Assembly: GCF_000878135.1 (NCBI RefSeq)
Contig: NZ_JXQZ01000032.1
Location: 186,001 to 250,000, forward strand
Source of the DNA: Frigoribacterium sp. MEB024
Lineage (GTDB): Bacteria; Actinomycetota; Actinomycetes; Actinomycetales; Microbacteriaceae
DNA length: 64,000 bases
Direction: 5' to 3'
Of this stretch, positions 1-64,000 are shown piece by piece (positions within the stretch are counted from its first letter, which is position 1; every line of letters begins with the position of its first letter). The position numbers and the translations under genes were made by a program. The notes beneath the pieces are model-generated. The model did not search any database, was not told the origin of the DNA, and was given only the letters and a program-made list of their open reading frames with translations.

Positions 1-1
1 T

Positions 2-391
2 GCCTACCTGAAGGGGGCTGCCGCGCTGGGCGACGCCACCGAGCTGGACGCGGAGGCGCTGGTCGCCTTCCTCACGGCGGCCCGCGACGGCGTCGTGCTG
101 AGAGGCAAGGCGGAGGTCGGAGACAAGACCATGATCGACGCGTGGACCCCGGCAGTCGACGCGGCGGCCGCCGCCGCTGCGGACGGGGCGTCGCCCGAGG
201 CCGTCCTCCGCGCCGCAGCAGACGCCGCGGCGACCGGCGCCGCATCGACCGAACCCCTCGTCGCCCGCAAGGGTCGAGCCAGCTATCTCGGCGAGCGTGC
301 CGTGGGTCACCGCGATCCCGGTGCGCAGTCCTCGTCCCTCATCATCGCCGCAGCGGCCGACGCCGCCGACGGCTCGAACAAGGAGTCCTGA
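2..391 (+). CDS. dhaL: Dihydroxyacetone kinase subunit DhaL, C-terminal part (cut by window edge)
   Basis: ADP-binding subunit of PTS-dependent dihydroxyacetone kinase, which with DhaK phosphorylates dihydroxyacetone in the cytoplasm. Only about the last 129 residues are present because the window begins inside the gene. The visible signature is the DhaL nucleotide-site motif GDKTMIDAWTPA followed by KGRASYLGERAVGHRDPGA, both diagnostic of the family. The reading frame is open from base 2 to TGA at 389-391. The next gene, dhaM, starts two bases after the stop, so the two are translationally linked; dhaK is expected just upstream, outside the window. Truncation here is only the edge of the window. 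Confidence 0.93.
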   Translation, partial: AYLKGAAALGDATELDAEALVAFLTAARDGVVLRGKAEVGDKTMIDAWTPAVDAAAAAAADGASPEAVLRAAADAAATGAASTEPLVARKGRASYLGERAVGHRDPGAQSSSLIIAAAADAADGSNKES

Positions 392-393
392 GC

Positions 394-1080
394 ATGCCCA
401 CCATCGGAATCGTCGTCGTCTCACACAGCGCCAAGATCGCCGAGGGCGTGGTCGACCTGGCACGCCAGATGGCCCCCACGACCACGATCGTGGCGGCGGG
501 AGGAACCGACGACGGCGCCATCGGCACCAGCTTCGACAAGATCTCCGCCGCCCTCGCCGAGGCGTCACGAGGCGGGGGTGCCGTGGTGCTCTGCGACCTC
601 GGCTCCGCCATCCTCACGAGCGAGACGGCCGTCGACTTCCTCGACGACGCCGACAAGCAGCGCGTGGTCATCGCGGACGCCCCGTTGGTCGAGGGCACGG
701 TGGCCGCGGCTGTCTCCGCCGAGACCGGGGGAGACCTCGAGGCCGTCGCCGCTGCGGCTCGGACGGCCACCGGCGTCGCCGACGCCCACGCCGACGAGCG
801 CGACCTCCGGGGCGGCGACGCCGTCGAACGATCCGCCGTGCTCGTCAACGCCTCAGGGCTGCACGCCCGCCCGGCCGCCGACCTCGTCACGCACGCGTCG
901 CGGTTCCAGGCAGACGTCACGGTCAACGGCGTCGACGCCAAGAGCCTGCTGCGCATCATGGGGTTGAACGTGGGAGTCGGATCGACGGTGGCCGTGATGG
1001 CGACCGGCCCGGACGCGGCAGCCGCCGTCGACGACCTCATCGCGCTCATCGAGGGCGGCTTCGGCGAGAAGGCGAGCTGA
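394..1080 (+). CDS. dhaM: PTS-dependent dihydroxyacetone kinase phosphotransferase subunit DhaM fused to HPr
   Basis: Passes phosphate from the PTS to the ADP bound in DhaL, so that dihydroxyacetone is phosphorylated at the cost of phosphoenolpyruvate. The protein has 228 residues. Residues 1-130 are an EIIA-mannose-type domain with the phosphorylatable His11 in the stretch VVVSHSAKIAEG. Residues 145-228 are an HPr domain with GLHARPAA (His157) and the regulatory-Ser-like KSLLRIMGL. The enzyme-I-like third domain of the E. coli DhaM is absent, as is common in Gram-positive bacteria. The ATG at 394 is chosen because it lies directly after the dhaL stop; longer upstream readings are Arg-rich and overlap dhaL. 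The fused HPr could also serve as a general phosphocarrier. Confidence 0.93.
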   Translation: MPTIGIVVVSHSAKIAEGVVDLARQMAPTTTIVAAGGTDDGAIGTSFDKISAALAEASRGGGAVVLCDLGSAILTSETAVDFLDDADKQRVVIADAPLVEGTVAAAVSAETGGDLEAVAAAARTATGVADAHADERDLRGGDAVERSAVLVNASGLHARPAADLVTHASRFQADVTVNGVDAKSLLRIMGLNVGVGSTVAVMATGPDAAAAVDDLIALIEGGFGEKAS

Positions 1081-1093
1081 TCGCCCGCCTGCA

Positions 1094-1104
1094 CCGCGCC
1101 TCCT
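1094..1104 (-). repeat. Dispersed 11-mer AGGAGGCGCGG (master entry for 14 copies)
   Basis: One of 14 exact copies found by reading both strands. Plus strand: 1378, 13860, 18002, 45492, 51263, 53622, 61018. Minus strand (left ends): 1094, 3522, 18762, 36467, 38523, 51104, 57764. Five copies extend to AGGAGGCGCGGGTC (1378, 51104, 51263, 57764, 61018). The 9-mer core GGAGGCGCG occurs 33 times (18 plus, 15 minus). Four copies are intergenic (1094, 18002, 18762, 61018) and one overlaps the pafC stop. Most coding copies fall in weakly constrained parts such as N-termini and signal peptides. The AGGAGG part looks like a Shine-Dalgarno sequence, but no copy sits at ribosome-binding distance from a start. 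Function unknown; see findings. Confidence 0.85.
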
Positions 1105-1130
1105 GACCTCGGGGTCGCCGGCTCCCGACG

Positions 1131-1895
1131 TCAGCGTGTCCGCGACCACTTCGTCAGCAGCATGTCGCCCGAGAGCAGCACGTGGTCGAGGGCGAGGCCA
1201 CGCAGCGCCATGGCCTCACGGGCCGCGACGATGCGCGGGCCGGCTCCACCCTCGAGGTTCGGCGACACGGTGAGGCACAGTTCGTCGACGACGTCGGCGG
1301 CGACCAGGTCGCCGAGCAACGCCGGCCCGCCCTCGGTGTGGATCTGCGGCAGCCCCCGTTCGACCAGGGCCCGGACGAGGAGGCGCGGGTCGACCCGGTC
1401 GCGACCGCACGACACGACGTCGGCGACCCGGTCGAGTCGGGCCCGAGCAGCGCGAGGTGCCGCGTCGTGGGTGAGCACCAGCGGCCGGACGGGAGCGCCC
1501 GCGAACACGCTGCTCGTCGGATCGAGCCCGAGCCGGCCGGAGACGATGGCGAAGACGGGATGATCGGGCAGGCCGACCCTGCGCCGCCAGGCGACGGCCT
1601 CGTCGCCGAGCCGCATCGGGCCGTAGCCCTCGTCGCGGACCGTGCCCGCACCGACCACGACGACGTCGCAGAGCTGACGCAACAGGTCGAAGACGAGCAG
1701 GTCGGCGGGGCCGCCCAGGTCGCGGGTCCGTCCGGCGGCCGTCGCCGAGCCGTCGACGCTCGCGACGAAGTTGGCCCGCACGCGAGGCGTCGCCCGGTCT
1801 CGCGGCCGGTGGAGATCGAGGAGGTCGTCGATCGTCAGTGCGCCACCGCGGACCGGGGGTGCGGGATGTAGCTGCGAGATGCCCACGGCGGTCAC
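1131..1895 (-). CDS. RibD C-terminal-domain (dihydrofolate-reductase-fold) reductase
   Basis: NADPH-dependent reductase of the RibD_C/pyrimidine-reductase family, which shares its fold with dihydrofolate reductase. The protein has 254 residues. It carries the family marks RANFVASVDGSA near residue 40, VVVGAGTVRDEGYG near 95 and the nucleotide-site motif HTEGGPALLGDL near 195. No deaminase domain is present, so it is not a complete RibD. The GTG start overlaps the stop of the folP2-like gene by four bases (GTGA), and it is the last gene of a four-gene minus-strand operon with folE. That context suggests a pterin or other GTP-derived substrate rather than ordinary riboflavin synthesis, but this is inference; the substrate cannot be read from the sequence. 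Confidence 0.8.
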   Translation of the reverse strand: MTAVGISQLHPAPPVRGGALTIDDLLDLHRPRDRATPRVRANFVASVDGSATAAGRTRDLGGPADLLVFDLLRQLCDVVVVGAGTVRDEGYGPMRLGDEAVAWRRRVGLPDHPVFAIVSGRLGLDPTSSVFAGAPVRPLVLTHDAAPRAARARLDRVADVVSCGRDRVDPRLLVRALVERGLPQIHTEGGPALLGDLVAADVVDELCLTVSPNLEGGAGPRIVAAREAMALRGLALDHVLLSGDMLLTKWSRTR

Positions 1896-2833
1896 GACAC
1901 GTCCTCGGCGACGTTGTGGCGTTCCACCACGGGGTCGCGCCAGCCGAGGATCGCCTCGACCATGCGGACGGCGTCGACGCTGGCCCGGACGTCGTGCATC
2001 CGGACGATGCGCGCGCCCTGCAGCACGCTCACGGCCGCCGCTGCGAGCGAACCGGCCAGCCGGTCGGGTTTGTCGCGACCGAGGGACTCGCCGACGAAGT
2101 CCTTGTTGGACACCGCGGCGAGCGTCGGGTGGCCCAGGCCGGCCACCTCGGACAGGCGCCGGGTGAGCTCGAGCGAGTGCCGGGTCGTCTTGTTCAGGTC
2201 GTGCCCCGGATCGACGACGAGTCGGTCGTCGGGCACGCCGTGGGCGCGGGCCACGTCGACCCGCCGCGCGAGGAACTCGACGACCTCGGCGACGACGTCG
2301 TCGTAGTGCGGCCGGGGATGCGGCCGTCGGGGTGCGGCCAGGCTGTGCGTGACGACCAGCGTGGCACCGCTGTCGGCGACGACGTCGGCCAACCGCGGGT
2401 CGTGGAGCCCCGTGGTGTCGTTGACGACGTGCGCCCCGGCGGCGATGACGCGTTCGGCGACCTCGGGGCGGAAGGTGTCGACGGAGATGACGACGTCCGA
2501 CCGGACCGAGAGCGCTTCGACCACGGGCAGGACCCGATCGAGTTCGTCGGAGGCGGACAGCTCGGGCCCAGGGGCGAAGGGGACGCCCCCGATGTCGACC
2601 CAGTCGGCGCCCGCCGCCGCCGCGTCCACCGCGGCCTGCACGGCGCGGTCGAGGGCGAAGGTCGCGCCCTGGTCGAAGAAGGAGTCGGGCGTGCGGTTGA
2701 CGATCGCCATGACCGCGACCTGGCGGGAGAAGTCGAAGGTCCGCGACCCGATGCGTCGCCGAGGGACGAGCAGCGGGGGCAGGGCGGGTGCGGGGGAGTC
2801 GGCGTCGTGGGGCTGCCCCGCGGCCTCACGCAC
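1892..2833 (-). CDS. Dihydropteroate synthase paralogue, FolP2 type
   Basis: TIM-barrel protein of the dihydropteroate-synthase family, 313 residues. Pterin-site motifs are kept: MAIVNRTPDSFFD (Asn of loop 1), ISVDTFRPEV, VVNDTTG, a DPG motif and RIVRMHDV near the end. The substrate loop that reads GGESTRPG in true synthases is here GGVPFAPG, the DPGxGFGK motif is DPGHDLNKT, and the RKS lysine motif is SNKDFVGE. These substitutions match my recollection of mycobacterial FolP2 (Rv1207 type), which is reported to lack dihydropteroate synthase activity. The GTG start overlaps folE by eight bases and the end overlaps the reductase by four, so the three are made together. Likely product: an unknown reaction on a pterin or related ligand. 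Confidence 0.82.
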   Translation of the reverse strand: MREAAGQPHDADSPAPALPPLLVPRRRIGSRTFDFSRQVAVMAIVNRTPDSFFDQGATFALDRAVQAAVDAAAAGADWVDIGGVPFAPGPELSASDELDRVLPVVEALSVRSDVVISVDTFRPEVAERVIAAGAHVVNDTTGLHDPRLADVVADSGATLVVTHSLAAPRRPHPRPHYDDVVAEVVEFLARRVDVARAHGVPDDRLVVDPGHDLNKTTRHSLELTRRLSEVAGLGHPTLAAVSNKDFVGESLGRDKPDRLAGSLAAAAVSVLQGARIVRMHDVRASVDAVRMVEAILGWRDPVVERHNVAEDVS

Positions 2834-3413
2834 GGGGCGCGCCGATCAGGGCGACCGCCTCGGCCCGCGCCGACGCCTGGGACAGCACGCCCCGACTGGC
2901 GAGCGTCACCGTCGTGCTGCCGGTCTGGCGGGGGCCGCGGGTCGTGACGCAGCCGTGCGAGGCGTCGAGCACCACGAGGACGCCGTCGGGGCGAGCGCCC
3001 GCCTGCAGGGCCTCGGCGATCTCCTCGCCGAGGCGCTCCTGGAGCTGGGGACGCGAGGCCACGGCGTCGACCACCCGGGGAAGCGCGCCCAACCCGACGA
3101 TCGTCTCACCCGGCACGTAGGCCACGTGTGCGACACCGACGAAGGGCAGCAGATGGTGCTCGCACACCGACCGGAACGAGATGTCGCGGACGATCACGAC
3201 CTCGCCGAGTTGATGGGCCTCGGCCGAGACCGTGGCCTGGCGGACGAGGTCGGCCGCGTCGATCGTGAGTCCCGAGAAGAACTCGACGTAGGCGTCGGCG
3301 ACGCGTCGAGGGGTGGACTCGAGGCCCGGGCGGTCGACGTCCTCACCGATCGCGGCGAGCAGTTCGAGCACGGCGGCCTCGATGCGGGGCCGGTCGACGG
3401 GCGGGGGAGTCAT
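2826..3413 (-). CDS. folE: GTP cyclohydrolase I
   Basis: Opens the GTP imidazole ring to give dihydroneopterin triphosphate, the first step to pterins and folates. The 195-residue length is typical. The zinc site is complete: Cys and His in SVCEHHLLPF and the second Cys in ASHGCVTTRG. The active-site stretch FVGVAHVAYVPGETIVGL and the helix VVDAVASRPQLQERL are canonical. The tail GPRQTGSTTVTLASRG differs slightly from housekeeping FolE. It follows the unknown gene at 3426 with a 12-base gap and overlaps the FolP2-like gene. Relatives of this clade usually carry a separate folate operon elsewhere, so this may be a second, dedicated copy; that point is not visible here. Confidence 0.92.
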   Translation of the reverse strand: MTPPPVDRPRIEAAVLELLAAIGEDVDRPGLESTPRRVADAYVEFFSGLTIDAADLVRQATVSAEAHQLGEVVIVRDISFRSVCEHHLLPFVGVAHVAYVPGETIVGLGALPRVVDAVASRPQLQERLGEEIAEALQAGARPDGVLVVLDASHGCVTTRGPRQTGSTTVTLASRGVLSQASARAEAVALIGAPRA

Positions 3414-3425
3414 CAGGCCATCTTC

Positions 3426-3926
3426 TCAGGCGACGGGGTCGACCGCGGCGTCGTTCCCGTCCGCCCCCGGCGTCGTCGATTCGCGGGGGAGCGCCTCGTG
3501 GTGCCGCCGTCCGTGGCTGCGCCGCGCCTCCTTCATCTCGGCCTCGAAGAGATGCCTCTTGCCGCCCGCGAGAGAATCACGTATGTTCTGCTCATGGTCG
3601 CGGAACGCGGCGTAGTAGCCGTCGTCGTAGTCCTCCACGATCTGGTAGGTCCATCGGCCCTCGACGACGTTGCGACCGACGAGGTCTCGATCGAGCAGGT
3701 CGGCGACCTCGACGTGTCCGGCGCGTCGGAGCGACTCGACGGCGTCGCCGAGGGCCAGGTCGGCCTTGCCGGTCAGTCGGTGGAAGCCGTAGAGGAATCC
3801 TCGTGCCTGCTCGACGATCTCGAGCGCGGCCGAGAGCTCGCCGAGCGCGGCGACGGTGTCGTCGTCGAGCCCGTCAGGTCGACGGTGCGCGGCGTCGGGC
3901 GGTGTGTGGGTCGCGTCGGTCGTCAT
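3426..3926 (-). CDS. Conserved-looking protein of unknown function, first gene of the folE operon
   Basis: I do not recognise a family for this protein of 166 residues. It is soluble, with no signal peptide or membrane segment. The core (about residues 25-145) is helical and acidic, with AALEIVEQARGFLYGFHRL, a tyrosine-rich YQIVEDYDDGYYAAFRDHE and a basic His-rich end KEARRSHGRRHHE. The N-terminal 25 residues and the Ala/Asp-rich C-terminus look disordered. The ATG at 3926 is preferred because GGAG lies about 13 bases upstream; a TTG at 3938 would sit on top of that GGAG. Its position directly before folE, the FolP2-like gene and the reductase suggests a shared transcript and perhaps a shared pathway. 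Confidence 0.7.
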   Translation of the reverse strand: MTTDATHTPPDAAHRRPDGLDDDTVAALGELSAALEIVEQARGFLYGFHRLTGKADLALGDAVESLRRAGHVEVADLLDRDLVGRNVVEGRWTYQIVEDYDDGYYAAFRDHEQNIRDSLAGGKRHLFEAEMKEARRSHGRRHHEALPRESTTPGADGNDAAVDPVA

Positions 3927-3998
3927 GCGACCAGGCAACTCCGTGGAGGCGCGGCATGCGTCAGCGGGGAGCGCTTCCCACGCCCGATTCCCACTTAC

Positions 3999-4031
3999 TT
4001 GACATAATGTGCATTATCAGTCACATGACAA
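3999..4031 (-). promoter_or_regulatory. AT-rich palindrome / putative promoter-operator of the folE-folP2 operon
   Basis: An unusually AT-rich island in GC-rich surroundings. ATAATG-TG-CATTAT (4004-4017) is a short palindrome nested in a larger dyad: TTGACATAATGTG at 3999-4011 mirrors CACATGACAA at 4022-4031. On the minus strand TTGTCA (4031-4026) lies 17 bases from ATTATG (4008-4003), a plausible but weak -35/-10 pair. It is about 75 bases upstream of the gene starting at 3926. The regulator is unknown. Confidence 0.4.
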
Positions 4032-4071
4032 AGCCGGAAGGGGTTCGCGGGCGGCGTGAGCGTCCTGCTCC

Positions 4072-4536
4072 TCAGGCCTCGGACGAGCTGTCCAGCACCG
4101 TGCGCAGCAAGTCGACGAGGTCGGCGGGCTCGACCGGTTCGACGATCGTCGTCAGGTCGTCGAGGCTGAACCAGCGCGACTCGAGGATGTCGGTGCGCTC
4201 GTCGTCCGTCCAGTCGTCGTCGACGACCTCGAAGTGCGGCAGGCGGACGACGAAGAACTCCGCGTGACCGTGCGTGTGGTCGGCGTCGTCCCAGGACACC
4301 TCGAAGTCGTCCACGCGCACGACGTCGCCGACCGCGGTGACCACCTGGCCGGTCTCTTCGTGCAGTTCGCGGACGGCCGCCTGGACGTGCGTCTCGCCCG
4401 GGTCGACACCGCCACCCGGGGTGATCCAACGCGCTGTCCGACTGGTGTCGGGCGCCACCGTCTTCATGAGGAGCACGCGGTCGTCCCCGTCGAGGACGAG
4501 GAGGCGCGAGGTCGGTCGGACGATGCGCTCGGTCAC
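4072..4536 (-). CDS. Nudix hydrolase
   Basis: Hydrolase of nucleoside-diphosphate-linked compounds, 154 residues, cytoplasmic. The Nudix box is intact: GGGVDPGETHVQAAVRELHEETG at about residues 40-62, matching G-x5-E-x7-REUxEExGU. The preceding TARWITPGG and following EVSWDDADHTHGHAEFFVVRL are typical of small MutT/ADP-ribose-type members. The GTG start lies 13 bases after the SDR gene stop, so they probably share a transcript. The substrate cannot be assigned. A repair or housecleaning role is possible but not shown. Confidence 0.88.
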   Translation of the reverse strand: MTERIVRPTSRLLVLDGDDRVLLMKTVAPDTSRTARWITPGGGVDPGETHVQAAVRELHEETGQVVTAVGDVVRVDDFEVSWDDADHTHGHAEFFVVRLPHFEVVDDDWTDDERTDILESRWFSLDDLTTIVEPVEPADLVDLLRTVLDSSSEA

Positions 4537-4549
4537 GAGGTGCCCCGTC

Positions 4550-5317
4550 TCAGACGATCGGCGCGAAGTCGCTGGTGTCGCCCACCAGTCGGGTGTGGTC
4601 GGCCGGGACGGGGTCGACGGCGGCCGATGCGACCTCGGCGGCGAACTCGGCGACGTTGTACAGCTTGCCCGCGCTCTCTTTCCGCGACGAGATGGCCCCG
4701 GGATTCGACCGTTCGAGCAGGGTCGCCGTGATCGTGCCCTCGATCATGTCGCCCGAGACCACGACGAACTCGACGCCCGCGGTCTCGAGCTGCGGCAGCA
4801 TCTCGCGCAGGGCGTCTTCGCCGGCACGCTTGCTCAGGGCGACGGGAAGGTACTCGGGCATCGTCTCGGTCGTGCGGATGAAGTGGGCCTGGTGACTCGT
4901 GACGAAGACGACGCGCGAGCCCGGGGCGAGCAGCGGCAGGGCCGCGGTCAGCAGCGCCACCTGGGCGTCGCGGTTCAACTTGAGCGCGTAGTCCTCGGCC
5001 ATGCCCGTCTCCATGCCGCCCGAGGCGTTCATGACGAGGACGTCGAGGCCGCCCCAGGCCTCGCGCACGGTCTCGAACATCGTCGCCAGGCTGGCCTCGT
5101 CGGTCAGGTCGGCCCCGATGGCGATCGCCTCGCCGCCGGCCTCCTCGATCTTCGAGACGAGCTGCAGCGCGCGCTTCTCCTTGTTGCGGTAGTTCACGAC
5201 GACCTTGGCACCGGCCTCGGCGAAGTACCGCACGGTGTCGGCGCCGATCCCCCGGGACGACCCGGTGACCAGGACTCGGGCTCCGGCGAGGGACTCTGCG
5301 GCGAGGGGGTTGGACAA
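4550..5317 (-). CDS. Short-chain dehydrogenase/reductase-like protein lacking the catalytic Tyr
   Basis: Rossmann-fold SDR of 255 residues. It has the cofactor motif TGSSRGIG (18-25), an acidic residue at D70, an NAG-like MNASG (97-101) and the active-site Ser141 in VVFVTSHQ. The canonical YxxxK is not present: the Lys is K163 but the residue four before it is Val159 (PVALSKRAGED), and the nearest Tyr is 156. The protein may therefore be a binding protein, or use Tyr156 or another residue. The TTG at 5317 is chosen because GGAG lies six bases upstream and the next residues lead straight into the fold. A TAGGGT -10 box lies at 5372-5367. It is divergent from nfeD and followed by the Nudix gene. 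Confidence 0.85.
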   Translation of the reverse strand: MSNPLAAESLAGARVLVTGSSRGIGADTVRYFAEAGAKVVVNYRNKEKRALQLVSKIEEAGGEAIAIGADLTDEASLATMFETVREAWGGLDVLVMNASGGMETGMAEDYALKLNRDAQVALLTAALPLLAPGSRVVFVTSHQAHFIRTTETMPEYLPVALSKRAGEDALREMLPQLETAGVEFVVVSGDMIEGTITATLLERSNPGAISSRKESAGKLYNVAEFAAEVASAAVDPVPADHTRLVGDTSDFAPIV

Positions 5318-5366
5318 GGCGTGCTCCAGACTGTGCGGGGTTCGATCGGCCCGTGGACCGGACTCG

Positions 5367-5411
5367 ACCCTACCAATCCCCCTCGTCACCGTCGGTGGTG
5401 GGTGGTAGTTT
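5367..5411. promoter_or_regulatory. Divergent promoter pair between SDR and nfeD
   Basis: On the minus strand TAGGGT (5372-5367) is a -10 box for the SDR gene, with a leader of about 45 bases. On the plus strand TAGTTT (5406-5411) preceded at 17 bases by TCGTCA (5383-5388) is a -35/-10 pair for the nfeD-stomatin operon, whose start at 5441 has GAAGG five bases upstream. Confidence 0.5.
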
Positions 5412-5440
5412 CCATAACAGGGGAACGAGAGAAGGTCGAC

Positions 5441-5920
5441 GTGGACGTCCTGAACGATTACGCATGGGTCGCGTGGATCGCGCTCATCCTGGTGTTCGTC
5501 ATCGTCGAGGTGACGACGCTCGAATTCACCTTCCTCATGCTCGCCATCGGCAGCGTCGGTGGTCTGCTCGCGGGCCTCTTCGGCGCCCCGTGGTGGTTGC
5601 AGGCGATCGTCGCGGCCGTCCTCGCGGTCTTGTTGCTGTTCACGGTGCGGCCACCGTTGCTGCGGGCGCTCCGCCGCGGGGGCGATCCGACCCCCAGCAA
5701 CGTCGAGGCGCTGCTCGGGCTGCGCGGCACGGTCGTCGTGCCGATCGGCTCCGACGCCGGCCAGGTCAAGCTGTCGAACGGCGAGACCTGGACGGCCCGC
5801 GTGCTGTCCTCCCCCGCGACGTCGGCGGGCGCCGACCTCGCACTCGACACCGGGGCCCCGGTCGTCGTGACCGCCATCGAGGGGTCGACGGCGTTCGTCG
5901 CCCCCGCAGAGAGGTCCTGA
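5441..5920 (+). CDS. NfeD-family membrane protein
   Basis: Partner protein of stomatin/SPFH proteins in membrane microdomains. It has 159 residues: two or three membrane helices within about 8-75 (WIALILVFVIVEVTTLEF; IVAAVLAVLLLFTV), then a C-terminal OB-fold domain from about 90, beginning LLGLRGTVVVPIG. The GTG at 5441 has GAAGG five bases upstream. The SPFH gene begins only four bases after its stop, the classic NfeD-stomatin operon arrangement. The ClpP-like protease domain of long NfeD proteins is absent, so this is the short form. Confidence 0.88.
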   Translation: MDVLNDYAWVAWIALILVFVIVEVTTLEFTFLMLAIGSVGGLLAGLFGAPWWLQAIVAAVLAVLLLFTVRPPLLRALRRGGDPTPSNVEALLGLRGTVVVPIGSDAGQVKLSNGETWTARVLSSPATSAGADLALDTGAPVVVTAIEGSTAFVAPAERS

Positions 5921-5924
5921 AGCC

Positions 5925-7070
5925 ATGGACACCATCAGTGCCGGCACCGTCGTCACCATCGTGGTCGTCGCGATCGTCGTCGTGCTCGTCCTCGTCATCC
6001 TGTTCCGCTCGGTCCGCATCATCCCGCAGGCGAGTGCCGGCGTGGTCGAGAGACTGGGTCGGTACCACAAGACCCTCTCCCCCGGGCTCAACCTGCTCGT
6101 ACCGTTCATCGACCGGGTGCGGCCGCTGATCGACATGCGCGAGCAGGTCGTCTCGTTCCCGCCGCAGCCCGTCATCACCGAGGACAACCTGGTCGTCTCG
6201 ATCGACACGGTCGTGTACTTCCAGGTGACCGACGCCCGCGCGGCGACCTACGAGATCGCCAACTACCTCGGGGCCGTCGAACAGCTCACGACGACCACGC
6301 TGCGCAACGTGGTCGGAGGGTTGAACCTCGAGCAGGCCCTCACCAGCCGCGACAACATCAACGGCCAACTGCGCATCGTGCTCGACGAAGCCACCGGCAA
6401 GTGGGGCATCAGGGTCGGCCGCGTCGAGCTCAAAGCCATCGACCCGCCCCTGTCGATCCAGGACTCCATGGAGCAGCAGATGCGTGCCGAGCGCAGTCGC
6501 CGTGCGGCCATCCTCACCGCCGAGGGCACCAAGCAGTCGCAGATCCTCGAGGCCGAGGGGTCGCGACAGTCGTCGATCCTCAAGGCCGAGGGTGATGCGA
6601 AGGCCCAGGTGCTGAGGGCCCAGGGTGAGGCCGAGGCCATCGCGACGGTCTTCAACGCCATCCACGCCGGCGACCCCGACCCGAAGCTGCTCGCGTACCA
6701 GTATCTCCAGACCCTCCCGAAGATCGCGGACGGCTCGGCCAACACCATGTGGATCATCCCCAGCGAGCTGACCGAGGCCCTCAAGGGCATCGGGCAGGGC
6801 TTCTTCGCCCCTCGCGACCCGAACGCCCCCGGGTGGACCCCGACCGAGGCTCCCAAGGTGTCCGAGATGGACGTCACGCCCGACCTGGCCTCGACCGTCG
6901 ATCTCGAGGCCGAACCCGACCTCGGCTTCCCGACGGTGACCACGCCCGGTGGCTCCGCATCCGGTGCGGGTACCGGGTCCGGAGGCGGGGGTGCTGCCGG
7001 TGCCGCCGGTCAGGTCCCCGAGACGGGCGCCCCGGGCGCCGGCCCGACCGCTCCCCCGGCGACCTCGTAG
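5925..7070 (+). CDS. SPFH/Band 7 (stomatin/QmcA-type) protein
   Basis: Membrane-anchored scaffold protein of the SPFH family, 381 residues. One N-terminal membrane helix (about 5-27, rich in V and I) is followed by the Band 7 domain with ASAGVVERLGRYHKTLSPGLN, PFIDRVRPLIDMREQ and the GKWGIRVGRVELKAIDPP signature near 160. A helical region with repeated EGxxQxxILxAEG units (about 195-235) gives the usual coiled coil. The C-terminal 80 residues are Gly/Pro/Ala-rich and disordered. It is co-transcribed with nfeD; its stop TAG shares a base with the GTG of the next gene. Likely role: organising membrane domains or controlling membrane protein quality. Confidence 0.9.
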   Translation: MDTISAGTVVTIVVVAIVVVLVLVILFRSVRIIPQASAGVVERLGRYHKTLSPGLNLLVPFIDRVRPLIDMREQVVSFPPQPVITEDNLVVSIDTVVYFQVTDARAATYEIANYLGAVEQLTTTTLRNVVGGLNLEQALTSRDNINGQLRIVLDEATGKWGIRVGRVELKAIDPPLSIQDSMEQQMRAERSRRAAILTAEGTKQSQILEAEGSRQSSILKAEGDAKAQVLRAQGEAEAIATVFNAIHAGDPDPKLLAYQYLQTLPKIADGSANTMWIIPSELTEALKGIGQGFFAPRDPNAPGWTPTEAPKVSEMDVTPDLASTVDLEAEPDLGFPTVTTPGGSASGAGTGSGGGGAAGAAGQVPETGAPGAGPTAPPATS

Positions 7071-7858
7071 TGCCGTCCGCTCCCCCGATCTCGGCCGGCT
7101 GGTTCGCGCCGGCCGGGCCCCGGGTGCTGGCGCACCGGGGCCTCGCCGTCGATGCTCCCGAGAACACCATGTCGGCGTTCGCCCTGGCCGTGTCGGCTGG
7201 TGCGACGTACGTCGAGACGGACGTGCACGCCACGCGCGACGGCATCGCTGTCATCAGCCACGATCCCGACCTGAGGCGGGTCGCGGGACGCGAGCAGCGC
7301 CTCCTCGACCTCGACCTCGCGGACGTCAAGGCGATCCGGCTCAACGGTGAGCACGAGATCCCCACCCTCGACGAGGCGCTCGACGCCTTCCCCGAGACCC
7401 GGTTCAACGTCGACCTCAAGTCCGACGAGGCCGTGGCGCCGGCCGTCAGGGCGATCGCCCGGGTCCGGGCGACGGATCGCGTCCTGGTGACCTCGTTCGA
7501 CCACCGCAGGCGTCTCCGGGCGGTCCGGGCCCTGCCGGGAGTCGCGACGTCGGCCTCGTCTCGGGGCATCGTCACGGCGATGGCGGCAGGTCTCGTGCCG
7601 CTCCCCGGGCTCAGGCGGACGCTGATGCGGCGCGCCCTCGTCGGGTGCCGGGCGGTTCAGGTGCCCGAGCGCAAGGGTCCGATCCGCATCGTCACCGCCG
7701 CACGCGTCGCCGAGTGGGCGGGGCTGGGTGTCGAGACGCATGTCTGGACCGTCAACGAGCCCGACGACATGGCTCGACTGCTCACCCTGGGCGTCCACGG
7801 CATCGTCACCGACCGTGCCGACCTGGCACTCGACGAGGTGCGTCGGCACGCTCCGTGA
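7070..7858 (+). CDS. Glycerophosphodiester phosphodiesterase
   Basis: Hydrolyses glycerophosphodiesters from lipid turnover to glycerol-3-phosphate and an alcohol. It has 262 residues with no signal peptide, so it acts in the cytoplasm. GDPD motifs: LAHRGLAVDAPENT (catalytic His-Arg and Glu-Asn), ETDVHATRDG (metal ligands), SHDPDLRRV (second catalytic His), and VDLKSD plus VHGIVTDRADLA at the end. The GTG start overlaps the stop of the SPFH gene by one base (TAGTG), so it is coupled to the nfeD operon. The next gene, rbpA, has its own promoter. Confidence 0.92.
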   Translation: MPSAPPISAGWFAPAGPRVLAHRGLAVDAPENTMSAFALAVSAGATYVETDVHATRDGIAVISHDPDLRRVAGREQRLLDLDLADVKAIRLNGEHEIPTLDEALDAFPETRFNVDLKSDEAVAPAVRAIARVRATDRVLVTSFDHRRRLRAVRALPGVATSASSRGIVTAMAAGLVPLPGLRRTLMRRALVGCRAVQVPERKGPIRIVTAARVAEWAGLGVETHVWTVNEPDDMARLLTLGVHGIVTDRADLALDEVRRHAP

Positions 7859-7911
7859 CCGCCGTCGGAGACTGCCGGGCACTGTGAAGGGACTGTGAAA
7901 TCGCACGGCTC

Positions 7912-7937
7912 GGAACGGCGGAGGTCCAGAACGGGTT
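7912..7937 (+). promoter_or_regulatory. SigR/SigH-type promoter of rbpA
   Basis: GGAAC at 7912-7916 and GTT at 7935-7937 are separated by exactly 18 bases, matching the GGAAY-N18/19-GTT pattern of the thiol-stress ECF sigma factors of actinobacteria. It ends 36 bases before the rbpA start codon. In Streptomyces, rbpA is known to belong to the SigR regulon, which makes this assignment plausible. Confidence 0.6.
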
Positions 7938-7973
7938 ACAACGGGTGATTGCAACGCGAGAGGAGACCACACA

Positions 7974-8339
7974 ATGGCAGATCGCAGTTTGCGCGGAATG
8001 AGGCTCGGCAGCCAGAGCCTGCAGAGCGAAGAGGGCGTGGAGTTCTCGCCCCGTAAGAAGGCCGTTTACCAGACGACCGACGGCCAGACGTTCGACATGG
8101 TGTTCGCTGCGGACGCCGAGATCCCGGACATCTGGCAGTCCCCCAAGAGTGGTCAAGAGGGTCGTCTGTTGTCGGCCGACGGCAAGCCGGTCGAGATCGA
8201 CGCCGGTGACGTCAAGGTTCCCCGCAGTCACTGGGACATGTTGCTCGAGCGCCGCAGCCGTGACGAGCTCGAGGAGCTCCTCCAAGAACGACTCGACTTC
8301 CTGCGGGCCCGCAAGGGTCAGCACAAGATCGGCGCCTGA
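7974..8339 (+). CDS. rbpA: RNA polymerase-binding protein RbpA
   Basis: Actinobacterial transcription factor that binds RNA polymerase with the principal sigma factor and helps open promoters. It has 121 residues, the standard length. Recognisable parts are the N-terminal MADRSLRGMRLGSQSLQ, the core fold EFSPRKKAVYQTTDGQTFDMVFAADAEIP, and the sigma-interacting helix RRSRDELEELLQERLDFLRARK at the C-terminus. GAGAGGAG lies about eight bases before the ATG. It is transcribed alone from a SigR-like promoter and closed by a strong terminator at 8365-8400. Confidence 0.96.
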   Translation: MADRSLRGMRLGSQSLQSEEGVEFSPRKKAVYQTTDGQTFDMVFAADAEIPDIWQSPKSGQEGRLLSADGKPVEIDAGDVKVPRSHWDMLLERRSRDELEELLQERLDFLRARKGQHKIGA

Positions 8340-8364
8340 CGGCCCGGACGGCACCACGAAGACG

Positions 8365-8400
8365 AGAAGGCCCGACCACCGCATGGTGGTCGGGCCTTCT
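8365..8400. terminator. Strong bidirectional terminator between rbpA and lnt
   Basis: A perfect 16-bp stem (8365-8380 with 8385-8400) around a four-base loop GCAT, starting AGAAGGCCC and ending GGGCCTTCT. It lies between two convergent genes, so it can serve both. Confidence 0.9.
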
Positions 8401-8423
8401 TTCGTTCCTGGCGTCGCGAGACG

Positions 8424-10052
8424 TCAGTCGACGACGCGCCACCGCGGCAGGATCGGATCGGGTGCCTCGTCGAGCCGGCGGCGACGAGCCGACCGGCGGG
8501 TACCGATGAACAGACGGGACAGCAGCAGCATCGCGAGACCGAAGAACGACACGAGCAGTTCGATCGCCCGACTCGCCGCCACGGCGGGCGTCGTCCCGGT
8601 GCCGAGGTCGACCACCGCCACCATGGTGCCGGGCTCGTAGTCGGGGATGCTCGCGGTCGTCCTGCCCGAGGCGTCGATGGCTCGCGTCGAGGCGACGGTC
8701 GAGACGTTGACGAGGGGCCGGGCCGTCTCGATGGCGCGCAGGCGGGCGATGGCGAGTTGCTGCTCGTTCTCGTCCGTCTGGCCGGGACGGGTGCCGAAGT
8801 CGGCGTTGTTCGTCTGGCCGATGATGACCTGCGCCCCCTCGTCCATCATGTTCGTGATGAGCTGGTCGTCGACGATGTCGAAGCAGATCGAGATGCCCGC
8901 CCGGAAGTCACCCAGGTCGAAGACCTCGTCACGCGTGCCCGGGGTGTAGTCCCGGCCGATCAGGTCGATGAGATCGGGGGCGAAGGGCCGCCAGAAATCA
9001 CGGTCGGGCACGTACTCGCCGAACGGGACCGGGTGCTTCTTGTCGTACTGGTCTCGCACGCCTCCGTCGGACCAGAGGAGGGACGAGTTGTAGACGGTCT
9101 CACCGTCGTCGCTCTCGGTGATGACTCCTGACACGAGGGGCGCGTCGTAGCCACGGGAGATCGCGTCGAAGACGTACCGGCCGGTGGCGTCGCGGGTGGG
9201 ATCGCGGTCGCTGCCGCCCTCGGGCCAGACGATCATGTCGAGGGAGCGCTGGTCGTCGGGCAACTGCGCGAGTTGGGCCTGCAGGTCGCTCATCGCGAGC
9301 ACCTGGGCGTTGGTGAGGTCGCCGTACTGCCGGTCGGCGAAGTAGCCGGCGTCGCCGTCACCCTGGACGGCGGCGATGGTGGCCGTGCCGGAGGAGTGCG
9401 TCGGCCAGGCGGGCACGGCGAGGGCGGCGACCACGACCGTCGCACCCGCGAGCACACGGGTCGAACCCCGGACGGTCGTCTGGAGGGCGAGCTGGATCAG
9501 TGCGGCGACGATCGCCACCATGAGGAACGACAACCCCGAGATGCCCAGCCAGGCCACGAGGCCGGCGAACGGGCTCTCGGATTGGCTGAGTGCCACCCGG
9601 CCCCACGCGAAGCCGCCGTAGGGCCAGGTGCCGGCGACGAACTCACGGAGCGTCCAGAGCCCCCCGACGACGACCGGCAGGAGGACCGTGCGGCCCAGGG
9701 TGCCGGGCCAGACGCGCGGGACCCAGCGGTACGCCAGGGTGATCAGCATCGCCCCGGCGGCGAAGAAGAGCGCCTCGAGCGTCGACAGGGCGGCCCAGGG
9801 CACGACGCCGAGGAAGAGCGTCGCCCACGAGATGTGGATCAGGTAGAAGGACAGGCCCGCCACGAGGCCGAACAGGAACGAACCGCCGAGCGACCGGCCT
9901 CGGAGGGCCAACAACACGAACCCGATGCCGACGAAGGTCAGCGGCCAGACGTCACCGTCGGGGAAGCCGCCGTCGAGGACGGCGCCGGCACCGAGTGCGA
10001 CGATGAGGGCCAGCCAGAGGGGCAGTCGGACGTCGATCGCTCGGGAAGACAC
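8424..10052 (-). CDS. lnt: Apolipoprotein N-acyltransferase
   Basis: Transfers an acyl chain to the N-terminal Cys of membrane lipoproteins. It has 542 residues. Seven or eight membrane helices fill residues 8-215, followed by an extracytoplasmic nitrilase-type domain (about 222-505) with the catalytic triad E278 (WPEGGSD), K338 (YDKKHPVPFGEYVP) and C390 (ISICFDIV), and a last membrane helix near 500-520. The tail is Arg-rich. The GTG start is preceded by TAGAAT (10064-10059) at six bases, so the mRNA is probably leaderless. At least two lipoproteins, FKBP and the osmoprotectant binding protein, are encoded in this window as possible substrates. Confidence 0.93.
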   Translation of the reverse strand: MSSRAIDVRLPLWLALIVALGAGAVLDGGFPDGDVWPLTFVGIGFVLLALRGRSLGGSFLFGLVAGLSFYLIHISWATLFLGVVPWAALSTLEALFFAAGAMLITLAYRWVPRVWPGTLGRTVLLPVVVGGLWTLREFVAGTWPYGGFAWGRVALSQSESPFAGLVAWLGISGLSFLMVAIVAALIQLALQTTVRGSTRVLAGATVVVAALAVPAWPTHSSGTATIAAVQGDGDAGYFADRQYGDLTNAQVLAMSDLQAQLAQLPDDQRSLDMIVWPEGGSDRDPTRDATGRYVFDAISRGYDAPLVSGVITESDDGETVYNSSLLWSDGGVRDQYDKKHPVPFGEYVPDRDFWRPFAPDLIDLIGRDYTPGTRDEVFDLGDFRAGISICFDIVDDQLITNMMDEGAQVIIGQTNNADFGTRPGQTDENEQQLAIARLRAIETARPLVNVSTVASTRAIDASGRTTASIPDYEPGTMVAVVDLGTGTTPAVAASRAIELLVSFFGLAMLLLSRLFIGTRRSARRRRLDEAPDPILPRWRVVD

Positions 10053-10126
10053 CCCGTGATTCTAGGTGGCGGCGTCTGAGAGGCCGGTCGTCGCCGGTCG
10101 TCCCCGGCCTCAGCAGACAGAGGGGC

Positions 10127-12622
10127 TCAGGGGCCGACCGCGGTGTAGGCCACGATGCCGCGACGGACGGCGTCGAGAGCCTGTCGCGCCGTCGGACCGA
10201 CCGGCAGGTCGCCCACGACCGACAGCTGGTCGAGCAGGTCGATCGTCTGTTTCGTCCAGCGCACGAAGTCGCCGGCGGCGAGGTCGGCGTCGTCGAGCAC
10301 CGAGTCGAGTGCGGCACCTCGCGCCCAGCGGTGCATCGCCAGGGCGAGCCCCGGAGCCGGGGGCTGGCTGCCGGGAAGACGGTGTTCGTGCTCGAGGTCG
10401 TCGAGTTCGGCCCAGAGCAACTGGGTGGCGTCGAGGGCCGCACGGAACTCGCCCCGGGGCAGGAATCGCTCCGAGAGCTGGCCCTCGTCCCGCCGGGGCT
10501 CGTACACGAGCGTCGCGGCCATGGCGGCCATCGACGGCACGTCGAGCATGTTCCACAGGCCGAGGCGCAGGCTCTCGGCCACGAGGAGGTCGCGATCACC
10601 GTAGATGCGGCGCAACGTGCGACCGGTCGGGGCGACGGTGACCTCGGCGTCCCGGGCGACGCGACCCGCGCCTCCGGCGTTCGTGCCCGTCGGGACGAGG
10701 TAGCCGCGGTCGAGCAGCACGTCGGTGACTCGGTCGAAGACCTTGGCGACGGCACCGGTCCGACTGCGGATCTGCGCCGACAGCTGGTCGGTCTGCTTCT
10801 TGAGCTTGAACCAGCGTTCCGACCAGCGGGCGTGCTGCTCTCGCTCGGGGCAGGCGTGGCAGGGATGCTGCCGGACCTGCCGCCGGAGTTCGACGATGCG
10901 CCGCTGACGTTTGTCGCGTTCGGCCCGCGACTGCGATTCGGCACGAGCAGCCCCCTGCTTCTCGAGATCGCCCACCTCGCGACGCAACATCGTGTACTCG
11001 CCGAAGTCGCCCAGGTGGCAGGCCATCGATGCGGCGTAGCCGTCGAGCGACTGCTGCTGCGACCGCACCTTGCGCGCCAGGTCGACGACCGAACGGTCGG
11101 CCTGGAACTGGGCGAACGAGGTCTCGAGCACCTCGCGGGTACGGGATCGACCGAACTGCTCGATGAGGTTCACGGCCATGTTGTACGTGGGCCGGAAGCT
11201 GCTGTTCATCGGGTAGGTGCGCCGCGAAGCGAGCGAGGCGACGGCCTGCGGATCGAGGCCCTGCTGCCACTGGATCAGCGAGTGGCCCTCGACGTCGATG
11301 CCGCGACGACCGGCGCGACCGGTCAGCTGGGTGTACTCCCCGGGGGTGATGGGCACCCTGGCTTCGCCGTTGAACTTCTCGAGCTTCTCGAGCACGACGG
11401 TACGGGCCGGCATGTTGATGCCCAGCGCGAGCGTCTCGGTCGCGAACACGACCTTGACGAGCTTCTTCTGGAACAGCTCTTCGACGACCTCTTTGAACGC
11501 GGGCAACAGGCCGGCGTGGTGGGCTGCCACGCCCCGCTCGAGCCCGTCGAGCCAGCGCCAGTAGCCGAGCACCGCGAGGTCCTCGTCGCGCAGGGTACGG
11601 CAGCGGGCCTCGACGATCTCGCGGATCTCTCGACGCTGGTCGGCGGTCGTCAGGCGGATGCCCGACCTCAGCACCTGGGACACGGCCTGGTCGCAGCCCA
11701 CCCGACTGAAGACGAAGAAGATGGCGGGCAGCAGGTTCTGGTCGTCGAGCATCTCGACGATCTTCCAGCGGTCGAGGCGTCCGGGGCCGCCCTGCGTGGG
11801 CGGGACGACGTGACCCCGGGGGCCCGTCCGTCCGGCGGAATGGGAGTCCCGCCGTCCGCCGCTGCGACCGCCACGCCGCCCGAGCGAGGTGGCCCGGAGG
11901 AGCTCGGGGTTCACCCGGTTCGTCGCCGCCTGCCCCGAGGAGTCGAAGAGGTCGAGGAACTTGCCCCCGACGAGGACGTGCTGGTCGAGCGGCACGGGAC
12001 GGTCCTCGGAGACGATGACCTCGGTGCTGCCGCGGACCGTCTGCAACCAGTCACCGAACTCTTCGGCATTGGACACCGTCGCGCTGAGCGAGATGAGCCG
12101 GACGTCGAGGGGCAGGTGGATGATGACCTCTTCCCACACGGCACCTCGGAACCGGTCGGCGAGGAAGTGGACCTCGTCGAGGACGACGTAGCGCAGGTCG
12201 GTCAACATCTCGGAACCGGCGTAGATCATGTTGCGGAGGACCTCGGTCGTCATCACGACGATGCGCGCCCGGGAGTTCACGTTCGTGTCGCCGGTCAGCA
12301 GACCGACCTCGGACGCGCCGTACTCGGCCACCAGCTCTTGGAACTTCTGGTTGCTCAGAGCCTTCATCGGGGCGGTGTAGAAGACCTTGGCCCGAGGGTC
12401 CTGCATGGCGAGATGGATGGCGTACTCGGCCACCAAGGTCTTGCCCGCGCCCGTGGGTGCGGCGACGAGGACGCTGTCGCCTTCTTCTAGGGCGGCGCAG
12501 GCGGCGATCTGGAACGGGTCGAGCGTGAAGCCCAAGCGGGACCGGAATGCCTGGAGCTTGGGGGTCTTCACGCGTGTCTTCGCCGCGGCGAAGCGCTCGG
12601 CCGGGCTGAGGTCGGGGCTCAC
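10127..12622 (-). CDS. helY: HelY-type Ski2-like DEAD/DEAH RNA helicase
   Basis: Superfamily-2 helicase of the Ski2/Mtr4 class, 831 residues. Motif I is APTGAGKT (55-62), motif II DEVH, motif III SAT, and motif VI QLTGRAGRRGID. A Ser/Arg/Gly-rich insert (near 250-285) lies between the two RecA domains. A helical middle region and a DSHCT-like C-terminal domain follow, with the conserved HPCHACPEREQHARW containing paired Cys. It sits four bases after tatC, in the conserved actinobacterial order pafBC-tatAC-helY. Likely role: RNA processing or surveillance. A weak GAGGCCGG/CCGGCCTC hairpin (10080-10111) follows the gene. Confidence 0.93.
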   Translation of the reverse strand: MSPDLSPAERFAAAKTRVKTPKLQAFRSRLGFTLDPFQIAACAALEEGDSVLVAAPTGAGKTLVAEYAIHLAMQDPRAKVFYTAPMKALSNQKFQELVAEYGASEVGLLTGDTNVNSRARIVVMTTEVLRNMIYAGSEMLTDLRYVVLDEVHFLADRFRGAVWEEVIIHLPLDVRLISLSATVSNAEEFGDWLQTVRGSTEVIVSEDRPVPLDQHVLVGGKFLDLFDSSGQAATNRVNPELLRATSLGRRGGRSGGRRDSHSAGRTGPRGHVVPPTQGGPGRLDRWKIVEMLDDQNLLPAIFFVFSRVGCDQAVSQVLRSGIRLTTADQRREIREIVEARCRTLRDEDLAVLGYWRWLDGLERGVAAHHAGLLPAFKEVVEELFQKKLVKVVFATETLALGINMPARTVVLEKLEKFNGEARVPITPGEYTQLTGRAGRRGIDVEGHSLIQWQQGLDPQAVASLASRRTYPMNSSFRPTYNMAVNLIEQFGRSRTREVLETSFAQFQADRSVVDLARKVRSQQQSLDGYAASMACHLGDFGEYTMLRREVGDLEKQGAARAESQSRAERDKRQRRIVELRRQVRQHPCHACPEREQHARWSERWFKLKKQTDQLSAQIRSRTGAVAKVFDRVTDVLLDRGYLVPTGTNAGGAGRVARDAEVTVAPTGRTLRRIYGDRDLLVAESLRLGLWNMLDVPSMAAMAATLVYEPRRDEGQLSERFLPRGEFRAALDATQLLWAELDDLEHEHRLPGSQPPAPGLALAMHRWARGAALDSVLDDADLAAGDFVRWTKQTIDLLDQLSVVGDLPVGPTARQALDAVRRGIVAYTAVGP

Positions 12623-12626
12623 CGGG

Positions 12627-13457
12627 TCAACCCGCTGCCAGCTCGGCGTCGAGGGCCGCGGCGCGCTTCGCGACCCGACGATCGTGCAACCAGGCCACCC
12701 CTGCTGCGAGGAAGAACAGGATGATCATCGGGATGGCCAGCAGGAACATCGAGAAGATGTCGGCGGACGGCGTCGCGATGGCGGTGAACAGGACGATGAC
12801 GAGGATGGCGACGCGCCACCCCTTGACGATCGCGGCGGCCGAGACGACTCCGACGAAGTTCAACAGCACGAGGAACACCGGCATGACGAAGGCGATGCCC
12901 ACGGCGAGGACCAGCTTGAGGACGAAGTCGTAGTAGACCTTCGATTCGATGATGGTGGCGTCCTGGGTGTCGACGAAGCCGGTCATGACCTCGACGATGT
13001 GGGGAAGGACGTACCAACCCGCCAAGCAGCCGCCCAGGAAGAGAGGGATGGCGGTGCCGATGAAGCCGACCGCGTAGAGCTTCTCTTTGCGCACGAGAGC
13101 CGGGACGATGAAGGCCCACACCTGGTAGAGCCACACGGGGCTCGAGATGACGACGCCGACGGTGACCGCGATCTGCAGCTTGAGGTCGAACGCGCCGGTG
13201 ATGTTCGAGTAGTTGAGGGTGGTCTCACCCGTGCGCGCTGCGGCGATGGCCTCGACCGGTGACCTCAGGGCGTCGAGGACAAACGGCGCGAGGAACCAAC
13301 CGGCGACAGCGGCCAGGATGAGGGCCAGGGCGGAGATGAAGAGGCGTTTGCGCAACTCGAGCAGGTGCTGGCCGAGCGACATCTTGCCGTCGCGGCCGCG
13401 GCTACGGCCGGTGCCCCTCCCCTGGGTGCTGTCGCCACGAGTCGTCGTCGTGGCCAC
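12627..13457 (-). CDS. tatC: Twin-arginine translocase subunit TatC
   Basis: Membrane receptor of the Tat pathway, which exports folded proteins with twin-arginine signals. It has 276 residues. A basic, Gly/Arg-rich leader of about 25 residues is followed by the conserved MSLGQHLLELRKRLF, then six membrane helices. The conserved glutamate stretch and PVWLYQVWAFIVPAL are present. It begins three bases after the tatA stop and is followed by helY. A Tat substrate, the ferritin-like protein at 25758, is encoded in this window. Confidence 0.96.
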   Translation of the reverse strand: MATTTTRGDSTQGRGTGRSRGRDGKMSLGQHLLELRKRLFISALALILAAVAGWFLAPFVLDALRSPVEAIAAARTGETTLNYSNITGAFDLKLQIAVTVGVVISSPVWLYQVWAFIVPALVRKEKLYAVGFIGTAIPLFLGGCLAGWYVLPHIVEVMTGFVDTQDATIIESKVYYDFVLKLVLAVGIAFVMPVFLVLLNFVGVVSAAAIVKGWRVAILVIVLFTAIATPSADIFSMFLLAIPMIILFFLAAGVAWLHDRRVAKRAAALDAELAAG

Positions 13458-13460
13458 GCG

Positions 13461-13754
13461 TCAGGACTTCGGCGGGACGTCGCGATTCGGCGACGGGTAG
13501 CCGTCGTCGGCTCGACGAGCGGTCGACCCGTCGCTGTACCGGGCGGATGCGTCGTCGGAGCGACGGACCGGACGGTCGTCGAAGTCGTCGTCGACTGCCG
13601 ACTCTTTCTTGTCGCTGTTGACCTCGTTCTTGAAGATGCGCATCGACTGCGCGATGCTCTTCGCGAGGGCGGGGAGCTTCGGCGCACCGAAGAGGAGCAG
13701 GACGATCGCCAGGATGATGATCAGGTGCCAGCCTGAGAGTGCGTTTCCGAACAT
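13461..13754 (-). CDS. tatA: Twin-arginine translocase subunit TatA
   Basis: Pore-forming Tat component of 97 residues. There is one N-terminal membrane helix (WHLIIILAIVLLLFG), the hinge FGAPKLPALAKSIAQSMRIFKNEV, then an amphipathic helix and a long charged tail rich in Asp, Arg and Ser. AAGGAG is eight bases before the ATG. A TAGACT -10 box at 13793-13788 gives a leader of about 30 bases, so tatA-tatC-helY appear to form their own transcript. Confidence 0.95.
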   Translation of the reverse strand: MFGNALSGWHLIIILAIVLLLFGAPKLPALAKSIAQSMRIFKNEVNSDKKESAVDDDFDDRPVRRSDDASARYSDGSTARRADDGYPSPNRDVPPKS

Positions 13755-13787
13755 GATGGGGTCTCCTTGCGGGGCAGGGTGACGATC

Positions 13788-13793
13788 AGTCTA
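13788..13793 (-). promoter_or_regulatory. -10 box of the tatA-tatC-helY transcript
   Basis: TAGACT on the minus strand, about 34 bases upstream of the tatA start. No convincing -35 was seen. Confidence 0.45.
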
Positions 13794-13857
13794 TCGTGCG
13801 GTGTCACCCGCGACTGGCGCGGCGCAGACGATCCACAGCGCGGGTGGGGCGGAGAGC

Positions 13858-14850
13858 CTAGGAGGCGCGGGGTGGCTCGGCCTCGTACCGCTCGATCGCC
13901 CGACGGGCCCAGTCGGCCACCGCCGAGCGCGCCGACTCGGGTGCGACGACCTCCGGGCGACCCGGCAGCCCGGCCACGAGTCGACAGAGCGTGCCGAGAC
14001 GGTTGACGCGCAGTCGGAGTCGGACGCGGTCGTCCTCGAGGGGCTCGGGTTCGTCGGGGCCGTAGTCGGCGAGGAGCGGTGCCGCGGCCGCGTCGAGGTC
14101 GAGCACCACGACGAGGTCGTCCGGAGACCCCTCGAAGAGCGTCTCGGGCAGGGCGACGTCGTCGGCCCGATGAGCGATGGGAGTCGACGTCAGTGCCGGT
14201 GCGGCGATCCGGTCGAGTCGGAACGTGCGGGGGGCTTCGCGCAGGTGGTCCCAGGCCCTGAGGTACCAATCGGCGTCGACCGACTCGACCCGCAGCGGGT
14301 CGACCCGGCGGCGTTCGGCGACCCCACGGGTACCGCGGTAGTCGAACTCGAGCTGGACGCCGGTTTCGACCGCCCGTCCGACGAGCCCCAGCACCTCGTT
14401 CGTCTCGGACTGGTCGACGGCGACCTGGCTCGGTTCGCTGGAGGCCCCTCGGGAGAGCTTGCTCATCAGGGTGGCGATGGCCGCGCGATCGGCGTTCTCG
14501 GGCAGCGAGGACAGGTACTGCAGCCCGGCGATGAGAGCGGCGGCCTCGCGAGCGGAGAACCGCGGCGAGTCGTCGATGGCGACGAGGTTGGTCAGCACGA
14601 TGACGTCGTTCTGTTCGAAATCGTCCCAGGCGATGTCGAAGAGGTCGCCGTGCTGGTACTGGGTGGTCTCGCCGGGGATGCCCGAGACGGCGATCAGTTC
14701 GACCGCACGGCGGATCTCGGCCACGCTCACGCCGAAGTGCGCGGCGGCCTCGGCGACGCTGACGCGTTCGTGGTCCATGAGCCAGGGGACGAGCGAGAGC
14801 AGGAAGGCCAGCTTGTCCGCGGCGTGGAGAGAACCTCGGGATTCAGCCAC
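13858..14850 (-). CDS. pafC: WYL-domain transcription factor PafC
   Basis: Second subunit of the PafBC activator, which drives the LexA-independent DNA-damage response in actinobacteria. It has 330 residues: an N-terminal winged helix-turn-helix (about 15-60, with VSVAEAAAHFGVSVAEIRRAVELI), a WYL domain near 150-220 (VQLEFDYRGTRG, VDADWYLRAWDH, RTFRLDRI), and a WCX-type C-terminal extension. The GTG start overlaps pafB by eight bases. The name comes from proteasome accessory factor, but no proteasome gene is present here. One exact copy of the dispersed 11-mer overlaps the stop codon (13860). Confidence 0.94.
   Translation of the reverse strand: MAESRGSLHAADKLAFLLSLVPWLMDHERVSVAEAAAHFGVSVAEIRRAVELIAVSGIPGETTQYQHGDLFDIAWDDFEQNDVIVLTNLVAIDDSPRFSAREAAALIAGLQYLSSLPENADRAAIATLMSKLSRGASSEPSQVAVDQSETNEVLGLVGRAVETGVQLEFDYRGTRGVAERRRVDPLRVESVDADWYLRAWDHLREAPRTFRLDRIAAPALTSTPIAHRADDVALPETLFEGSPDDLVVVLDLDAAAAPLLADYGPDEPEPLEDDRVRLRLRVNRLGTLCRLVAGLPGRPEVVAPESARSAVADWARRAIERYEAEPPRAS
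13860..13870 (+). repeat. Dispersed 11-mer copy overlapping the pafC stop codon
   Basis: AGGAGGCGCGG. Its first base belongs to the pafC stop codon; the rest encodes the last pafC residues on the other strand. Confidence 0.85.
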
Positions 14851-15862
14851 GAACGCCTCCGTCGACGGCGTCCGTGTGGGTGTCGAGCACGCTCGCGAGG
14901 CGGTGCCGCACGAGGGTGCGCAGGCTCTCGGGCTCGACGACCGTCACCTCGGGTCCGAAGGAGGCGAGCTCGTCGGCGAGGAGGTGTTCGTCCGTCCAAT
15001 GGACCGTGAGGGTGACGGGATCGAGACGCGTGGTGCCGCGACGTTTGCCGAGCCGGGTCTCGGCGTCGGACGTCGGCTCGACCCGGAGGGTCGCGGTGCG
15101 GTCGCGCCAGACCTGCTCGAGGTCGGCCAGTGCGCGGTCGGCGGTGGCGTCGTCGGGGCGTGCGAACGGGGTGGACGTCAGCTGGACGGGACCGACCACC
15201 CTCGACAGCAGGAACGTCTTGAGCGTTCCCGTGCCCACCTCGACCGCGGACACCAGCCACCGACCGTGGTGCTGGACCAAGGCAGCCGGAGCGACCTCAC
15301 GCCGTCGGGCGGCCTCGTCTCCGGGCTTGAGGTAGTCGAACCGGACGACGACGCCGCGGTCGAGCGCGGTGCGCAACGGCTCGAACGCCGCGTCGCGGGA
15401 ACGGAGTCGAGGGGCGTACTCGAGCTCGGGGACACTCGCCGCGCCACCGAGTGAACGGAGCTTGAGGAGGGCCCGACGGGACTCGTGCGAGAGCGACCCC
15501 TCGCGCCAGACCATCGCCGCCAGGGTGAGGAGGGCGGTCTCTTCCGAGGAGAACGAGATGTCCTCGGGCAGCTCGTACGCCCCGCGCGGGATGCGGTAGC
15601 GCAGGGCCTGGTTGTTGCCCGCCGACGCGGGATCGTCGATCGTCTCGAGGGGGACGCCGAGTTCGCGGATGTCGTCCTTGTCTCGTTCGAACTGCCGCTC
15701 GAGCGCGGCGTTGTCGCCGGAGCGCGAGTACTTCTGGCGGTACCCCTGGACGGTCGACAGGATCTCGGTCTTGCTCAACCCGGAATCCGTCGCGAGCAGG
15801 GCCAGCACGAGGCTGAACAGGCGCTCTTCGACGGGGACGCGGGGGGTGCGGGCAGCGGGCAC
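14843..15862 (-). CDS. pafB: WYL-domain transcription factor PafB
   Basis: First subunit of the PafBC heterodimer, 339 residues. The winged helix-turn-helix is at about 12-75, beginning EERLFSLVLALLATDSGLSK. The WYL domain near 165-230 shows VVRFDYLKPGDE, HHGRWLVSAVEV and KTFLLSRVV, and a C-terminal WCX-type domain follows. The GTG start is 24 bases after the FKBP stop. It is probably co-transcribed with the FKBP lipoprotein gene and pafC. A candidate target promoter in this window lies in front of dinB at 50013-50034. Confidence 0.94.
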   Translation of the reverse strand: MPAARTPRVPVEERLFSLVLALLATDSGLSKTEILSTVQGYRQKYSRSGDNAALERQFERDKDDIRELGVPLETIDDPASAGNNQALRYRIPRGAYELPEDISFSSEETALLTLAAMVWREGSLSHESRRALLKLRSLGGAASVPELEYAPRLRSRDAAFEPLRTALDRGVVVRFDYLKPGDEAARRREVAPAALVQHHGRWLVSAVEVGTGTLKTFLLSRVVGPVQLTSTPFARPDDATADRALADLEQVWRDRTATLRVEPTSDAETRLGKRRGTTRLDPVTLTVHWTDEHLLADELASFGPEVTVVEPESLRTLVRHRLASVLDTHTDAVDGGVRG

Positions 15863-15886
15863 GGCGACCGGCTCAGCAGGGCCGCG

Positions 15887-16816
15887 TCATCGGATCGCCC
15901 CGAGAACGTCGAAGACGTAGACGTAGGCGGAGCCGCCGCTCTCGGCAGACGCCGGAAGCACGATCATGACCTGCGAACCGACCTGCTGCCCCACCAGGGC
16001 CGAGCGGATGTCGTCCGGGATCTGCTCGTCGCCGAGGTCGACCGGCGTGGCCGAGCCGCCGTTCGTCCAGGTCGAACCCGCGACGGTGGCCGGCTGGCTC
16101 CAGGTGACGGCCGTGAACTGCACCACGGCCGTGTCGTCGGCGGTCAACGTCGTGCCGTGGCCCTTGCGGACGAGGTGCACGACCTCGTCGGTCGGAGCGT
16201 CGCCCGCCGGGATCGTGATGCCGGGTGCTCCGTCGGGGGCGGTGACGACGGCGGGCAGACCGTTCGCGCCGAGCTGGAGGGCACCGTCGGCCTTGGCGAG
16301 GAATGCGCGTTTGACGTCGACCACCGCGACGTAGGCCGCGTCGGGGTCGTCGTTCGGGGTCGTCGCGGCACCGTTGATCGATGCGGAGAGGTCGCTCGCC
16401 TTGACGGCGACGGCGACGCGCGAGCCCACCGTCGAGCACTCGAGCGCGTCGACCAGCGGGGCGAGCGTCTGGCCGCCGACGGTCAAGGGGACGTTCGTGG
16501 AGCCGTCGTAACCGCTGTCCTCGAGCTCTTGCCCCGTGGAGCCGTCGAAGAGGGTGTAGTCGATGACGACCGGGGTGCCGTCGACGAGTCGCTGGCCGTC
16601 GCCCTGGATGAGCGTCGACACCTCGGTCTTCTTGGTCACGATGGGGGTCGGCACGTCGACGTCGGGCTTCGTGCCGAAGTCACCGGTCGCCGTGACGACC
16701 GAGGCGGCGTCGCCCGTGGCAGGGCAGCCGGTCGAGCCGGGGCCGGCCGTGGTCGAGCAGGCCGTCATCGAGGCGAGCAGGCCGACCGTCACGACGAGGG
16801 CGGGGATGGTGCGCAC
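15887..16816 (-). CDS. FKBP-type peptidyl-prolyl isomerase lipoprotein with two FKBP-like domains
   Basis: Secreted, lipid-anchored prolyl isomerase of 309 residues. The signal peptide ends in the lipobox SMTAC (Cys20). Two FKBP-like domains follow: about 80-145 (VVIDYTLFDGSTGQELED to SRVAVAV) and about 212-300 (VVQFTAVTWSQP, WTNGGSATPVDLG, IPDDIRSALVGQQVGSQVMIVLP). The first is more divergent. The GTG start is used, and a TAAGCT box lies about 70 bases upstream (16892-16887). In most actinobacteria the gene next to it on this side is pafA of the pupylation system; here trmI follows directly. Confidence 0.9.
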   Translation of the reverse strand: MRTIPALVVTVGLLASMTACSTTAGPGSTGCPATGDAASVVTATGDFGTKPDVDVPTPIVTKKTEVSTLIQGDGQRLVDGTPVVIDYTLFDGSTGQELEDSGYDGSTNVPLTVGGQTLAPLVDALECSTVGSRVAVAVKASDLSASINGAATTPNDDPDAAYVAVVDVKRAFLAKADGALQLGANGLPAVVTAPDGAPGITIPAGDAPTDEVVHLVRKGHGTTLTADDTAVVQFTAVTWSQPATVAGSTWTNGGSATPVDLGDEQIPDDIRSALVGQQVGSQVMIVLPASAESGGSAYVYVFDVLGAIR

Positions 16817-16921
16817 GGGGACTCATTTCGTGGAGGTGACCGGGGGTCGAGTGGGGCTTCCGGTCGGGTCGTTCGGATGCGGGGACAGCTTAGCGGGGGC
16901 GATCAGGGCCCTCGATGACGC

Positions 16922-18719
<1,798 letters not shown>

Positions 18720-18761
18720 GGCGGACGAGTCTACCGGGCGTGACCGGCGTGGCCTCCCGGC

Positions 18762-18772
18762 CCGCGCCTCCT
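18762..18772 (-). repeat. Dispersed 11-mer copy between the HAD and PAC2 genes
   Basis: Exact copy on the minus strand in the 121-base divergent intergenic region, 17 bases left of a TATCGT -10 candidate (18789-18794) for the PAC2 gene. Confidence 0.85.
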
Positions 18773-18840
18773 GGTGGCGGTCACGGTCTATCGTGGAGGG
18801 TCAAGCGCCGGACGCCCTTCCGGCACGGTGAGGACTCAGG

Positions 18841-19752
18841 TTGACGAACACGTCGGATTTCGCTGCGGGACGCCTGCTGGTGGTTGCCTTCGAGGGCTGG
18901 AACGACGCCGGCGAGGCCGCCAGCGGCGTCGCGCGCAGCCTGGTCGAGACGCTCTCGCTCGAACCGGTGGCCGAGCTCGACGGCGAGCGGTACATCGACT
19001 ACCAGTTCAACCGTCCGCAGGTGGGGCTCGACGACGACGGGGTGCGCACCCTCGTGTGGCCCCGCATCCAGCTGCACGCGGCCGCCGACGCCGTGACGGT
19101 CCTTCCCCGCGACCCGGCGTCGCCGGCCACCGAGGTGCTCGTGCTGCTCGGCGCCGAACCGTCGCGCAGCTGGCGGGGCTTCGCCGCCGAGATCGTCGAC
19201 CTGATCGACGTGCACGACGTCACGGGCGTGGTGTTCCTCGGGGCCATGCTCGCCGACGTCCCCCACACGCGCCCCATCTCGGTCTTCGTCAGCAGCGAGA
19301 ACGAGGCCGTCCGCGACGAGTACTCCCTCGAACGCAGCACCTACGAGGGACCGGTGGGCATCCTGTCGGTCCTCGCCGACGCCGTCGAGGCCGCCGGCGT
19401 GCCGACCCTCTCGATCTGGGCCTCGGTGCCGCACTACGTCCACAACGCCCCGTCGCCCAAGGCGACGCTCGCCCTCATCGAGAAGCTCGACGAACTCTCG
19501 GGCGTGGCGATCCCCCGAGGCGAGCTCGACGCGGAGTCGACGGCCTGGGAGTCCGGCATCGACGCCCTCGCGGCCGACGACGAGGACATGGCCGGCTACA
19601 TCGAACAGCTCGAGCAGGCCCGCGACACGGTGGACAGCCCCGAGGCCAGCGGGGAGGCCATCGCGCAGGAGTTCGAACGGTACCTCCGGCGGCGCGACGG
19701 CAAGGGCGGGGACGGCCGACCGGACGACCCGAGGTATCCCCCGGTCCCCTGA
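18841..19752 (+). CDS. PAC2-family protein
   Basis: Member of the PAC2 (proteasome-assembly-chaperone-like) family, widespread in actinobacteria and of unknown function there. It has 303 residues. Family marks are LLVVAFEGWNDAGEAASG (12-29), a conserved YQFNRPQV, EVLVLLGAEPSRSW and GAMLADVPHTRP, with a helical C-terminal part carrying acidic residues. The TTG start at 18841 is the first in-frame start that gives the conserved N-terminus. It is divergent from the HAD gene and convergent with the response regulator. Its retention despite the missing proteasome cassette argues that it does not simply serve a local proteasome. Confidence 0.88.
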   Translation: MTNTSDFAAGRLLVVAFEGWNDAGEAASGVARSLVETLSLEPVAELDGERYIDYQFNRPQVGLDDDGVRTLVWPRIQLHAAADAVTVLPRDPASPATEVLVLLGAEPSRSWRGFAAEIVDLIDVHDVTGVVFLGAMLADVPHTRPISVFVSSENEAVRDEYSLERSTYEGPVGILSVLADAVEAAGVPTLSIWASVPHYVHNAPSPKATLALIEKLDELSGVAIPRGELDAESTAWESGIDALAADDEDMAGYIEQLEQARDTVDSPEASGEAIAQEFERYLRRRDGKGGDGRPDDPRYPPVP

Positions 19753-19765
19753 GCCACCCTGCCGT

Positions 19766-19784
19766 GGCCCCGTCGGACGGGGCC
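19766..19784. terminator. Hairpin between convergent PAC2 and response-regulator genes
   Basis: GGCCCCG-TCGGA-CGGGGCC, a 7-bp perfect stem in the 57-base convergent gap. No T-run follows, so it is a weak terminator candidate. Confidence 0.5.
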
Positions 19785-19809
19785 CGGCGTCCTGGCTCGA
19801 CGACCCGGC

Positions 19810-20505
19810 TCAGGTGGTGGGTCCGCCCGGGACGGCCACGCCGTTCTCGTAGGCGAACACCACGGCCGCCGTCCGGTCACGGAGGCCGAGCTTGCCGAGC
19901 ACGTTCGAGACGTGCGTCTTGACCGTCGCCTCGCCGAGGAACAACCGTCGGGCGATCTCGGCGTTCGAGGCCCCGGATGCCAGCCTGTCGAGGACCTCGC
20001 GTTCGCGTTCGGTGAGCGTCGCCAGGGCCGGACTGGGGACGACGACCCGCGCCGTCGCCGGGTCGCCCACGGCGCGTTCGACGACGGCACGGGTGAGCTG
20101 GGGCGAGAGCAGGGCGTCCCCGCGGTGCACGACGGCGATCGCCTCGATGAGGTCCTCGGGCGTGGCCGTCTTGAGCAGGAAGCCGCTCGCCCCCGCCTGG
20201 AGGGCCCGGAAGACGTAGTCGTCCCGGCCGAAGGTCGTGAGGACGAGGACCGCCGGGCCGCCCTCGGGAGACTGCGCGAGGATGCGGCGCGTGGCCTCGA
20301 GCCCGTCGAGGACGGGCATCTCGATGTCCATCACGACGACGTCGGGGCGGAGTCGCCGGACGAGGTCGACGGCCTCGAGCCCGTCGCAGGCCTCACCCAC
20401 GACGCGGACGTCGGGCGCGGTGTCGAGGATGATGCGGAAACCCGTGCGGACGAGGTCCTGGTCGTCGACGAGCAGGACGGTGACGGGATCGGTCGTGTCG
20501 GTCAT
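19810..20505 (-). CDS. LuxR/NarL-family response regulator
   Basis: DNA-binding response regulator of a two-component system, 231 residues. The receiver domain (9-125) has the acidic pair DD14-15, phosphorylation site D60 (VVVMDIEMPV), Thr in VLTTFG and Lys in LLKTATPEDL. The LuxR helix-turn-helix (about 160-225) reads LTEREREVLDRLASGASN, then AEIARRLFLGEATVKTHVS. The ATG overlaps the kinase stop by four bases (ATGA). The partner is the histidine kinase just upstream. The palindrome at 21890-21903 is a candidate self-binding site. Confidence 0.94.
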   Translation of the reverse strand: MTDTTDPVTVLLVDDQDLVRTGFRIILDTAPDVRVVGEACDGLEAVDLVRRLRPDVVVMDIEMPVLDGLEATRRILAQSPEGGPAVLVLTTFGRDDYVFRALQAGASGFLLKTATPEDLIEAIAVVHRGDALLSPQLTRAVVERAVGDPATARVVVPSPALATLTEREREVLDRLASGASNAEIARRLFLGEATVKTHVSNVLGKLGLRDRTAAVVFAYENGVAVPGGPTT

Positions 20506-21854
20506 GGTCTCTCGGAGGGGTCGGTGGCGACGTGGTCGCGGGGGCGGGCGTCGGCGCAGGCGCCCACGGGCAGGACGGCGTGCACCCGGTAGCCCCCGCG
20601 CGGTCGGGGGCCGAGGTGCAACTCGCCCCCGTGGAGGTCGACCCGTTCGCGCATGCCCCGCTGGCCCAGTCCGGCGCCGGACGTGGCCGTGCCCTGCGGC
20701 GGGGTCGCCCCGGGGTAGGGCGTGGGGCCGGGACGGCCGTCGTCGACGACCTCGACCTCGACGGTGCGGTCGCCGTAGCGCAGGTGCACCTCGGCGAGCG
20801 AGGCGTTGCCGTGCTTGAGGGTGTTGGTGAGCGCCTCTTGGGTGATGCGGTAGAGGGTGACGCCGATGCTCTCGGGGACGTCGTGGGCGTCACCGTGCAC
20901 CGAGAACCGGACCTCGAGACCGAGGGCGCGCGTGTCGGCCATGAGTTCGGGCAGGGCACCGAGGCCCGAGGGGGCGGACCCGGTCTCGCCGTCGCGCGAC
21001 CGCAGCACGGACAACAGGCGGTCGAGCTCGTCGATGGTCGTGCGCGCCGTGCCCTCGACGGCCGAGAGGGCGCCTCGTGCGATCTCGGGCCGGTCGAGGG
21101 TCCGTCGGGCCGCGCCGGCCTGGATGCCGATGACCGCGACGTGGTGGGCGACCACGTCGTGCAACTCGCGGGCGAGGCGCGTGCGCTCCTCGTTGATGGC
21201 CCGGTCGGCGACGAGCTCGTGCGCCGCCCGCAGTTCGACCCCCGTGCGTTCGAGGGCGTGCAGCCTGGTGGCCGACACCCGGGCCGCTCGACCGAAGGCG
21301 ATGGCCGTCACGAGGACGATGCCGTTCGAGACGAGCGTGTAGGCGATCGTGGCGAGGGTCACGGGGTCGGCGGCCTCGGCGTCGGACACGTAGACCGAGC
21401 GCAGCCACACCCCGAGCCAGACGAACATGACCGCGGTCACGACGACGCTGACGACGAGCGCGCGGGCGCGCCGGGCGGCCCAGGCGTTCGCGGTGAAGAT
21501 GGCCACGAACTCGACGATCGACGGCGTCAGCGTGTCGGGATAGCCCCTCAGCTGGGCGGCCAGGAACACGCCCGACACGACGACGAGGACGGCCACGGGC
21601 CGTTGCCGGCGGAAGGCGAGCGGCGCACAGAGGCCCACGAGCCACAGCACGCTCTCGACGATCGACGGCGAGCCCGCCCCGTCGGCGTCCGCGACGATGA
21701 CGGCACTGAGCCAGAGCGTGGCGAGGCCGAGAACGGCGGTGAGAGCGGCGATCCAGAGGTCGACGCGCGTGTCGCGTCGGGTGAGTGGGCGGCGGGCGTC
21801 GCTCGACGTCGCGGCCGGAGCCGGGGCGTTGATCGACGTTTCCACGCCGACCAT
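20502..21854 (-). CDS. Sensor histidine kinase (HisKA_3 type)
   Basis: Membrane histidine kinase of 450 residues. Five or six membrane helices occupy about 30-185, with short loops, so the stimulus is probably sensed in or at the membrane. The HisKA_3 dimerisation domain carries RLARELHDVVAHHVAVIG, with the phosphorylated His in ELHD. The ATP-binding domain shows ITQEALTNTLKHGN, VVDDGRPG and GLGQRGMRERV. It overlaps the response regulator by four bases. The ATG at 21854 has no clear Shine-Dalgarno sequence; an in-frame GTG at 21845 is an alternative. The signal is unknown. Confidence 0.92.
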   Translation of the reverse strand: MVGVETSINAPAPAATSSDARRPLTRRDTRVDLWIAALTAVLGLATLWLSAVIVADADGAGSPSIVESVLWLVGLCAPLAFRRQRPVAVLVVVSGVFLAAQLRGYPDTLTPSIVEFVAIFTANAWAARRARALVVSVVVTAVMFVWLGVWLRSVYVSDAEAADPVTLATIAYTLVSNGIVLVTAIAFGRAARVSATRLHALERTGVELRAAHELVADRAINEERTRLARELHDVVAHHVAVIGIQAGAARRTLDRPEIARGALSAVEGTARTTIDELDRLLSVLRSRDGETGSAPSGLGALPELMADTRALGLEVRFSVHGDAHDVPESIGVTLYRITQEALTNTLKHGNASLAEVHLRYGDRTVEVEVVDDGRPGPTPYPGATPPQGTATSGAGLGQRGMRERVDLHGGELHLGPRPRGGYRVHAVLPVGACADARPRDHVATDPSERP

Positions 21855-21858
21855 CGTA

Positions 21859-21919
21859 GGGCAGACGCTCGTGCTGAATGAGGAACACTCATGCATATGC
21901 ATGGAGAACAGGGCAGACG
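21859..21919 (-). promoter_or_regulatory. Palindrome flanked by direct repeats upstream of the two-component system
   Basis: CATGCATATGCATG (21890-21903) is a perfect 14-bp palindrome, strikingly AT-rich for this genome. It is flanked by two identical GGGCAGACG copies (21859-21867 and 21911-21919) 52 bases apart. It lies 36-50 bases before the kinase start. Such symmetry suits a dimeric regulator, possibly the response regulator itself. Confidence 0.5.
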
Positions 21920-21976
21920 ACCCGTTTCTCGTGGGCCGTCCTGGGGCCTGTCGGCGTCTGCGTCCTCCCGGCGGGC

Positions 21977-23239
21977 TCAGGCGCGCAGGTCGATGCCCAA
22001 CAACGCCTGGACGGCGTCGACGTCGACCTCGGACGGGGCGGTTCCCCGAGACACCACGGCGTCGACGGCGTCGAGGGCCGACGGCGTGTCGAGGTCGTCT
22101 GCGAGGGAGGAGCGCAGGCCGACGACCAAGGGGGTGGGAGCCGTGGCCGCCACCGCGCCTCCGTCGCTCGTGGCCGCCCAGGCGACCCAGCGGCCGAGGC
22201 GCTGCTCGGCGGCGGCGAGCTCGGCGTCGAACCACTCCCAGTCGGCGCGGTAGTGGTGCGCCAGGAGGGCGAGTCGGACCGCGCGCGGGTCGTGGCCCGC
22301 AGCGACGAGTTCGCTGACCTTGACGAGGTTGCCGAGCGACTTGCTCATCTTCTCGCCCTGGTAGCCGACCATCCCGGTGTGCGTGTGGTGGACGGCGTAG
22401 GGGCGGCCGGTGAGGGCCGTGCCGTGCGCCGTGCTCATCTCGTGGTGCGGGAACACCAGGTCGCTGCCGCCCCCGTTGACGGTGATCGGGACGTCGAGGT
22501 GCTGCTGGGCGATCACCGTGCACTCGATGTGCCAGCCCGGACGGCCGGCCCCCAGCGTGGTCGGCCAGGACGGCTCGTCGTCTCGGGCCGCTCGCCAGAG
22601 CAGCGGATCGAGCGGGTCGCGCTTTCCGGGGCGGTCGGGGTCGCCACCGCGTTCGGCGAAGAACCGGGCCATCGTGTCGGCGTCGTAGCGGCTCTCGAGG
22701 CCCAGGTGCCAGTCGGTGTCGCGTTCGGCGGCCCGGACGTCGAAGTACAGGTCGTCGCCGGCGCTCGAGGCGTCGGTCGGCACGGGGTACGCGAGACCCC
22801 GGTCGAGGAGGCGCGCCACGGCGTCGGCGACGTCGGTCACCACCTCGGTCACGGCGACGTAGTGCGTCGGCGGCACGACGGCCAGGTGCTGCATGTCGCT
22901 GCGGAACAGGTCGGTCTGGCCGTCGGCGAGTTCGCGCCAGTCGACGCCGGTGGCCGTCGCCCGCTCGAGCAGCGGGTCGTCGACGTCGGTCGTGTTCTGG
23001 GCGTAGACCACCTCGACCCCGGCGTCGCGCCAGACGCGCAGCAGGGTGTCGAACGCCAGGTAGGTCGACGCGTGGCCCAGGTGGGTGGCGTCGTAGGGCG
23101 TGATGCCGCACACGTACAGGCCGGCCGACGAACCGTCGACCTCGGTCGGGTGCACCGTGCCGGTCGACGTGTCGTGGAGTGCCGGGAGGTCGCCGAGACC
23201 GGGGAGGCGCGGGACGACGGGTTCTGCCCAGGACCTCAT
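21977..23239 (-). CDS. mshC: Cysteine:1-D-myo-inosityl 2-amino-2-deoxy-alpha-D-glucopyranoside ligase
   Basis: Joins cysteine to GlcN-inositol in mycothiol synthesis. It has 420 residues and resembles cysteinyl-tRNA synthetase without the tRNA-binding end. Motifs: zinc Cys in GLYVCGITPYD, HIGH-like THLGHAST, QNTTDVDDPLLERA, WHIECTVIAQQHL and KMSKS in GEKMSKSLGN. The length and the Thr in GITPYD fit MshC rather than CysS. Its ATG overlaps the uppP stop by four bases. Mycothiol dependence fits the SigR-like promoter seen on rbpA. Confidence 0.94.
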   Translation of the reverse strand: MRSWAEPVVPRLPGLGDLPALHDTSTGTVHPTEVDGSSAGLYVCGITPYDATHLGHASTYLAFDTLLRVWRDAGVEVVYAQNTTDVDDPLLERATATGVDWRELADGQTDLFRSDMQHLAVVPPTHYVAVTEVVTDVADAVARLLDRGLAYPVPTDASSAGDDLYFDVRAAERDTDWHLGLESRYDADTMARFFAERGGDPDRPGKRDPLDPLLWRAARDDEPSWPTTLGAGRPGWHIECTVIAQQHLDVPITVNGGGSDLVFPHHEMSTAHGTALTGRPYAVHHTHTGMVGYQGEKMSKSLGNLVKVSELVAAGHDPRAVRLALLAHHYRADWEWFDAELAAAEQRLGRWVAWAATSDGGAVAATAPTPLVVGLRSSLADDLDTPSALDAVDAVVSRGTAPSEVDVDAVQALLGIDLRA

Positions 23240-24078
23240 GCGACCACCACGCCCGTGCCGAGCAGGACGAGCAGGACGACGCCGAGCACGATGCGGTAGG
23301 CCACGAACGGGGCGAAGCTGCGGCGCGAGATGTAGTTCATGAAGAACGCGATGACGACGAAGCCGACGACGAAGGCGACGACCGTGGCGGCCAGGGTCTC
23401 GCCCAGCGAGTAGGGTCCGGGGTCGCTGAAGCTCTGCACGAGTTCGTAGAGACCGCTGCCGAAGACGGCCGGCACCGCCAGCAGGAACGAGAACCTCGCG
23501 GCGGCCGGCCGCGTGTAGCCGAGGGCGAGCGCCGTGGTCGTGGTGGCACCCGACCGCGAGACGCCGGGGAAGAGCGCCAGCACCTGGGCGACGCCGACGG
23601 CGATGCCGTGGCCGTAACGCATGTCCTCGAAGCGCTCGGTCTTCTTGCCGAGTCGGTCGGCCAGGCCGAGCAGCACGCCGAACACGATCAGGACGATCGC
23701 CACGATCCAGAGCGACCGGAACACCGTGCGGATGTACTCCTGCGCGACGTATCCGACGAGCACGATCGGGACGGTGCCGATGATCACGAGCCAGCCCATG
23801 CGGACGTCGGGGTCGGTGCGCGGGATCTTGCCGGTCATGCCGGCGAACCAGCGCGAGACGATGCGGGTGATGTCACGCCAGAAGTAGATGACGACCGCCA
23901 GTTCGGTGCCGAGCTGCGTGATGGCGGTGAAGGTGGCGCCCGGGTCGAACTCGGCCGCCGCTCCGGGATCGCTGAAGAACAGGCCGACGAGCCGCAGGTG
24001 GGCGCTCGACGAGACGGGGAGGAACTCCGTGAGGCCCTGGACGAGGCCGAGCAGGAGTGCCTGGAGGAGATGCTCCAC
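23236..24078 (-). CDS. uppP: Undecaprenyl-diphosphatase
   Basis: Recycles the lipid carrier by converting undecaprenyl diphosphate to the monophosphate for cell-wall and glycan synthesis; also linked to bacitracin resistance. It has 280 residues with eight membrane helices. Motifs: QGLTEFLPVSSSAHL (Glu18, His27) and PGVSRSGATTTTAL. The GTG at 24078 is chosen because GAAGGG lies eight bases upstream and the protein then begins MEHLLQALLLG as in the family. It overlaps mshC by four bases and follows the M20 peptidase by 28 bases. Confidence 0.95.
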   Translation of the reverse strand: MEHLLQALLLGLVQGLTEFLPVSSSAHLRLVGLFFSDPGAAAEFDPGATFTAITQLGTELAVVIYFWRDITRIVSRWFAGMTGKIPRTDPDVRMGWLVIIGTVPIVLVGYVAQEYIRTVFRSLWIVAIVLIVFGVLLGLADRLGKKTERFEDMRYGHGIAVGVAQVLALFPGVSRSGATTTTALALGYTRPAAARFSFLLAVPAVFGSGLYELVQSFSDPGPYSLGETLAATVVAFVVGFVVIAFFMNYISRRSFAPFVAYRIVLGVVLLVLLGTGVVVA

Positions 24079-24106
24079 GCGGGTGACCCTTCTGGTGCGG
24101 GGGTTG

Positions 24107-25435
24107 CTAGTACGTCGACAACAAGTCCCGCAGGACGCGACTGCCAAAGGATAGTGCGTCGAGCGGCACCCGTTCGTCGACGCCGTGGAACATGGCCGGG
24201 AAGTCCATGCCCTCGTCGAGCCGGAGCGGGGCGAAGCCGTAGCCGGCGATGCCGAGGAGGCTGAGGGCCTTGTTGTCGGTGCCGCCCGAGAGCAGGTACG
24301 GCAGGACGGGTGCCCCCGGGTCGTGGCGGTCGAGTGTGGCGGTGATCGCGTCGACCAGTGGGCCCGAGAAAGGCGTCTCGAGCCCGATGTCGGTGTGCAT
24401 CGTCTCGATCTCGACGTCGTCGCCGATCAGCGCCTGTACCTCGGCGAGCACGGCCTGTTCCTGCCCCGGCATGCATCGGATGTCGACCAGGGCCTCGGCC
24501 GTGTCGGGCACGACGTTGTGCTTGTAGCCCGCCGTCAGCATCGTGGGGTTGGTCGTCGTCCGCAGCGACCCGCGGATGAAGCCCTTGGCCGTGCCGGTGC
24601 GCAGGACCAGTTCGTCGGGGGCGACCTCGTGCACGTCGACGTCGAGGATGCGGGCCACCTCGCCCAGCAGGGCGGTCGTCGTGTCGGTCAGCACGATCGG
24701 CCACTGCTGGCGGCCGAGGACGGCCACGGCCTCGGCCAGGCGCGTCACGGCGTTCGCCTCGATCATCTGGGAGCCGTGGCCAGCGGTGCCCCGTGCCCGG
24801 AGCTTGACCCAGATCAGGGCCTTCTCGCCCGTCTGCAGCAGGTACGAGCGGCGTCCGTCGATGAACGTCGAGTAACCGCCGACCTCGCTGATCGCCTCGG
24901 TGGCGCCGTCGAACAACCCGGGGTGCTCCTTGACGAGGAAGTGCGAGCCGAGGACTCCCCCGGCCTCCTCGTCGGCGAGGAACCCCAGCACCAGGTCGCG
25001 GGCCGGTCGTTCCCCCGCCCGCAGGATGTCGCCGACGGCCGTCAACATCATGGCGTCCATGTTCTTCATGTCGACGGCCCCGCGCCCCCAGAGCATGCCG
25101 TCCTGCACGACCCCGCCGAACGGATCGACCGACCAGTTCGCCGGGTCTGCCGGCACGACGTCGAGGTGGCCGTGCACCACCAGGCCGGGCTTCGCCGGCT
25201 CTGCTCCCTCGACCCGGGCGATCACGCTGACCCGGCCGGGTTCGGACTCGAACAGCTGCGGCTCGAGGCCGAGGTCGCGGAGGGCCGCCTCGACGTACTC
25301 GGCCGCGTCGGCTTCTCCGTTCGACCGCCCACCGCCGTAGTTCGACGTGTCGAACCGGATGAGGTCGCGGGCGATGCGGGCCGTCTCGTCGAGCTCGGGC
25401 TCGGTCGGGCCGGTGCTCGTGGGGGTCGTCGTCAT
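24107..25435 (-). CDS. M20-family metallopeptidase (dipeptidase/deacylase-like)
   Basis: Zinc amidohydrolase or peptidase of 442 residues, cytoplasmic. Metal-site motifs: VVHGHLDVVPAD (His and Asp), GRGAVDMKN (bridging Asp), FLADEEAGG (catalytic and metal Glu pair) and AMFHGVDERV (last His). A dimerisation lid is inserted at about 185-300. The substrate is unknown. The ATG at 25435 is preceded by TAGCGT (25448-25443) at seven bases, so it is probably leaderless and is the promoter-proximal gene of M20-uppP-mshC. Confidence 0.9.
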   Translation of the reverse strand: MTTTPTSTGPTEPELDETARIARDLIRFDTSNYGGGRSNGEADAAEYVEAALRDLGLEPQLFESEPGRVSVIARVEGAEPAKPGLVVHGHLDVVPADPANWSVDPFGGVVQDGMLWGRGAVDMKNMDAMMLTAVGDILRAGERPARDLVLGFLADEEAGGVLGSHFLVKEHPGLFDGATEAISEVGGYSTFIDGRRSYLLQTGEKALIWVKLRARGTAGHGSQMIEANAVTRLAEAVAVLGRQQWPIVLTDTTTALLGEVARILDVDVHEVAPDELVLRTGTAKGFIRGSLRTTTNPTMLTAGYKHNVVPDTAEALVDIRCMPGQEQAVLAEVQALIGDDVEIETMHTDIGLETPFSGPLVDAITATLDRHDPGAPVLPYLLSGGTDNKALSLLGIAGYGFAPLRLDEGMDFPAMFHGVDERVPLDALSFGSRVLRDLLSTY

Positions 25436-25544
25436 GCGCCCCACGCTACCTGCCGCGCCCCTCACGCCGACGGACGTGGCGGTGGTCACGAGGGCCCTCC
25501 GAGCCGTGCTAATCTTTCGTGTCGGCTTCGGTCGGCACCATCCA

Positions 25545-25629
25545 GTCCGGGTGGCGGAAATGGCAGACGCGCTAGCTTGAGGTGCTAGTGCCCGTATAGG
25601 GCGTGGGGGTTCAAGTCCCCCCTCGGACA
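25545..25629 (+). tRNA. tRNA-Leu (anticodon GAG)
   Basis: An 85-base class-II tRNA with a long variable arm. The acceptor stem GTCCGGG pairs with CTCGGAC, with one G-T pair. The anticodon stem CTAGC/GCTAG encloses the loop TTGAGGT, anticodon GAG at 25579-25581, and the T-arm is GGGGGTTCAAGTCCCCC. CCA is not encoded. It reads CUC and CUU codons. The gene stands alone, followed by a series of hairpins. Confidence 0.95.
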
Positions 25630-25639
25630 CTCGAAACAT

Positions 25640-25696
25640 CCTCTTCCGAGAGGCGTTTCACCAGATCTGTGTTGAGACAGATGCTTGTTCGCAAGC
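25640..25696 (+). ncRNA. Three tandem hairpins after tRNA-Leu (candidate structured RNA)
   Basis: Three perfect small hairpins follow each other: CCTCT-TCCG-AGAGG (25640-25653), ATCTGT-GTTGAG-ACAGAT (25665-25682) and GCTTG-TTCG-CAAGC (25683-25696). They lead into the terminator hairpin at 25700-25733. The third has a TTCG tetraloop. They may be a processed 3' trailer of the tRNA transcript or an independent small RNA. No protein frame fits. Confidence 0.45.
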
Positions 25697-25699
25697 GAC

Positions 25700-25733
25700 G
25701 GAAGGCCCGCACACCCCGGTGTGCGGGCCTTCC
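25700..25733. terminator. Strong bidirectional terminator between tRNA-Leu and the ferritin-like gene
   Basis: A perfect 15-bp stem GGAAGGCCCGCACAC / GTGTGCGGGCCTTCC around the loop CCCG. It sits between convergent genes. Confidence 0.9.
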
Positions 25734-25757
25734 TTGGTTCCCGGCCTTCGTCGGTCG

Positions 25758-26708
25758 TCAGACCGCGCTGCCGGGGTTGCCGCTGGCGACGATCGAGCCG
25801 TTGATGCCCTGCGGGAAGAACCCGCCCTTGTCGATCTGGTTCGGCGTCAGGTACACGACGTTGAGCACGCGCTCGGCGGTCCGTCCGTAGACGATGGCGT
25901 TGGCGTCGGTCGGCACGAGGTTCTGGACGCCACCGAGGGTCAGACCCTGGTCGTCGTCCGTCGACCCGTCGAGGGAGTCGCGGGCGTCCGAGATCTTCGT
26001 CGCGGGCACCTGCAGTCCCTTGGCGTTCAGCGTGGTGCGGATGATGCCCGCGTGGTAGGCCTCGACCGCGAGGATGCCGGCGGCCGCGCCGAGGTAGGTC
26101 TTGTTGTAGATCAGGGGTGCGGCCCCCTTGTAGGCGGTCACTCCGACGTCCTCGAAGATGAACGCCCCGAGCAGGAAGTTCTCCTCCGAGGCGAACGGGT
26201 CGAAGGTCTGGCCCGGCGTGATGACGCCCGCCGCGAGGGCCGCCGCCGTGAAGCTGCTCTGCAGGTCGATCGCCGGTCGCGACACCTTCGCGCCGCCGAG
26301 TGCGGACCGCAAGAAGGAGACGTGCGCCTTCTCGTCCGCGGCGATCTCCTGCGCGATGCGCTTGACGATCGTGGTCTTGAACGGCACGGGAGCGCCGCCG
26401 ACGACGCCGCCCTGGGGGTCGATGCCCGTGATCTGGTCGGCGGGCAGCCCCGAGCCGGTGACGGCCCGGAGGTAGAACTCCGCCTCGAGGTACTCGAGGT
26501 TGAGTGCGAAGTTCAGGATCGTCGCATCACTGATCACCTCGTCCGAGGGTGAGACGGCGGCCGCGGACTGGGCGGGCAGCGTCGCGGCGACCGCGGCGAG
26601 CCCCGTGCCGAGGCCCGTGACGCCGGCGGCGGCGAGCAGCCGTCGTCGATCGATCGGGGTCTCGGCGCTCCGGGAGATGGCACTGCTGATGAAGCGTGTG
26701 TCGAACAT
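25758..26708 (-). CDS. Tat-exported ferritin-like-domain protein (desiccation-related PCC13-62 type)
   Basis: Exported ferritin-fold protein of 316 residues. The N-terminus has the twin-arginine motif [13 protein letters not shown] (20-32) and a hydrophobic stretch ending SAAA near 51, so it is a Tat substrate. The domain (about 58-230) begins [20 protein letters not shown] and has later helices with [17 protein letters not shown] and [14 protein letters not shown], giving paired Glu/His metal ligands. It resembles plant desiccation-related PCC13-62 proteins and bacterial homologues. GAAGGAAC precedes the ATG. The molecular function is uncertain: a metal or oxidative-stress role is plausible. 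Confidence 0.85.
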
Positions 26709-26885
26709 CGTCGTTCCTTCGGGTGTGTTCGTGCAGCGAGGTGTGCCGTCGGTGCGCGCTCCCAGATGACGGCACCGGCGACGTCGGGGTCGGGTGACCC
26801 GTTCGGGGGACAAGCTAGCTTCCTCGCATCCCGTCCGGTAGCCCCCGCCGCCCCTGGTCGTCCCCGGCGCCCATAGGGTCGGGTC

Positions 26886-27815
26886 ATGTCGCTCTCGATG
26901 GCCGCCACGCGTGCTCTTCTGCGCATGCGCCTCCGCTTCCGCCCCCGCTCGACCGAGTCCGAGGACTCGCTCGTCCGCTCGGTCGCCCGTCAGGGCTCCG
27001 CCGCGCCGGTCACCCGAGGGGTGCACCGCGTCGCGACCGTCGAGGAGGCGCCGGTCGGTGGTGCGCGCGTCGTCACGCTCCGTCCGCGTCAGGCCCCGAG
27101 CGGCGTCCACGTGGTCTACCTGCACGGCGGTGCCTACGTCCACCCCGTCCTGGCCACGCACTGGAACCTGCTCGCGGGTCTCGTCCGCGCCTCCGGGGCC
27201 GTCGTCACCGTGCCCCTCTACGGGCTCGCGCCGGCCCACGACGTGGACGACGCGCTGCCGCTGCTGGACGCCGTCCTCGAGGACGTGCGCCGCGCCTCCC
27301 CGTCCCGCGTCGTCGTGGCCGGCGACTCGGCGGGCGGGGCGCTCGCCCTCGTCGCGGCGATGCGGGAACGCGACGCCGGCCGGCCCGTCCCCGACGCCGT
27401 CGTGCTCTTCTCGCCGTGGGTGGACGCTCTGCTCGACTCCCCCGCGATCGACGAGATCGCGCCGCTCGACCCGATGCTCGCCCGCGACGGTCTCGTCGCC
27501 GCGGGGCGGTGGTGGGCCGGGGACCGCGATGCGGCCGACCCCCTCGTCAGCCCGGTGCGGGGCGACCTCTCGGGTCTCCCGCCCGTGTTCGCCTACGCCG
27601 GCGACCGCGACCTGCTGACGCCCGACGTGAAGCGGCTGGCCGCCGGCGTGACCGCGGCGGGTGGACGCGTCGAGCTGCGGCTGTACCGCGGCGCCTTCCA
27701 CGACTTCGTCGGCGCGCCCTGGACCCCGGAGGCGCGGAGGGCGCTCCGACACACCGCCTCGGTGATCCGCGGGGACGCGTCGACCGCGGGTCGGGCCGCA
27801 CCGCCCCGCGCATAG
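26886..27815 (+). CDS. Alpha/beta-hydrolase, hormone-sensitive-lipase family
   Basis: Esterase or lipase of 309 residues without a signal peptide. HSL-family marks: the oxyanion motif HGGA (in [12 protein letters not shown]), nucleophile elbow GDSAGG, acid in [11 protein letters not shown] and His in GAFHDFVG. A short basic N-terminal segment precedes the fold. TAGGGT (26874-26879) lies six bases before the ATG, so it is probably leaderless. The last bases overlap the -10 box of the next gene. Confidence 0.9.
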
Positions 27816-27818
27816 GGT
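27813..27818 (+). promoter_or_regulatory. -10 box built on the hydrolase stop codon, for the aldo/keto reductase gene
   Basis: TAGGGT, whose TAG is the stop codon of the preceding gene. It leaves a leader of about 45 bases before the start at 27870, with GAGAGGGA as Shine-Dalgarno sequence. Confidence 0.5.
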
Positions 27819-27869
27819 CGCAGTCGGCGCGGCCACCGGTGCCCCGCCCCACGACGAGAGGGACCACAC

Positions 27870-28847
27870 ATGGAGTACGCACGACTGGGCACGAGCGGCT
27901 TGACCGTCTCGGCGGTGACCCTCGGCTGCATGAGCTACGGCGTGCCCGACCGCGGCACGCACGAGTGGAGCCTGCCCGAGGACGAGAGCCGCCCGTTCAT
28001 CGCCCGGGCGCTCGAGCTCGGCATCACGACCTTCGACACCGCCGACGTCTACTCGGACGGCACCAGCGAGGAGATCGTCGGGCGGGCCCTGCGGGACTTC
28101 GCGACCCGCGAGGAGGTCGTCCTGGCGACCAAGGTGCACGGCCGCATGCGTCCCGGCCCGAACGGGGCCGGGCTCAGCCGGGGGCACGTCATGAGCGCGA
28201 TCGACGACAGCCTGCGCCGGCTCGGCACCGACTACGTCGACCTGTACCAGATCCACCGCTTCGACCCCGAGGTGCCCGTGGAGGAGACGATGGAGGCGCT
28301 CCACGACGTCGTCAAGGCCGGCAAGGCCCGCTACATCGGCGCCTCGAGCATGTGGGCCTGGCAGTTCGCCTCGATGCAGCACGCGGCCGACCTCGGGGGC
28401 TGGACGCGTTTCGTCTCGATGCAGGACCAGTACAGCCTGATCCAACGCGAGGAAGAACGTGAGATGCACCCCTACTGCCTCGACCAGGGCGTCGGTGTGC
28501 TGCCGTGGTCTCCCCTGGCCCGCGGGAAGCTGACCCGCGACTGGGACGCCACCACGGTCCGGACCGAGACCGACCGCTTCGGTCAGACGCTCTACAAGCA
28601 GCGCGAGGACGGCGACCGGGCCGTCGCGCAGGCCGTCGCCGACGTCGCGGAGGCGCGGGGCGTCTCGCGCGCACAGGTCGCGCTGGCCTGGGTGCGGCAG
28701 CAGGACGCGGTCACCTCGCCGATCGTCGGGGCCACGAAGATGCAGCACCTCGACGACGCCGTGGCCTCGGTCGACCTGTGGCTCACGGACGACGAGCTGG
28801 ACGCGCTCGAGTCGCCCTACGTGACCCGCGAGAACGAGGGGTTCTGA
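27870..28847 (+). CDS. Aldo/keto reductase
   Basis: NADPH-dependent carbonyl reductase of 325 residues with a TIM-barrel fold. Marks: [21 protein letters not shown] (catalytic Asp and Tyr), the catalytic Lys in VVLATKVHG, His in [12 protein letters not shown], and the cofactor end [16 protein letters not shown]. It resembles the general stress/voltage-channel-beta-like subgroup. The substrate is unknown. GAGAGGGA precedes the ATG. Confidence 0.93.
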
Positions 28848-28944
28848 CGCCGTCGCTCCGCTCGGTCGGCCGTGGCCGCGTCGGTCTAAGGTGAGCCGCA
28901 CGGGCGGCGACGACGCCGACCGACCTCGACGAAGGGCAGCACCC

Positions 28945-29232
28945 ATGGGCAGCGACGCCAACCACCACGAGCACGACCGGCCGAGCACCGGCGGACCCAC
29001 CTCGGGCGAGGACGGCTCGTACGTCGACGACGACCTCGACGGCGGCGCCCGCACGCGTGGGCCGCACGACGGCGAGGCCGACGGCACCTACACCGAAGAA
29101 GCCGGCACGAGCGAGGGCGACGGGTCGTACGTCGACGCGCAGGTCCCGGACGAGCCGGCCGCCGACGGCGGACCCCACGACGGCGAACCGGACGGGTCGT
29201 TCACGCAGAGCGACCTCGACGGCGGCCGCTGA
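28945..29232 (+). CDS. Small acidic repeat protein of unknown function
   Basis: A 95-residue, strongly acidic, probably disordered protein. It is built on four copies of DG(S/T)(Y/F)(V/T) at residues 23-28, 46-51, 59-64 and 83-88, and two copies of GPHDGE(A/P)DG at 39-47 and 76-84. It has no Cys, no signal peptide and no membrane segment. The ATG is supported by GAAGGG nine bases upstream; a longer in-frame start at 28891 lacks one. I recognise no family. It lies between the reductase and NDH-2 genes without overlap. Confidence 0.65.
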
Positions 29233-29351
29233 CCGCACCGTCCGACGCGTGGCCGTGCCCGGCCCGGCTCTCAGGGGTGCCGGGCCGTTCGGCGTGTGGC
29301 GTTCCGGCAGGCGGCCCCGGGGGTACGGTCGTCTGAGGGAGGAACACATAC

Positions 29352-30683
29352 ATGACCAAGCGAATCGTAATTCTCGGCGGCGGTTCCGCCGGGCTCACCA
29401 CTGCACTCGAACTGCAGAAGCGACACCCACCCCAGGCGGCGAGCATCACCCTCGTCGACCAGGCCCCGTACTTCACCTACCAGCCGTTCTTGCCCGAGGT
29501 CGCCGGTGGCCACATCGCGGCGCGCGACGTCACCGTGCCGCTGCGCAAGACGCTGAAGCGCACGAAGGTCGTCGAGGCGTCCGTCACCGGGCTCGACAGC
29601 GAGGCCAAGAAGGTCACCGTCACCAGCGCGGACGGCGAGTCGACCGACATCGCCTACGACCAGCTGGTCGTCGCCCTCGGCGCCGTCACCCGCACCTTCC
29701 CGACCCCGGGGCTCGCCGAGAACGGCGTCGGCTTCAAGAGCGTCGAAGAGGCGCAGTACGTCCGTGACCGCATCCTCGGCAACATCGCCGAGGCGGCCAG
29801 CGTCAAGGACCCGGCCGTCCGACGCAAGCTCCTGACCGTCGTCTTCGTCGGCGGCGGCTACACCGGCGTCGAGGCCCTCGCCGAGTTGTCCGACGCCGCG
29901 AACTCGGCCGTCGACACGTTCCCGAACCTGTCCCGCGACGAACTGCGCTTCGTGCTCGTCGAGGCCCTCGACCGCGTCGCTCCCGAGGTCGGCCCCGAGC
30001 TCTCGAAGTGGACACTCGGCCAGTTGCGCGGTCGCGGCATCGACATCCGCCTCAAGACGACGATGCCCTCGTGCGTCGACGGCGACGTCGTGCTGAGCGA
30101 CGGCGAGACCATCCCCGCGGGCACGATCGTCTGGACGGCCGGCGTCAAGCCGAACCCCGTGCTGGGCGACATGGGCCTGCCCCTCGGCCCGAAGGGACAC
30201 GTCAACGTCAGCGCGACGCTGCAGGTGCAGACCGAGGACGGCCAGAAGCTGGACGGCGTCTGGGCTCTCGGCGACGGGGCGCAGGTCCCCGACCTCCTCT
30301 CCGAGAAGCAGCCCGCCTACTACCCGCCGAACGCGCAGAACGCCGTGCGTCAGGCGGTCACCGTGGCCGACAACGTCATCGCCACCCTCTCGGGCGAGCC
30401 CGTCAAGGAGTACCGCCACGAGTCGCTCGGCACCGTGGCGAGCTACGGCATCGGCAAGGGTGCGGCCAGCATGTTCGGCCTGCAGCTCAAGAACGTGCCG
30501 GCCTGGATGGCCCACCGCGGCTACCACCTGTACGCGATGCCGACGCTCAACCGCAAGTTCCGCATCCTGTCCGGCTGGGTGACGAACTTCGTCGGCGGCC
30601 GCGACACGACTCCGCTGGTCGGCCTCGGCGACCCGCGTGCGGGCTTCCTCAAGGTCACGCCCAAGGTCGACGCGAAGAAGTAG
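29352..30683 (+). CDS. ndh: Type II NADH dehydrogenase-like FAD oxidoreductase
   Basis: Single-subunit NADH:quinone oxidoreductase or close relative, 443 residues. The FAD motif RIVILGGGSAGLTTALEL is at 4-21, the NAD motif VVFVGGGYTGVEALAEL near 158, and the second FAD motif GVWALGDGAQVP near 300. An amphipathic C-terminal region (KNVPAWMAHRGYHLYAMP) could attach it to the membrane, as in NDH-2. A GGAGG Shine-Dalgarno sequence precedes the ATG. It is monocistronic, closed by the hairpin at 30704-30737. Confidence 0.88.
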   Translation: MTKRIVILGGGSAGLTTALELQKRHPPQAASITLVDQAPYFTYQPFLPEVAGGHIAARDVTVPLRKTLKRTKVVEASVTGLDSEAKKVTVTSADGESTDIAYDQLVVALGAVTRTFPTPGLAENGVGFKSVEEAQYVRDRILGNIAEAASVKDPAVRRKLLTVVFVGGGYTGVEALAELSDAANSAVDTFPNLSRDELRFVLVEALDRVAPEVGPELSKWTLGQLRGRGIDIRLKTTMPSCVDGDVVLSDGETIPAGTIVWTAGVKPNPVLGDMGLPLGPKGHVNVSATLQVQTEDGQKLDGVWALGDGAQVPDLLSEKQPAYYPPNAQNAVRQAVTVADNVIATLSGEPVKEYRHESLGTVASYGIGKGAASMFGLQLKNVPAWMAHRGYHLYAMPTLNRKFRILSGWVTNFVGGRDTTPLVGLGDPRAGFLKVTPKVDAKK

Positions 30684-30703
30684 ACGCGAGCGACCGACAG
30701 AAG

Positions 30704-30737
30704 GAGGCGCGTCCCGGGTGACCGGGGCGCGCCTCCC
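30704..30737. terminator. Terminator hairpin formed by an inverted pair of the dispersed 9-mer
   Basis: GGAGGCGCG (30704-30712) and CGCGCCTCC (30729-30737) pair, with an inner CCCGG/CCGGG stem and loop GTGA. It sits between convergent ndh and tetR-type genes. The arms are the core of the window-wide 11-mer. Confidence 0.8.
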
Positions 30738-30773
30738 TCGTCGTCGGTGCGGTCGAGCGGCCCGGCGCCCGGC

Positions 30774-31346
30774 TCAGGCGGTGGTGAGTCGCCGCACGGC
30801 CTCGCGTACGATCTCGCGCTGGAGGGCGGGGTCGAGGACGACACCCGGGTGCGCCTCGCCGAGACCGGGCAGGTTCTGCCAGGCGCAGGCGAGCGACATG
30901 ACGAGGGCGAAGATGTCGTCGCTGCTCCAGGACACCGTCACGGCGGGGTCGCCGCGAAGACGGTCGAGCTGTGACAGGGCGGCGTCCTGGACCGAGCGCA
31001 GGGTGGGCACCGAGGACTCCCAGTCGTGCTCGCCCTCGAGCCGGGCCCAGGCGAGGAGCCGGTTGTGGTCGGGGTGGGCCTGCATGTGGTCGAAGACGGC
31101 CAGGGCGAACTCCTCGACGCTCGCGGCGGGGCGGGACGCGGCGTCCCCCATGGTCTCGAACGTGCCGTTCAGGACGGTCGTGAAGAGCGATCGTTTGTCA
31201 CCGAAGTTCGCGTAGAGACGCTCTTTGCTGCAGCCTGCCTCGGCGGCGATGCGGTCGACGCGCGCCCCGGCCAACCCGTGTCGCGAGAACTCCGCCGTCG
31301 CGGCCTCGAGGATGGCTCGACGGGTCTCGGCGGCATCGGTTCGCAT
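30774..31346 (-). CDS. TetR-family transcriptional repressor
   Basis: A 190-residue regulator. The helix-turn-helix is at about 8-55 (RRAILEAATAEFSRHGLAGARVDRI, then AGCSKERLYANFGDKRSLF). The ligand domain is the C-terminal 130 residues, ending with an AefR-like tail. The ATG is preceded at six bases by TACGGT (31358-31353), suggesting a leaderless mRNA. It is divergent from a DHA2 drug exporter and an imperfect palindrome lies in the shared promoter, so it most likely represses that exporter and itself. Confidence 0.93.
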   Translation of the reverse strand: MRTDAAETRRAILEAATAEFSRHGLAGARVDRIAAEAGCSKERLYANFGDKRSLFTTVLNGTFETMGDAASRPAASVEEFALAVFDHMQAHPDHNRLLAWARLEGEHDWESSVPTLRSVQDAALSQLDRLRGDPAVTVSWSSDDIFALVMSLACAWQNLPGLGEAHPGVVLDPALQREIVREAVRRLTTA

Positions 31347-31352
31347 CGGATC

Positions 31353-31393
31353 ACCGTAGCCGACTTACGAACCAACCAACTAGTAGGTAGGGT
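31353..31393. promoter_or_regulatory. Divergent promoters with TetR-type operator
   Basis: The plus-strand exporter promoter is TTACGA (31365-31370), 17 bases, TAGGGT (31388-31393). The minus-strand regulator -10 is TACGGT (31358-31353). An imperfect palindrome ACCAACCAACTAGTAGGTAG centred on CTAG (31371-31392; arms ACCnACCnACT/AGTnGGTnGG) fills the exporter spacer, where a bound repressor would block polymerase. Confidence 0.65.
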
Positions 31394-31426
31394 GGTCCGT
31401 CGTCCCCCAGAGAAACAGGTACCGCA

Positions 31427-32884
31427 GTGACCACCGTCGCCCCCGCCCCCACCGAGACGCGTTCGTCGCGCCGCTGGTGGGTGCTCGTCATCGTCGCCCT
31501 CGCGCAACTCGTCGTCGTCCTCGACGGCACCATCGTCAACATCGCCCTGCCCGACGCCCAGGCCGACCTCGGCCTCAGCGACGAGAACCGCCAGTGGGTC
31601 GTGACGGCCTACGCGCTCGCCTTCGGCGCGCTGCTGCTGCTCGGTGGTCGGATCGCCGACTTCTGGGGGCGCAAGCGCACCTTCATCGTCGGGATGGTCG
31701 GATTCGGCGCCGCCTCGGCGTTCGGCGGACTCGTGCAGACCGGCGGCGAGCTGATCCTCGCCCGTGGCCTGCAGGGCGTCTTCGCCGCCCTGCTCGCCCC
31801 CGCGGCCCTCGCCGTGCTCACCACCACCTTCGCGTCGGGACGTGACCGGAACACCGCCTTCGCGGTCTTCGGTGCCATCTCGGGCGCGGGTGCGGCCGTC
31901 GGACTCGTGCTCGGCGGGGTGCTGACCGAGTTCGTCAGCTGGCGCTGGTGCCTGCTCGTCAACGTGCCCATCGTGCTCGTCGCCATCGTCGCCGCCGCCT
32001 TCGTGGTGAGCGAGAGCCGGGCCGAGGGTCGCAACCGCCTCGACGTCGTCGGGACGATCGTCGTCGCCGCCGGCCTCGCCAGCCTCGTCTACGGCTTCAC
32101 CCGGGCCGAGGACGGCTGGGGGTCGGTCGTCGTCATCGGCTTCATCGCCCTGGGGGCCGGCCTGCTCGCCCTGTTCGTCGTCGTCGAGCGACGGAGCGAC
32201 CATCCGCTGCTGCCGATGCGCGTGCTCGCCGACCGCGTGCGGGGCGGGGCCTTCCTGGTGCAGCTGATTGTCGGCAGCGTCATGATCGGCGCCCTGCTGT
32301 ACCTGACCTTCCACCTGCAGATCGTCCTCGGCTTCGGTCCGCTCGAGGCGGGGCTCGCCAGCCTGCCGATGACGCTGGTCATCATGGTCTGCGCTCCCCT
32401 GCTCACGAAGCTGCTGCCGGTCGTCGGCCCTCGCCCGATGATGATCGTCGGGCCGCTCGTCGCCGGGGCGGGGTTGCTCTGGCTCGCCACGCAGATCACG
32501 GCCGACGGCTCGTACGCCGTCCAGGTGCTGCCGGCCCTGCTCGTCATGGGCGTCGGCCTCGCCGGCGTCTTCGTGCCCATGCAGAACCTGGCGCTCAGCA
32601 GGGTCGCGCCGCACGACGCCGGTGCCGCCAGCGCGACCTCGAACGCCATGATGCAGATCGGCGGATCGATCGGTCTCGCCGTGTTCACGAACCTCTACGC
32701 CGGTGCCGTCGCGTCCTCGACGTCGACGGTGGGCGGGCCGCTCGGTGCGCTGGTCGACGGCTACTCGGTGGCGTTCCTGGCCGCCGCGATCGCCATGCTG
32801 CTCGCGGCGCCGATCTCGTTCTTCCTCATCCGCGGCCGCAAGGAGGACCTGCTGCCCACCGAGGCGCCCGTGCACCTCGGCTGA
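31427..32884 (+). CDS. MFS exporter, DHA2 family (EmrB/QacA type, 14 membrane helices)
   Basis: Proton-driven multidrug exporter of 485 residues. Helix 1 carries the DHA2 motif LDGTIVNIALPDAQADLGLS, and motif A follows as GRIADFWGRKR. Fourteen hydrophobic segments are visible, as expected for this family. The GTG start is used, with a weak AGG upstream; the leader is about 30 bases. It is controlled by the divergent TetR-type regulator. The gene ends next to the stop of the opposing MFS gene with no gap. Confidence 0.93.
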   Translation: MTTVAPAPTETRSSRRWWVLVIVALAQLVVVLDGTIVNIALPDAQADLGLSDENRQWVVTAYALAFGALLLLGGRIADFWGRKRTFIVGMVGFGAASAFGGLVQTGGELILARGLQGVFAALLAPAALAVLTTTFASGRDRNTAFAVFGAISGAGAAVGLVLGGVLTEFVSWRWCLLVNVPIVLVAIVAAAFVVSESRAEGRNRLDVVGTIVVAAGLASLVYGFTRAEDGWGSVVVIGFIALGAGLLALFVVVERRSDHPLLPMRVLADRVRGGAFLVQLIVGSVMIGALLYLTFHLQIVLGFGPLEAGLASLPMTLVIMVCAPLLTKLLPVVGPRPMMIVGPLVAGAGLLWLATQITADGSYAVQVLPALLVMGVGLAGVFVPMQNLALSRVAPHDAGAASATSNAMMQIGGSIGLAVFTNLYAGAVASSTSTVGGPLGALVDGYSVAFLAAAIAMLLAAPISFFLIRGRKEDLLPTEAPVHLG

Positions 32885-34096
32885 TCAGGCCGGGGTGGGC
32901 GTGCCGGCGGCGGTCCGGGGCAGGCGGATCGCCGCCCCGGCCGCCACGGCCAGCAGGACGGCCGCGACTCCGAACGCCGCGGGGTACGAGACCGTGTCGA
33001 CGAGCAGGCCGGCGACGAGCGGTCCGGCGATCGCCCCGACGTCGGAGCACATCGAGAAGATCGCGACCGGACGACCGCCCCGGGCGCCCGCGGCGTCGCC
33101 GACGAGCGCTGCCGGCGCGGTGCCCATGAACGCCGTCGCCACGCCGTAGACGCAGAGCAGGGCGCCGAGGGTCCAGACGTCCGACGCGAGCGACACCGCG
33201 AACAGGGTCACGGCGGCCACCGCGAACGCACCGATCACGGCCGGTCGACGGCCGACGGTGTCGACGAAGCGCGCGGCCGGTGCCAGCGCGAGGGTCTGGG
33301 CCACCGCCGACGCGGCGAAGAGCAGGCCCGTCCACGCCGTCGGACCGCGCAGGACCTCGACCACGAGGACGGGGACGAGGGCGCTGCGCACCCCCAGCGA
33401 CGACCAGCCCTGCGCGAAGTTGGCCACGCACGCGGTCCGGAACCGCACGTCGCGCAGCACGACCCCGAGGGGCACCGGAGGCGCGGTGACGATCGTCGAG
33501 GAGTGCTGCGGTGCCCGGCGCAAGAGCACGACGCCGACCAGGCCGGCCACGGCGAGCGTGCCCGCGTAGAAGAAGAACGGCGCCGTCAACGAGACGGTGG
33601 CGAGCAGTCCGCCGAGGGCCGGCCCGGCCATCCCGCCGACGAGGAACCCGCCCTGGTAGAAGCCGACGGCCCGGGCCCGGAGCGACGGATCGGTGGCGCC
33701 GAGCAGCAACGTCATCGCCGCGATGCTGAACATGGCCGAGCCGATGCCGCCCGCGCCCCGGAGCAGGAGGAGTTGCGGGTAGGTCTGGGCGAGCCCGGCG
33801 AGACCGCTCGACAGTGCCACGATGCCGATGCCCACCGAGAGCACGACCCGCTCGCCCATCAGGTCGATGAGTCGCCCCACGAACGGGCTCGCCACGAGGC
33901 GCATGAGGGCGAAGGCCGAGAGGACGGCGCCCACCAGGGCGTGGTCGACGCCGAAGCTGCGGGCGTAGACCGGCAGGACGGGGACGACCACGCCGAAGCC
34001 GACCATGACGAAGAAGGCGATCACGCCGAGGACGTAGACGTCGCGGGTGAGACGGGGGCGGTCGACGTCGGCGACGCGGGGGCGGAACGGGAGCAC
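32885..34096 (-). CDS. MFS transporter, DHA1-like (12 membrane helices)
   Basis: Major-facilitator protein of 403 residues with 12 predicted helices. The family start LTRDVYVLGVIAFFVMVGFGVVVPVLPVYARSFG and motif A-like GRLIDLMGERV are visible. The substrate is unknown. GTG at 34096 is preferred over GTG at 34102 because TAGCCT (34108-34103) is then six bases upstream, the spacing seen for other leaderless genes here. It is convergent with the DHA2 exporter and divergent from the monooxygenase. Confidence 0.88.
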   Translation of the reverse strand: MLPFRPRVADVDRPRLTRDVYVLGVIAFFVMVGFGVVVPVLPVYARSFGVDHALVGAVLSAFALMRLVASPFVGRLIDLMGERVVLSVGIGIVALSSGLAGLAQTYPQLLLLRGAGGIGSAMFSIAAMTLLLGATDPSLRARAVGFYQGGFLVGGMAGPALGGLLATVSLTAPFFFYAGTLAVAGLVGVVLLRRAPQHSSTIVTAPPVPLGVVLRDVRFRTACVANFAQGWSSLGVRSALVPVLVVEVLRGPTAWTGLLFAASAVAQTLALAPAARFVDTVGRRPAVIGAFAVAAVTLFAVSLASDVWTLGALLCVYGVATAFMGTAPAALVGDAAGARGGRPVAIFSMCSDVGAIAGPLVAGLLVDTVSYPAAFGVAAVLLAVAAGAAIRLPRTAAGTPTPA

Positions 34097-34178
34097 CGAC
34101 ACAGGCTACGGGGCGTGGAGTGTGACGTCGTGTGTCAGCACGGACGACAGCACGAGCCCGGGTCGTGAGGATGGCCTC

Positions 34179-35567
34179 ATGACTCGACGAATCCGGTTCA
34201 ACGCCTTCGACATGAACTGCGTGGGGCACCAGTCCCCCGGTCTCTGGCGGCACCCCGACGACCGCTCGGCCGACTACACGAAGCTGAGCTACTGGACCTC
34301 CCTTGCGCGCCTCCTCGAGAAGGGCGTCTTCGACGGGCTCTTCATCGCCGACGTGCTGGGCACCTACGACGTCTACGGCGGCAACCACGACGCGGCCCTG
34401 CGCAACGGCACCCAGACCCCGGTCGGCGACCCGGTGCTGCTCGTCTCGGCCATGGCCGCCGCGACCGAGCACCTCGGCTTCGGCATCACGGCCGGCACGG
34501 CCTACGAGCACCCCTACCCGTTCGCCCGGCGCATGTCGACGCTCGACCACCTGACGGAGGGGCGGGTCGGCTGGAACGTCGTCACCGGCTACCTGCCGAG
34601 CGCCGCCCGCAACATGGGGGCCGACGACCAGCTCGACCACGACACCCGCTACGACCAGGCGGACGAGTACCTCGAGGTCCTGTACAAGCTGTGGGAGGGG
34701 TCGTGGGAGGACGACGCCGTCGTGCGCGATCGCGAGTCGGGCGTCTTCACGGACCCGACGAAGGTCCATGAGATCGGCCACGACGGCACGTACTACAAGG
34801 TGCCCGGCATCCACATCGCCGAGCCCAGCCCTCAACGCACGCCCGTGATCTACCAGGCGGGTGCCTCGCCGCGGGGCATCCGCTTCGCCGCCGGCAACGC
34901 CGAGTCGATCTTCGTGGCCGCCCCGACCAAGGAACGCCTGGCCGCGACGGTCGGCAAGATCCGGGACGCCCTCGAGGCCGCGGGCCGCGACCGCTACTCG
35001 GCGCGCATCTACACGTTGCTGACCATCATCACCGACGCCACCCCCGAGGCGGCCCGGGCCAAGCACGACGAGTACCGGCGCTACGCCTCCCACGAAGGGG
35101 CCCTGACGCTGATGTCGGGCTGGATGGGCGTCGACCTGTCGACCTACTCGCTCGACGACCCCGTGGGTGACGTCGAGAGCAACGCCATCCAGTCGGCACT
35201 CGCGAACTTCCAGGCGCAGGAGGGCGACACGGGAAAGGAGTGGACGATCCGCGACATCGCCGAGGCGGCGGGGATCGGCGGCCTCGGACCCCGCATCGTC
35301 GGGTCCGGCGAGGAGATCGCCGACCAGTTGCAGGAGTGGGTCGACGAGACCGACGTCGACGGGTTCAACCTCGCCTACGCGATCACTCCCGGCACGTTCG
35401 AGGACGTCGTCGAGCACGTCATCCCCGTGCTCCAGGCCCGGGGCGTCTATCCCACCGGGTACGAACCGGGCACGCTGCGGCAGAAGCTGTTCGGGCGCGG
35501 AGACCGGCTGCCGGACGAGCACCACGGGGCGCGGTACAAGGTCTCGACCGGAGCCCGCGTCGACTGA
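34179..35567 (+). CDS. NtaA/SnaA/DmoA-family flavin-dependent monooxygenase
   Basis: Luciferase-like reduced-flavin monooxygenase of 462 residues. Marks: IRFNAFDMNCVGHQSPGLWRHP at the start, GVFDGLFIADVLGTYDVYGG, EHPYPFARRMSTLDHLTEGRVGWNVVTGYLPSAARN, YQAGASPRGIRFAAGNAESIFV and a late VDGFNLAYAITPGTFEDVV. These are typical of the nitrilotriacetate and dibenzothiophene-sulfone group. The substrate is unknown and no flavin reductase lies nearby. GAGG is about nine bases before the ATG. The hairpin at 35605-35636 follows. Confidence 0.9.
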   Translation: MTRRIRFNAFDMNCVGHQSPGLWRHPDDRSADYTKLSYWTSLARLLEKGVFDGLFIADVLGTYDVYGGNHDAALRNGTQTPVGDPVLLVSAMAAATEHLGFGITAGTAYEHPYPFARRMSTLDHLTEGRVGWNVVTGYLPSAARNMGADDQLDHDTRYDQADEYLEVLYKLWEGSWEDDAVVRDRESGVFTDPTKVHEIGHDGTYYKVPGIHIAEPSPQRTPVIYQAGASPRGIRFAAGNAESIFVAAPTKERLAATVGKIRDALEAAGRDRYSARIYTLLTIITDATPEAARAKHDEYRRYASHEGALTLMSGWMGVDLSTYSLDDPVGDVESNAIQSALANFQAQEGDTGKEWTIRDIAEAAGIGGLGPRIVGSGEEIADQLQEWVDETDVDGFNLAYAITPGTFEDVVEHVIPVLQARGVYPTGYEPGTLRQKLFGRGDRLPDEHHGARYKVSTGARVD

Positions 35568-35604
35568 CGGAGGCCCTGCGGGGCGAGGATCTTAGGATCG
35601 TTAC

Positions 35605-35636
35605 AACGGCGTGTCGGCGAAAGTCGACACGCCGTT
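35605..35636 (+). terminator. Hairpin downstream of the monooxygenase gene
   Basis: A perfect 12-bp stem AACGGCGTGTCG / CGACACGCCGTT with an eight-base loop, followed by CCCATC, so it lacks a clean T-run. The remaining 170 bases before the ABC operon contain no gene I can support. Confidence 0.7.
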
Positions 35637-35809
35637 CCCATCAGGGCTTTCGTCCGTCGGATTTCATAACGGCAGGCGACTCTCGGGCTCCCGGAAGGGT
35701 GGTCGGCGACATGACGCGGCGTCGGGGCCGTGGTTAGTGTGGGCGTCGGTCGCCTCTCGGGGAAGCGACGATTCGGACTGATGGTCGTTGCTCAGAGGAG
35801 ATGGTCTGC

Positions 35810-36460
35810 TTGGCGTGGGATTTCGTGGTGGACCGGTGGAGCCAGATCTGGTTCGCCTCCTGGCAGCACTTCTCCCTCGTGGTGCAGTGCCTCGTCCTGG
35901 CCGTGCTCATCTCGGTCGGGCTCGCCGCCCTCGTGCACCGCAGCCCCAAGCTCTACGCCCTGGCGAACGGCGTCTCCGCGGTCGGGCTGACCCTCCCGTC
36001 CTTCGCGCTCGTCGGCCTGCTGATCCCCTTCGCGGGCTTCGGCGTCGCGCCGTCGGTCATCGTCGTGACGTTCTTCGCCGCCTTGCCGATCTTGCGGAAC
36101 GCCGTCGTCGGGCTCCACGAGGTCGACGGCTCCATCATCGAGTCGGCGCGGGGCATCGGCATGGGCAGGTTCCGCACCCTCGCGACCGTCCAGATGCCCC
36201 TCGCGTGGCCCATCATCCTCACGGGCATCCGCGTGAGCGCCCAGATGGTCATGGGCATCGCCGCGGTGGCGGCGTACGCGCTGGGGCCCGGCCTCGGCGG
36301 CTTCATCTTCTCGGGCCTGTCCCGACTCGGCGGGGCGAACGCGCTCGCCTCCGTGGTCACGGGCGTGGTGGGCGTCGTCCTGCTCGCCCTCGTCCTCGAC
36401 CTCCTCCTCGTCGGCCTCGGCCGCCTTACCGTCTCGAGAGGCATCCGTGTCCAGAACTGA
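35810..36460 (+). CDS. Osmoprotectant ABC transporter permease (OpuCB/ProW-like)
   Basis: Membrane subunit of a glycine-betaine/choline/carnitine-type importer, 216 residues with five or six helices. The EAA loop is ALPILRNAVVGLHEVDGSIIESARGIGMGRFRTLATVQMPL, as in the BPD_transp_1 family. An ATG at 35801 directly abuts the Shine-Dalgarno AGAGGAG, so the TTG at 35810, nine bases from it, is preferred. It is the first gene of four; the ATPase start overlaps it by 14 bases. Confidence 0.9.
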   Translation: MAWDFVVDRWSQIWFASWQHFSLVVQCLVLAVLISVGLAALVHRSPKLYALANGVSAVGLTLPSFALVGLLIPFAGFGVAPSVIVVTFFAALPILRNAVVGLHEVDGSIIESARGIGMGRFRTLATVQMPLAWPIILTGIRVSAQMVMGIAAVAAYALGPGLGGFIFSGLSRLGGANALASVVTGVVGVVLLALVLDLLLVGLGRLTVSRGIRVQN

Positions 36461-37709
36461 CCCCACCCGCGCCTCCTCGTCCCCCTCGGACGAGGTCTCG
36501 GGCCGCAGCATCACCCTCGACCAGGTCACCAAGCGGTACCCCGGCCAGGCGAAGCCGGCGGTCGACGGCATCACCCTCGAGATCCCTGCGGGCAAGATCG
36601 TCATGCTCGTCGGGCCCTCCGGCTGTGGCAAGACCACGACCCTGAAGATGATCAACCGGCTGATCGAGCCGTCCGAGGGCCGCATCGTCCTGGGCGACGA
36701 CGACGTCACCTCCATCGACGGCGACGAGCTGCGCCGTCGCATCGGCTACGTGATCCAGGCCGGCGGGCTGTTCCCGCACATGAGCGTCGCGGCGAACATC
36801 GCGATCGTGCCGAAGATGCTCGGCTGGTCGAAGGAGCGCATCTCGGCCCGCGTCGACGAGCTGCTCGAACTCGTGTCGCTCGATCCGGCCACGTACCGCG
36901 ACCGCTACCCGCGCGAGCTCTCGGGTGGTCAGCAGCAGCGGGTCGGCGTCGCGCGGGCACTGGCGGCCGATCCGCCCGTGCTGCTGATGGACGAGCCCTT
37001 CGGTGCCGTCGACCCCATCACCCGCCAACGCCTGCAGGACGAGCTGATCAACATCCAGCACGAGCTGCAGAAGACCATCGTCATCGTCACCCACGACTTC
37101 GACGAGGCCGTGAAGCTCGGCGACTGGATCGTCATCTTCTCCGAGGGCGCGCACATCGTGCAGTACGACACCCCGGAGCGCATCCTCGCCGAGCCCGCGA
37201 ACGAGTTCGTCGAGAACTTCATCGGGTCGGGGGCCGGCCTCAAGCAACTGACGTTGACGCGCGTGCGCGACGTCGACCTCGCCGAGGCCGTCGTCGCCCG
37301 CTCGGGCGAGTCCGCCGCCGACGTCCTCGCCCGGGTCGAGGCCGCCGGCCACGGCCACGCGGTCGTCGTCGACGACCGGGAACGACCCGTCTCGTGGCCC
37401 TCACGCCGCCAGCTCGGCCGGCTCGGCGTGCTGGGGTCGACACCCGACGCCGACCTGCCCGTCATCGGCAGCGGCGCCACCCTCAACGACGCACTGGACA
37501 CCATGCTGGTCTCGAGTGCGGGCGCCGCACTGGTCACGGGCCGACGCGACGCATTCATCGGCGTCATCACGGTCGAGGTCGTGATGGAGGCCATCACCCG
37601 GGCGCGCGCATCGGCGGCGGAGGCCCAACACGACGCGCCGGTGGGGACGAACACGGGCTCCTTCGACATCGTGCCGGGGGCCCCCGCGGACGACGAGGAC
37701 GCGGCGTGA
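36447..37709 (+). CDS. Osmoprotectant ABC transporter ATP-binding protein with CBS domains (OpuCA/ProV-like)
   Basis: Energises the importer. It has 420 residues: Walker A GPSGCGKT (56-63), Q-loop VIQAGGLFPHM, signature LSGGQQQR, Walker B PPVLLMDEPFGAVD and H-loop VTHDFDEA. A C-terminal region (about 280-395) has two CBS-like segments, including LNDALDTMLVSSAGAALVTG and AFIGVITVEVVMEAI, which in OpuA-type systems sense ionic strength. The first about 20 residues are low-complexity and contain one copy of the dispersed 11-mer. It overlaps the neighbouring genes at both ends. Confidence 0.93.
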   Translation: MSRTDPTRASSSPSDEVSGRSITLDQVTKRYPGQAKPAVDGITLEIPAGKIVMLVGPSGCGKTTTLKMINRLIEPSEGRIVLGDDDVTSIDGDELRRRIGYVIQAGGLFPHMSVAANIAIVPKMLGWSKERISARVDELLELVSLDPATYRDRYPRELSGGQQQRVGVARALAADPPVLLMDEPFGAVDPITRQRLQDELINIQHELQKTIVIVTHDFDEAVKLGDWIVIFSEGAHIVQYDTPERILAEPANEFVENFIGSGAGLKQLTLTRVRDVDLAEAVVARSGESAADVLARVEAAGHGHAVVVDDRERPVSWPSRRQLGRLGVLGSTPDADLPVIGSGATLNDALDTMLVSSAGAALVTGRRDAFIGVITVEVVMEAITRARASAAEAQHDAPVGTNTGSFDIVPGAPADDEDAA

Positions 37710-38494
37710 CCGCCTCGGCCGCTCCGGCCTCGATCGACGGGCGCTCGTCCGGTCGGCGTGGGCCCCGCCCGGCGTGGCTCGGACTGCTCGTGCAACCCGT
37801 GGCCGTGCTCGCCGTGTTCGCGGCGTTCGTCGTCTGGCTGACCACGGCCGACCTCACGACGGCCGAACGCACCACGCTCAACCCCTCCGACCTGTTGGCC
37901 TACACGGGCGAGCACCTCGCCCTGACGTTCGTGTCGGCCGCGATCGTGCTCGTGCTGGCCATCCCGCTCGGGGTGCTGCTCACCCGGCGCCCGTTCGTCC
38001 GCATCAGCGGACCCGTGCTCGTCGTCGCGAACTTCGGGCAGGCCGCTCCGGCCATCGGTCTGATCGTGCTGCTCGCGTTCTGGCTCGGCTTCACCTTCTG
38101 GGCGGCCGTCGTCGCGCTCGTGCTGTACGCGGTGCTGCCGGTGCTGCGCAACACCATGATCGGGCTGCAGAGCGTCGACGCCCGCCTCGTCGAGGCCGGT
38201 CGAGGCATGGGCATGAGCGCGTCCGCGGTCCTGCTCAAGGTCGAGCTGCCGCTGGCCGTCCCCGTGATGCTCTCGGGCATCCGCACGGCCCTCGTGCTGC
38301 TCGTCGGGTCGGCGGCCCTCGCCACGTTCATCGGCGCCGGCGGCCTGGGCCTCCTGATCACCACCGGGGTCAACCTCTTCCTGCCCCGGGTCCTCGTCTC
38401 CGGGGCCCTGCTCATCGCTCTGCTCGCTCTCATGATCGACTGGCTGGGTCGTGTCGTCGAGTACGTCGCCCGTCCGAAGGGACTCCGCGCATGA
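37706..38494 (+). CDS. Second osmoprotectant ABC transporter permease (OpuCD-like)
   Basis: Membrane subunit of 262 residues with about six helices. The EAA loop reads VLPVLRNTMIGLQSVDARLVEAGRGMGMSASAVLLKVELPLAVPV. A hydrophilic N-terminal leader and an extra helix (AVLAVFAAFVVWLTT) precede the core. The GTG overlaps the ATPase stop by four bases (GTGA) and the ATG of the binding protein overlaps its own stop. With the permease at 35810 it should form the heterodimeric channel. Confidence 0.92.
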   Translation: MTASAAPASIDGRSSGRRGPRPAWLGLLVQPVAVLAVFAAFVVWLTTADLTTAERTTLNPSDLLAYTGEHLALTFVSAAIVLVLAIPLGVLLTRRPFVRISGPVLVVANFGQAAPAIGLIVLLAFWLGFTFWAAVVALVLYAVLPVLRNTMIGLQSVDARLVEAGRGMGMSASAVLLKVELPLAVPVMLSGIRTALVLLVGSAALATFIGAGGLGLLITTGVNLFLPRVLVSGALLIALLALMIDWLGRVVEYVARPKGLRA

Positions 38495-39504
38495 CCACCT
38501 CCCGCCTCCCCCGCCGGCTGCGCCGCGCCTCCTCGTGCCTCGCCGTCGTCGCCGCGGCGACGGTGGCGCTGACCGGGTGCGGTCTGCAACCGGCGACGGC
38601 CTTCGTGCCCGCGGTGGCGCCCGGCTCGATCCGCGCCATCGAGGGGCTGCCCGACGACGCGGCCATCACCGTGACGGCGAAGAACTTCACCGAGCAACTG
38701 ATCCTCGGCAAGATCGCGGTGCTGGCCGCCCAGGCCGCGGGCTTCGAGGTGACCGACATGACGAACGTGCCGGGGTCGGTGGCGGTGCGACAGCTGATGC
38801 TCGACGGCACGGCCGACATGACCTACGAGTACACCGGCACCGCCTGGCTGACCTACCTCGCCGAGGCGGAGGGCATCCCCGACCAGCAGGAGCAGTACGA
38901 GGCCGTTCGCGACGCGGACGCCGACAACGGACTGACCTGGCTCGAGCCCGCGCCCCTCAACAACACCTACGCCATGGCCGTCCGGGCCGAGGCCGCGCCC
39001 GAGTTGGGCGACATCACGTCGCTCTCACAGATCGCCGACCTGCCCGTCGACCAGCGCACCTTCTGCGTCGAGGCAGAGTTCAACTCTCGGGCCGACGGCT
39101 TCGCCCCCATGCTCGCGGCCTACGGGCTCGAACTCGGGGCCGCGGACGGCGTGCCGACGAGCAACGTCAGCATCCTCGACACGGGCACGGTCTACACCGC
39201 GACGGACCGGGGCAGCTGCAACTTCGGCGAGGTCTTCACGACCGACGGTCGGATCGACTCGCTCGACCTCGACGTGCTCGAGGACGACCGCGGGTTCTTC
39301 CCCGCCTACAACGCCGCACCGGTGCTCTCGACGGCCACGCTCGAGGAGTACCCGCAGCTGGCCGAGGTGTACGACGAGATCTCACCCGCCCTCACCGACA
39401 CCGAGATGCGCCGCCTCAACCTGGCGGTCGACGTCGAGGGCCAGGAGCCGGCCGACGTGGCCTTCGACTGGATGGTCGAGCAAGGATTCGTCACCCGTCC
39501 GTGA
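38491..39504 (+). CDS. Osmoprotectant-binding lipoprotein (OpuCC-like)
   Basis: Substrate-capture protein on the outer face of the membrane, 337 residues. The basic N-terminus and hydrophobic stretch end in the lipobox LTGC (Cys30). The OpuAC-type domain starts with ITVTAKNFTEQLILGKIAVLAAQ and includes YEYTGTAWLTYLA, with several aromatic residues suited to a cationic betaine pocket. The ATG overlaps the permease stop by four bases (ATGA). It is the last gene of the importer operon. The dispersed 11-mer lies in the signal-peptide coding part (38523). Confidence 0.93.
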   Translation: MTTSRLPRRLRRASSCLAVVAAATVALTGCGLQPATAFVPAVAPGSIRAIEGLPDDAAITVTAKNFTEQLILGKIAVLAAQAAGFEVTDMTNVPGSVAVRQLMLDGTADMTYEYTGTAWLTYLAEAEGIPDQQEQYEAVRDADADNGLTWLEPAPLNNTYAMAVRAEAAPELGDITSLSQIADLPVDQRTFCVEAEFNSRADGFAPMLAAYGLELGAADGVPTSNVSILDTGTVYTATDRGSCNFGEVFTTDGRIDSLDLDVLEDDRGFFPAYNAAPVLSTATLEEYPQLAEVYDEISPALTDTEMRRLNLAVDVEGQEPADVAFDWMVEQGFVTRP

Positions 39505-39904
39505 CACGCGGGCGAGGGTGATTGTGACGGGTGATGCGCCCCTCGACCGGTCGGTCGGGGGGCGCTGTCCGTCTGTACCCCACCGGTGTCCTCCGAGAGG
39601 GGGACGAGGTCGGATGAACGACACGTGTCGTGATGGTGAACGCCGTCCTCGTTCGCGTGTCGAGCATCCGTTGGTAGGTGTGATCAGGCCTCTGATCAGG
39701 TATTTTGCAGAGGGTGACCGGATGCTCGCGTCCTGCCTTCGGAGGGACACGCCGCACCGGCCCGTTTCACGGCTCCTTGTCACCCCCGCACGGGTGACAC
39801 GACGGGGGTCGGGAGTCACCCGTTCGGGTGTCGGCAACAGGGGGGACACGACCGCCCCCGAACGGGGGGTCTCGATGGGCTCCTGCGTCGGGTGCCCCCC
39901 GAAC
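39505..39904. other. 400-base non-coding region with several inverted repeats
   Basis: No convincing gene. Structure seen: a perfect palindrome ACGACACGTGTCGT (39618-39631); TGATCAG-GCCT-CTGATCA (39681-39698) just before TATTTT (39701-39706); TGTCACCC/GGGTGACA (39778-39799); CACCCG-TT-CGGGTG (39817-39830); and CCCCCGAAC occurring twice before the promoter at 39905. It probably holds the end of the importer operon and the control region of the glycan cluster. Confidence 0.5.
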
Positions 39905-40201
39905 TAGAGTCACAGCATCCTCCTGGTCGACCCGAAATCACCAGGAACCCGAGAAACCCGACCCTCTCCCCGGGAGCTCGTGCTCCCACATCACCGCACC
40001 GACCCGAATCGTGCGCCGAGCAGACCCGCTGCCCGGCGCGCCCGTCGCCGCCCCGGCCGCCGTCGCGCACCCTCGTGACGTCCGTGCCGCGGCGCGACGC
40101 CTGGGCGGTCGATCGAACCCGAATCTCGATCGACCGCCCGCCACCGCCCCGTCGTCACCACCGACGTGGGCGTGCCGTCGCCTACCCGAACCCGAGACCC
40201 G
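39905..40201 (+). promoter_or_regulatory. Promoter and about 290-base structured leader of the glycan operon
   Basis: TAGAGT (39905-39910) is a -10 candidate. The following untranslated stretch has three hairpins: TCCTGGT/ACCAGGA (39921-39946), GGGAGC-TCGT-GCTCCC (39972-39987) and a perfect 14-bp stem GGGCGGTCGATCGA/TCGATCGACCGCCC (40103-40139) ending 62 bases before the start codon. No T-run follows the last stem. It does not match a riboswitch class I know. Confidence 0.5.
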
Positions 40202-41773
40202 ATGTCCAGCACGCAGAGCGAACTCCGCTCAGTCCTGGTCGGACCGTCGTCACCCCGACGGATCGACCCCCCGTTCGACCTGCCCGAGTCGGAGGCTTCC
40301 CTCGCCTCCCCCGCCGCGACACACGACGCCGAGTCCGGCGCGGCCTGGGCTCGCCGCTACCGGCGCCGCCTCCGCCTCGTCGACACCGTCGTCCTGACCC
40401 TGAGCATCGTCGGTGCCGTCGCGGTGGACGCCGCGAGGGCCATCGCCGCCGGTCGGGGCTCGGACGCGACCACCCTCGTCGAGTCGGTCGGCTCGCCCGT
40501 GCTGCCCGTCGTCGTGGGACTGGTCTGGACCCTGTGCCTGACGCTGCACCGCACCCGCGACCTCGCAGTCGTCGGCAGCGGCGTCGTCGAGTACAAGCGC
40601 CTCCTCACGGCCAGCGTCTGGGCGTTCGCCGTCGTGGCGATCGGGTTCGCGTCGGTCGGTCACATCGGTGGCGAGGGCTACTTCCTCGTGGCGCTGCCCG
40701 TCGGCGGGGCCGGCCTGGTCGTCGGCCGGTGGACGATGCGGCGTTGGCTCGAGCGTCAGCGTGCGAAAGGTCACTACCTCTCGAGGGCGGTCGTCGTGGG
40801 GTCTCGCGACGACATCGCGGACGTCGTCCGTCGCATCGACAAGACGAGCGGTGCCGTGTACGACGTCGTCGGGGCCGCCGTCCCGGACGCCGACCCGCGG
40901 GGCATCGTCGTCGGAGGTCGCGTCGTCCCCGTGGTGGCCGACCTCGACGGGGTCCCCCGTGCGGTCTGGCGTCTGGGCGCCGAGAGCGTGATCGTCGCCG
41001 GCGAACCCGGTCGTGGCCGCGAGTACCTCCGCGACCTCGGATGGTCGCTGGAGGGACGCGCGACGGAGCTCGTCATCGCCTCGCGACTGACGAACGTCGC
41101 CGGGCCGCGCATCCACTACCGTCCGGTCGAGGGTCTTCCCCTGATGCACGTCGAGCTGCCGCAGTTCGACGGCCCGCGGCACGCCCTCAAACGTCTGTCC
41201 GACCTGGTGCTGGCGTCCGCCGCCCTCGTCGTCCTCGCGCCGGTGTTCGCGGTGGTCGCCCTCGCGGTGCGGCTCGACGGCCCCGGCCCGGTGTTGTTCC
41301 GCCAGCGCAGGGTCGGCCGGGACGGGCGCACCTTCGAGATGCTGAAGTTCCGTTCGATGGTCGTCGACGCCGAGAGCCGTCTCGCCGACCTGACGCAGGC
41401 CGACGAGGGCGCCGGCCTCCTCTTCAAGATGAAGTCCGACCCCCGAGTCACCCGCGTCGGCGGTGTCCTCCGCCGCTGGTCGCTCGACGAGCTGCCCCAG
41501 CTGTGGAACATCGTCCGGGGCGAGATGAGCGTCGTCGGGCCCCGGCCGCCCCTCCCCCGCGAGGTCGAGGGGTACGAGGACCACGTCCACCGACGTCTCT
41601 ACATCAAGCCCGGTCTCACCGGCATGTGGCAGGTGAACGGGCGCAGCGACCTCAGCTGGGAGGAGAGCGTCCGTCTCGACCTCTACTACGTCGAGAACTG
41701 GTCGCTGACGGTCGACTTCGTCATCATGTGGCGCACCGTCCGCGTGCTCTTCGAGCACCGGGGAGCGTATTGA
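40202..41773 (+). CDS. Polyprenyl glycosylphosphotransferase (WbaP/CpsE-type initiating sugar transferase)
   Basis: Starts glycan assembly by moving a sugar-1-phosphate from UDP-sugar to undecaprenyl phosphate. It has 523 residues: a disordered N-terminus, four membrane helices (about 60-195), a central nucleotide-binding-like domain (about 200-320) and the catalytic Bac_transf domain (about 345-523). The latter has KRLSDLVLASAALVVLAPVF, VLFRQRRVGRDGRTFEMLKFRSM, RRWSLDELPQLWNIVRGEMS and GPRPPLPREV. The ATG at 40202 has only a weak GAG upstream; an in-frame GTG at 40166 is possible. It is the first gene of the cluster. Confidence 0.92.
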   Translation: MSSTQSELRSVLVGPSSPRRIDPPFDLPESEASLASPAATHDAESGAAWARRYRRRLRLVDTVVLTLSIVGAVAVDAARAIAAGRGSDATTLVESVGSPVLPVVVGLVWTLCLTLHRTRDLAVVGSGVVEYKRLLTASVWAFAVVAIGFASVGHIGGEGYFLVALPVGGAGLVVGRWTMRRWLERQRAKGHYLSRAVVVGSRDDIADVVRRIDKTSGAVYDVVGAAVPDADPRGIVVGGRVVPVVADLDGVPRAVWRLGAESVIVAGEPGRGREYLRDLGWSLEGRATELVIASRLTNVAGPRIHYRPVEGLPLMHVELPQFDGPRHALKRLSDLVLASAALVVLAPVFAVVALAVRLDGPGPVLFRQRRVGRDGRTFEMLKFRSMVVDAESRLADLTQADEGAGLLFKMKSDPRVTRVGGVLRRWSLDELPQLWNIVRGEMSVVGPRPPLPREVEGYEDHVHRRLYIKPGLTGMWQVNGRSDLSWEESVRLDLYYVENWSLTVDFVIMWRTVRVLFEHRGAY

Positions 41774-41850
41774 GCCCGTCCAGCAGCATCCGAGACCACC
41801 ACGGGCCGTTCACGGGCCCGGACCACGCTCACGACGACAGGGGAGACAGC

Positions 41851-43149
41851 ATGTCCGTCGACATCAGGCACTACAGGGACCGCGAGTCCGCACCGGCGGC
41901 GACCGCCGCACCGACGGCGACCGCCGCACCGACGGTGACCGCCGCACCGGCCACTCGGGAGGACGCCCGCGCGGGCGTCGACCTGCCCGAACTCCCCCGC
42001 CGCCGGAGGGGATCGCGTCGCAGCCGGGTGCTGCTCGTGCACTCGTCCGACGAGATGTACGGCTCGGACCGGATCGTCCTCGAGGTGGTCGGCGAGCTCG
42101 CCGCCCGCGACGACCTCGACGTCACGGTCTGGCTGCCCTCCGACGTCGCGGTCGGGCCCCTGGGTCCGAGGCTGCGCGAACTCGGCGCACGCGTCGAGCG
42201 GACGCCCCTGCCGATCCTGCGCCGGACCCGGCTCGGGCCGCTCGGACTCGTCCGCCTGGCCCGTGACGCGGCCCGTACGGCGCTCCGCTTGTCCGGACGC
42301 CACTTCGACCTCGTCTACTGCGCGACGAGCGCGTGTCTCGTCGTCGCTCCCGTCGCCCGGGCCATGGGCGTCCGCCGCGTCGTGGGACACCTGCAAGAGC
42401 CCTGGAGCGCCGGTGACCGTCGTGGCCTCCGTCCTCTGGCCCGCGCCTGCACCTCGCTGGTCGCCGTGTCGCGCTCGGTGCTCGACTCGTCCGGCCTCTC
42501 GGACGACTCGCGTGCGGTCGTGGTCCACAACGGCGTCTCGGACCGGTCGATCGCCGCGAGCGACCGCACCGAGGGCCGCGAGCCCCAGTACGTGGTGGCG
42601 AGCCGATGGAACGGCCACAAGGGCCACGCGACGCTGCTCACCGCCTGGAACGCGGCGGGCTGCCCCGGTCAGCTCGTCGTCCTGGGCGGCCCCCCGGCCG
42701 TCGGCTCCTCGGTCGACGTGCCGGGTCTCGTCGCTGCCATCGTCTCGCGGCCCGAGACGGTCGTCGTCGTGGGAGAGGTCGACGACGCGTCGCCCTACCT
42801 GCGCGACGCCGACGCGGTCATCCTGCCGACCGACACCCTCGAGGGGTTCGGACTCGTGACCCTCGAGGCGTTCAGTCAGGGGCGTCCCGTCATCGCCAGC
42901 CGCTCCGGTGGTCCGGAGGAGGTCGTCGACGAGGGCCGCACGGGCTGGCTCTTCGACCGTCGCGACGTCGACGGCCTGACGGCGATCCTCGCGTCGATGG
43001 ACGTCTCCACCCTGGCCGTCGCCGGGCGCCACGCCCGCGAGGCCTACCTGCAGCGGTTCACGCCGGAACGCATGCGCCGCCGCATCGGTGCCGTCGTCAC
43101 GCGCGAACTGCACACGGCCGACGTCGACTCGCTGGCGGTGGCCTCGTGA
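41851..43149 (+). CDS. Glycosyltransferase family 4-like
   Basis: GT-B glycosyltransferase of 432 residues. An Ala/Thr/Pro linker (about 14-33) comes from an 18-bp tandem repeat. The acceptor domain begins SRVLLVHSSDEMYGSDRIVLEVV and the donor domain has VVASRWNGHKGHATLL, VILPTDTLEGFGLVTLEAFSQGRPVIAS and GGPEEVV, the E-x7-E retaining motif. It probably adds the second sugar to the lipid-linked primer. GGGGAG is seven bases before the ATG. The next gene overlaps it by four bases. Confidence 0.9.
   Translation: MSVDIRHYRDRESAPAATAAPTATAAPTVTAAPATREDARAGVDLPELPRRRRGSRRSRVLLVHSSDEMYGSDRIVLEVVGELAARDDLDVTVWLPSDVAVGPLGPRLRELGARVERTPLPILRRTRLGPLGLVRLARDAARTALRLSGRHFDLVYCATSACLVVAPVARAMGVRRVVGHLQEPWSAGDRRGLRPLARACTSLVAVSRSVLDSSGLSDDSRAVVVHNGVSDRSIAASDRTEGREPQYVVASRWNGHKGHATLLTAWNAAGCPGQLVVLGGPPAVGSSVDVPGLVAAIVSRPETVVVVGEVDDASPYLRDADAVILPTDTLEGFGLVTLEAFSQGRPVIASRSGGPEEVVDEGRTGWLFDRRDVDGLTAILASMDVSTLAVAGRHAREAYLQRFTPERMRRRIGAVVTRELHTADVDSLAVAS
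41891..41949 (+). repeat. In-frame 18-bp tandem repeat
   Basis: About 3.3 copies of CACCGACGGCGACCGCCG, with single-base variants, begin at 41891, 41909, 41927 and 41945. They encode an (AAPTAT)n-like linker at the N-terminus of the glycosyltransferase. Copy number could vary between strains without breaking the frame. Confidence 0.85.
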
Positions 43150-43943
43150 GCGACACCACCACGACCTCTGCGTCGACCACGGCCCGACCCGCCGTGCCCC
43201 GTGCCGTGCGGCCCGCCCTCGCCGCCCTGGCGTCGGCCCAGAAGCCGTCGACGGGTGCGCCCGCCTACTCGCGCTTCGTCAACCGCCGCCTCGGTCGCTG
43301 GGCCGCCGCGGTGGCCTACACGCTGGGTGCGACGCCGAACCAGGTCACCGCTCTGAGCGCGGCGTGCACCTTCGCGGGCATCGCCGTCCTCGCCCTCGCG
43401 CCGTCCGGCATCGGCACGGCCGTGGCCGTCGTCCTGCTCCTCGTCGTGGGATACGCGCTCGACTCGGCCGACGGGCAGGTCGCCCGACTCCGTGGTGGCG
43501 GCAGCCCCGCGGGCGAGTGGCTCGACCACGTCATCGACGCGACCAAGATCGCGGTGCTGCACCTGGCCGTCTTCGCGTCGTGGTTGCGTGAACCGGACGG
43601 TCGCGAGGCCCTGCTGGCCGCACCGCTCGTGTACCAGGTCGTGGCGACGGTCGCGTTCTTCGCCATCGTCCTGACCGATCAGCTCCGCCGGGCGGAGGCG
43701 GCCCGGACCGGCGTCGCCGCGCCCGTGGGACGTCGTACAGGGCTGCTCTACTCCCTGGCGGTCGTCCCGACGGACTACGGCCTGATGTGCCTCGCATTCG
43801 TCCTGTTGGCCTGGCCGCCCGCGTTCACCGTGGTCTACCTCGCCCTCCTCGTCGCCAACGCCGGCTACCTCGTCCTCGCCCTGCCGAAGTGGTTCCGCGA
43901 ACTGAAGTCCGTGACGCCCCCGTCGATCGGGTCGAGGCCGTGA
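43146..43943 (+). CDS. CDP-alcohol phosphatidyltransferase-family membrane enzyme
   Basis: Transfers a phospho-alcohol from a CDP-linked donor, or a lipid phosphatidyl group to an alcohol. It has 265 residues with about six helices. The catalytic signature D-x2-DG-x2-AR-x8-G-x3-D-x3-D is complete (DSADGQVARLRGGGSPAGEW, then LDHVID). A hydrophilic N-terminus includes the conserved APAYSRFVNRRLGRW. The GTG overlaps the glycosyltransferase stop by four bases. Because a cytidylyltransferase is encoded two genes later, it may use CDP-glycerol or a similar CDP-polyol to decorate the glycan; that is inference. Confidence 0.88.
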   Translation: MSDTTTTSASTTARPAVPRAVRPALAALASAQKPSTGAPAYSRFVNRRLGRWAAAVAYTLGATPNQVTALSAACTFAGIAVLALAPSGIGTAVAVVLLLVVGYALDSADGQVARLRGGGSPAGEWLDHVIDATKIAVLHLAVFASWLREPDGREALLAAPLVYQVVATVAFFAIVLTDQLRRAEAARTGVAAPVGRRTGLLYSLAVVPTDYGLMCLAFVLLAWPPAFTVVYLALLVANAGYLVLALPKWFRELKSVTPPSIGSRP

Positions 43944-45388
43944 GCCGCGAGGGCGCACCTGCCCGACGTGCCCTCGTCGGTGGTCTCGGTCGGGCCGTGT
44001 CACGCCATGCCGCGCTCGTCGGCGTGGCGGCCCTCCTGGGGGTGGCCGCCGGCGTCGGCGCGTCGCAAGCAGCTCCGGCAGGTTGGCGCGCCGAGGCGAC
44101 CCTCCTCGTCCGCGTCGAGTCCCCGGGATCGGGCCTCGCGGCCCGAGGGCAGTTCCCTCAGCAGCGCGTGGCGTCCTACGCCGAGCTGGGTACGAGCCCC
44201 GAGGTCCTCGGGCCGGTCGCCGCCGACCTCGGCGTGCCCGTCGACGAACTCGCCGAACGGGTCTCGGTGGTCAACCCGGGCGGCACCGCCGTCCTCCGCG
44301 TGCAGACGACGGCCGGGACGCCCGACGAGGCGGCCTCGCTGGCCGACGACGTCGCGGAGAGCCTCACGGCGGTCGTGGACCGCGTGGAGTCCCAGGGCGA
44401 TCCGGACGGTCGGACCGTCGCGCTCGACCTCACCTCCCCCGCGGCCGTGCCGACGACGCCTGACGAACCGGGCCTCGCGCTGACGATGCTCTCGGGACTC
44501 CTGGCCGGTCTGGCCGTGGGCCTCGCGGGCGCGCTCGTCCTCTCCCGTGCCCGGCCGACGGTCGACTCGGTCGACGACGTCCGCCGGATCACGGGGCTCC
44601 CGGTCGTGGGACAGCTCCCGGGGGCCCTCCGACACGGCGACGACCCGGTCACCGGGGTCTCGTCCGCCCGGACCCGCACGGCCCTCCGCGAGATCGTCCA
44701 GAACACGCGGGCACTGCGCGGCGGCGCACTGCCCGCCACGCTCCTGCTGGCACGGACCGATTCGGTCCGCGAGGCGGTCGGCGTCGACGGCGGTCTCGCG
44801 CGCGCCGTCGTCGAGCTCGGCGCCACCTGCGCCCTGGTCCAGTCCGACTTCGACACCCGCACCCTGTCCCGCCCCTCGACGGTGCCCGTCGGCGCCGTGC
44901 CCGAGGAGGTCGAGGCCGATCGGCACGGATACGACCGCGTGCCGGTGCCCGACGGGGTCGTGGCGTCGTCCCGTCATCTGGTCCGCTCCGGGACCCACGC
45001 GTTCTTCGCCGCCCTCCGGGAGGACTACGACGTGTCCGTCGTGCAGGCTTCGAGCGACTCCCACCCGCTCGCGTTGCGCAGCGTGACCGACGAGGTCGAC
45101 GGCGTGCTGCTCGTCGTCCGGTCCGGCGTCACGACCGCCGAGTCCCTCCGGAGCCTGAGCGCCGAACTGCTCAGCCTGGACGTCCAGCCCGTGGGCGTCG
45201 TGCTGACCGGTGTGCCCCCGTGGCGCCGGGTCCTGGTGCGTGCCACCTGGCTGGACGACGACATCCGCCAGCCGGTCGCGGAACCCGCCCCTTCCTTCAG
45301 CATCGCCGACCTCGTCGACCACGCCGGCGGGACCCGTCCGCTCCAGGACCTCCCCCGCCTCCGACGCCGGCCCGGTGCCCTGTCGTGA
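43940..45388 (+). CDS. Wzz/chain-length-like protein with degenerate tyrosine-kinase domain
   Basis: Polysaccharide co-polymerase-like protein of 482 residues. Membrane helices lie at about 20-40 and 172-195, enclosing an extracellular Wzz-type domain (WRAEATLLVRVESPGSG, then VNPGGTAVLRVQTTAGTPDEAA). The cytoplasmic C-terminal part (about 205-450) looks like a BY-kinase P-loop fold, but no GxxxxGKS/T Walker A is present; the equivalent stretch reads LLLARTDSVREAVGVDGGLA. No Tyr cluster is seen at the end. It likely sets chain length or export without kinase activity. The GTG overlaps the preceding stop by four bases. Confidence 0.82.
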   Translation: MSREGAPARRALVGGLGRAVSRHAALVGVAALLGVAAGVGASQAAPAGWRAEATLLVRVESPGSGLAARGQFPQQRVASYAELGTSPEVLGPVAADLGVPVDELAERVSVVNPGGTAVLRVQTTAGTPDEAASLADDVAESLTAVVDRVESQGDPDGRTVALDLTSPAAVPTTPDEPGLALTMLSGLLAGLAVGLAGALVLSRARPTVDSVDDVRRITGLPVVGQLPGALRHGDDPVTGVSSARTRTALREIVQNTRALRGGALPATLLLARTDSVREAVGVDGGLARAVVELGATCALVQSDFDTRTLSRPSTVPVGAVPEEVEADRHGYDRVPVPDGVVASSRHLVRSGTHAFFAALREDYDVSVVQASSDSHPLALRSVTDEVDGVLLVVRSGVTTAESLRSLSAELLSLDVQPVGVVLTGVPPWRRVLVRATWLDDDIRQPVAEPAPSFSIADLVDHAGGTRPLQDLPRLRRRPGALS

Positions 45389-45426
45389 CCACACCCGAGC
45401 AGCACCCCTCCGAGAGGACCACACCC

Positions 45427-45975
45427 GTGGACGTCATCCCCACCCCCGCCACCGGCCTCGCCCTCGACCCCGTCGAGGTCGGGAGAGGACGAGGAGGCGC
45501 GGGCCGGGTCGGCTACGCGGCCGGCGCCTTCGACCTGTTCCACATCGGCCACCTGAACCTGCTGCGGCACGCGTCCGCGCAGTGCGACCACCTCATCGCC
45601 GGGGTCGTGTCCGACGAGATGCTGCAGGTGACGAAGGGGATCTCGCCGGTCGTCCCCCTCGCCGAACGACTCGAGATCGTCCGTCACATCGACGTCGTGG
45701 ACGGCGTCCACGCCGAGACGGTGCCCGACAAGATGGACGTCTGGCGCGAGCTGCGTTTCGACGTCTTCTTCAAGGGCGACGACTGGCGGGGCACCGAGAA
45801 GGGCCTCCGGCTCGAGCGCGAGTTCGGGGAGGTGGGGGTCGAGGTCGTCTACTTCCCGTACACGATGAGCACGTCCAGCACGGTCCTCCGTCGCGCGCTC
45901 CGGGCCCTCTCGGGTGCACCGGGCCACGGCGCCGAACCGGTCACCGTCGGCGACTCCGTCCGGCTCCAGGGCTGA
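45427..45975 (+). CDS. Cytidylyltransferase-like nucleotidyltransferase (TagD-like)
   Basis: Makes a CDP-linked alcohol (for example CDP-glycerol) from CTP and a phospho-alcohol. It has 182 residues. Motifs: GAFDLFHIGHLNLLRHA with the HxGH signature, VPLAERLEIVRHIDVVDGV, FKGDDWRGTEKG and the closing MSTSSTVLRR. The GTG at 45427 is chosen because GAGAGGA is eight bases upstream; a GTG at 45385 overlapping the previous stop is the alternative. It is the last gene of the overlapping cluster. One copy of the dispersed 11-mer lies near its start (45492). Confidence 0.87.
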   Translation: MDVIPTPATGLALDPVEVGRGRGGAGRVGYAAGAFDLFHIGHLNLLRHASAQCDHLIAGVVSDEMLQVTKGISPVVPLAERLEIVRHIDVVDGVHAETVPDKMDVWRELRFDVFFKGDDWRGTEKGLRLEREFGEVGVEVVYFPYTMSTSSTVLRRALRALSGAPGHGAEPVTVGDSVRLQG

Positions 45976-46066
45976 CCGGTCCTCCCCAGCCCGGCATCGC
46001 CCGTCGACGACGGTGGCGACTGGGGAGAACCCACCGAGCGTCGTGGCGGCCCGAGATGCTCGATCC

Positions 46067-46633
46067 ATGACACTCACCTCGGTCCTCGACACCACCCCCG
46101 CCCGACCGCCCGACGACGGGATCGGGGCCCGCGACGAGTGCGACCCGGCACGGGCCGTCGATCCGCACGCGCCCGTCCGCGACGTCGCCGACCTCGTCCG
46201 GCACGTCGAGGCCATCGTCCCCGTGGCGGTGCGTCGGCAGCTCTGGACGTTGTTCTTCGACGACGACGACGTCCCCCTGCCCCTCATGGTGCCGCTCGAG
46301 GGCATCCCCGAGGTGCCCGACACCTCCGCCCTGGACCACTACGGTGACGCCCTGGCGGCCGTCGCCACGGAGTTCGGCGCCGGGACCGTGGCGTTCGTCC
46401 TCGAGAGGGTCGGGGCCGCGTCGTGCGGTCCTTCGGATCGACGGTGGGCCGAAGGGCTCCGGGCGCTCGGTCGAGGACGACCGTTCGAGGTCCGACCGGT
46501 CCTGCTGTGCGGCGACGACGGCGTGTCCGTGCTCGACGCGGGCCGTGGAACGGGCGGACGCACAGCACGGGGTGGTGTCCCTCAGGCGTCCTCGAGCCCC
46601 GTCCGCCTGGTCGACATCGTCCGCCTGCCCTGA
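46067..46633 (+). CDS. Hypothetical protein
   Basis: No family recognised. It has 188 residues, no signal peptide and no membrane helix. The N-terminal 40 residues are Asp/Pro-rich. The middle (about 45-165) looks folded, with VADLVRHVEAIVPVAVRRQLW, LFFDDDDVPLPLMVPLEGIP and FGAGTVAFVLERVGAASCGPSD. No clear Shine-Dalgarno sequence precedes the ATG. It lies after the glycan cluster but 91 bases away. Its last 50 bases overlap the 3' end of the opposing small gene. Confidence 0.6.
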   Translation: MTLTSVLDTTPARPPDDGIGARDECDPARAVDPHAPVRDVADLVRHVEAIVPVAVRRQLWTLFFDDDDVPLPLMVPLEGIPEVPDTSALDHYGDALAAVATEFGAGTVAFVLERVGAASCGPSDRRWAEGLRALGRGRPFEVRPVLLCGDDGVSVLDAGRGTGGRTARGGVPQASSSPVRLVDIVRLP

Positions 46634-46836
46634 CCCTGCTCGCGGTCGACGAGGCGCCACCAGGCGGTCTCGGCGAGTTCCGGGGACGTGTAGACGCCCA
46701 GTCGGGCCGGCTCGGCGTCGGTCGGACTCCACCGGCTGAGCCGGTACCCGCCGCCGAAACGCTCGACGACAGCCTCGGGGGCCGCCTCGGGATCGGCGCG
46801 CACGGTCCACCGATCGGGGACGTTCTCGTCGAGCAT
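46582..46836 (-). CDS. Small hypothetical protein
   Basis: An 84-residue protein with aromatic-rich segments RWTVRADPEAAPEAVVERFGG, YRLSRWSPTDAEPARLGVYTS and PELAETAWWRLVDREQ. No family recognised. Support for a real gene: TACGAT (46848-46843) lies six bases before the ATG, the same leaderless spacing seen at many genes here, and the sequence is not Arg-rich as antisense frames are. It overlaps the opposing gene by 52 bases at the 3' end. Confidence 0.6.
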   Translation of the reverse strand: MLDENVPDRWTVRADPEAAPEAVVERFGGGYRLSRWSPTDAEPARLGVYTSPELAETAWWRLVDREQGQGRRTMSTRRTGLEDA

Positions 46837-46854
46837 CGGTCGATCGTACCCGGG

Positions 46855-48711
46855 TCAGGCGCGCTGGCCGAGGCGACCGCGCAGCACGTCGATGCGCTTC
46901 TGGATCTGCTCGGTGCTGGCCTGGGCGACCGACGGCCCCCCGCTGATGCGCCTGAGGTCGGCGTGGATCAGCCCGTGCGGCTCGTTCGAATGACGTGACC
47001 AGATCGACACCAGCCTGCTGAGCTCTTGCCGCTGCTCCTTGATCGTCTGGTAGAGCGGCCGGGCCTCGTCGACCGGAACGGTCGTCGGCAACCCGGTCTT
47101 CGGAGCCCGTCGTGCCTGGGTCGCCTGGCGCTGCCGCAGCAGGTCGCGCACCTGATCGGGCTCGAGCAGACCGGGGATGCCGATGAAGTCGAGTTCTTCG
47201 AGACTGCCGATCTCGCCTCCGGTGCCGAACTCGCCTCCGTCGTAGAGCACCCGGTCGAACGACGCCTGCGAGTCGAGGGCCTCGAACGGTTGCTGCTCGA
47301 GAAGGCTCGACGCCTTCTCGTCGCGGTTGGCCGCGGCCATCATGTCTTCCTCGGGCGCGAACAACCCGTCGTCGGCGTCGGTGGGCCGGTCGAGCGCGTG
47401 GTCGCGTTGCAGCTCGAGCTGGTTGGCCAGGGCCATCAGGCTGGGCACGCTCGGCAGGAAGATCGATGCGGTCTCACCCCGTCGCCGGGCCCGGACGAAC
47501 CGACCGACGACCTGGGCGAAGAAGAGCGGCGTCGAGGCCGAGGTGGCGTACACGCCGACGGCGAGCCGCGGGACGTCGACGCCTTCGGACACCATGCGGA
47601 CGGCGACCATCCAGCGGCTGTCACCATCGGAGAAGGCCTGGATGCGGTCGGAGGCGGCCTTCTCGTCGCTCAGGACGACGGTCGGGCGCTCGCCCGTGAG
47701 CTTCTGCAACACCGCCGCGTACTGCCGAGCCGCGGTGTGGTCGGTGGCGATGACCAGACCGCCGGCGTCGGGAACGCCCCGGCGCACCTCGGTGAGACGC
47801 TTGTCGGCCGCCGAGAGGACGGCCGGGATCCAGTCGCCCTGGGGTGAGAGCGCCGTGCGCCAGGCCTGAGCCGTGATGTCCTTCGTCACGGCTTCGCCGA
47901 GGGATGCGCTCATCTCGTCGCCCATCCGGGTGCGCCAGCGCATCTGCCCGGCGTACGCCATGAAGAGGACGGGACGCACGACACCGTCGGCGAGGGCGCG
48001 ACCGTAGCCGTAGGAGTAATCCGCCCTCGAGGTGCGGATGCCGTGCTCGTCGGGGGCGTACTGCACGAACGGGATCGGTGCCGTGTCGGACCGGAACGGG
48101 GTGCCCGTCAAGGAGAGGCGGCGGGTCGCGCCCGTGTAGGCCTCGCGGATGCCGTCGCCCCAACTGAGCGCGTCGCCGCCGTGGTGCACCTCGTCGAGGA
48201 TCACGAGGGTGCGACCGGCCGTCGTGATGGCCTTGTGCACCTCGGGCTTCATGCCGACCTGGGCGTAGGTGACGGCGATGCCGTGGTAGTGCCGCCCGAA
48301 CGTGCCGTCGGCGTTCTTGAACATCGGATCGAGGCGGAGGTTGACCCGGTCGGCGGCGTCGGCCCACTGGCGCTTCAGGTGCTCGGTGGGAGCGACGACC
48401 ACGACACGGTCGACCTCGCCGCGGGACAGGAGCTCGGTCGCGAGGCGGAGGGCGAACGTCGTCTTGCCGGCGCCCGGCGTGGCCGCCGCGAGGAAGTCCC
48501 TCGGCATCGTCGAGAAGTACAGCTCGAGGGCGTCGGCCTGCCACGCGCGCAACTTGCTGGCGGTGCCCCAAGCGGCCCGCTCGGGGAACGCGGGCGAGAG
48601 ATGTTCGGCGGCCGAGTTGCCTGCCGAGACGCCGACGTCGAGCGGGTCGGACGACAGGCCGTCGAGGTGCTGCTCACCCCCGGCGGGGTCGGATGCGTTG
48701 GCGGTGCTCAC
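46855..48711 (-). CDS. DEAD/DEAH-box superfamily-2 helicase (RadD/XPB-like)
   Basis: A helicase of 618 residues. The Q-like motif KLRAWQADALELYF and Walker A TPGAGKTT (78-85) start domain 1; DEVHHGGD is motif II and SLTGTPFRSD motif III. Domain 2 has MVSEGVDVPRLAVGVYATS and QVVGRFVRARRRGE (motif VI). The C-terminal 180 residues are helical without a known fold. The GTG is preceded by TAAACT (48725-48720) at eight bases, whose TAA is the dinB stop codon. It follows dinB by 11 bases, so a DNA-repair role is suspected. Confidence 0.88.
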   Translation of the reverse strand: MSTANASDPAGGEQHLDGLSSDPLDVGVSAGNSAAEHLSPAFPERAAWGTASKLRAWQADALELYFSTMPRDFLAAATPGAGKTTFALRLATELLSRGEVDRVVVVAPTEHLKRQWADAADRVNLRLDPMFKNADGTFGRHYHGIAVTYAQVGMKPEVHKAITTAGRTLVILDEVHHGGDALSWGDGIREAYTGATRRLSLTGTPFRSDTAPIPFVQYAPDEHGIRTSRADYSYGYGRALADGVVRPVLFMAYAGQMRWRTRMGDEMSASLGEAVTKDITAQAWRTALSPQGDWIPAVLSAADKRLTEVRRGVPDAGGLVIATDHTAARQYAAVLQKLTGERPTVVLSDEKAASDRIQAFSDGDSRWMVAVRMVSEGVDVPRLAVGVYATSASTPLFFAQVVGRFVRARRRGETASIFLPSVPSLMALANQLELQRDHALDRPTDADDGLFAPEEDMMAAANRDEKASSLLEQQPFEALDSQASFDRVLYDGGEFGTGGEIGSLEELDFIGIPGLLEPDQVRDLLRQRQATQARRAPKTGLPTTVPVDEARPLYQTIKEQRQELSRLVSIWSRHSNEPHGLIHADLRRISGGPSVAQASTEQIQKRIDVLRGRLGQRA

Positions 48712-48722
48712 TCGAACCGAGT

Positions 48723-50006
48723 TTACCCTCGACCGGCGTCGTCGACGGACGCGGCACCGGCATCTCGACCGGAGGTGCCGGGTCGACGTCGCGAGGCGCC
48801 GAGCAGCGAGGCGGGCGTCAGCATGGCCGACCCGAACTTGGCCCGGAGGGCGTCCATGGTCGACTCCGCCTCGCGCCAGTCGGCGTCGTCGTCCCACAGG
48901 CCGAGCGAATCACCGCCCGTCCCCTCGCTGAGCTGTTCGACGCGCACGCCGACGAGCCGGATGCGTTCGTGCTGCTTCCCCGTGGCTTCGTAGAGGGAGA
49001 CGACCTCGTCGTAGATGCGGCGACCGAGGTCGGTCGGGTCGGCGAGCGTCCGAGACCGCGTGATCGTCACGAAGTCGGTGGTCCGCAGCTTGAGCACGAC
49101 CGTGCGGCCGCTCACGCCCGCGGCCCGCAGGCGGGTGCCGACCTTGTCGCTCAAGCGGAGGAGTTCGCGTCGGACGACGACCGGGTCGACGACGTCGGTG
49201 CCGAAGGTGTTCTCGTTGCCGACGCTCTTCTCGGCCGTCTCGGTGTGCACGCTGCGGGGATCGCGGCCCCACGCCAGGTCGTGCAGCTTCGCGCCGGCCG
49301 CCGGCCCGACCGCGTGGACGAGCATGTCGAGGGGGGCCGCGGCGACGTCGCCGACCGTTCGCAGGCCACGGTCGAGCAGCACCTGCTCGGTCTTGCCCCC
49401 TACCCCCCAGAGAGCGCTGATCGGCCGCGGGTGGAGGAAGGCCAGGGTGTGACGGTGCGGCACGAGCAGGAGCCCGTCGGGCTTGGCGACGCTCGAGGCG
49501 AGCTTGGCGACGAACTTGGTCGACGCGGCACCGATGCTGCAGTGCAGGCCGGTCTCGGCGTGCACCCGACGACGAAGTGCCGTGGCGATCTCGAACGGGG
49601 AGCCCATGAGGCGGATCGACCCGCTGACGTCGAGGAACGCCTCGTCGATGCCGAGGCGCTCGACCAGTGGCGTGACGTCGTCGAACATCGACATGACGCG
49701 CGAGGACCAGTGCTGGTACTTCTCGAAGTGCGGTTCGAGCACGACCGCCTGAGGGCAGCGACGCAACGCGATCGCCATGGGCATCGCCGAGTTGACCCCG
49801 TACTTGCGTGCCTCGTAGGTGGCGGCCGTGACGACCGAACGGTCGGAGCGGTGCCCGATGACCACGGGTCGCCCCCGCAACTCGGGGTGGTCGAGCAGTT
49901 CGACGGAGGCGAAGAAGGCGTCCATGTCGACGTGGAAGATCGGTGCGGTCGCATCGTCCGTCGGCACCGTGGTGACGAGTCGCCCGCTGCCGTCTTGTTT
50001 GCTCAC
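48723..50006 (-). CDS. dinB: DNA polymerase IV (Y-family)
   Basis: Error-prone translesion polymerase of 427 residues. Catalytic motifs: FHVDMDAFFASVE (Asp27) and LGIDEAFLDVSG (Asp-Glu). Also seen are YEARKYGVNSAMPMAIALR in the fingers, a helix-hairpin-helix (ISALWGVGGKTEQVLLDRGL), a little-finger domain (about 265-375) and a disordered tail. The GTG is preceded by a RecA-NDp/PafBC-like promoter. The helicase gene follows by 11 bases. No canonical clamp-binding QLxLF is seen; a Gly-Leu-Trp stretch near 376 could substitute. Confidence 0.95.
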   Translation of the reverse strand: MSKQDGSGRLVTTVPTDDATAPIFHVDMDAFFASVELLDHPELRGRPVVIGHRSDRSVVTAATYEARKYGVNSAMPMAIALRRCPQAVVLEPHFEKYQHWSSRVMSMFDDVTPLVERLGIDEAFLDVSGSIRLMGSPFEIATALRRRVHAETGLHCSIGAASTKFVAKLASSVAKPDGLLLVPHRHTLAFLHPRPISALWGVGGKTEQVLLDRGLRTVGDVAAAPLDMLVHAVGPAAGAKLHDLAWGRDPRSVHTETAEKSVGNENTFGTDVVDPVVVRRELLRLSDKVGTRLRAAGVSGRTVVLKLRTTDFVTITRSRTLADPTDLGRRIYDEVVSLYEATGKQHERIRLVGVRVEQLSEGTGGDSLGLWDDDADWREAESTMDALRAKFGSAMLTPASLLGASRRRPGTSGRDAGAASVDDAGRG

Positions 50007-50012
50007 CGGAGC

Positions 50013-50034
50013 ATCCTCACACGAGCCACCGACA
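50013..50034 (-). promoter_or_regulatory. RecA-NDp/PafBC-type promoter of dinB
   Basis: On the minus strand TGTCGGTG (50034-50027) is followed after eight bases by GAGGAT (50018-50013) and six bases later by the GTG start. The PafBC-dependent consensus, as I recall it, is TTGTCRGTG-N8-TANNNT. The match is good in the first half and partial in the -10. GAGGA could also act as Shine-Dalgarno sequence. Confidence 0.5.
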
Positions 50035-50108
50035 TCGGCGTCGCCCGGGACGCGGCCCCCCGGGCCGCCCGGGTGACGGGTCCCGCCTCGACCGGGCGTG
50101 CGAGCCCG

Positions 50109-51311
50109 TCAGGCCCCCGGTCCGAGCAGCGCCGCCGCGATCGTGGCGTGCGCCGAGTCGGTGCTCGACGGGTGGAAACGTCCGGCGAGGACGTCGCGCT
50201 GCAGGCGCCCGAGCTCGGATGACGACCGGTACGACGAACCCCCGGCGACGGTGACCGCCTGCTCGACCACCGCGCGGGCCGTCTCGGTGGCGCGCGTCTT
50301 GAGCCCGAGCACGAGCCTCGGCCAGTCGGCACCGTGGTCGACGAGCGCGTCGACGTCCCGCGCGATCTGGTCCACCTGGGGTTCGAGCCCGTCGACCGCC
50401 AGCCCCGCGTCGGCGACGCGCCACCGCAGGACCGGGTCGAGCGCCCTGGCCGCTCCCCCGGCGCGTCTCGAGGTCGTCCCGAGGGCCGACTCGACGGCGA
50501 GCTCGAGGGCCCGGCGGGCGAGTCCCCGGTAGACGGCGGCGACGGTCGTCTCGAACACGGCGAAGACGGCGAAGACGAACGGGTCGGCGCTCGGGCCGAC
50601 GGGCAGTCGACGAACGATGCGCGAGGCGGGGACCTCGACGCCGGCGAGCCGGGTCGTGTGGCTCTGCGTCGCGCGCATGCCGAGGGTGTCCCAGTCCTCG
50701 AGCGAGGCGTGGCCCGGCTGGTCGCGGTGCACGAACCCGTGGACGAGGGCCGGCGAGTCCGGGTCGGAGTCGTCCCGTCCGAAGACGCCGAGGCGCGTCC
50801 AGACCGGCGAGAGCGAGGTGGAGACCTTCGTGCCGGTGAACCGGTAGCCGCCGTCGCCCGTGGGGTCGGCCGAGGTCACCGAGTCGAACAGGACGAGGTC
50901 GTTGCCGGGCTCGCTGACGCCGAAGGCGAAGACCTCGTCGTGGGCGGCGTCCTCGAGCACGAGGTCGAGCGAGTCGTCGCCCCGGGCGTGCAGCACGGCC
51001 GCGCACCCGGTCCAGACCAGGTGCATGTTGACCGCCAGCGCCGTCGCCGGGGCCGCGGTCGCGAGGCGCGACTGCAGGGACGCGACCTGCTCGAGTCCGA
51101 GACCCGCGCCTCCTCGGTCGGTCGGGACGAAGGCCCGCAGGTAGCCGCGCTCACGCAGCTCGGCGAGGTCGTCGTGGGGGAACGTGTTCTCGCGGTCGTG
51201 GCCCGCGGCCCGCCCCCGGAAGCGTTCGAGCAGCCCGTCGGGCAGCAGCTCGTCGGGCGACCAGGAGGCGCGGGTCGGGTCGGACGCGGGGGCGGGCTTC
51301 GGTGCGGGCAC
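50109..51311 (-). CDS. Acyl-CoA dehydrogenase-family flavoprotein
   Basis: FAD- or FMN-binding protein of 400 residues. Marks: LRAFVPTDRGGAGLGLEQVASLQ, AFGVSEPGND (flavin loop), YRFTGTKVSTSLSPVWTRLGVF, DTLGMRATQSHTTRLAGVEVP and a C-terminal GGSSYRSSSELGRLQRDVLAGRFHPSS. The last stretch (RD..AG..HP) resembles the DszC/HsaA-like monooxygenase branch as much as true dehydrogenases, and I cannot place a catalytic Glu. The GTG at 51311 is preferred because TACTCT (51324-51319) is seven bases upstream; an ATG at 51335 overlaps the divergent gene start. Confidence 0.83.
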   Translation of the reverse strand: MPAPKPAPASDPTRASWSPDELLPDGLLERFRGRAAGHDRENTFPHDDLAELRERGYLRAFVPTDRGGAGLGLEQVASLQSRLATAAPATALAVNMHLVWTGCAAVLHARGDDSLDLVLEDAAHDEVFAFGVSEPGNDLVLFDSVTSADPTGDGGYRFTGTKVSTSLSPVWTRLGVFGRDDSDPDSPALVHGFVHRDQPGHASLEDWDTLGMRATQSHTTRLAGVEVPASRIVRRLPVGPSADPFVFAVFAVFETTVAAVYRGLARRALELAVESALGTTSRRAGGAARALDPVLRWRVADAGLAVDGLEPQVDQIARDVDALVDHGADWPRLVLGLKTRATETARAVVEQAVTVAGGSSYRSSSELGRLQRDVLAGRFHPSSTDSAHATIAAALLGPGA

Positions 51312-51318
51312 GCGTCGA

Positions 51319-51327
51319 GAGTAGTTT
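51319..51327. promoter_or_regulatory. Overlapping divergent -10 boxes
   Basis: TAGTTT on the plus strand (51322-51327), six bases before the ATG at 51334, and TACTCT on the minus strand (51324-51319), seven bases before the GTG at 51311. The two boxes share three base pairs, so only one polymerase can open at a time and both mRNAs would be leaderless. Confidence 0.55.
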
Positions 51328-51333
51328 GGTCGC

Positions 51334-52122
51334 ATGAGTCAGCAACACCCGTGGTCCCGTTACGTCGCCCTCGGCGACTCGTTCACCGAGGGGATAGGCG
51401 ACCCCGAGGAGCGCTCCCCCGGGGGCCACCGGGGCTGGGCCGACCGCGTCGCCGAGGTGTTGGGCGCCTCGACCGAGGACTTCGCCTACGCGAACCTCGC
51501 CGTCCGGGGCCGCCTGTTGAAACAGATCATCGACGAGCAGTCCGAGGCCGCGCTCGCCCTGAGGCCCGACCTCATCTCGGTCTCGGCCGGGGGCAACGAC
51601 ATCATCCGCCCCGGCACCGACCCCGACGAGGTCGCCGCGGGCTTCGAAGGGCTGGTCGCACGACTGCGGTCCGACGGTGCCACGGTCGTGGTCTTCACCG
51701 GGCCCGACATCGGCCTCACCCCGGTCCTCGGTCGCCTGCGCGGCAAGGTCGCGATCTACAACGAGCACGTCCACGCCATCGCGCTGCGGCACGACGCCGT
51801 GGTCGCCGACATGTGGGCGCTGCGTCAGCTCGTCGACCCACGCATGTGGGCACCGGACCGGCTGCACTTCAGCCCCCTCGGCCACCACACGATCGCACGG
51901 ATGGTCCTGCAGGCCCTCGCGGTCGAGAACGACCTCGCCCCCTATGCACCCGAGCCGCTCGAGCGCCGACCGTGGCGCAGCGCCCGGGCCGACGACATGG
52001 GCTGGGCGCGCGAGTACCTCGTGCCCTGGGTCGTGCGTCGCATCCGACACCAGTCGTCGGGCGACTTCGTCCAGGCCAAGCGTCCGGACGCCGTCATGAT
52101 GGTCCATCGCGACGACGTCTGA
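51334..52122 (+). CDS. SGNH/GDSL-family hydrolase
   Basis: Esterase or lipase of 262 residues without a signal peptide. SGNH blocks: VALGDSFTEGIGDP (Ser), the Gly in NLAVRGRLL, SVSAGGNDIIRP (Asn), and DRLHFSPLGHHTIA (Asp-x-x-His). The C-terminal 60 residues form an extra basic extension. The natural substrate is unknown. TAGTTT is six bases before the ATG, suggesting a leaderless mRNA. It is divergent from the flavoprotein gene. Confidence 0.92.
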   Translation: MSQQHPWSRYVALGDSFTEGIGDPEERSPGGHRGWADRVAEVLGASTEDFAYANLAVRGRLLKQIIDEQSEAALALRPDLISVSAGGNDIIRPGTDPDEVAAGFEGLVARLRSDGATVVVFTGPDIGLTPVLGRLRGKVAIYNEHVHAIALRHDAVVADMWALRQLVDPRMWAPDRLHFSPLGHHTIARMVLQALAVENDLAPYAPEPLERRPWRSARADDMGWAREYLVPWVVRRIRHQSSGDFVQAKRPDAVMMVHRDDV

Positions 52123-52140
52123 CCGGTCGGCGTCCGGGCG

Positions 52141-52200
52141 GTCGCCGTGCGACGGGTCGCCGTGCGACGGGTCGCCGTGCGACGGGTCGCCGTGCGAACG
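52141..52200 (+). repeat. 15-bp tandem repeat, four copies
   Basis: Units GTCGCCGTGCGACGG at 52141, 52156 and 52171, and a fourth with one change at 52186, fill almost the whole gap between the convergent SGNH and carboxypeptidase genes. It is not CRISPR-like, since there are no spacers. Confidence 0.92.
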
Positions 52201-52206
52201 GTCGTC

Positions 52207-53439
52207 TCAGAGCACCTCGTCGGGGTGCGTCAGTCGCCACCACGCCCCGGGCTCGCCGATGGTCGTGTCGAGCTCGAGGGGCACGACGTGCCGTTCTCCG
52301 TCGACGGTGAACGTGACGTCACCCACGCGGGTGCCGGCCGGGGCCGCCCCCACGTCGTCGGTCTCGACCGAGGCCTCGACGGTCTCGTCACCCCAGACGA
52401 GCACGCTGGCGTCCTCCGCGGCCACCGCACGGGCGGCGTCGCCCCAGGGCAGGTCGTAGTCGGCGAAGGCGTCACCGCGGGTGGTCAGCGTGACGGTCCG
52501 GAAGCGGTCGGCGACGCTGGAGAGCAGGGCCTGCACGTCGCGGTCCAGCTGGTCGTGGTCGACGCCGCCGAGCATGGCGCCCACGACCGTGACCTGCCGA
52601 CCGCCGATCGTGTAGTCCGCCGCGAACAGCAGGCAGGCGCCCGCCTCGTCGAGGGTGCCCGTCTTGATGCCGACGACGCCGTCCAGCCCGAGCAGCTCGT
52701 TGCTGTTGCTGATCTCGCCGATGCCGGGCACGGTCGTCGTCGCCGTGCCGACCGTGCGGGCGACGTCGGGGTCGGCCAGGGCCAGCCGCCCGAGTTCGAT
52801 CAGGTCGGTCGAGGTGCTCGTGTTCTGCGGCGACAGCCCGGTCGGCTCGACGAGCGTCGTCGAGGTGAGGTCGTGGTCGGCGAGCCAGGCCCGCGCGGCG
52901 TCGACGAAGGCCTGGTCGCTGCCGAACGCCCACCGGGCCAGCACCTCGGCGTAGTTGTTGGCGGACTCGATGAGCATGACCTCGAGCACCTGGCGTTCGG
53001 TGAGGGCCTGCCCGGCGGCCATCGGTGCCACCTTGCCGTTCTGCGCCCGGTACGCGTCGACCAGGGCCGCCTCTGCCGGGCCGAAGGTCAACGTCGGACC
53101 GTCGCCGCCGTCGAGCGGTCTCTCGTCGAGGACGACGAGGGCCGTGACCACCTTGCTGATGCTCGCGATCGGGCGGGGCCGTTCGTCGCCGCTCGTCGTG
53201 AGGCTGTCGTCCCAGCCGGTCGCCTCGACCGCCGTCGCACCGTACGAGGGGAAGGTGAGATCGGGGCTCGCCTCGGCCGGCGCGGTGTAGGCGGCGACGT
53301 CCGCCGCGGCGGGTGCCAGCGGGCTGAGCAGGGCGAGGGGGACGTACCCGCCGACGGCGACGATCAGGGCGAGCAGCGCGATCACGCCCACGCGCCTCCG
53401 GACGACGCCCGGACGACGACGCCCGTCGACGCCGGTCAC
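52207..53439 (-). CDS. D-alanyl-D-alanine carboxypeptidase (penicillin-binding, S11 type)
   Basis: Trims the stem peptide of peptidoglycan outside the cell, 410 residues. One N-terminal membrane helix or signal anchor (18-40) is present. Active-site motifs: SISK (Ser93 and Lys96), SAN (159-161) and KTGT (259-262). A C-terminal beta-rich domain (about 300-400) follows. The GTG overlaps the stop of the methyltransferase gene by four bases (GTGA). Confidence 0.93.
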   Translation of the reverse strand: MTGVDGRRRPGVVRRRVGVIALLALIVAVGGYVPLALLSPLAPAAADVAAYTAPAEASPDLTFPSYGATAVEATGWDDSLTTSGDERPRPIASISKVVTALVVLDERPLDGGDGPTLTFGPAEAALVDAYRAQNGKVAPMAAGQALTERQVLEVMLIESANNYAEVLARWAFGSDQAFVDAARAWLADHDLTSTTLVEPTGLSPQNTSTSTDLIELGRLALADPDVARTVGTATTTVPGIGEISNSNELLGLDGVVGIKTGTLDEAGACLLFAADYTIGGRQVTVVGAMLGGVDHDQLDRDVQALLSSVADRFRTVTLTTRGDAFADYDLPWGDAARAVAAEDASVLVWGDETVEASVETDDVGAAPAGTRVGDVTFTVDGERHVVPLELDTTIGEPGAWWRLTHPDEVL

Positions 53440-54263
53440 GCGACCGCCTCGGACCCGCCCGCCGGCACGCGGAGGGCCCAGAGGGCCACGGCCGAGGCGG
53501 CGGCCACGTTGAGGCTGTCGACGCCGTGCAGCATCGGGATGGTGACGACGGTGTCGGCGGCCTGCAGGGCGGCACGGCTGAGTCCGTCACCCTCGGTGCC
53601 GAGCAGAAGGGCGACGCGGCCAGGAGGCGCGGCCGCGTAGGAGTCGAGGGTCACCGCGTCGTCGCTCAGCGCCAGGGCGGCCACCTCGAACCCCGCCTCA
53701 CGGAGCAACTCGGCACCGGCCGGCCACTCGGGGAAACGCGTCCACGGGACCTGCAGGACGGTGCCCATGCTGACGCGGACGCTGCGGCGGTAGAGCGGGT
53801 CGGCGCAGCGCGGGGTGATGAGCACGGCGTCCGCCCCCAGGCCCGCGACGGCGCGGAAGATCGCGCCCACGTTCGTGTGGTCGACGATGTCCTCGAGCAC
53901 GACGACGCGCCGCGCGCCGTCGAGCACCGACTCGACCGTGGGCAGCTCGGGACGGTGCATGGCGGCGAGGGCGCCACGGTGCAGGTGGTAGCCGGTGAGG
54001 GTCTCGAGCAGGGCCGCGTCGCCGACGAAGATCTCGCCCTCGTGGTCGGCCACGAGGGGCTCGATGTCGGGCAGCCAGCGGTCCGTCATCAGCACCGACC
54101 GGGGCACGTGGCCCGCTCGCAGCGCCCGTTCGATGACCTTGGTCGACTCGGCGATGTAGAGCCCGCCCTCGGGCTCGGACACGCGCCGCAGGGCGACGTC
54201 GGTGAGCCGGTTGTAGTCGGCGAGTGCCTCGTGGTCGAGGTCGGTGATGCGGGTGACGTGCAC
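53436..54263 (-). CDS. TrmH/SpoU-family RNA 2'-O-methyltransferase
   Basis: Methylates a ribose in rRNA or tRNA, 275 residues. The N-terminal substrate-binding part begins LADYNRLTDVALRR and GGLYIAESTKVIERAL. The SPOUT knot has VVLEDIVDHTNVGAIFRAVAG (motif 1), LLLGTEGDGLSRAAL (motif 2) and IPMLHGVDSLNVAAASAVAL (motif 3). The exact target is unknown. The GTG has GGAG four bases upstream. It overlaps the carboxypeptidase gene. Confidence 0.92.
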   Translation of the reverse strand: MHVTRITDLDHEALADYNRLTDVALRRVSEPEGGLYIAESTKVIERALRAGHVPRSVLMTDRWLPDIEPLVADHEGEIFVGDAALLETLTGYHLHRGALAAMHRPELPTVESVLDGARRVVVLEDIVDHTNVGAIFRAVAGLGADAVLITPRCADPLYRRSVRVSMGTVLQVPWTRFPEWPAGAELLREAGFEVAALALSDDAVTLDSYAAAPPGRVALLLGTEGDGLSRAALQAADTVVTIPMLHGVDSLNVAAASAVALWALRVPAGGSEAVA

Positions 54264-54366
54264 GGTGCTCCACGGGGGACGGCCCCGGCGGACGGGCGAC
54301 CGCTGGAATCGAATCGGAGGGGGACGCGTTTAGGCTAGCGTCACCGCACCCGAAGGAGCCCCACCC

Positions 54367-55209
54367 GTGTCGAACGCCCCCGCGGCCCCCACCGACGAGC
54401 AGGCCCTCGAGGCCGCGGTCGAGGCCCTCCGCGGGCGCCGCGTGGCCGTGCTCACCGGGGCGGGGGTCAGCACCGACTCGGGCATCCCGGACTACCGGGG
54501 CGAGGGTGCTCCGCCACGAAATCCCATGACCTTCCAGCAGTTCCTCTCGAGCGAGAGCTACCGCAAGCGCTACTGGGCCGGCAGCCACCTCGGCTGGAAG
54601 TCCTTCCGTGCCGCCGGGCCCAACGAGGGGCATCGCGCGCTGGCCCGGCTCGAGGCCGCCGGCGTCACGAACGGCGTCATCACCCAGAACGTCGACAACC
54701 TGCACGTCCGCGCCGGGTCGCGCCGGGTCGTCGACCTGCACGGCACCGTCGACCGCGTCGTCTGCCTCACCTGCGGGCAGGCGTTCGCCCGCGACATGGT
54801 GGCGGCCCGCCTCGCCGCCGAGAACCCCTGGATCGACGAGCCCGACCAGGTGCGGCTCGCGCCGGACGGCGACGTCGAGGTGCACGACATCGACGCGTTC
54901 GTCGTGCCGACCTGCACGGTATGCGGCGGCCTGCTCAAACCCGACGTCGTGTTCTTCGGCGAGTTCGTGCCCACCGAGCGGTTCGCCGAGGCGCGCTCGA
55001 TGGTCGTCGGCGCCGAAGCGCTGCTCGTCGCCGGCTCGTCGCTCGTCGTCAACAGCGGCATCCGCCTGCTCGACCAGGCGACGCGCCGCAAGCTGCCCGT
55101 GGTCGTCCTGAACCGGGGCGTCACCAAGGGCGACTCTCGGGCCACGGTTAAGCTGGACGCCGGCACGTCGGAGACCCTGACGGCCCTGGCCGAGCACCTG
55201 GGCGCGTAG
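54367..55209 (+). CDS. NAD-dependent protein deacetylase (sirtuin)
   Basis: Removes acyl groups from protein lysines using NAD. It has 280 residues. Motifs: GAGVSTDSGIPDYRG (31-45), TQNVDNLH, catalytic His in VVDLHGTVDRV, zinc Cys pairs CLTC and CTVC, VVFFGEFVP and LLVAGSSLVV. The N-terminal 12 residues are a short disordered leader. GAAGGAG precedes the GTG, and TAGGCT/TAGCGT -10 candidates lie just upstream. The phosphatase gene follows after 29 bases and may be on the same transcript. Confidence 0.93.
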   Translation: MSNAPAAPTDEQALEAAVEALRGRRVAVLTGAGVSTDSGIPDYRGEGAPPRNPMTFQQFLSSESYRKRYWAGSHLGWKSFRAAGPNEGHRALARLEAAGVTNGVITQNVDNLHVRAGSRRVVDLHGTVDRVVCLTCGQAFARDMVAARLAAENPWIDEPDQVRLAPDGDVEVHDIDAFVVPTCTVCGGLLKPDVVFFGEFVPTERFAEARSMVVGAEALLVAGSSLVVNSGIRLLDQATRRKLPVVVLNRGVTKGDSRATVKLDAGTSETLTALAEHLGA

Positions 55210-55238
55210 CCTCCCGGGCCGTGCCCACCGGAGGAACG

Positions 55239-55886
55239 ATGACGCTCTTGTACCTGGTCCGCCACGGCGAGACCGACTGGAACCGCGCCCGACGCATCCA
55301 GGGCTCCACCGACATCCCCCTGAACGACCTCGGTCGCTCGCAGGCCCGAGAGGCGGGCGACCTGCTCGCGCGCCGCCGGTTCGACGCCGTCGTCGCCAGC
55401 CCTCTCTCGCGGGCGGCCGAGACCGGGTCGATCATCGCCGAGCGCCTGGGCCTGGCCGCGCCCGAGCTCGCCCCCGAGGTCGCCGAGCGCCGCTACGGCG
55501 ACGCCGAGGGCCTGACCGGCGAGCAGGTCGAGGCACGGTTCCCCACGGGCACCCCGGTGCCCGGCCGCGAGAGTCGCGGGGCCCTCGTCGCGCGGGTGCT
55601 GCCCGCCCTCGCCGCGATCGCCGCCCGGTACGGCGACGGCGCGTCCGTGGTCGTCGCGACGCACGGCGCGGTCATCCGGGCGGTGGTGAACCACGTCTCC
55701 CCCGACACCGACGCGCACCTCGGCGTGCCCATCCGCAACGGGTCCATCCACTCGTTCGAGTTCGCGGGCGACGCCCTGACGCTGCGCGAGTTCGACGACC
55801 CGATCGAGGTCGAGTCCGAACGCCCGGGCACCTACTCCTTCGAGTACCAGAACCCCCTCGAGCGCGACGCGGCCGATCCGGCCTGA
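55239..55886 (+). CDS. Histidine phosphatase (phosphoglycerate-mutase-like) family protein
   Basis: A phosphatase of 215 residues. The phospho-His motif is LVRHGETDWNRARRIQG, followed by ASPLSRAAETGSIIAERL, ERRYGDAEGLTGEQVE and the second His in VVVATHGAVIRAVV. This fits the cobC/GpgP-like group acting on small phospho-sugars or other phosphoesters. The ATG at 55239 has GGAGG four bases upstream; a GTG at 55221 is less likely. It is convergent with the glycosyltransferase. Confidence 0.92.
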   Translation: MTLLYLVRHGETDWNRARRIQGSTDIPLNDLGRSQAREAGDLLARRRFDAVVASPLSRAAETGSIIAERLGLAAPELAPEVAERRYGDAEGLTGEQVEARFPTGTPVPGRESRGALVARVLPALAAIAARYGDGASVVVATHGAVIRAVVNHVSPDTDAHLGVPIRNGSIHSFEFAGDALTLREFDDPIEVESERPGTYSFEYQNPLERDAADPA

Positions 55887-55913
55887 GCGCCCGTCCGGTC
55901 GGTGACCGGGGCG

Positions 55914-57002
55914 TCAGCGTCCCGAGCGTCGACGTCGGTGGCTGCCCGCCGCGGCGACGTCGGCCAGCAGGCGCAGCAGCACGTCGGCCGAGTCACGCCA
56001 ACTGAACCGGGCGGCCTGCTCGACCGACGCGGCCGAGCGCGCCTCCCACTCGCCCTCGAGCCGACGGACGGCGGTGGCGATCGACGCAGGCGACGACGGG
56101 TCGAAGTAGAGCGCCGCGTCGCCACCGATCTCACGGAAGATCGGGATGTCGCTGACCACGGCCGGCGTGCCGAGCGCCATGCCCTCGACGAGCGGGATGC
56201 CGAATCCCTCGGCCCGCGAGGCCGTCACGACGGCCGTCGCACCGAGCAGCGTCTCGCGGTACTCGTCGTCGCTCGCCCCGTCGTGGAAGACCAGCGCCCC
56301 GGCGGGCGCCAGGGCCGCCAAGGAGGCGCGCTCGGCCACGGACACCCGGCTCATCAGGTGCAGTCGGTACCCGTCGAGCAACGGCAGTGCCCTGGCCAGC
56401 GCGGTCACGTTCTTGTACGGCATGAACGACCCCATGTAGACGAGGTCGCGCCGCGCGGGTGCGGTGCGGGGCTCGACCGCGTCGACCGGGTCGGCCGCGT
56501 TGTACACCACCGTCACGGGACGCCGGGTCAGCCGGTGGCGATGCATCTCGTCACGGGTCGTACGGCTCACCGTGACGACCGAGTCGGCTCGGTCCAGCAA
56601 CACCCTCTGCGGCCACCAGGCCAGGTGGTACAGCCGCCACAGCAGCTTGATCGGCAGGGCGAACTCGGGTGGTGGCGTGCGGTTCGTGTAGTAGATCAGG
56701 TCGTGCAGGGTCAGCACGAGCGGGTACCGGCGCCCGGCCGAGCCCATGGTCTGCATGGGCGACCAGACGACGTCGGGACGCAGCCGGTTCACCTGCCGGG
56801 CCACGAGGGGCTCGAGGACGCTCGTGGGCGCGCTGACGAGCAGGTGCGGCTGGTCGGGCAGCTTGTCGAGCTGACGCGGGTCGCTGACGAGCATCGTCAC
56901 CGCGTGGCGCTCGGCCAGGGCCGACACGACGCCGGCGCTGAACCGGCTGATGCCGTCGTGGCGTCCGACACGGACGTACCGGCAGTCGACGACGATCCTC
57001 AT
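55914..57002 (-). CDS. Glycosyltransferase family 4-like (mannosyltransferase-type)
   Basis: Retaining GT-B glycosyltransferase of 362 residues. The acceptor domain starts MRIVVDCRYVRVGRHDGISRFS and has LVLTLHDLIYYTNRTPPP. The donor domain has DLVYMGSFMPYKNVTALA and TASRAEGFGIPLVEGMALGTPAVVSDIPIFREIGGDAALYFDP, typical of mannosyl/glucosyl enzymes of cell-surface glycans. The last residues are basic. The ATG overlaps the hydrolase stop by four bases (ATGA), so both come from the leaderless promoter at 57917. Confidence 0.9.
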   Translation of the reverse strand: MRIVVDCRYVRVGRHDGISRFSAGVVSALAERHAVTMLVSDPRQLDKLPDQPHLLVSAPTSVLEPLVARQVNRLRPDVVWSPMQTMGSAGRRYPLVLTLHDLIYYTNRTPPPEFALPIKLLWRLYHLAWWPQRVLLDRADSVVTVSRTTRDEMHRHRLTRRPVTVVYNAADPVDAVEPRTAPARRDLVYMGSFMPYKNVTALARALPLLDGYRLHLMSRVSVAERASLAALAPAGALVFHDGASDDEYRETLLGATAVVTASRAEGFGIPLVEGMALGTPAVVSDIPIFREIGGDAALYFDPSSPASIATAVRRLEGEWEARSAASVEQAARFSWRDSADVLLRLLADVAAAGSHRRRRSGR

Positions 57003-57904
57003 CGGACGAACGCCCCGATCGCGGCGGCGGCCTGGCGCGGCTTCTCGTAGTGGATCAGGTGACCGACCCCCTCGATCACGTCGAGCGTCGCGTCGGGGAA
57101 GAGTGCCTGCAGCCGGTGCTGTGCCGGCAGGGCGGTGATGTCGTCGCGGTCGGCGGCGATCAGCAGGGTGGGTACCGCGACGCGGGCCGCGTACGTGCTC
57201 ACGTCGCTCGAGACGGAGGCGCGGAACGCGTCGAGCACCACGCGACGGTCCGAGAAGCGCGAGAAGAAGCTGTCGTGCTGGTCGTGGATCCACCGGCGCA
57301 GGGCCCGGTCGTGCGTCTTGACCATCGCGAGGCTGGTGATCCGCGTGACGGCGGCGTTCTGCAGCACCTGCTGACCGGCGCGTTCGGGCAGGGCCGCGCC
57401 GGCCCAGTAGTAGAAGACGGCCAGCCGCGTCACGACGCCGCGCGGGCCCTGCAGGGCGGGAGCGGCGATCGGGTTGACCAGGATCAGCCGGGAGGCGCGG
57501 AGCCCGTCGGCCACCGCGGCCGACGTGACGATCGAGCCGAACGAGTGCCCCAGCACCACGACGTCGTCACCGAGCGAGAGGGTCGCCACGAACGCGGTCA
57601 GCCAGCCCGCGTACGCCGCGACGCTGTGCTCGCCGTCCAGCGGGGTCGACTCGCCGAAGCCCGGCAGGTCGGGCATGACCACCCGCACGTGGTCGAGGTG
57701 CGCCACGACCGGTTCGAGACCGTGGTGGTCGCCCCGGAAGCCGTGCACCGCGACGACGGTGACCCGCGCCTCCTGCCCTTCTGGCGGTTCGTACGTCCAG
57801 TACCGCGTGAGGCTGCCGGCGACCTCGACGACGTCGTCGCGCACCGGTCGGGCGTCGAGGAGGGCACGGTACGGCGACTTCACGCGCGGGGGTCGGACGA
57901 TCAC
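56999..57904 (-). CDS. Alpha/beta-hydrolase
   Basis: Serine hydrolase of 301 residues without a signal peptide. Marks: oxyanion HGFRGDHHGLEP, nucleophile elbow LGHSFGSIV, acid in IAADRDDITALP, and His in GVGHLIHYEKP. The substrate is unknown; pairing with a glycosyltransferase suggests a surface-lipid or glycan ester. The GTG at 57904 is chosen because TAGACT (57917-57912) lies seven bases upstream. It overlaps the glycosyltransferase by four bases. Confidence 0.88.
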   Translation of the reverse strand: MIVRPPRVKSPYRALLDARPVRDDVVEVAGSLTRYWTYEPPEGQEARVTVVAVHGFRGDHHGLEPVVAHLDHVRVVMPDLPGFGESTPLDGEHSVAAYAGWLTAFVATLSLGDDVVVLGHSFGSIVTSAAVADGLRASRLILVNPIAAPALQGPRGVVTRLAVFYYWAGAALPERAGQQVLQNAAVTRITSLAMVKTHDRALRRWIHDQHDSFFSRFSDRRVVLDAFRASVSSDVSTYAARVAVPTLLIAADRDDITALPAQHRLQALFPDATLDVIEGVGHLIHYEKPRQAAAAIGAFVR

Positions 57905-57911
57905 GCGCCCG

Positions 57912-57968
57912 AGTCTACGAGCGACGCGCTGGGCGGAGTGCGCGCCCCGGGTCGCGCGCCCGTAGGGT
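57912..57968. promoter_or_regulatory. Divergent leaderless promoters of the hydrolase and treS
   Basis: TAGACT on the minus strand (57917-57912) serves the hydrolase GTG at 57904. TAGGGT on the plus strand (57963-57968) lies six bases before the treS GTG at 57975. No good -35 boxes were seen in the GC-rich spacer. Confidence 0.5.
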
Positions 57969-57974
57969 GGGCGG

Positions 57975-59714
57975 GTGAGCTTCACTGCCCCGATCCAGCA
58001 GCCCGGACTGACCCTCGACCCCAACTGGCACCGCCGGGCGGTGTTCTACGAGGTGATGGTGCGGTCGTTCGTCGACAGCAACGGCGACGGAGCGGGTGAC
58101 CTGCAAGGTCTGCTCACCCGTCTGGACTATCTGCAGTGGCTCGGCGTCGACGCCCTCTGGCTGCCGCCGTTCTTCCAGTCGCCCCTGCGCGACGGTGGCT
58201 ACGACATCCAGGACTACAAGGCGATCCTGCCCGAGTTCGGCACGCTCGACGAGTTCCGCGACCTCGTGACCAAGTCGCACGAGCGCAACATGCGCATCGT
58301 CATCGACATGGTCCTCAACCACACGAGCGACCAGCACGAGTGGTTCCAGCAGAGCCGCGAAGACCCCGAGGGTCCCTACGGCGACTTCTACGTCTGGCGC
58401 GACACCGACGAGGAGTACTCGAACATCCGCGTCATCTTCGTCGACACCGAAGAGTCCAACTGGACGTTCGACCCGGTACGCCGTCAGTTCTTCTTCCACC
58501 GCTTCTTCTCGCACCAGCCCGACCTCAACTTCGAGAACCCCGCCGTCCAGGAGGCGGTCTTCGACGTCGTCCGTCACTGGCTGGCGATGGGCGTCGACGG
58601 GCTCCGCCTCGACGCGATCCCGTACCTGTTCGAGACCGAAGAGGGCAACGGCGAGGGCGAACCGGCCACGCACGAGTTCATCAAGCGTCTGCGCGCCATG
58701 GTCGACGAGGAGTTCCCCGGTCGCGTGCTCATCGCCGAGGCGAACCAGTGGCCCGCCGAGACGGCGGCGTTCTTCGGCACCGAGGACGAGCCGGAGTGCC
58801 ACATGGCCTTCGACTTCCCGGTCATGCCCCGCATCTTCTACTCGCTGCGCGCCCAGAGCGCCGACGAGCTCAAGCGCATCCTCTCCGAGACGACCGAGGT
58901 GCCCCCGGGCGCGGCCTGGGCAGTCTTCCTCCGCAACCACGACGAGCTCACCCTCGAGATGGTCAGCGAGGAGTACCGGCAGGCGATGTACGGCTGGTAC
59001 GCGTACGACCCCCGCATGCGCTCGAACATCGGCATCCGTCGTCGCCTCGCTCCTCTGCTCGACAACTCGCGCGCCGAACTCGAACTCGTCCACGCGCTGC
59101 TCTTCTCGCTGCCCGGCAGTCCGTTCCTGTACTACGGCGACGAGATCGGGATGGGCGACAACATCTGGCTTCCGGACCGCGACTCGTCCCGCACGCCGAT
59201 GCAGTGGACGCCCGACCGCAACGCCGGCTTCTCGACCGCCGACCCGGGCAAGCTCTTCCTGCCCGTTGTCCAGTCGCTCGTCTACAACTACAACCTGGTC
59301 AACGTCGAGAGCCAGCTGGCGCAGTCACGGTCGCTCCTGCACTGGGTGCGCAACGTCATCCACGTGCGCAAGGCCCACCCGACCTTCGGCCTCGGCACCC
59401 TCGAGGTGCTCGAGACCAACCAGGAGTCCGTCCTGTCGTTCGTCCGTTCGTACGAAGGGGCGGGGACGCAGTTCGGCGACTCGGCCGAGGACATCCTCTG
59501 CGTCTTCTCGTTCGGTCACAACCCGACCTCGGTCGACATCGTGGCCCCGCAGTTCGCCGGACGCACGTTGTTCGACCTGTTCGGTGGAGCGCAGTTCCCC
59601 TCGTTCGACGACGAGGGGAAGGTCACGCTGACCCTCGGGACGCAGGCGTTCTTCTGGTTGCACGTCGGCGACGTGCCTGCTGCGGCGGCATCCGCTGTCG
59701 GTGGCGCCTCCTAA
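57975..59714 (+). CDS. treS: Trehalose synthase (maltose alpha-D-glucosyltransferase)
   Basis: Interconverts maltose and trehalose. GH13 enzyme of 579 residues. The start NWHRRAVFYEVMVRSFVDSNGDG is diagnostic of TreS. Catalytic residues are D213 (VDGLRLDAIPY), E255 (LIAEANQWP) and D323 (LRNHDELT), and a C-terminal beta domain ends the protein. No maltokinase (Pep2) or GlgE gene lies nearby, unlike the usual actinobacterial order, so here it may mainly serve trehalose turnover. The mRNA is probably leaderless. Its TAA stop is part of the next gene's -10 box. Confidence 0.95.
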   Translation: MSFTAPIQQPGLTLDPNWHRRAVFYEVMVRSFVDSNGDGAGDLQGLLTRLDYLQWLGVDALWLPPFFQSPLRDGGYDIQDYKAILPEFGTLDEFRDLVTKSHERNMRIVIDMVLNHTSDQHEWFQQSREDPEGPYGDFYVWRDTDEEYSNIRVIFVDTEESNWTFDPVRRQFFFHRFFSHQPDLNFENPAVQEAVFDVVRHWLAMGVDGLRLDAIPYLFETEEGNGEGEPATHEFIKRLRAMVDEEFPGRVLIAEANQWPAETAAFFGTEDEPECHMAFDFPVMPRIFYSLRAQSADELKRILSETTEVPPGAAWAVFLRNHDELTLEMVSEEYRQAMYGWYAYDPRMRSNIGIRRRLAPLLDNSRAELELVHALLFSLPGSPFLYYGDEIGMGDNIWLPDRDSSRTPMQWTPDRNAGFSTADPGKLFLPVVQSLVYNYNLVNVESQLAQSRSLLHWVRNVIHVRKAHPTFGLGTLEVLETNQESVLSFVRSYEGAGTQFGDSAEDILCVFSFGHNPTSVDIVAPQFAGRTLFDLFGGAQFPSFDDEGKVTLTLGTQAFFWLHVGDVPAAAASAVGGAS

Positions 59715-59717
59715 ACT
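59712..59717 (+). promoter_or_regulatory. -10 box built on the treS stop codon
   Basis: TAAACT, whose TAA is the treS stop, six bases before the GTG at 59724. Confidence 0.5.
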
Positions 59718-59723
59718 CGCAGG

Positions 59724-60491
59724 GTGACTGACACCGAGACGACCGGCACCGCTCCCGACCTCGCGGCCGTGGGCGAGCCGCCGGCCGCCTGGTGGCAGGC
59801 GCTCGGCGTCTTCGACCTCGAGACCACCGGCATCGACGTCGAGACGGCCCGCATCGTGACCGCCCACGTCGGCTTGATCGACGCCACCGGTGCGACGGTC
59901 GCGCACGGCGAGTGGTTGGCCGATCCGGGCGTCGAGATCCCCGAGCAGGCCAGCGCCGTCCACGGCATCTCGACCGAGCGGGCCCGAGCCGAGGGGCGAC
60001 CGGCCGCCGAGGTCGTGGCCGAGATCGTCGCGGCCATCCGTGCCGTCTTCGCTCGCGGCGTGCCGTTGGTCGTCTACAACGCGCCCTACGACCTCACGCT
60101 GCTCGACCGTGAGGCCCGCCGCCACGGTGTCGAACCTCTCGGCGAGGTGGGCGAGATCGGCTGCGTCGTCGATCCGCTCGTCATCGACAAGGCCGTCGAC
60201 ACCTACCGCAAGGGCAAACGCACCCTCGAGGCCGCCGCAGCCGTCTACGGCGTCTCGCTCGACGACGCCCACGACGCCGGGGCCGACGCGATCGCCGCTG
60301 GTCGCGTTGCCCAGGCCATGGCCAAGCGGTACCCCGACCGGCTCGACGTGCCCGTCACCGAGCTGCACGACCTCCAGGTCGGGTGGTGCTCGACCCAGGC
60401 CGAGAGCTTCCAGCAGTACATGCGCCGTGCGAAAGACCCCACCTTCACCGCTCACGGTGACTGGCCGCACCGCCCACTCCCGTTCGCCTGA
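59724..60491 (+). CDS. DEDDh 3'-5' exonuclease (DNA polymerase III epsilon-like)
   Basis: Exonuclease-domain protein of 255 residues. The four acidic residues and His are visible: GVFDLETTGID (D, E), YNAPYDLTLLDRE (D) and HDAGADAIAAGRV (H, D). The N-terminal 30 residues are a variable leader, and the C-terminal 50 residues have a Trp/Cys/Tyr-containing extension (VGWCSTQAESFQQYMRRAKD). In this lineage such proteins are annotated as DnaQ-like proofreaders or RNases; which applies is open. Transcription probably starts at the GTG. Confidence 0.88.
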   Translation: MTDTETTGTAPDLAAVGEPPAAWWQALGVFDLETTGIDVETARIVTAHVGLIDATGATVAHGEWLADPGVEIPEQASAVHGISTERARAEGRPAAEVVAEIVAAIRAVFARGVPLVVYNAPYDLTLLDREARRHGVEPLGEVGEIGCVVDPLVIDKAVDTYRKGKRTLEAAAAVYGVSLDDAHDAGADAIAAGRVAQAMAKRYPDRLDVPVTELHDLQVGWCSTQAESFQQYMRRAKDPTFTAHGDWPHRPLPFA

Positions 60492-60557
60492 ACGGGGTCG
60501 TGCCCCGAGTCCCCTCGGGTCCACCCGGCCTCTCGTGCTCTCCACGTGACCCGCCGT

Positions 60558-60602
60558 GGCGTCCCCACCCGGGGCGTCCCCACCCGAGGCGTGTCCGCCC
60601 GG
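60558..60602 (+). repeat. 15-bp tandem repeat, three copies
   Basis: Units GGCGTCCCCACCCGG (60558), GGCGTCCCCACCCGA (60573) and a diverged third (60588), in the gap between convergent exonuclease and L31 genes, next to the L31 terminator. Confidence 0.85.
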
Positions 60603-60611
60603 GTACGCGAA

Positions 60612-60641
60612 AGAGGCGGCCCACCGAAGTGGACCGCCTCT
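60612..60641 (-). terminator. Terminator of the L31 gene
   Basis: A 13-bp stem with one mismatch (60612-60624 with 60629-60641) around a CGAA loop; on the minus strand it is followed by TTTCGCG. Confidence 0.75.
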
Positions 60642-60662
60642 GACGGGGTTGCGGGCCGAAGC

Positions 60663-60911
60663 CTACTTGCCGAAGTTCTTGTAGCGCGAGTTGAACTTCT
60701 CGACGCGACCGGCCGAGTCGAGGATGCGCTGCTTGCCCGTGTAGAACGGGTGCGACTCGGACGAGATCTCGACGTCGATGACCGGGTAGGTCTCACCGTC
60801 GAGCTCGATGGTCTTGTCGCTCGTCGTGGTGGAGCGCGTGAGGAACGTGGCGCCCGACGCGAGGTCCCGGAAGACGATCTGCTTGTACTCGGGGTGGATG
60901 TCGGTCTTCAT
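60663..60911 (-). CDS. rpmE2: 50S ribosomal protein L31 type B
   Basis: Large-subunit ribosomal protein of 82 residues. [20 protein letters not shown] and [19 protein letters not shown] are the L31 type-B signature. There is no CxxC, so this is the zinc-free paralogue that in many bacteria replaces the zinc form under zinc limitation. GGA lies close upstream of the ATG. I see no convincing Zur box in the 118 bases before the gene. It is monocistronic. Confidence 0.96.
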
Positions 60912-61017
60912 GATTGTCCTAGGTCTAGCGAACGAGTGATGATGGTGAGTTCAGGAGGCACGCGCAGCGACGCTGCGGACCAGCTGTCAACGATACCAGA
61001 CCGACGGCCCGGATCGT

Positions 61018-61028
61018 AGGAGGCGCGG
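61018..61028 (+). repeat. Dispersed 11-mer copy between L31 and the ABC ATPase
   Basis: Exact AGGAGGCGCGG, extended to GGGTC, one base short of the ABC gene stop codon. Confidence 0.85.
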
Positions 61029-61029
61029 G

Positions 61030-61815
61030 TCAGCCGGCCGCGCGGGCCGAGTACCGGCCCCCGTCGGACTCGACCCGCAGCTCGACGCCGAAGGTCGCGC
61101 CGAGGGTCTCGGCGGTGATGACCTCGTCGAGCGGACCGGCGGCCACGACGGAGCCGTGGTCGAGCAGCAGGGCGTGCGTGAATCCCTTGGGGATCTCTTC
61201 GACGTGGTGGGTCACCATGACGATGGCCGGAGCACCCTCGGACGAGGCGTAGCCCGACAGCATCTGCAGCAGCTCTTCGCGGGCGCCGAGGTCGAGGCTG
61301 GCGGCCGGCTCGTCGAGCAACAGCAGCTCGGGGTCGGTCATGACCGAGCGCGCGATCTGGACCCGCTTCTGCTCGCCGTCGCTCAGTTCGCCGAAGGTAC
61401 GGTCCGCGAGGTGGTCGAGCTTCCACTCGTCGAGCACGCGGTGCGCCCGACGGACGTCGACGCCCTCGTATTCTTCGTTCCAGCGCCCGGTGACCGAGTA
61501 GGCGGCCGTCAGGACGACGTCAACGACCTTTTCCTTAGCCGGGATGCGCCGGGCGATGGCCGTCGAGGCGAAGCCGATGCGCGGCCTCAGGTCGAACAGG
61601 TCGACGGAGCCGAGATCGGAGCCGAGGATGCTGGCCTCGCCCGAGGACGGGTGGCTCTGCGCGGCGGCGACCTGCAGCAGGCTCGTCTTGCCGGCACCGT
61701 TCGGGCCGAGCACGACCCAGCGCTCGTCGGAGTCGACCGTCCAGGTCAGTTTGTCGACGACGGCGGTGCCGCCTCGGACGATCGAGACATCGGTGAGCTG
61801 CAGGACGGTAGGCAT
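61030..61815 (-). CDS. Stand-alone ABC ATPase (ModF/YlmA-like)
   Basis: ATP-binding cassette protein of 261 residues. Walker A GPNGAGKTS (about 38-46), a Q-loop region RIGFASTAIARR, signature ELSDGEQKR, Walker B LLLLDEPAASLDL and H-loop MVTHHVEEIP are present. No permease gene is adjacent, and the signature LSDGEQ is variant. Similar single ATPases are widespread in actinobacteria with unknown partners. It is 10 bases downstream of glgA and possibly co-transcribed. Confidence 0.9.
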   Translation of the reverse strand: MPTVLQLTDVSIVRGGTAVVDKLTWTVDSDERWVVLGPNGAGKTSLLQVAAAQSHPSSGEASILGSDLGSVDLFDLRPRIGFASTAIARRIPAKEKVVDVVLTAAYSVTGRWNEEYEGVDVRRAHRVLDEWKLDHLADRTFGELSDGEQKRVQIARSVMTDPELLLLDEPAASLDLGAREELLQMLSGYASSEGAPAIVMVTHHVEEIPKGFTHALLLDHGSVVAAGPLDEVITAETLGATFGVELRVESDGGRYSARAAG

Positions 61816-61825
61816 GGTCCTCAGC

Positions 61826-63010
61826 CTAGTTGAGCAGTCCCTCGTAGATCCCCAGCGTCTGCTCGGCGATCCGCGACCACGAGAACTCTTCTTCGGCCCT
61901 CATGCGGCCGGCTCGTCCCATGAGGCGGGCGAGTGCCGGGTCGGAGACGACCTCGGTGAGGGTGGCCGCCAGGTCGGCCACGAAGCGGTCGGGGTCGACC
62001 GGGGTGCCGGTGCCGTCCTGCACCTGGTCGAGGGGCACGATCCGGCCCGTCAGACCGTCCGCGACGACCTCGGGGATGCCGCCCGTGTCGGACCCGACGA
62101 CGGGAACGCCGCAGGCCATCGCCTCGAGGTTGACGATGCCGAGGGGTTCGTACACCGACGGGCAGACGAAGGTGGTGGCGGCGCTCAGCACCGCACTGAG
62201 CTGGTGACGGGGCAGCACGGTGTCGATCCAGACGACCCCGGTGCGTTCCTCTTGGAGCTCGCGGACCAGGCCCGTGACCTCGGCCATGATCTCGGGTGTG
62301 TCGGGCGCCCCGGCGCAGAGCACGAGCTGCACGTCGGCGGGCAGCAGCTTGGCCGCGCGCAACAGGTACGGGAGGCCCTTCTGGCGGGTGATTCGACCGA
62401 CGAAGACGACCGACGGGCGATCGGGGTCGATGCCCAGGCCCCGGACCAGCTCGGCGTCGTCGACGCGCTGCCACCCCTCGAGGTCGATGCCGTTGTAGAC
62501 GACGTGGACCTTGGACTCGTCGATCGACGGGTAGGAGCGCAGGATGTCGCGTCTCATGCCGTCGCTGACGGCGATGACGCGGTCGGCGGTCTCGTAGGCC
62601 TGGCGCTCGATCCAGCTCGAGACGCGGTAGCCGCCGCCGAGCTGTTCGGCCTTCCAGGGCCGGAGCGGTTCGAGGCTGTGGGCCGTCAGGACGTGAGGGA
62701 CGCCGTGCAGCATCTGGGCCAGCTGGCCGGCCGCGTTCGCGTACCAGGTGTGGCTGTGGACGACGTCGGCTCCGGCGACGTCCTGGGCCATGGTGACGTC
62801 CACTCCCAGGGTGCGCAGGGTGGCGTTCGCCTGGTCGAGCTGGGGGAGGTCGGGGTACCCGGTCGTGTCGGGTTCGGAGTCGACCTCACCGAACGCCCGC
62901 ACCTGCACCTCGACGCCCTGACGCAGGGCCTTGACGAGTTCGACGACGTGGACGCCCGCGCCCCCGTAGACGTTGGGCGGGTATTCCTTGGTGATGACAT
63001 CGACTCGCAC
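61826..63010 (-). CDS. glgA: Glycogen synthase / alpha-maltose-1-phosphate synthase (GT4 GlgA/GlgM)
   Basis: Actinobacterial GT4 glucosyltransferase that extends glucan from ADP-glucose or makes maltose-1-phosphate. It has 394 residues. Start: ITKEYPPNVYGGAGVHVVEL with the KxGG-like nucleotide loop; then SHTWYANAAGQLA, the donor domain VVFVGRITRQKGLPYLL and the E-x7-E motif YEPLGIVNLEAM. GTG at 63010 is chosen because TACGGT (63023-63018) is seven bases upstream. It is divergent from glgC, the usual actinobacterial pair. Sequence alone cannot separate GlgA from GlgM function. Confidence 0.93.
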   Translation of the reverse strand: MRVDVITKEYPPNVYGGAGVHVVELVKALRQGVEVQVRAFGEVDSEPDTTGYPDLPQLDQANATLRTLGVDVTMAQDVAGADVVHSHTWYANAAGQLAQMLHGVPHVLTAHSLEPLRPWKAEQLGGGYRVSSWIERQAYETADRVIAVSDGMRRDILRSYPSIDESKVHVVYNGIDLEGWQRVDDAELVRGLGIDPDRPSVVFVGRITRQKGLPYLLRAAKLLPADVQLVLCAGAPDTPEIMAEVTGLVRELQEERTGVVWIDTVLPRHQLSAVLSAATTFVCPSVYEPLGIVNLEAMACGVPVVGSDTGGIPEVVADGLTGRIVPLDQVQDGTGTPVDPDRFVADLAATLTEVVSDPALARLMGRAGRMRAEEEFSWSRIAEQTLGIYEGLLN

Positions 63011-63057
63011 GTGGTTCACCGTAGTCGTGCGACCGCGAATCGTGCCATTCTGGCCCC

Positions 63058-64000
63058 ATGGCATCAAAGAAGATCTTCGGCATCGTCCTGGCTGGTGGCG
63101 AGGGCAAACGCCTGATGCCGCTGACCGCCGACCGCGCGAAACCCGCTGTCCCGTTCGGTGGCAACTACCGCCTCGTCGACTTCGCCCTGTCGAACCTGAT
63201 CAACTCGGGTCTTCGGCAGATCGTCGTCCTGACGCAGTACAAGTCGCACAGCCTCGACCGCCACGTGTCGCAGACCTGGAGCATCGAGGGCCTGCTCGGC
63301 GCCTACGTCGCCTCGGTCCCGGCCCAGCAGCGGCTCGGCAAGCGCTGGTTCGCCGGCAGTGCCGACGCCATCCTGCAGAGCCTCAACCTGCTGCGTGACG
63401 AGAAGCCCGACATCGTCGTCGTGGTCGGCGCCGACCACGTCTACCGCATGGACTTCTCCCAGATGATCGAGGCGCACATCGCCTCGGGCGCCGGGGTCAC
63501 CGTGGCTGCCATCCGTCAGCCCATCTCCCTCGCCGACCAGTTCGGCGTCATCGAGGTCGACTCCGACGACCCGACCCGCATCGGCCGGTTCCTCGAGAAG
63601 CCGACGGACGCCACGGGTCTGCCGGACTCCCCCGACGAGATCCTCGCGTCCATGGGCAACTACGTCTTCGACGCGGACGTCCTGATCGACGCCGTGCTGC
63701 GCGACGGCGAGAAGCCCGACTCGAACCACGACATGGGCGGCGACATCGTCCCCGACTTCGTGTCCCGTGGCGACGCGGCCGTCTACGACCTGAACCGCAA
63801 CGAGGTGCCCGGGGCGACCGAGCGCGACCGCTACTACTGGCGCGACGTCGGCACCATCGACTCGTTCTACGACGCGCACCGCGACCTGATCTCGGCCCTG
63901 CCGATCTTCAACCTCTACAACACCGACTGGCCGATCTTCAGCCAGCAGCTCAACTCTCCCCCGGCGAAGTTCGTCCGTGACGGCCACGGCAACCTCGGAA
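63058..64000 (+). CDS. glgC: Glucose-1-phosphate adenylyltransferase (cut by window end)
   Basis: Makes ADP-glucose for glycogen synthesis. The first 314 residues are present and the frame is open at the window end. Marks: [30 protein letters not shown] (pyrophosphorylase loop, Lys), [31 protein letters not shown] and [16 protein letters not shown]. The ATG is preceded by CATTCT at six bases (63046-63051), a poor but well-placed -10. It forms a divergent pair with glgA. Confidence 0.96.

Follow-up and report, generated by a model that had tools for sequence, protein, structure and literature searches.

A five-gene cluster of Frigoribacterium predicted to begin a split Wzx/Wzy polysaccharide pathway and to provide its CDP-alcohol branch

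What does a bacterium make with a compact cluster in which an initiating sugar transferase stands beside a cytidylyltransferase and a CDP-alcohol phosphotransferase, and where is the remainder of the pathway? The window analysed here, a 64,000-nucleotide stretch of Frigoribacterium sp. MEB024, carries at 40202-45975 on the forward strand five co-directional open reading frames that are real and correctly placed. A sequence-only reading had seen in them lipid-linked sugar initiation and a CDP-alcohol branch combined in one cluster, and the families of the encoded proteins bear this out. The first gene (40202-41773) encodes a 523-aa initiating sugar transferase of the EPS_sugtrans type, predicted to be a polyisoprenyl-phosphate hexose-1-phosphate transferase (Bac_transf PF02397, 232.5 bits); with TIGR03025 at 406.4 bits against a cut-off of 295.55, the initiating polyprenyl-phosphate sugar transferase of a Wzx/Wzy pathway is present. 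It is followed, after a 77-bp gap, by a GT4 glycosyltransferase of up to 432 aa (41851-43149; PF13692, PF00534, PF13439), whose N-terminus is of low complexity and whose start is uncertain, lying at 41851 or, by a second gene caller, at 42028. Then come a 265-aa CDP-alcohol phosphotransferase (43146-43943), a 482-aa Wzz-like polysaccharide co-polymerase (43940-45388) and a TagD/ECT-like cytidylyltransferase of 182-196 aa (45385-45975). GTGA start/stop overlaps connect these last four genes at 43146-43149, 43940-43943 and 45385-45388, that is, at three of the four junctions and not at two as first counted. No terminator-like site was found inside 40202-45975, and a single transcript of five genes is plausible from the sequence. 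The 697 bp without a called gene upstream of the cluster (39505-40201) are probably a leader or promoter region, a function that we infer; they contain the inverted repeat TGATCAG-GCCT-CTGATCA (39681-39698, 7-bp arms, 4-base loop), and the scan returned one terminator-like site, against a chance expectation of 0.6 for the sequence it covered. For the Wzz-like protein no Pfam match was found at E<=0.001, and its NCBIfam matches (TIGR01006, 41.1 bits against 296; TIGR03007; TIGR03029) all fall below cut-off. By pattern check its C-terminal half is a degenerate BY-kinase-like domain that lacks both a Walker A pattern and any tyrosine among its final 40 residues.

Where are the flippase and the polymerase? 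Their absence, as first reported, holds for the locus at 40202-45975 and fails for the genome, because contig C126 holds a wzx-like and a wzy-type gene. This contig encodes a Wzx-like, a Wzy-type and a Wzz-like protein, glycosyltransferases, a weakly DUF4352-like exported protein and a secreted 1552-aa propeller/LamG/PKD protein. The Wzy protein reaches 35 bits against a Wzy_C PF04932 cut-off of 31.7 (31.7 bits with a second gene call), which gives the linked set a Wzy-type polymerase. The Wzx-like protein scores 26.5 bits for PF01943 against a cut-off of 28.2 and, used as a protein query, had no Pfam match at E<=0.1; the Wzz-like protein scores 24.3 bits for PF02706 against 25.5. A genome-wide PF02397 search returned four sugar transferases, on C63, C104, C43 and C47, and none on C126. 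Further Wzx/Wzy-type sets are present on C47 and C71, and the cassette might be cross-linked with one of these, or C126 with the sugar transferase of C104.

The gene set and the linkage of its parts are established by sequence, by gene order and by co-occurrence. In a relative from another genus (G022) the CDP-alcohol enzyme, GT4, wzz, wzx, glycosyltransferases, propeller, wzy and cytidylyltransferase stand in succession over about 20 kb, with wzx 74% and wzy 50% identical to those of C126; the 40 kb examined there show no sugar transferase. In a relative from another family (G043) the CDP-alcohol enzyme, cytidylyltransferase, wzx, wzy, wzz, propeller and sugar transferase are gathered within about 25 kb, the wzx and wzy being 52% and 40% identical to those of C126 and the sugar transferase 48% to that of the window. 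The names wzx and wzy in G022, G043 and the congener G011 rest on C126 homology, helix content and place, because Pfam scores are below cut-off or missing: the Wzx-like orthologue of G022 and the flippase-like protein of G011 had no Pfam match at E<=0.1, the Wzy-like proteins of G022 and G011 do not reach the PF04932 cut-off, and their counterpart in G043 is without a Pfam match. Within the genus (15 relatives), C126-type wzx and wzy and the propeller occur in all eight genomes with the compact cassette; G011 and G012 have the propeller and other, unrelated wzx-/wzy-like genes in the locus, without C126-type wzx, and five of the 15 have an empty site and neither propeller, cassette nor C126-type wzx/wzy. 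In single-contig genomes the two halves lie far apart, at 2.10 versus 3.20 Mb (G008) and 1.89 versus 0.79 Mb (G015).

The gene set is recurrent in many actinobacteria. Across 60 genomes, G000 included, the CDP-alcohol enzyme was found in 23, the cytidylyltransferase (140 bits or more) in the same 23, and the propeller in those 23 and in G048, where the CDP-alcohol enzyme is absent. In a class-wide sample of 296 genomes the cytidylyltransferase accompanies the CDP-alcohol enzyme in 31 of 31 cases (48 genomes overall) and the propeller in 30 of 31 (82 overall), while 17 of the 48 cytidylyltransferase genomes are without the CDP-alcohol enzyme at the threshold used. Among the best 80 named loci, within the flanks examined, 71 contain a sugar transferase, propeller or Wzz gene, 50 contain the cytidylyltransferase, and nine have none of the three glycan markers. 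In Kribbella loci the CDP-alcohol enzyme lies between two cytidylyltransferase-like genes with a GT4 adjoining, and because of this arrangement and the nine loci without glycan markers the two enzymes may also function apart from Wzy loci.

The cytidylyltransferase (PF01467, 57.7 bits) carries HxGH, KGDDW and a C-terminal PYT...SST signature. Its AF2 model (pLDDT 82) has TagD, 1coz, as best Foldseek match in the PDB (E 1e-10, TM to target 0.89), whereas a comparison of sequences alone favours human ECT, 3elb (E 3.9e-16), over 1coz (1.8e-9). The CDP-alcohol enzyme matches CDP-OH_P_transf (PF01066, 39.6 bits, cut-off 22) and reads D106xxDGxxAR...G123E124xxD127H128xxD131; the superfamily motif D1xxD2G1xxAR...G2xxxD3xxxD4 and the superfamily fold are both present. 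E124 and H128 are invariant in all 19 aligned sequences (the window protein and 18 relatives from a protein search) and in all 36 of a second alignment that overlaps the first and for which some of the sequences were chosen with the search pattern GEWLDH. The pair sits inside G2ExxD3HxxD4 as in the Kennedy enzymes CHPT1 and CEPT1; two papers present D1xxD2G1xxAR...G2ExxD3HxxD4 as an extended motif proposed by their authors for eukaryotic choline/ethanolamine phosphotransferases (PMC10182977, PMC10156783), and the first reports that the Glu/His pair is required in xlCHPT1 (PMC10182977). At the corresponding positions two PF01066 paralogues of the same genome read GK..DP and one on C70 reads GV..DK. 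In the AF2 model (pLDDT 89) long helices form a bundle, as would suit a membrane enzyme. The model matches AF2299 (Z 18.5, rmsd 4.0, 224 aligned), IPCT-DIPPS (Z 17.8, rmsd 4.5, 219 aligned), mycobacterial PIPS/PgsA1 (Z 15-16; for 6h5a_A Z 15.7, rmsd 3.3, 196 aligned) and, lower, CHPT1 (Z 13.1, rmsd 3.6, 200 aligned) and CEPT1 (Z 11.1, rmsd 3.2, 200 aligned); sequence and fold searches alike place AF2299, DIPPS and PIPS above CHPT1/CEPT1.

Based on this evidence, we propose that the cluster covers the initiation and the CDP-alcohol branch of a Wzx/Wzy polysaccharide pathway whose export half is on C126, and that a phospho-alcohol is placed onto the glycan, a reading that we hold to be rather probable as a whole. 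That the cluster forms part of a Wzx/Wzy pathway together with C126 is highly likely, and that the cytidylyltransferase makes a CDP-alcohol which its partner CDP-alcohol enzyme uses is likely; for the phospho-alcohol itself, the glycan is somewhat the likelier destination than a lipid. We infer the individual activities and their order, together with the alcohol and its acceptor, as follows. The sugar transferase would attach hexose-1-phosphate to undecaprenyl phosphate, and the repeat unit would be extended by the cluster GT4 and the glycosyltransferases of C126. The cytidylyltransferase would convert an alcohol phosphate (glycerol-3-phosphate is our first guess) and CTP into a CDP-alcohol, from which the membrane phosphotransferase, with its Kennedy-type Glu/His pair, would pass the phospho-alcohol to a hydroxyl of the lipid-linked glycan. 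Export and polymerisation would fall to the Wzx-like flippase and Wzy polymerase of C126, with the Wzz proteins, and secreted propeller/LamG/PKD and beta-helix proteins might bind the exported polymer or act on it. The product could still be a phosphate-bearing polymer that is teichoic-like in chemistry. On a wider scale it is conceivable, at somewhat less than even chances, that a bacterial Kennedy-type module, comprising a dedicated cytidylyltransferase and the enzyme with the eukaryotic-type Glu/His pair and using a lipid-linked sugar instead of diacylglycerol as acceptor, operates across the Actinomycetes, adding a phospho-alcohol to a Wzx/Wzy polysaccharide displayed with a propeller/LamG/PKD surface protein.

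Could the acceptor be a lipid after all? The two enzymes would then follow a Kennedy-like route in which CDP-alcohol and diacylglycerol, or another lipid alcohol, yield a special phospholipid or lipid anchor, on which the polysaccharide would be anchored or primed. Enzymes with diacylglycerol as acceptor have this Glu/His pair, the fold matches CHPT1 and CEPT1, the long-helix bundle befits a membrane enzyme, and a role in anchoring still fits the locus. We nevertheless regard this route as unlikely: polysaccharide genes accompany the two enzymes in most of the best 80 named loci, the CDP-alcohol enzyme is missing from 37 of the 60 genomes, unlike a core phospholipid enzyme, and its 265 residues, modelled as about six long helices, are without the four extra helices of the ten-helix eukaryotic enzymes. 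More doubtful is a teichoic-like backbone with the alcohol phosphate in the main chain, bridging repeat units, and not in a side group; although suggested by the TagD-like fold of the cytidylyltransferase, it sits poorly with the lack of any TagB/TagF-type Pfam match among the five proteins, the mark of wall teichoic acid synthesis, and with the linked Wzy-type polymerase. The route first envisaged by the sequence-only reading, a short lipid-linked disaccharide carrying a phospho-alcohol and made with neither flippase nor polymerase, took its appeal from the single GT4 and single initiating transferase of the cluster. It now appears very improbable, given the Wzz-like gene inside the cluster, the wzx-/wzy-type genes sharing the locus in G011, G012, G022 and G043 and the way in which the propeller and C126-type wzx and wzy are distributed within the genus; that reading had called for a search for wzx and wzy elsewhere and named a standard Wzy system as the outcome that would count against it, and C126 is that outcome. 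It had equally staked itself on the CDP-alcohol enzyme not being an ordinary phospholipid synthase, and here it stands: a PgsA or PIPS lying beside glycan genes by chance, in spite of PF01066 membership, the fold match to mycobacterial PIPS/PgsA1 and a weak match to the PIPS family NF045883 (33.1 bits, far below the cut-off of 170), is most improbable in view of the Glu/His pair, the patchy distribution, the glycan-gene linkage and the PgsA-like motifs of distinct PF01066 proteins on C117 and C82, and by sequence the enzyme does not look PgsA- or PIPS-like.

What would the proposed glycan-directed pathway imply? When bacterial glycans carry phospho-alcohol groups, these are usually attributed to other enzyme classes, LicD, TagF-like or EptA-like. 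If a PF01066 enzyme decorates a glycan here, glycans would join the acceptors of the CDP-alcohol superfamily, and there would be a first genetic handle on a surface polymer that many actinobacteria share. The case also illustrates how a pathway may seem incomplete when its locus is split, and co-occurrence combined with single-locus relatives offers a simple rule for locating the missing half.

No description of this gene set was found in the open-licence literature, and its parts resemble several known systems. TagD/TarD (1coz, 2b7l) share the fold, HxGH and GDDW with the cytidylyltransferase, which differs from them in scoring 58.1 bits against the 165.4 cut-off of the glycerol-3-phosphate cytidylyltransferase family TIGR01518 and in its C-terminal stretch, where PRTEGISTT of 1coz is replaced by PYTMSTSST; PYT...SST also occurs in the Fom1 domain 5x3d. 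AF2299 and IPCT-DIPPS of Archaeoglobus, the best structural matches, share the CDP-alcohol phosphotransferase fold and read GAWLDGVLDR and GGYVDSILDR, without the Glu/His pair; to our knowledge they belong to no polysaccharide locus. Actinoplanes missouriensis has Wzx/Wzy-dependent EPS loci, imp and wps-1 to wps-3, in which predicted Wzx, Wzy and Wzz proteins are encoded side by side with glycosyltransferases; deletion of wps-1 affects sporangia, and the main text, in its available part, contains no CDP-alcohol, cytidylyltransferase, beta-propeller or PKD terms (PMC13390465). The Frigoribacterium pathway is, in contrast, split over two loci. The EPS of Myxococcus xanthus is described as the product of a Wzx/Wzy pathway that includes EcpK, a tyrosine pseudokinase (PMC12004946); in the Frigoribacterium cluster the degenerate kinase-like half is fused to the Wzz part. 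The Kennedy enzymes CHPT1/CEPT1 with CCT/ECT offer the same pairing of a cytidylyltransferase with a CDP-alcohol phosphotransferase and the same GExxDHxxD motif (PMC10182977, PMC10156783), whereas the cluster enzyme is smaller than these ten-helix proteins, lies in polysaccharide loci and scores closer to AF2299/DIPPS and PIPS.

We propose that the cassette at 40202-45975 belongs to a Wzx/Wzy pathway whose genes are split between two places in the genome, with an export half on contig C126 and a CDP-alcohol branch that would put a phospho-alcohol on the glycan. In the window (G000:C63:186001-250000, from an assembly, G000, of 3.41 Mb and 136 contigs) the five open reading frames were recovered where the sequence-only reading had placed them, all on the + strand. 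The sugar transferase (40202-41773) exceeds the TIGR03025 cut-off in Pfam and NCBIfam searches, the GT4 glycosyltransferase (41851-43149) has Pfam/NCBIfam support, the CDP-alcohol enzyme (43146-43943) belongs to PF01066, the Wzz-like protein (43940-45388) has sub-cut-off matches in Pfam and NCBIfam, and the cytidylyltransferase (45385-45975) is a PF01467 nucleotidyltransferase. The GTGA overlaps described earlier are present, at three of the four junctions rather than at two; the first junction is a 77-bp gap. The C-terminal half of the Wzz-like protein shows a weak likeness to BY-kinases (TIGR03029, 19.8 bits). Since a pattern check found neither a Walker A pattern nor a tyrosine in the last 40 residues, the protein would be a co-polymerase with a pseudokinase half. 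The N-terminus of the GT4 (41851-42027) consists of an imperfect Ala/Thr/Pro repeat, and gene calls for it differ in length between relatives; the true start may lie further downstream than 41851. Upstream of the cassette, an inverted repeat with a terminator-like score (TGATCAG-GCCT-CTGATCA, 39681-39698) could be the end of the neighbouring ABC operon or an operator. A search for RNA families returned a tRNA alone, and a promoter scan, uninformative for high-GC DNA, returned nothing.

Where is the export half of the pathway? A route free of flippase and polymerase, as the earlier claim that Wzx and Wzy are absent implied, had to be abandoned: wzx- and wzy-type genes were found on C126, in the loci of relatives and in cassette-bearing relatives. 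Wzy_C matches in G000 lie over the cut-off on C53 (two), C43 and C126 and below it on C47 and C71, and the flippase-like matches, on C126 and C71, are both under the cut-off. The C126 cluster encodes a propeller/LamG/PKD protein of 1552 aa, an exported protein weakly like DUF4352, Wzy-type, Wzx-like and Wzz-like proteins, and glycosyltransferases. A genome-wide search for PF02397 located four sugar transferases, distributed over C63, C104, C43 and C47; C126 has none. A right-handed beta-helix protein (L039:1370-3856) is encoded beside the C126 wzy. Two more Wzx/Wzy-type sets are present in G000, on C47 (L042) and C71 (L041); C71 lacks a PF02397 sugar transferase, and C104 has a lone one close to its end. 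The parts of the cassette and of C126, and the linkage between them, are evident from sequence, gene order and co-occurrence.

Fifteen relatives make up the genus sample, and the locus occurs there in three states. A compact, window-like five-gene cassette next to an osmoprotectant-type ABC operon is found in G005, G009, G010, G013, G014 and G015, and in G001 and G008 the compact cassette has the same neighbour and a shorter Wzz. At the empty site of G002, G003, G004, G006 and G007 the ABC operon directly adjoins a homologue of the 188-aa open reading frame at the cassette edge (46067-46633; no Pfam match at E<=0.01), which in these genomes has 50-57% identity compared with 82-93% for its neighbours. 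The third state is a long locus (G011, G012) encoding a sugar transferase, an exported protein, a multi-helix protein, a propeller/LamG/PKD protein of 1348 aa, a GT4, the CDP-alcohol enzyme, Wzz, a Wzy-like protein and the cytidylyltransferase. All eight compact-cassette relatives carry C126-type wzx, propeller and wzy, the last at 67-75% identity by tblastn on stretches around the remote locus, where the gene caller had overlooked wzy in several cases; its presence in 8/8 strengthens the linkage of the two halves. The compact cassette also occurs outside the genus, in G019 (named twin L079, Frondihabitans), with C126-type wzx at 66% and wzy at 53%. In the five cassette-less genomes propeller, C126-type wzx and cytidylyltransferase are all missing at E<=1e-10. 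G011 and G012 have no C126-type wzx and, within 20-kb stretches, no C126-type wzy, and blastp did not match the wzx- and wzy-like genes of their long locus to the C126 counterparts. The multi-helix protein of that locus, which has no Pfam match, is taken for a putative flippase, and its Wzy-like protein scores 26.2 bits for PF04932, under the cut-off of 31.7; such absent or sub-cut-off Pfam matches weaken the names flippase and polymerase in some relatives. Seven of the eight compact-cassette relatives have a membrane glycosyltransferase of the PMT_2 type encoded between wzy and the exported protein, a position where none was seen in C126 or G008. One adjoins the remote wzy in G019 as well, and a weaker homologue (32%) is encoded on C104.

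In other relatives the two halves stand together. G022 has homologues of the C126 genes, the CDP-alcohol enzyme, a GT4 and the cytidylyltransferase consecutively within about 20 kb, and no sugar transferase was found in 40 kb around the locus. In G043, from another family, a stretch of about 25 kb contains C126-type genes together with the cytidylyltransferase, the CDP-alcohol enzyme and a sugar transferase with 48% identity to its window counterpart. The halves are on different contigs in G000 (C63, C126); G008 and G015 are assembled as single contigs and still show them about 1.1 Mb apart, which rules out an assembly artefact as the cause of the split. Across 60 genomes the CDP-alcohol enzyme is present in 23, G000 included, and the propeller in the same 23 and G048. 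The cytidylyltransferase is found in 30 of the 60 relatives at E<=1e-10, and in the same 23 when matches of at least 140 bits are counted. Among 296 genomes of the class, 31 have the CDP-alcohol enzyme, 48 the cytidylyltransferase (including 31/31) and 82 the propeller (including 30/31, G162 being the only genome with the enzyme and without the propeller). P values are only indicative here, related genomes being treated as independent, and the counts per genus are safer: cytidylyltransferase and propeller each accompany the CDP-alcohol enzyme in 13/13. G173, of the same family, has the cytidylyltransferase, three propeller matches and no CDP-alcohol enzyme at threshold, which would reflect loss, divergence or an assembly gap.

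A wider sample is given by named loci. From 516 confirmed stretches the best 80 were kept (full flanks in 61/80); since the gene caller overlooked the CDP gene in 11/80, counts were made on six-frame open reading frames. In these 80 loci a sugar transferase is present in 45, the cytidylyltransferase in 50 (over 100 bits and within 3 kb of the CDP-alcohol enzyme in 43), the propeller in 48, Wzz in 47 and a match to the DUF4352-like profile in 32; 71 loci have one or more of the trio sugar transferase, propeller and Wzz. The nine with none of the trio are L085, L100, L116, L121, L123, L135, L138, L143 and L152; of these, L100, L121, L123 and L143 are Kribbella by name, and the flanks are short in L116, L121, L135, L143 and L152. 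Cytidylyltransferase-like genes of unequal score flank the CDP-alcohol enzyme in L121, L123, L138 and L143 (and L100) and in L094, L105, L112 and L153; the Kribbella-type flanked loci are without sugar transferase, propeller and Wzz, and in those of Actinomadura the neighbourhood includes propeller, Wzz and Wzx-like genes. A recurrent, otherwise unassigned family in 32 of the 80 includes right-handed beta-helix proteins (two members scanned, both PF13229); beta-helix proteins near the CDP-alcohol enzyme or a linked wzy are possible polymer-modifying enzymes.

What would the branch transfer? We infer the enzyme activities throughout, as well as which alcohol is used, which acceptor receives it and in what order the steps run. 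The cytidylyltransferase (CYTIDYLYLTRANSFERASE) is a coherent family in which the HxGH residues and KG.DW are invariant (alignment A2, 30 of 46 listed references). In Foldseek its model (pLDDT 82) is best matched by TagD (E 1e-10); Plasmodium CCT, TarD and the Fom1 domain come next, and human ECT ranks further down. By sequence (phmmer) human ECT has the top score. The protein falls below the TagD equivalog cut-off and that name was rejected, the TagD-like fold being retained. Choline or ethanolamine, suggested by the phmmer match, was not adopted as substrate because the GDDW part is TagD-like. Unassigned genes lying no more than 8 kb from the CDP-alcohol enzyme in the same 80 loci number 435, and no alcohol kinase was recognised in their 22 largest families, judged mostly by eye from 60 residues, with a Pfam scan of a member in 4/22; one unassigned family, in five loci (four Kribbella-type), has by eye a mannitol dehydrogenase-like start. 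As no alcohol-specific gene was recognised by eye, we would guess first at a common alcohol phosphate, for instance glycerol-3-phosphate.

Taken singly, Wzx/Wzy pathways, PF01066 enzymes and TagD-like enzymes are familiar. The open-licence literature matches listed hold no description of the three combined in a conserved actinobacterial locus, with the propeller/LamG/PKD protein and a CDP-alcohol enzyme bearing the Glu/His pair of the motif D106xxD109G110xxA113R114...G123E124xxD127H128xxD131; in the excerpt of PMC12419801 the sole mention of CDP-alcohol concerns archaeal lipids. The window protein and 18 relatives from a protein search all have E124 and H128 (alignment A1, with 18 of 23 relative loci; L008, L009, L015 and two G024 pieces left out), as do 36/36 sequences of the partly pattern-selected alignment A3 (L088 and L141 excluded for a stop codon in the range given; L096, L120, L129 and L139 also left out). 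The pair occurs in 79 of the 80 best named loci, partly a selection effect, GEWLDH being one of two search patterns (L145 is a misfit to the pattern). It is missing from the other three PF01066 proteins of G000, and a PgsA/PIPS identity was rejected by family scores and motifs compared with these paralogues. Among the named matches listed for the CDP-alcohol enzyme of the window, the closest are from Frigoribacterium sp. PhB24 (92%) and Leaf186 (91%), and the genus is accordingly taken as Frigoribacterium, of the Microbacteriaceae. In the less complete genome G024 the match falls in two separate pieces (G024:C1:192263-192971), so that the gene may be interrupted there or the sequence in error. 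Contig C70 encodes another CDP-alcohol enzyme of a different kind, without the pair and with D4 replaced; its neighbours include a MobA-like nucleotidyltransferase and an ABC-2 type transporter (L043, G000:C70:10001-30000, genes 2739-5885 and 8975-9781), perhaps a separate teichoic-like glycopolymer set. According to excerpts of a study of Xenopus CHPT1, Glu129 and His133, which match E124 and H128, are highly conserved in eukaryotic enzymes and absent from most bacterial ones, replacement of either by alanine almost abolishes activity, and an extended motif G2ExxD3HxxD4 is proposed (PMC10182977). The model of the window enzyme (pLDDT 89) has the CDP-alcohol superfamily fold and is closest to AF2299 (Z 18.5, rmsd 4.0, 224 aligned), followed by IPCT-DIPPS (Z 17.8, rmsd 4.5, 219 aligned), mycobacterial PIPS/PgsA1 (e.g. 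6h5a_A, Z 15.7, rmsd 3.3, 196 aligned) and CHPT1 (Z 13.1, rmsd 3.6, 200 aligned); Z below about 13 may reflect the common arrangement of helical bundles. Judged by its catalytic residues, the enzyme should act like the Kennedy enzymes. However, it lacks the additional helices of CHPT1/CEPT1 and scores nearer the prokaryotic enzymes, and is therefore not a member of that group.
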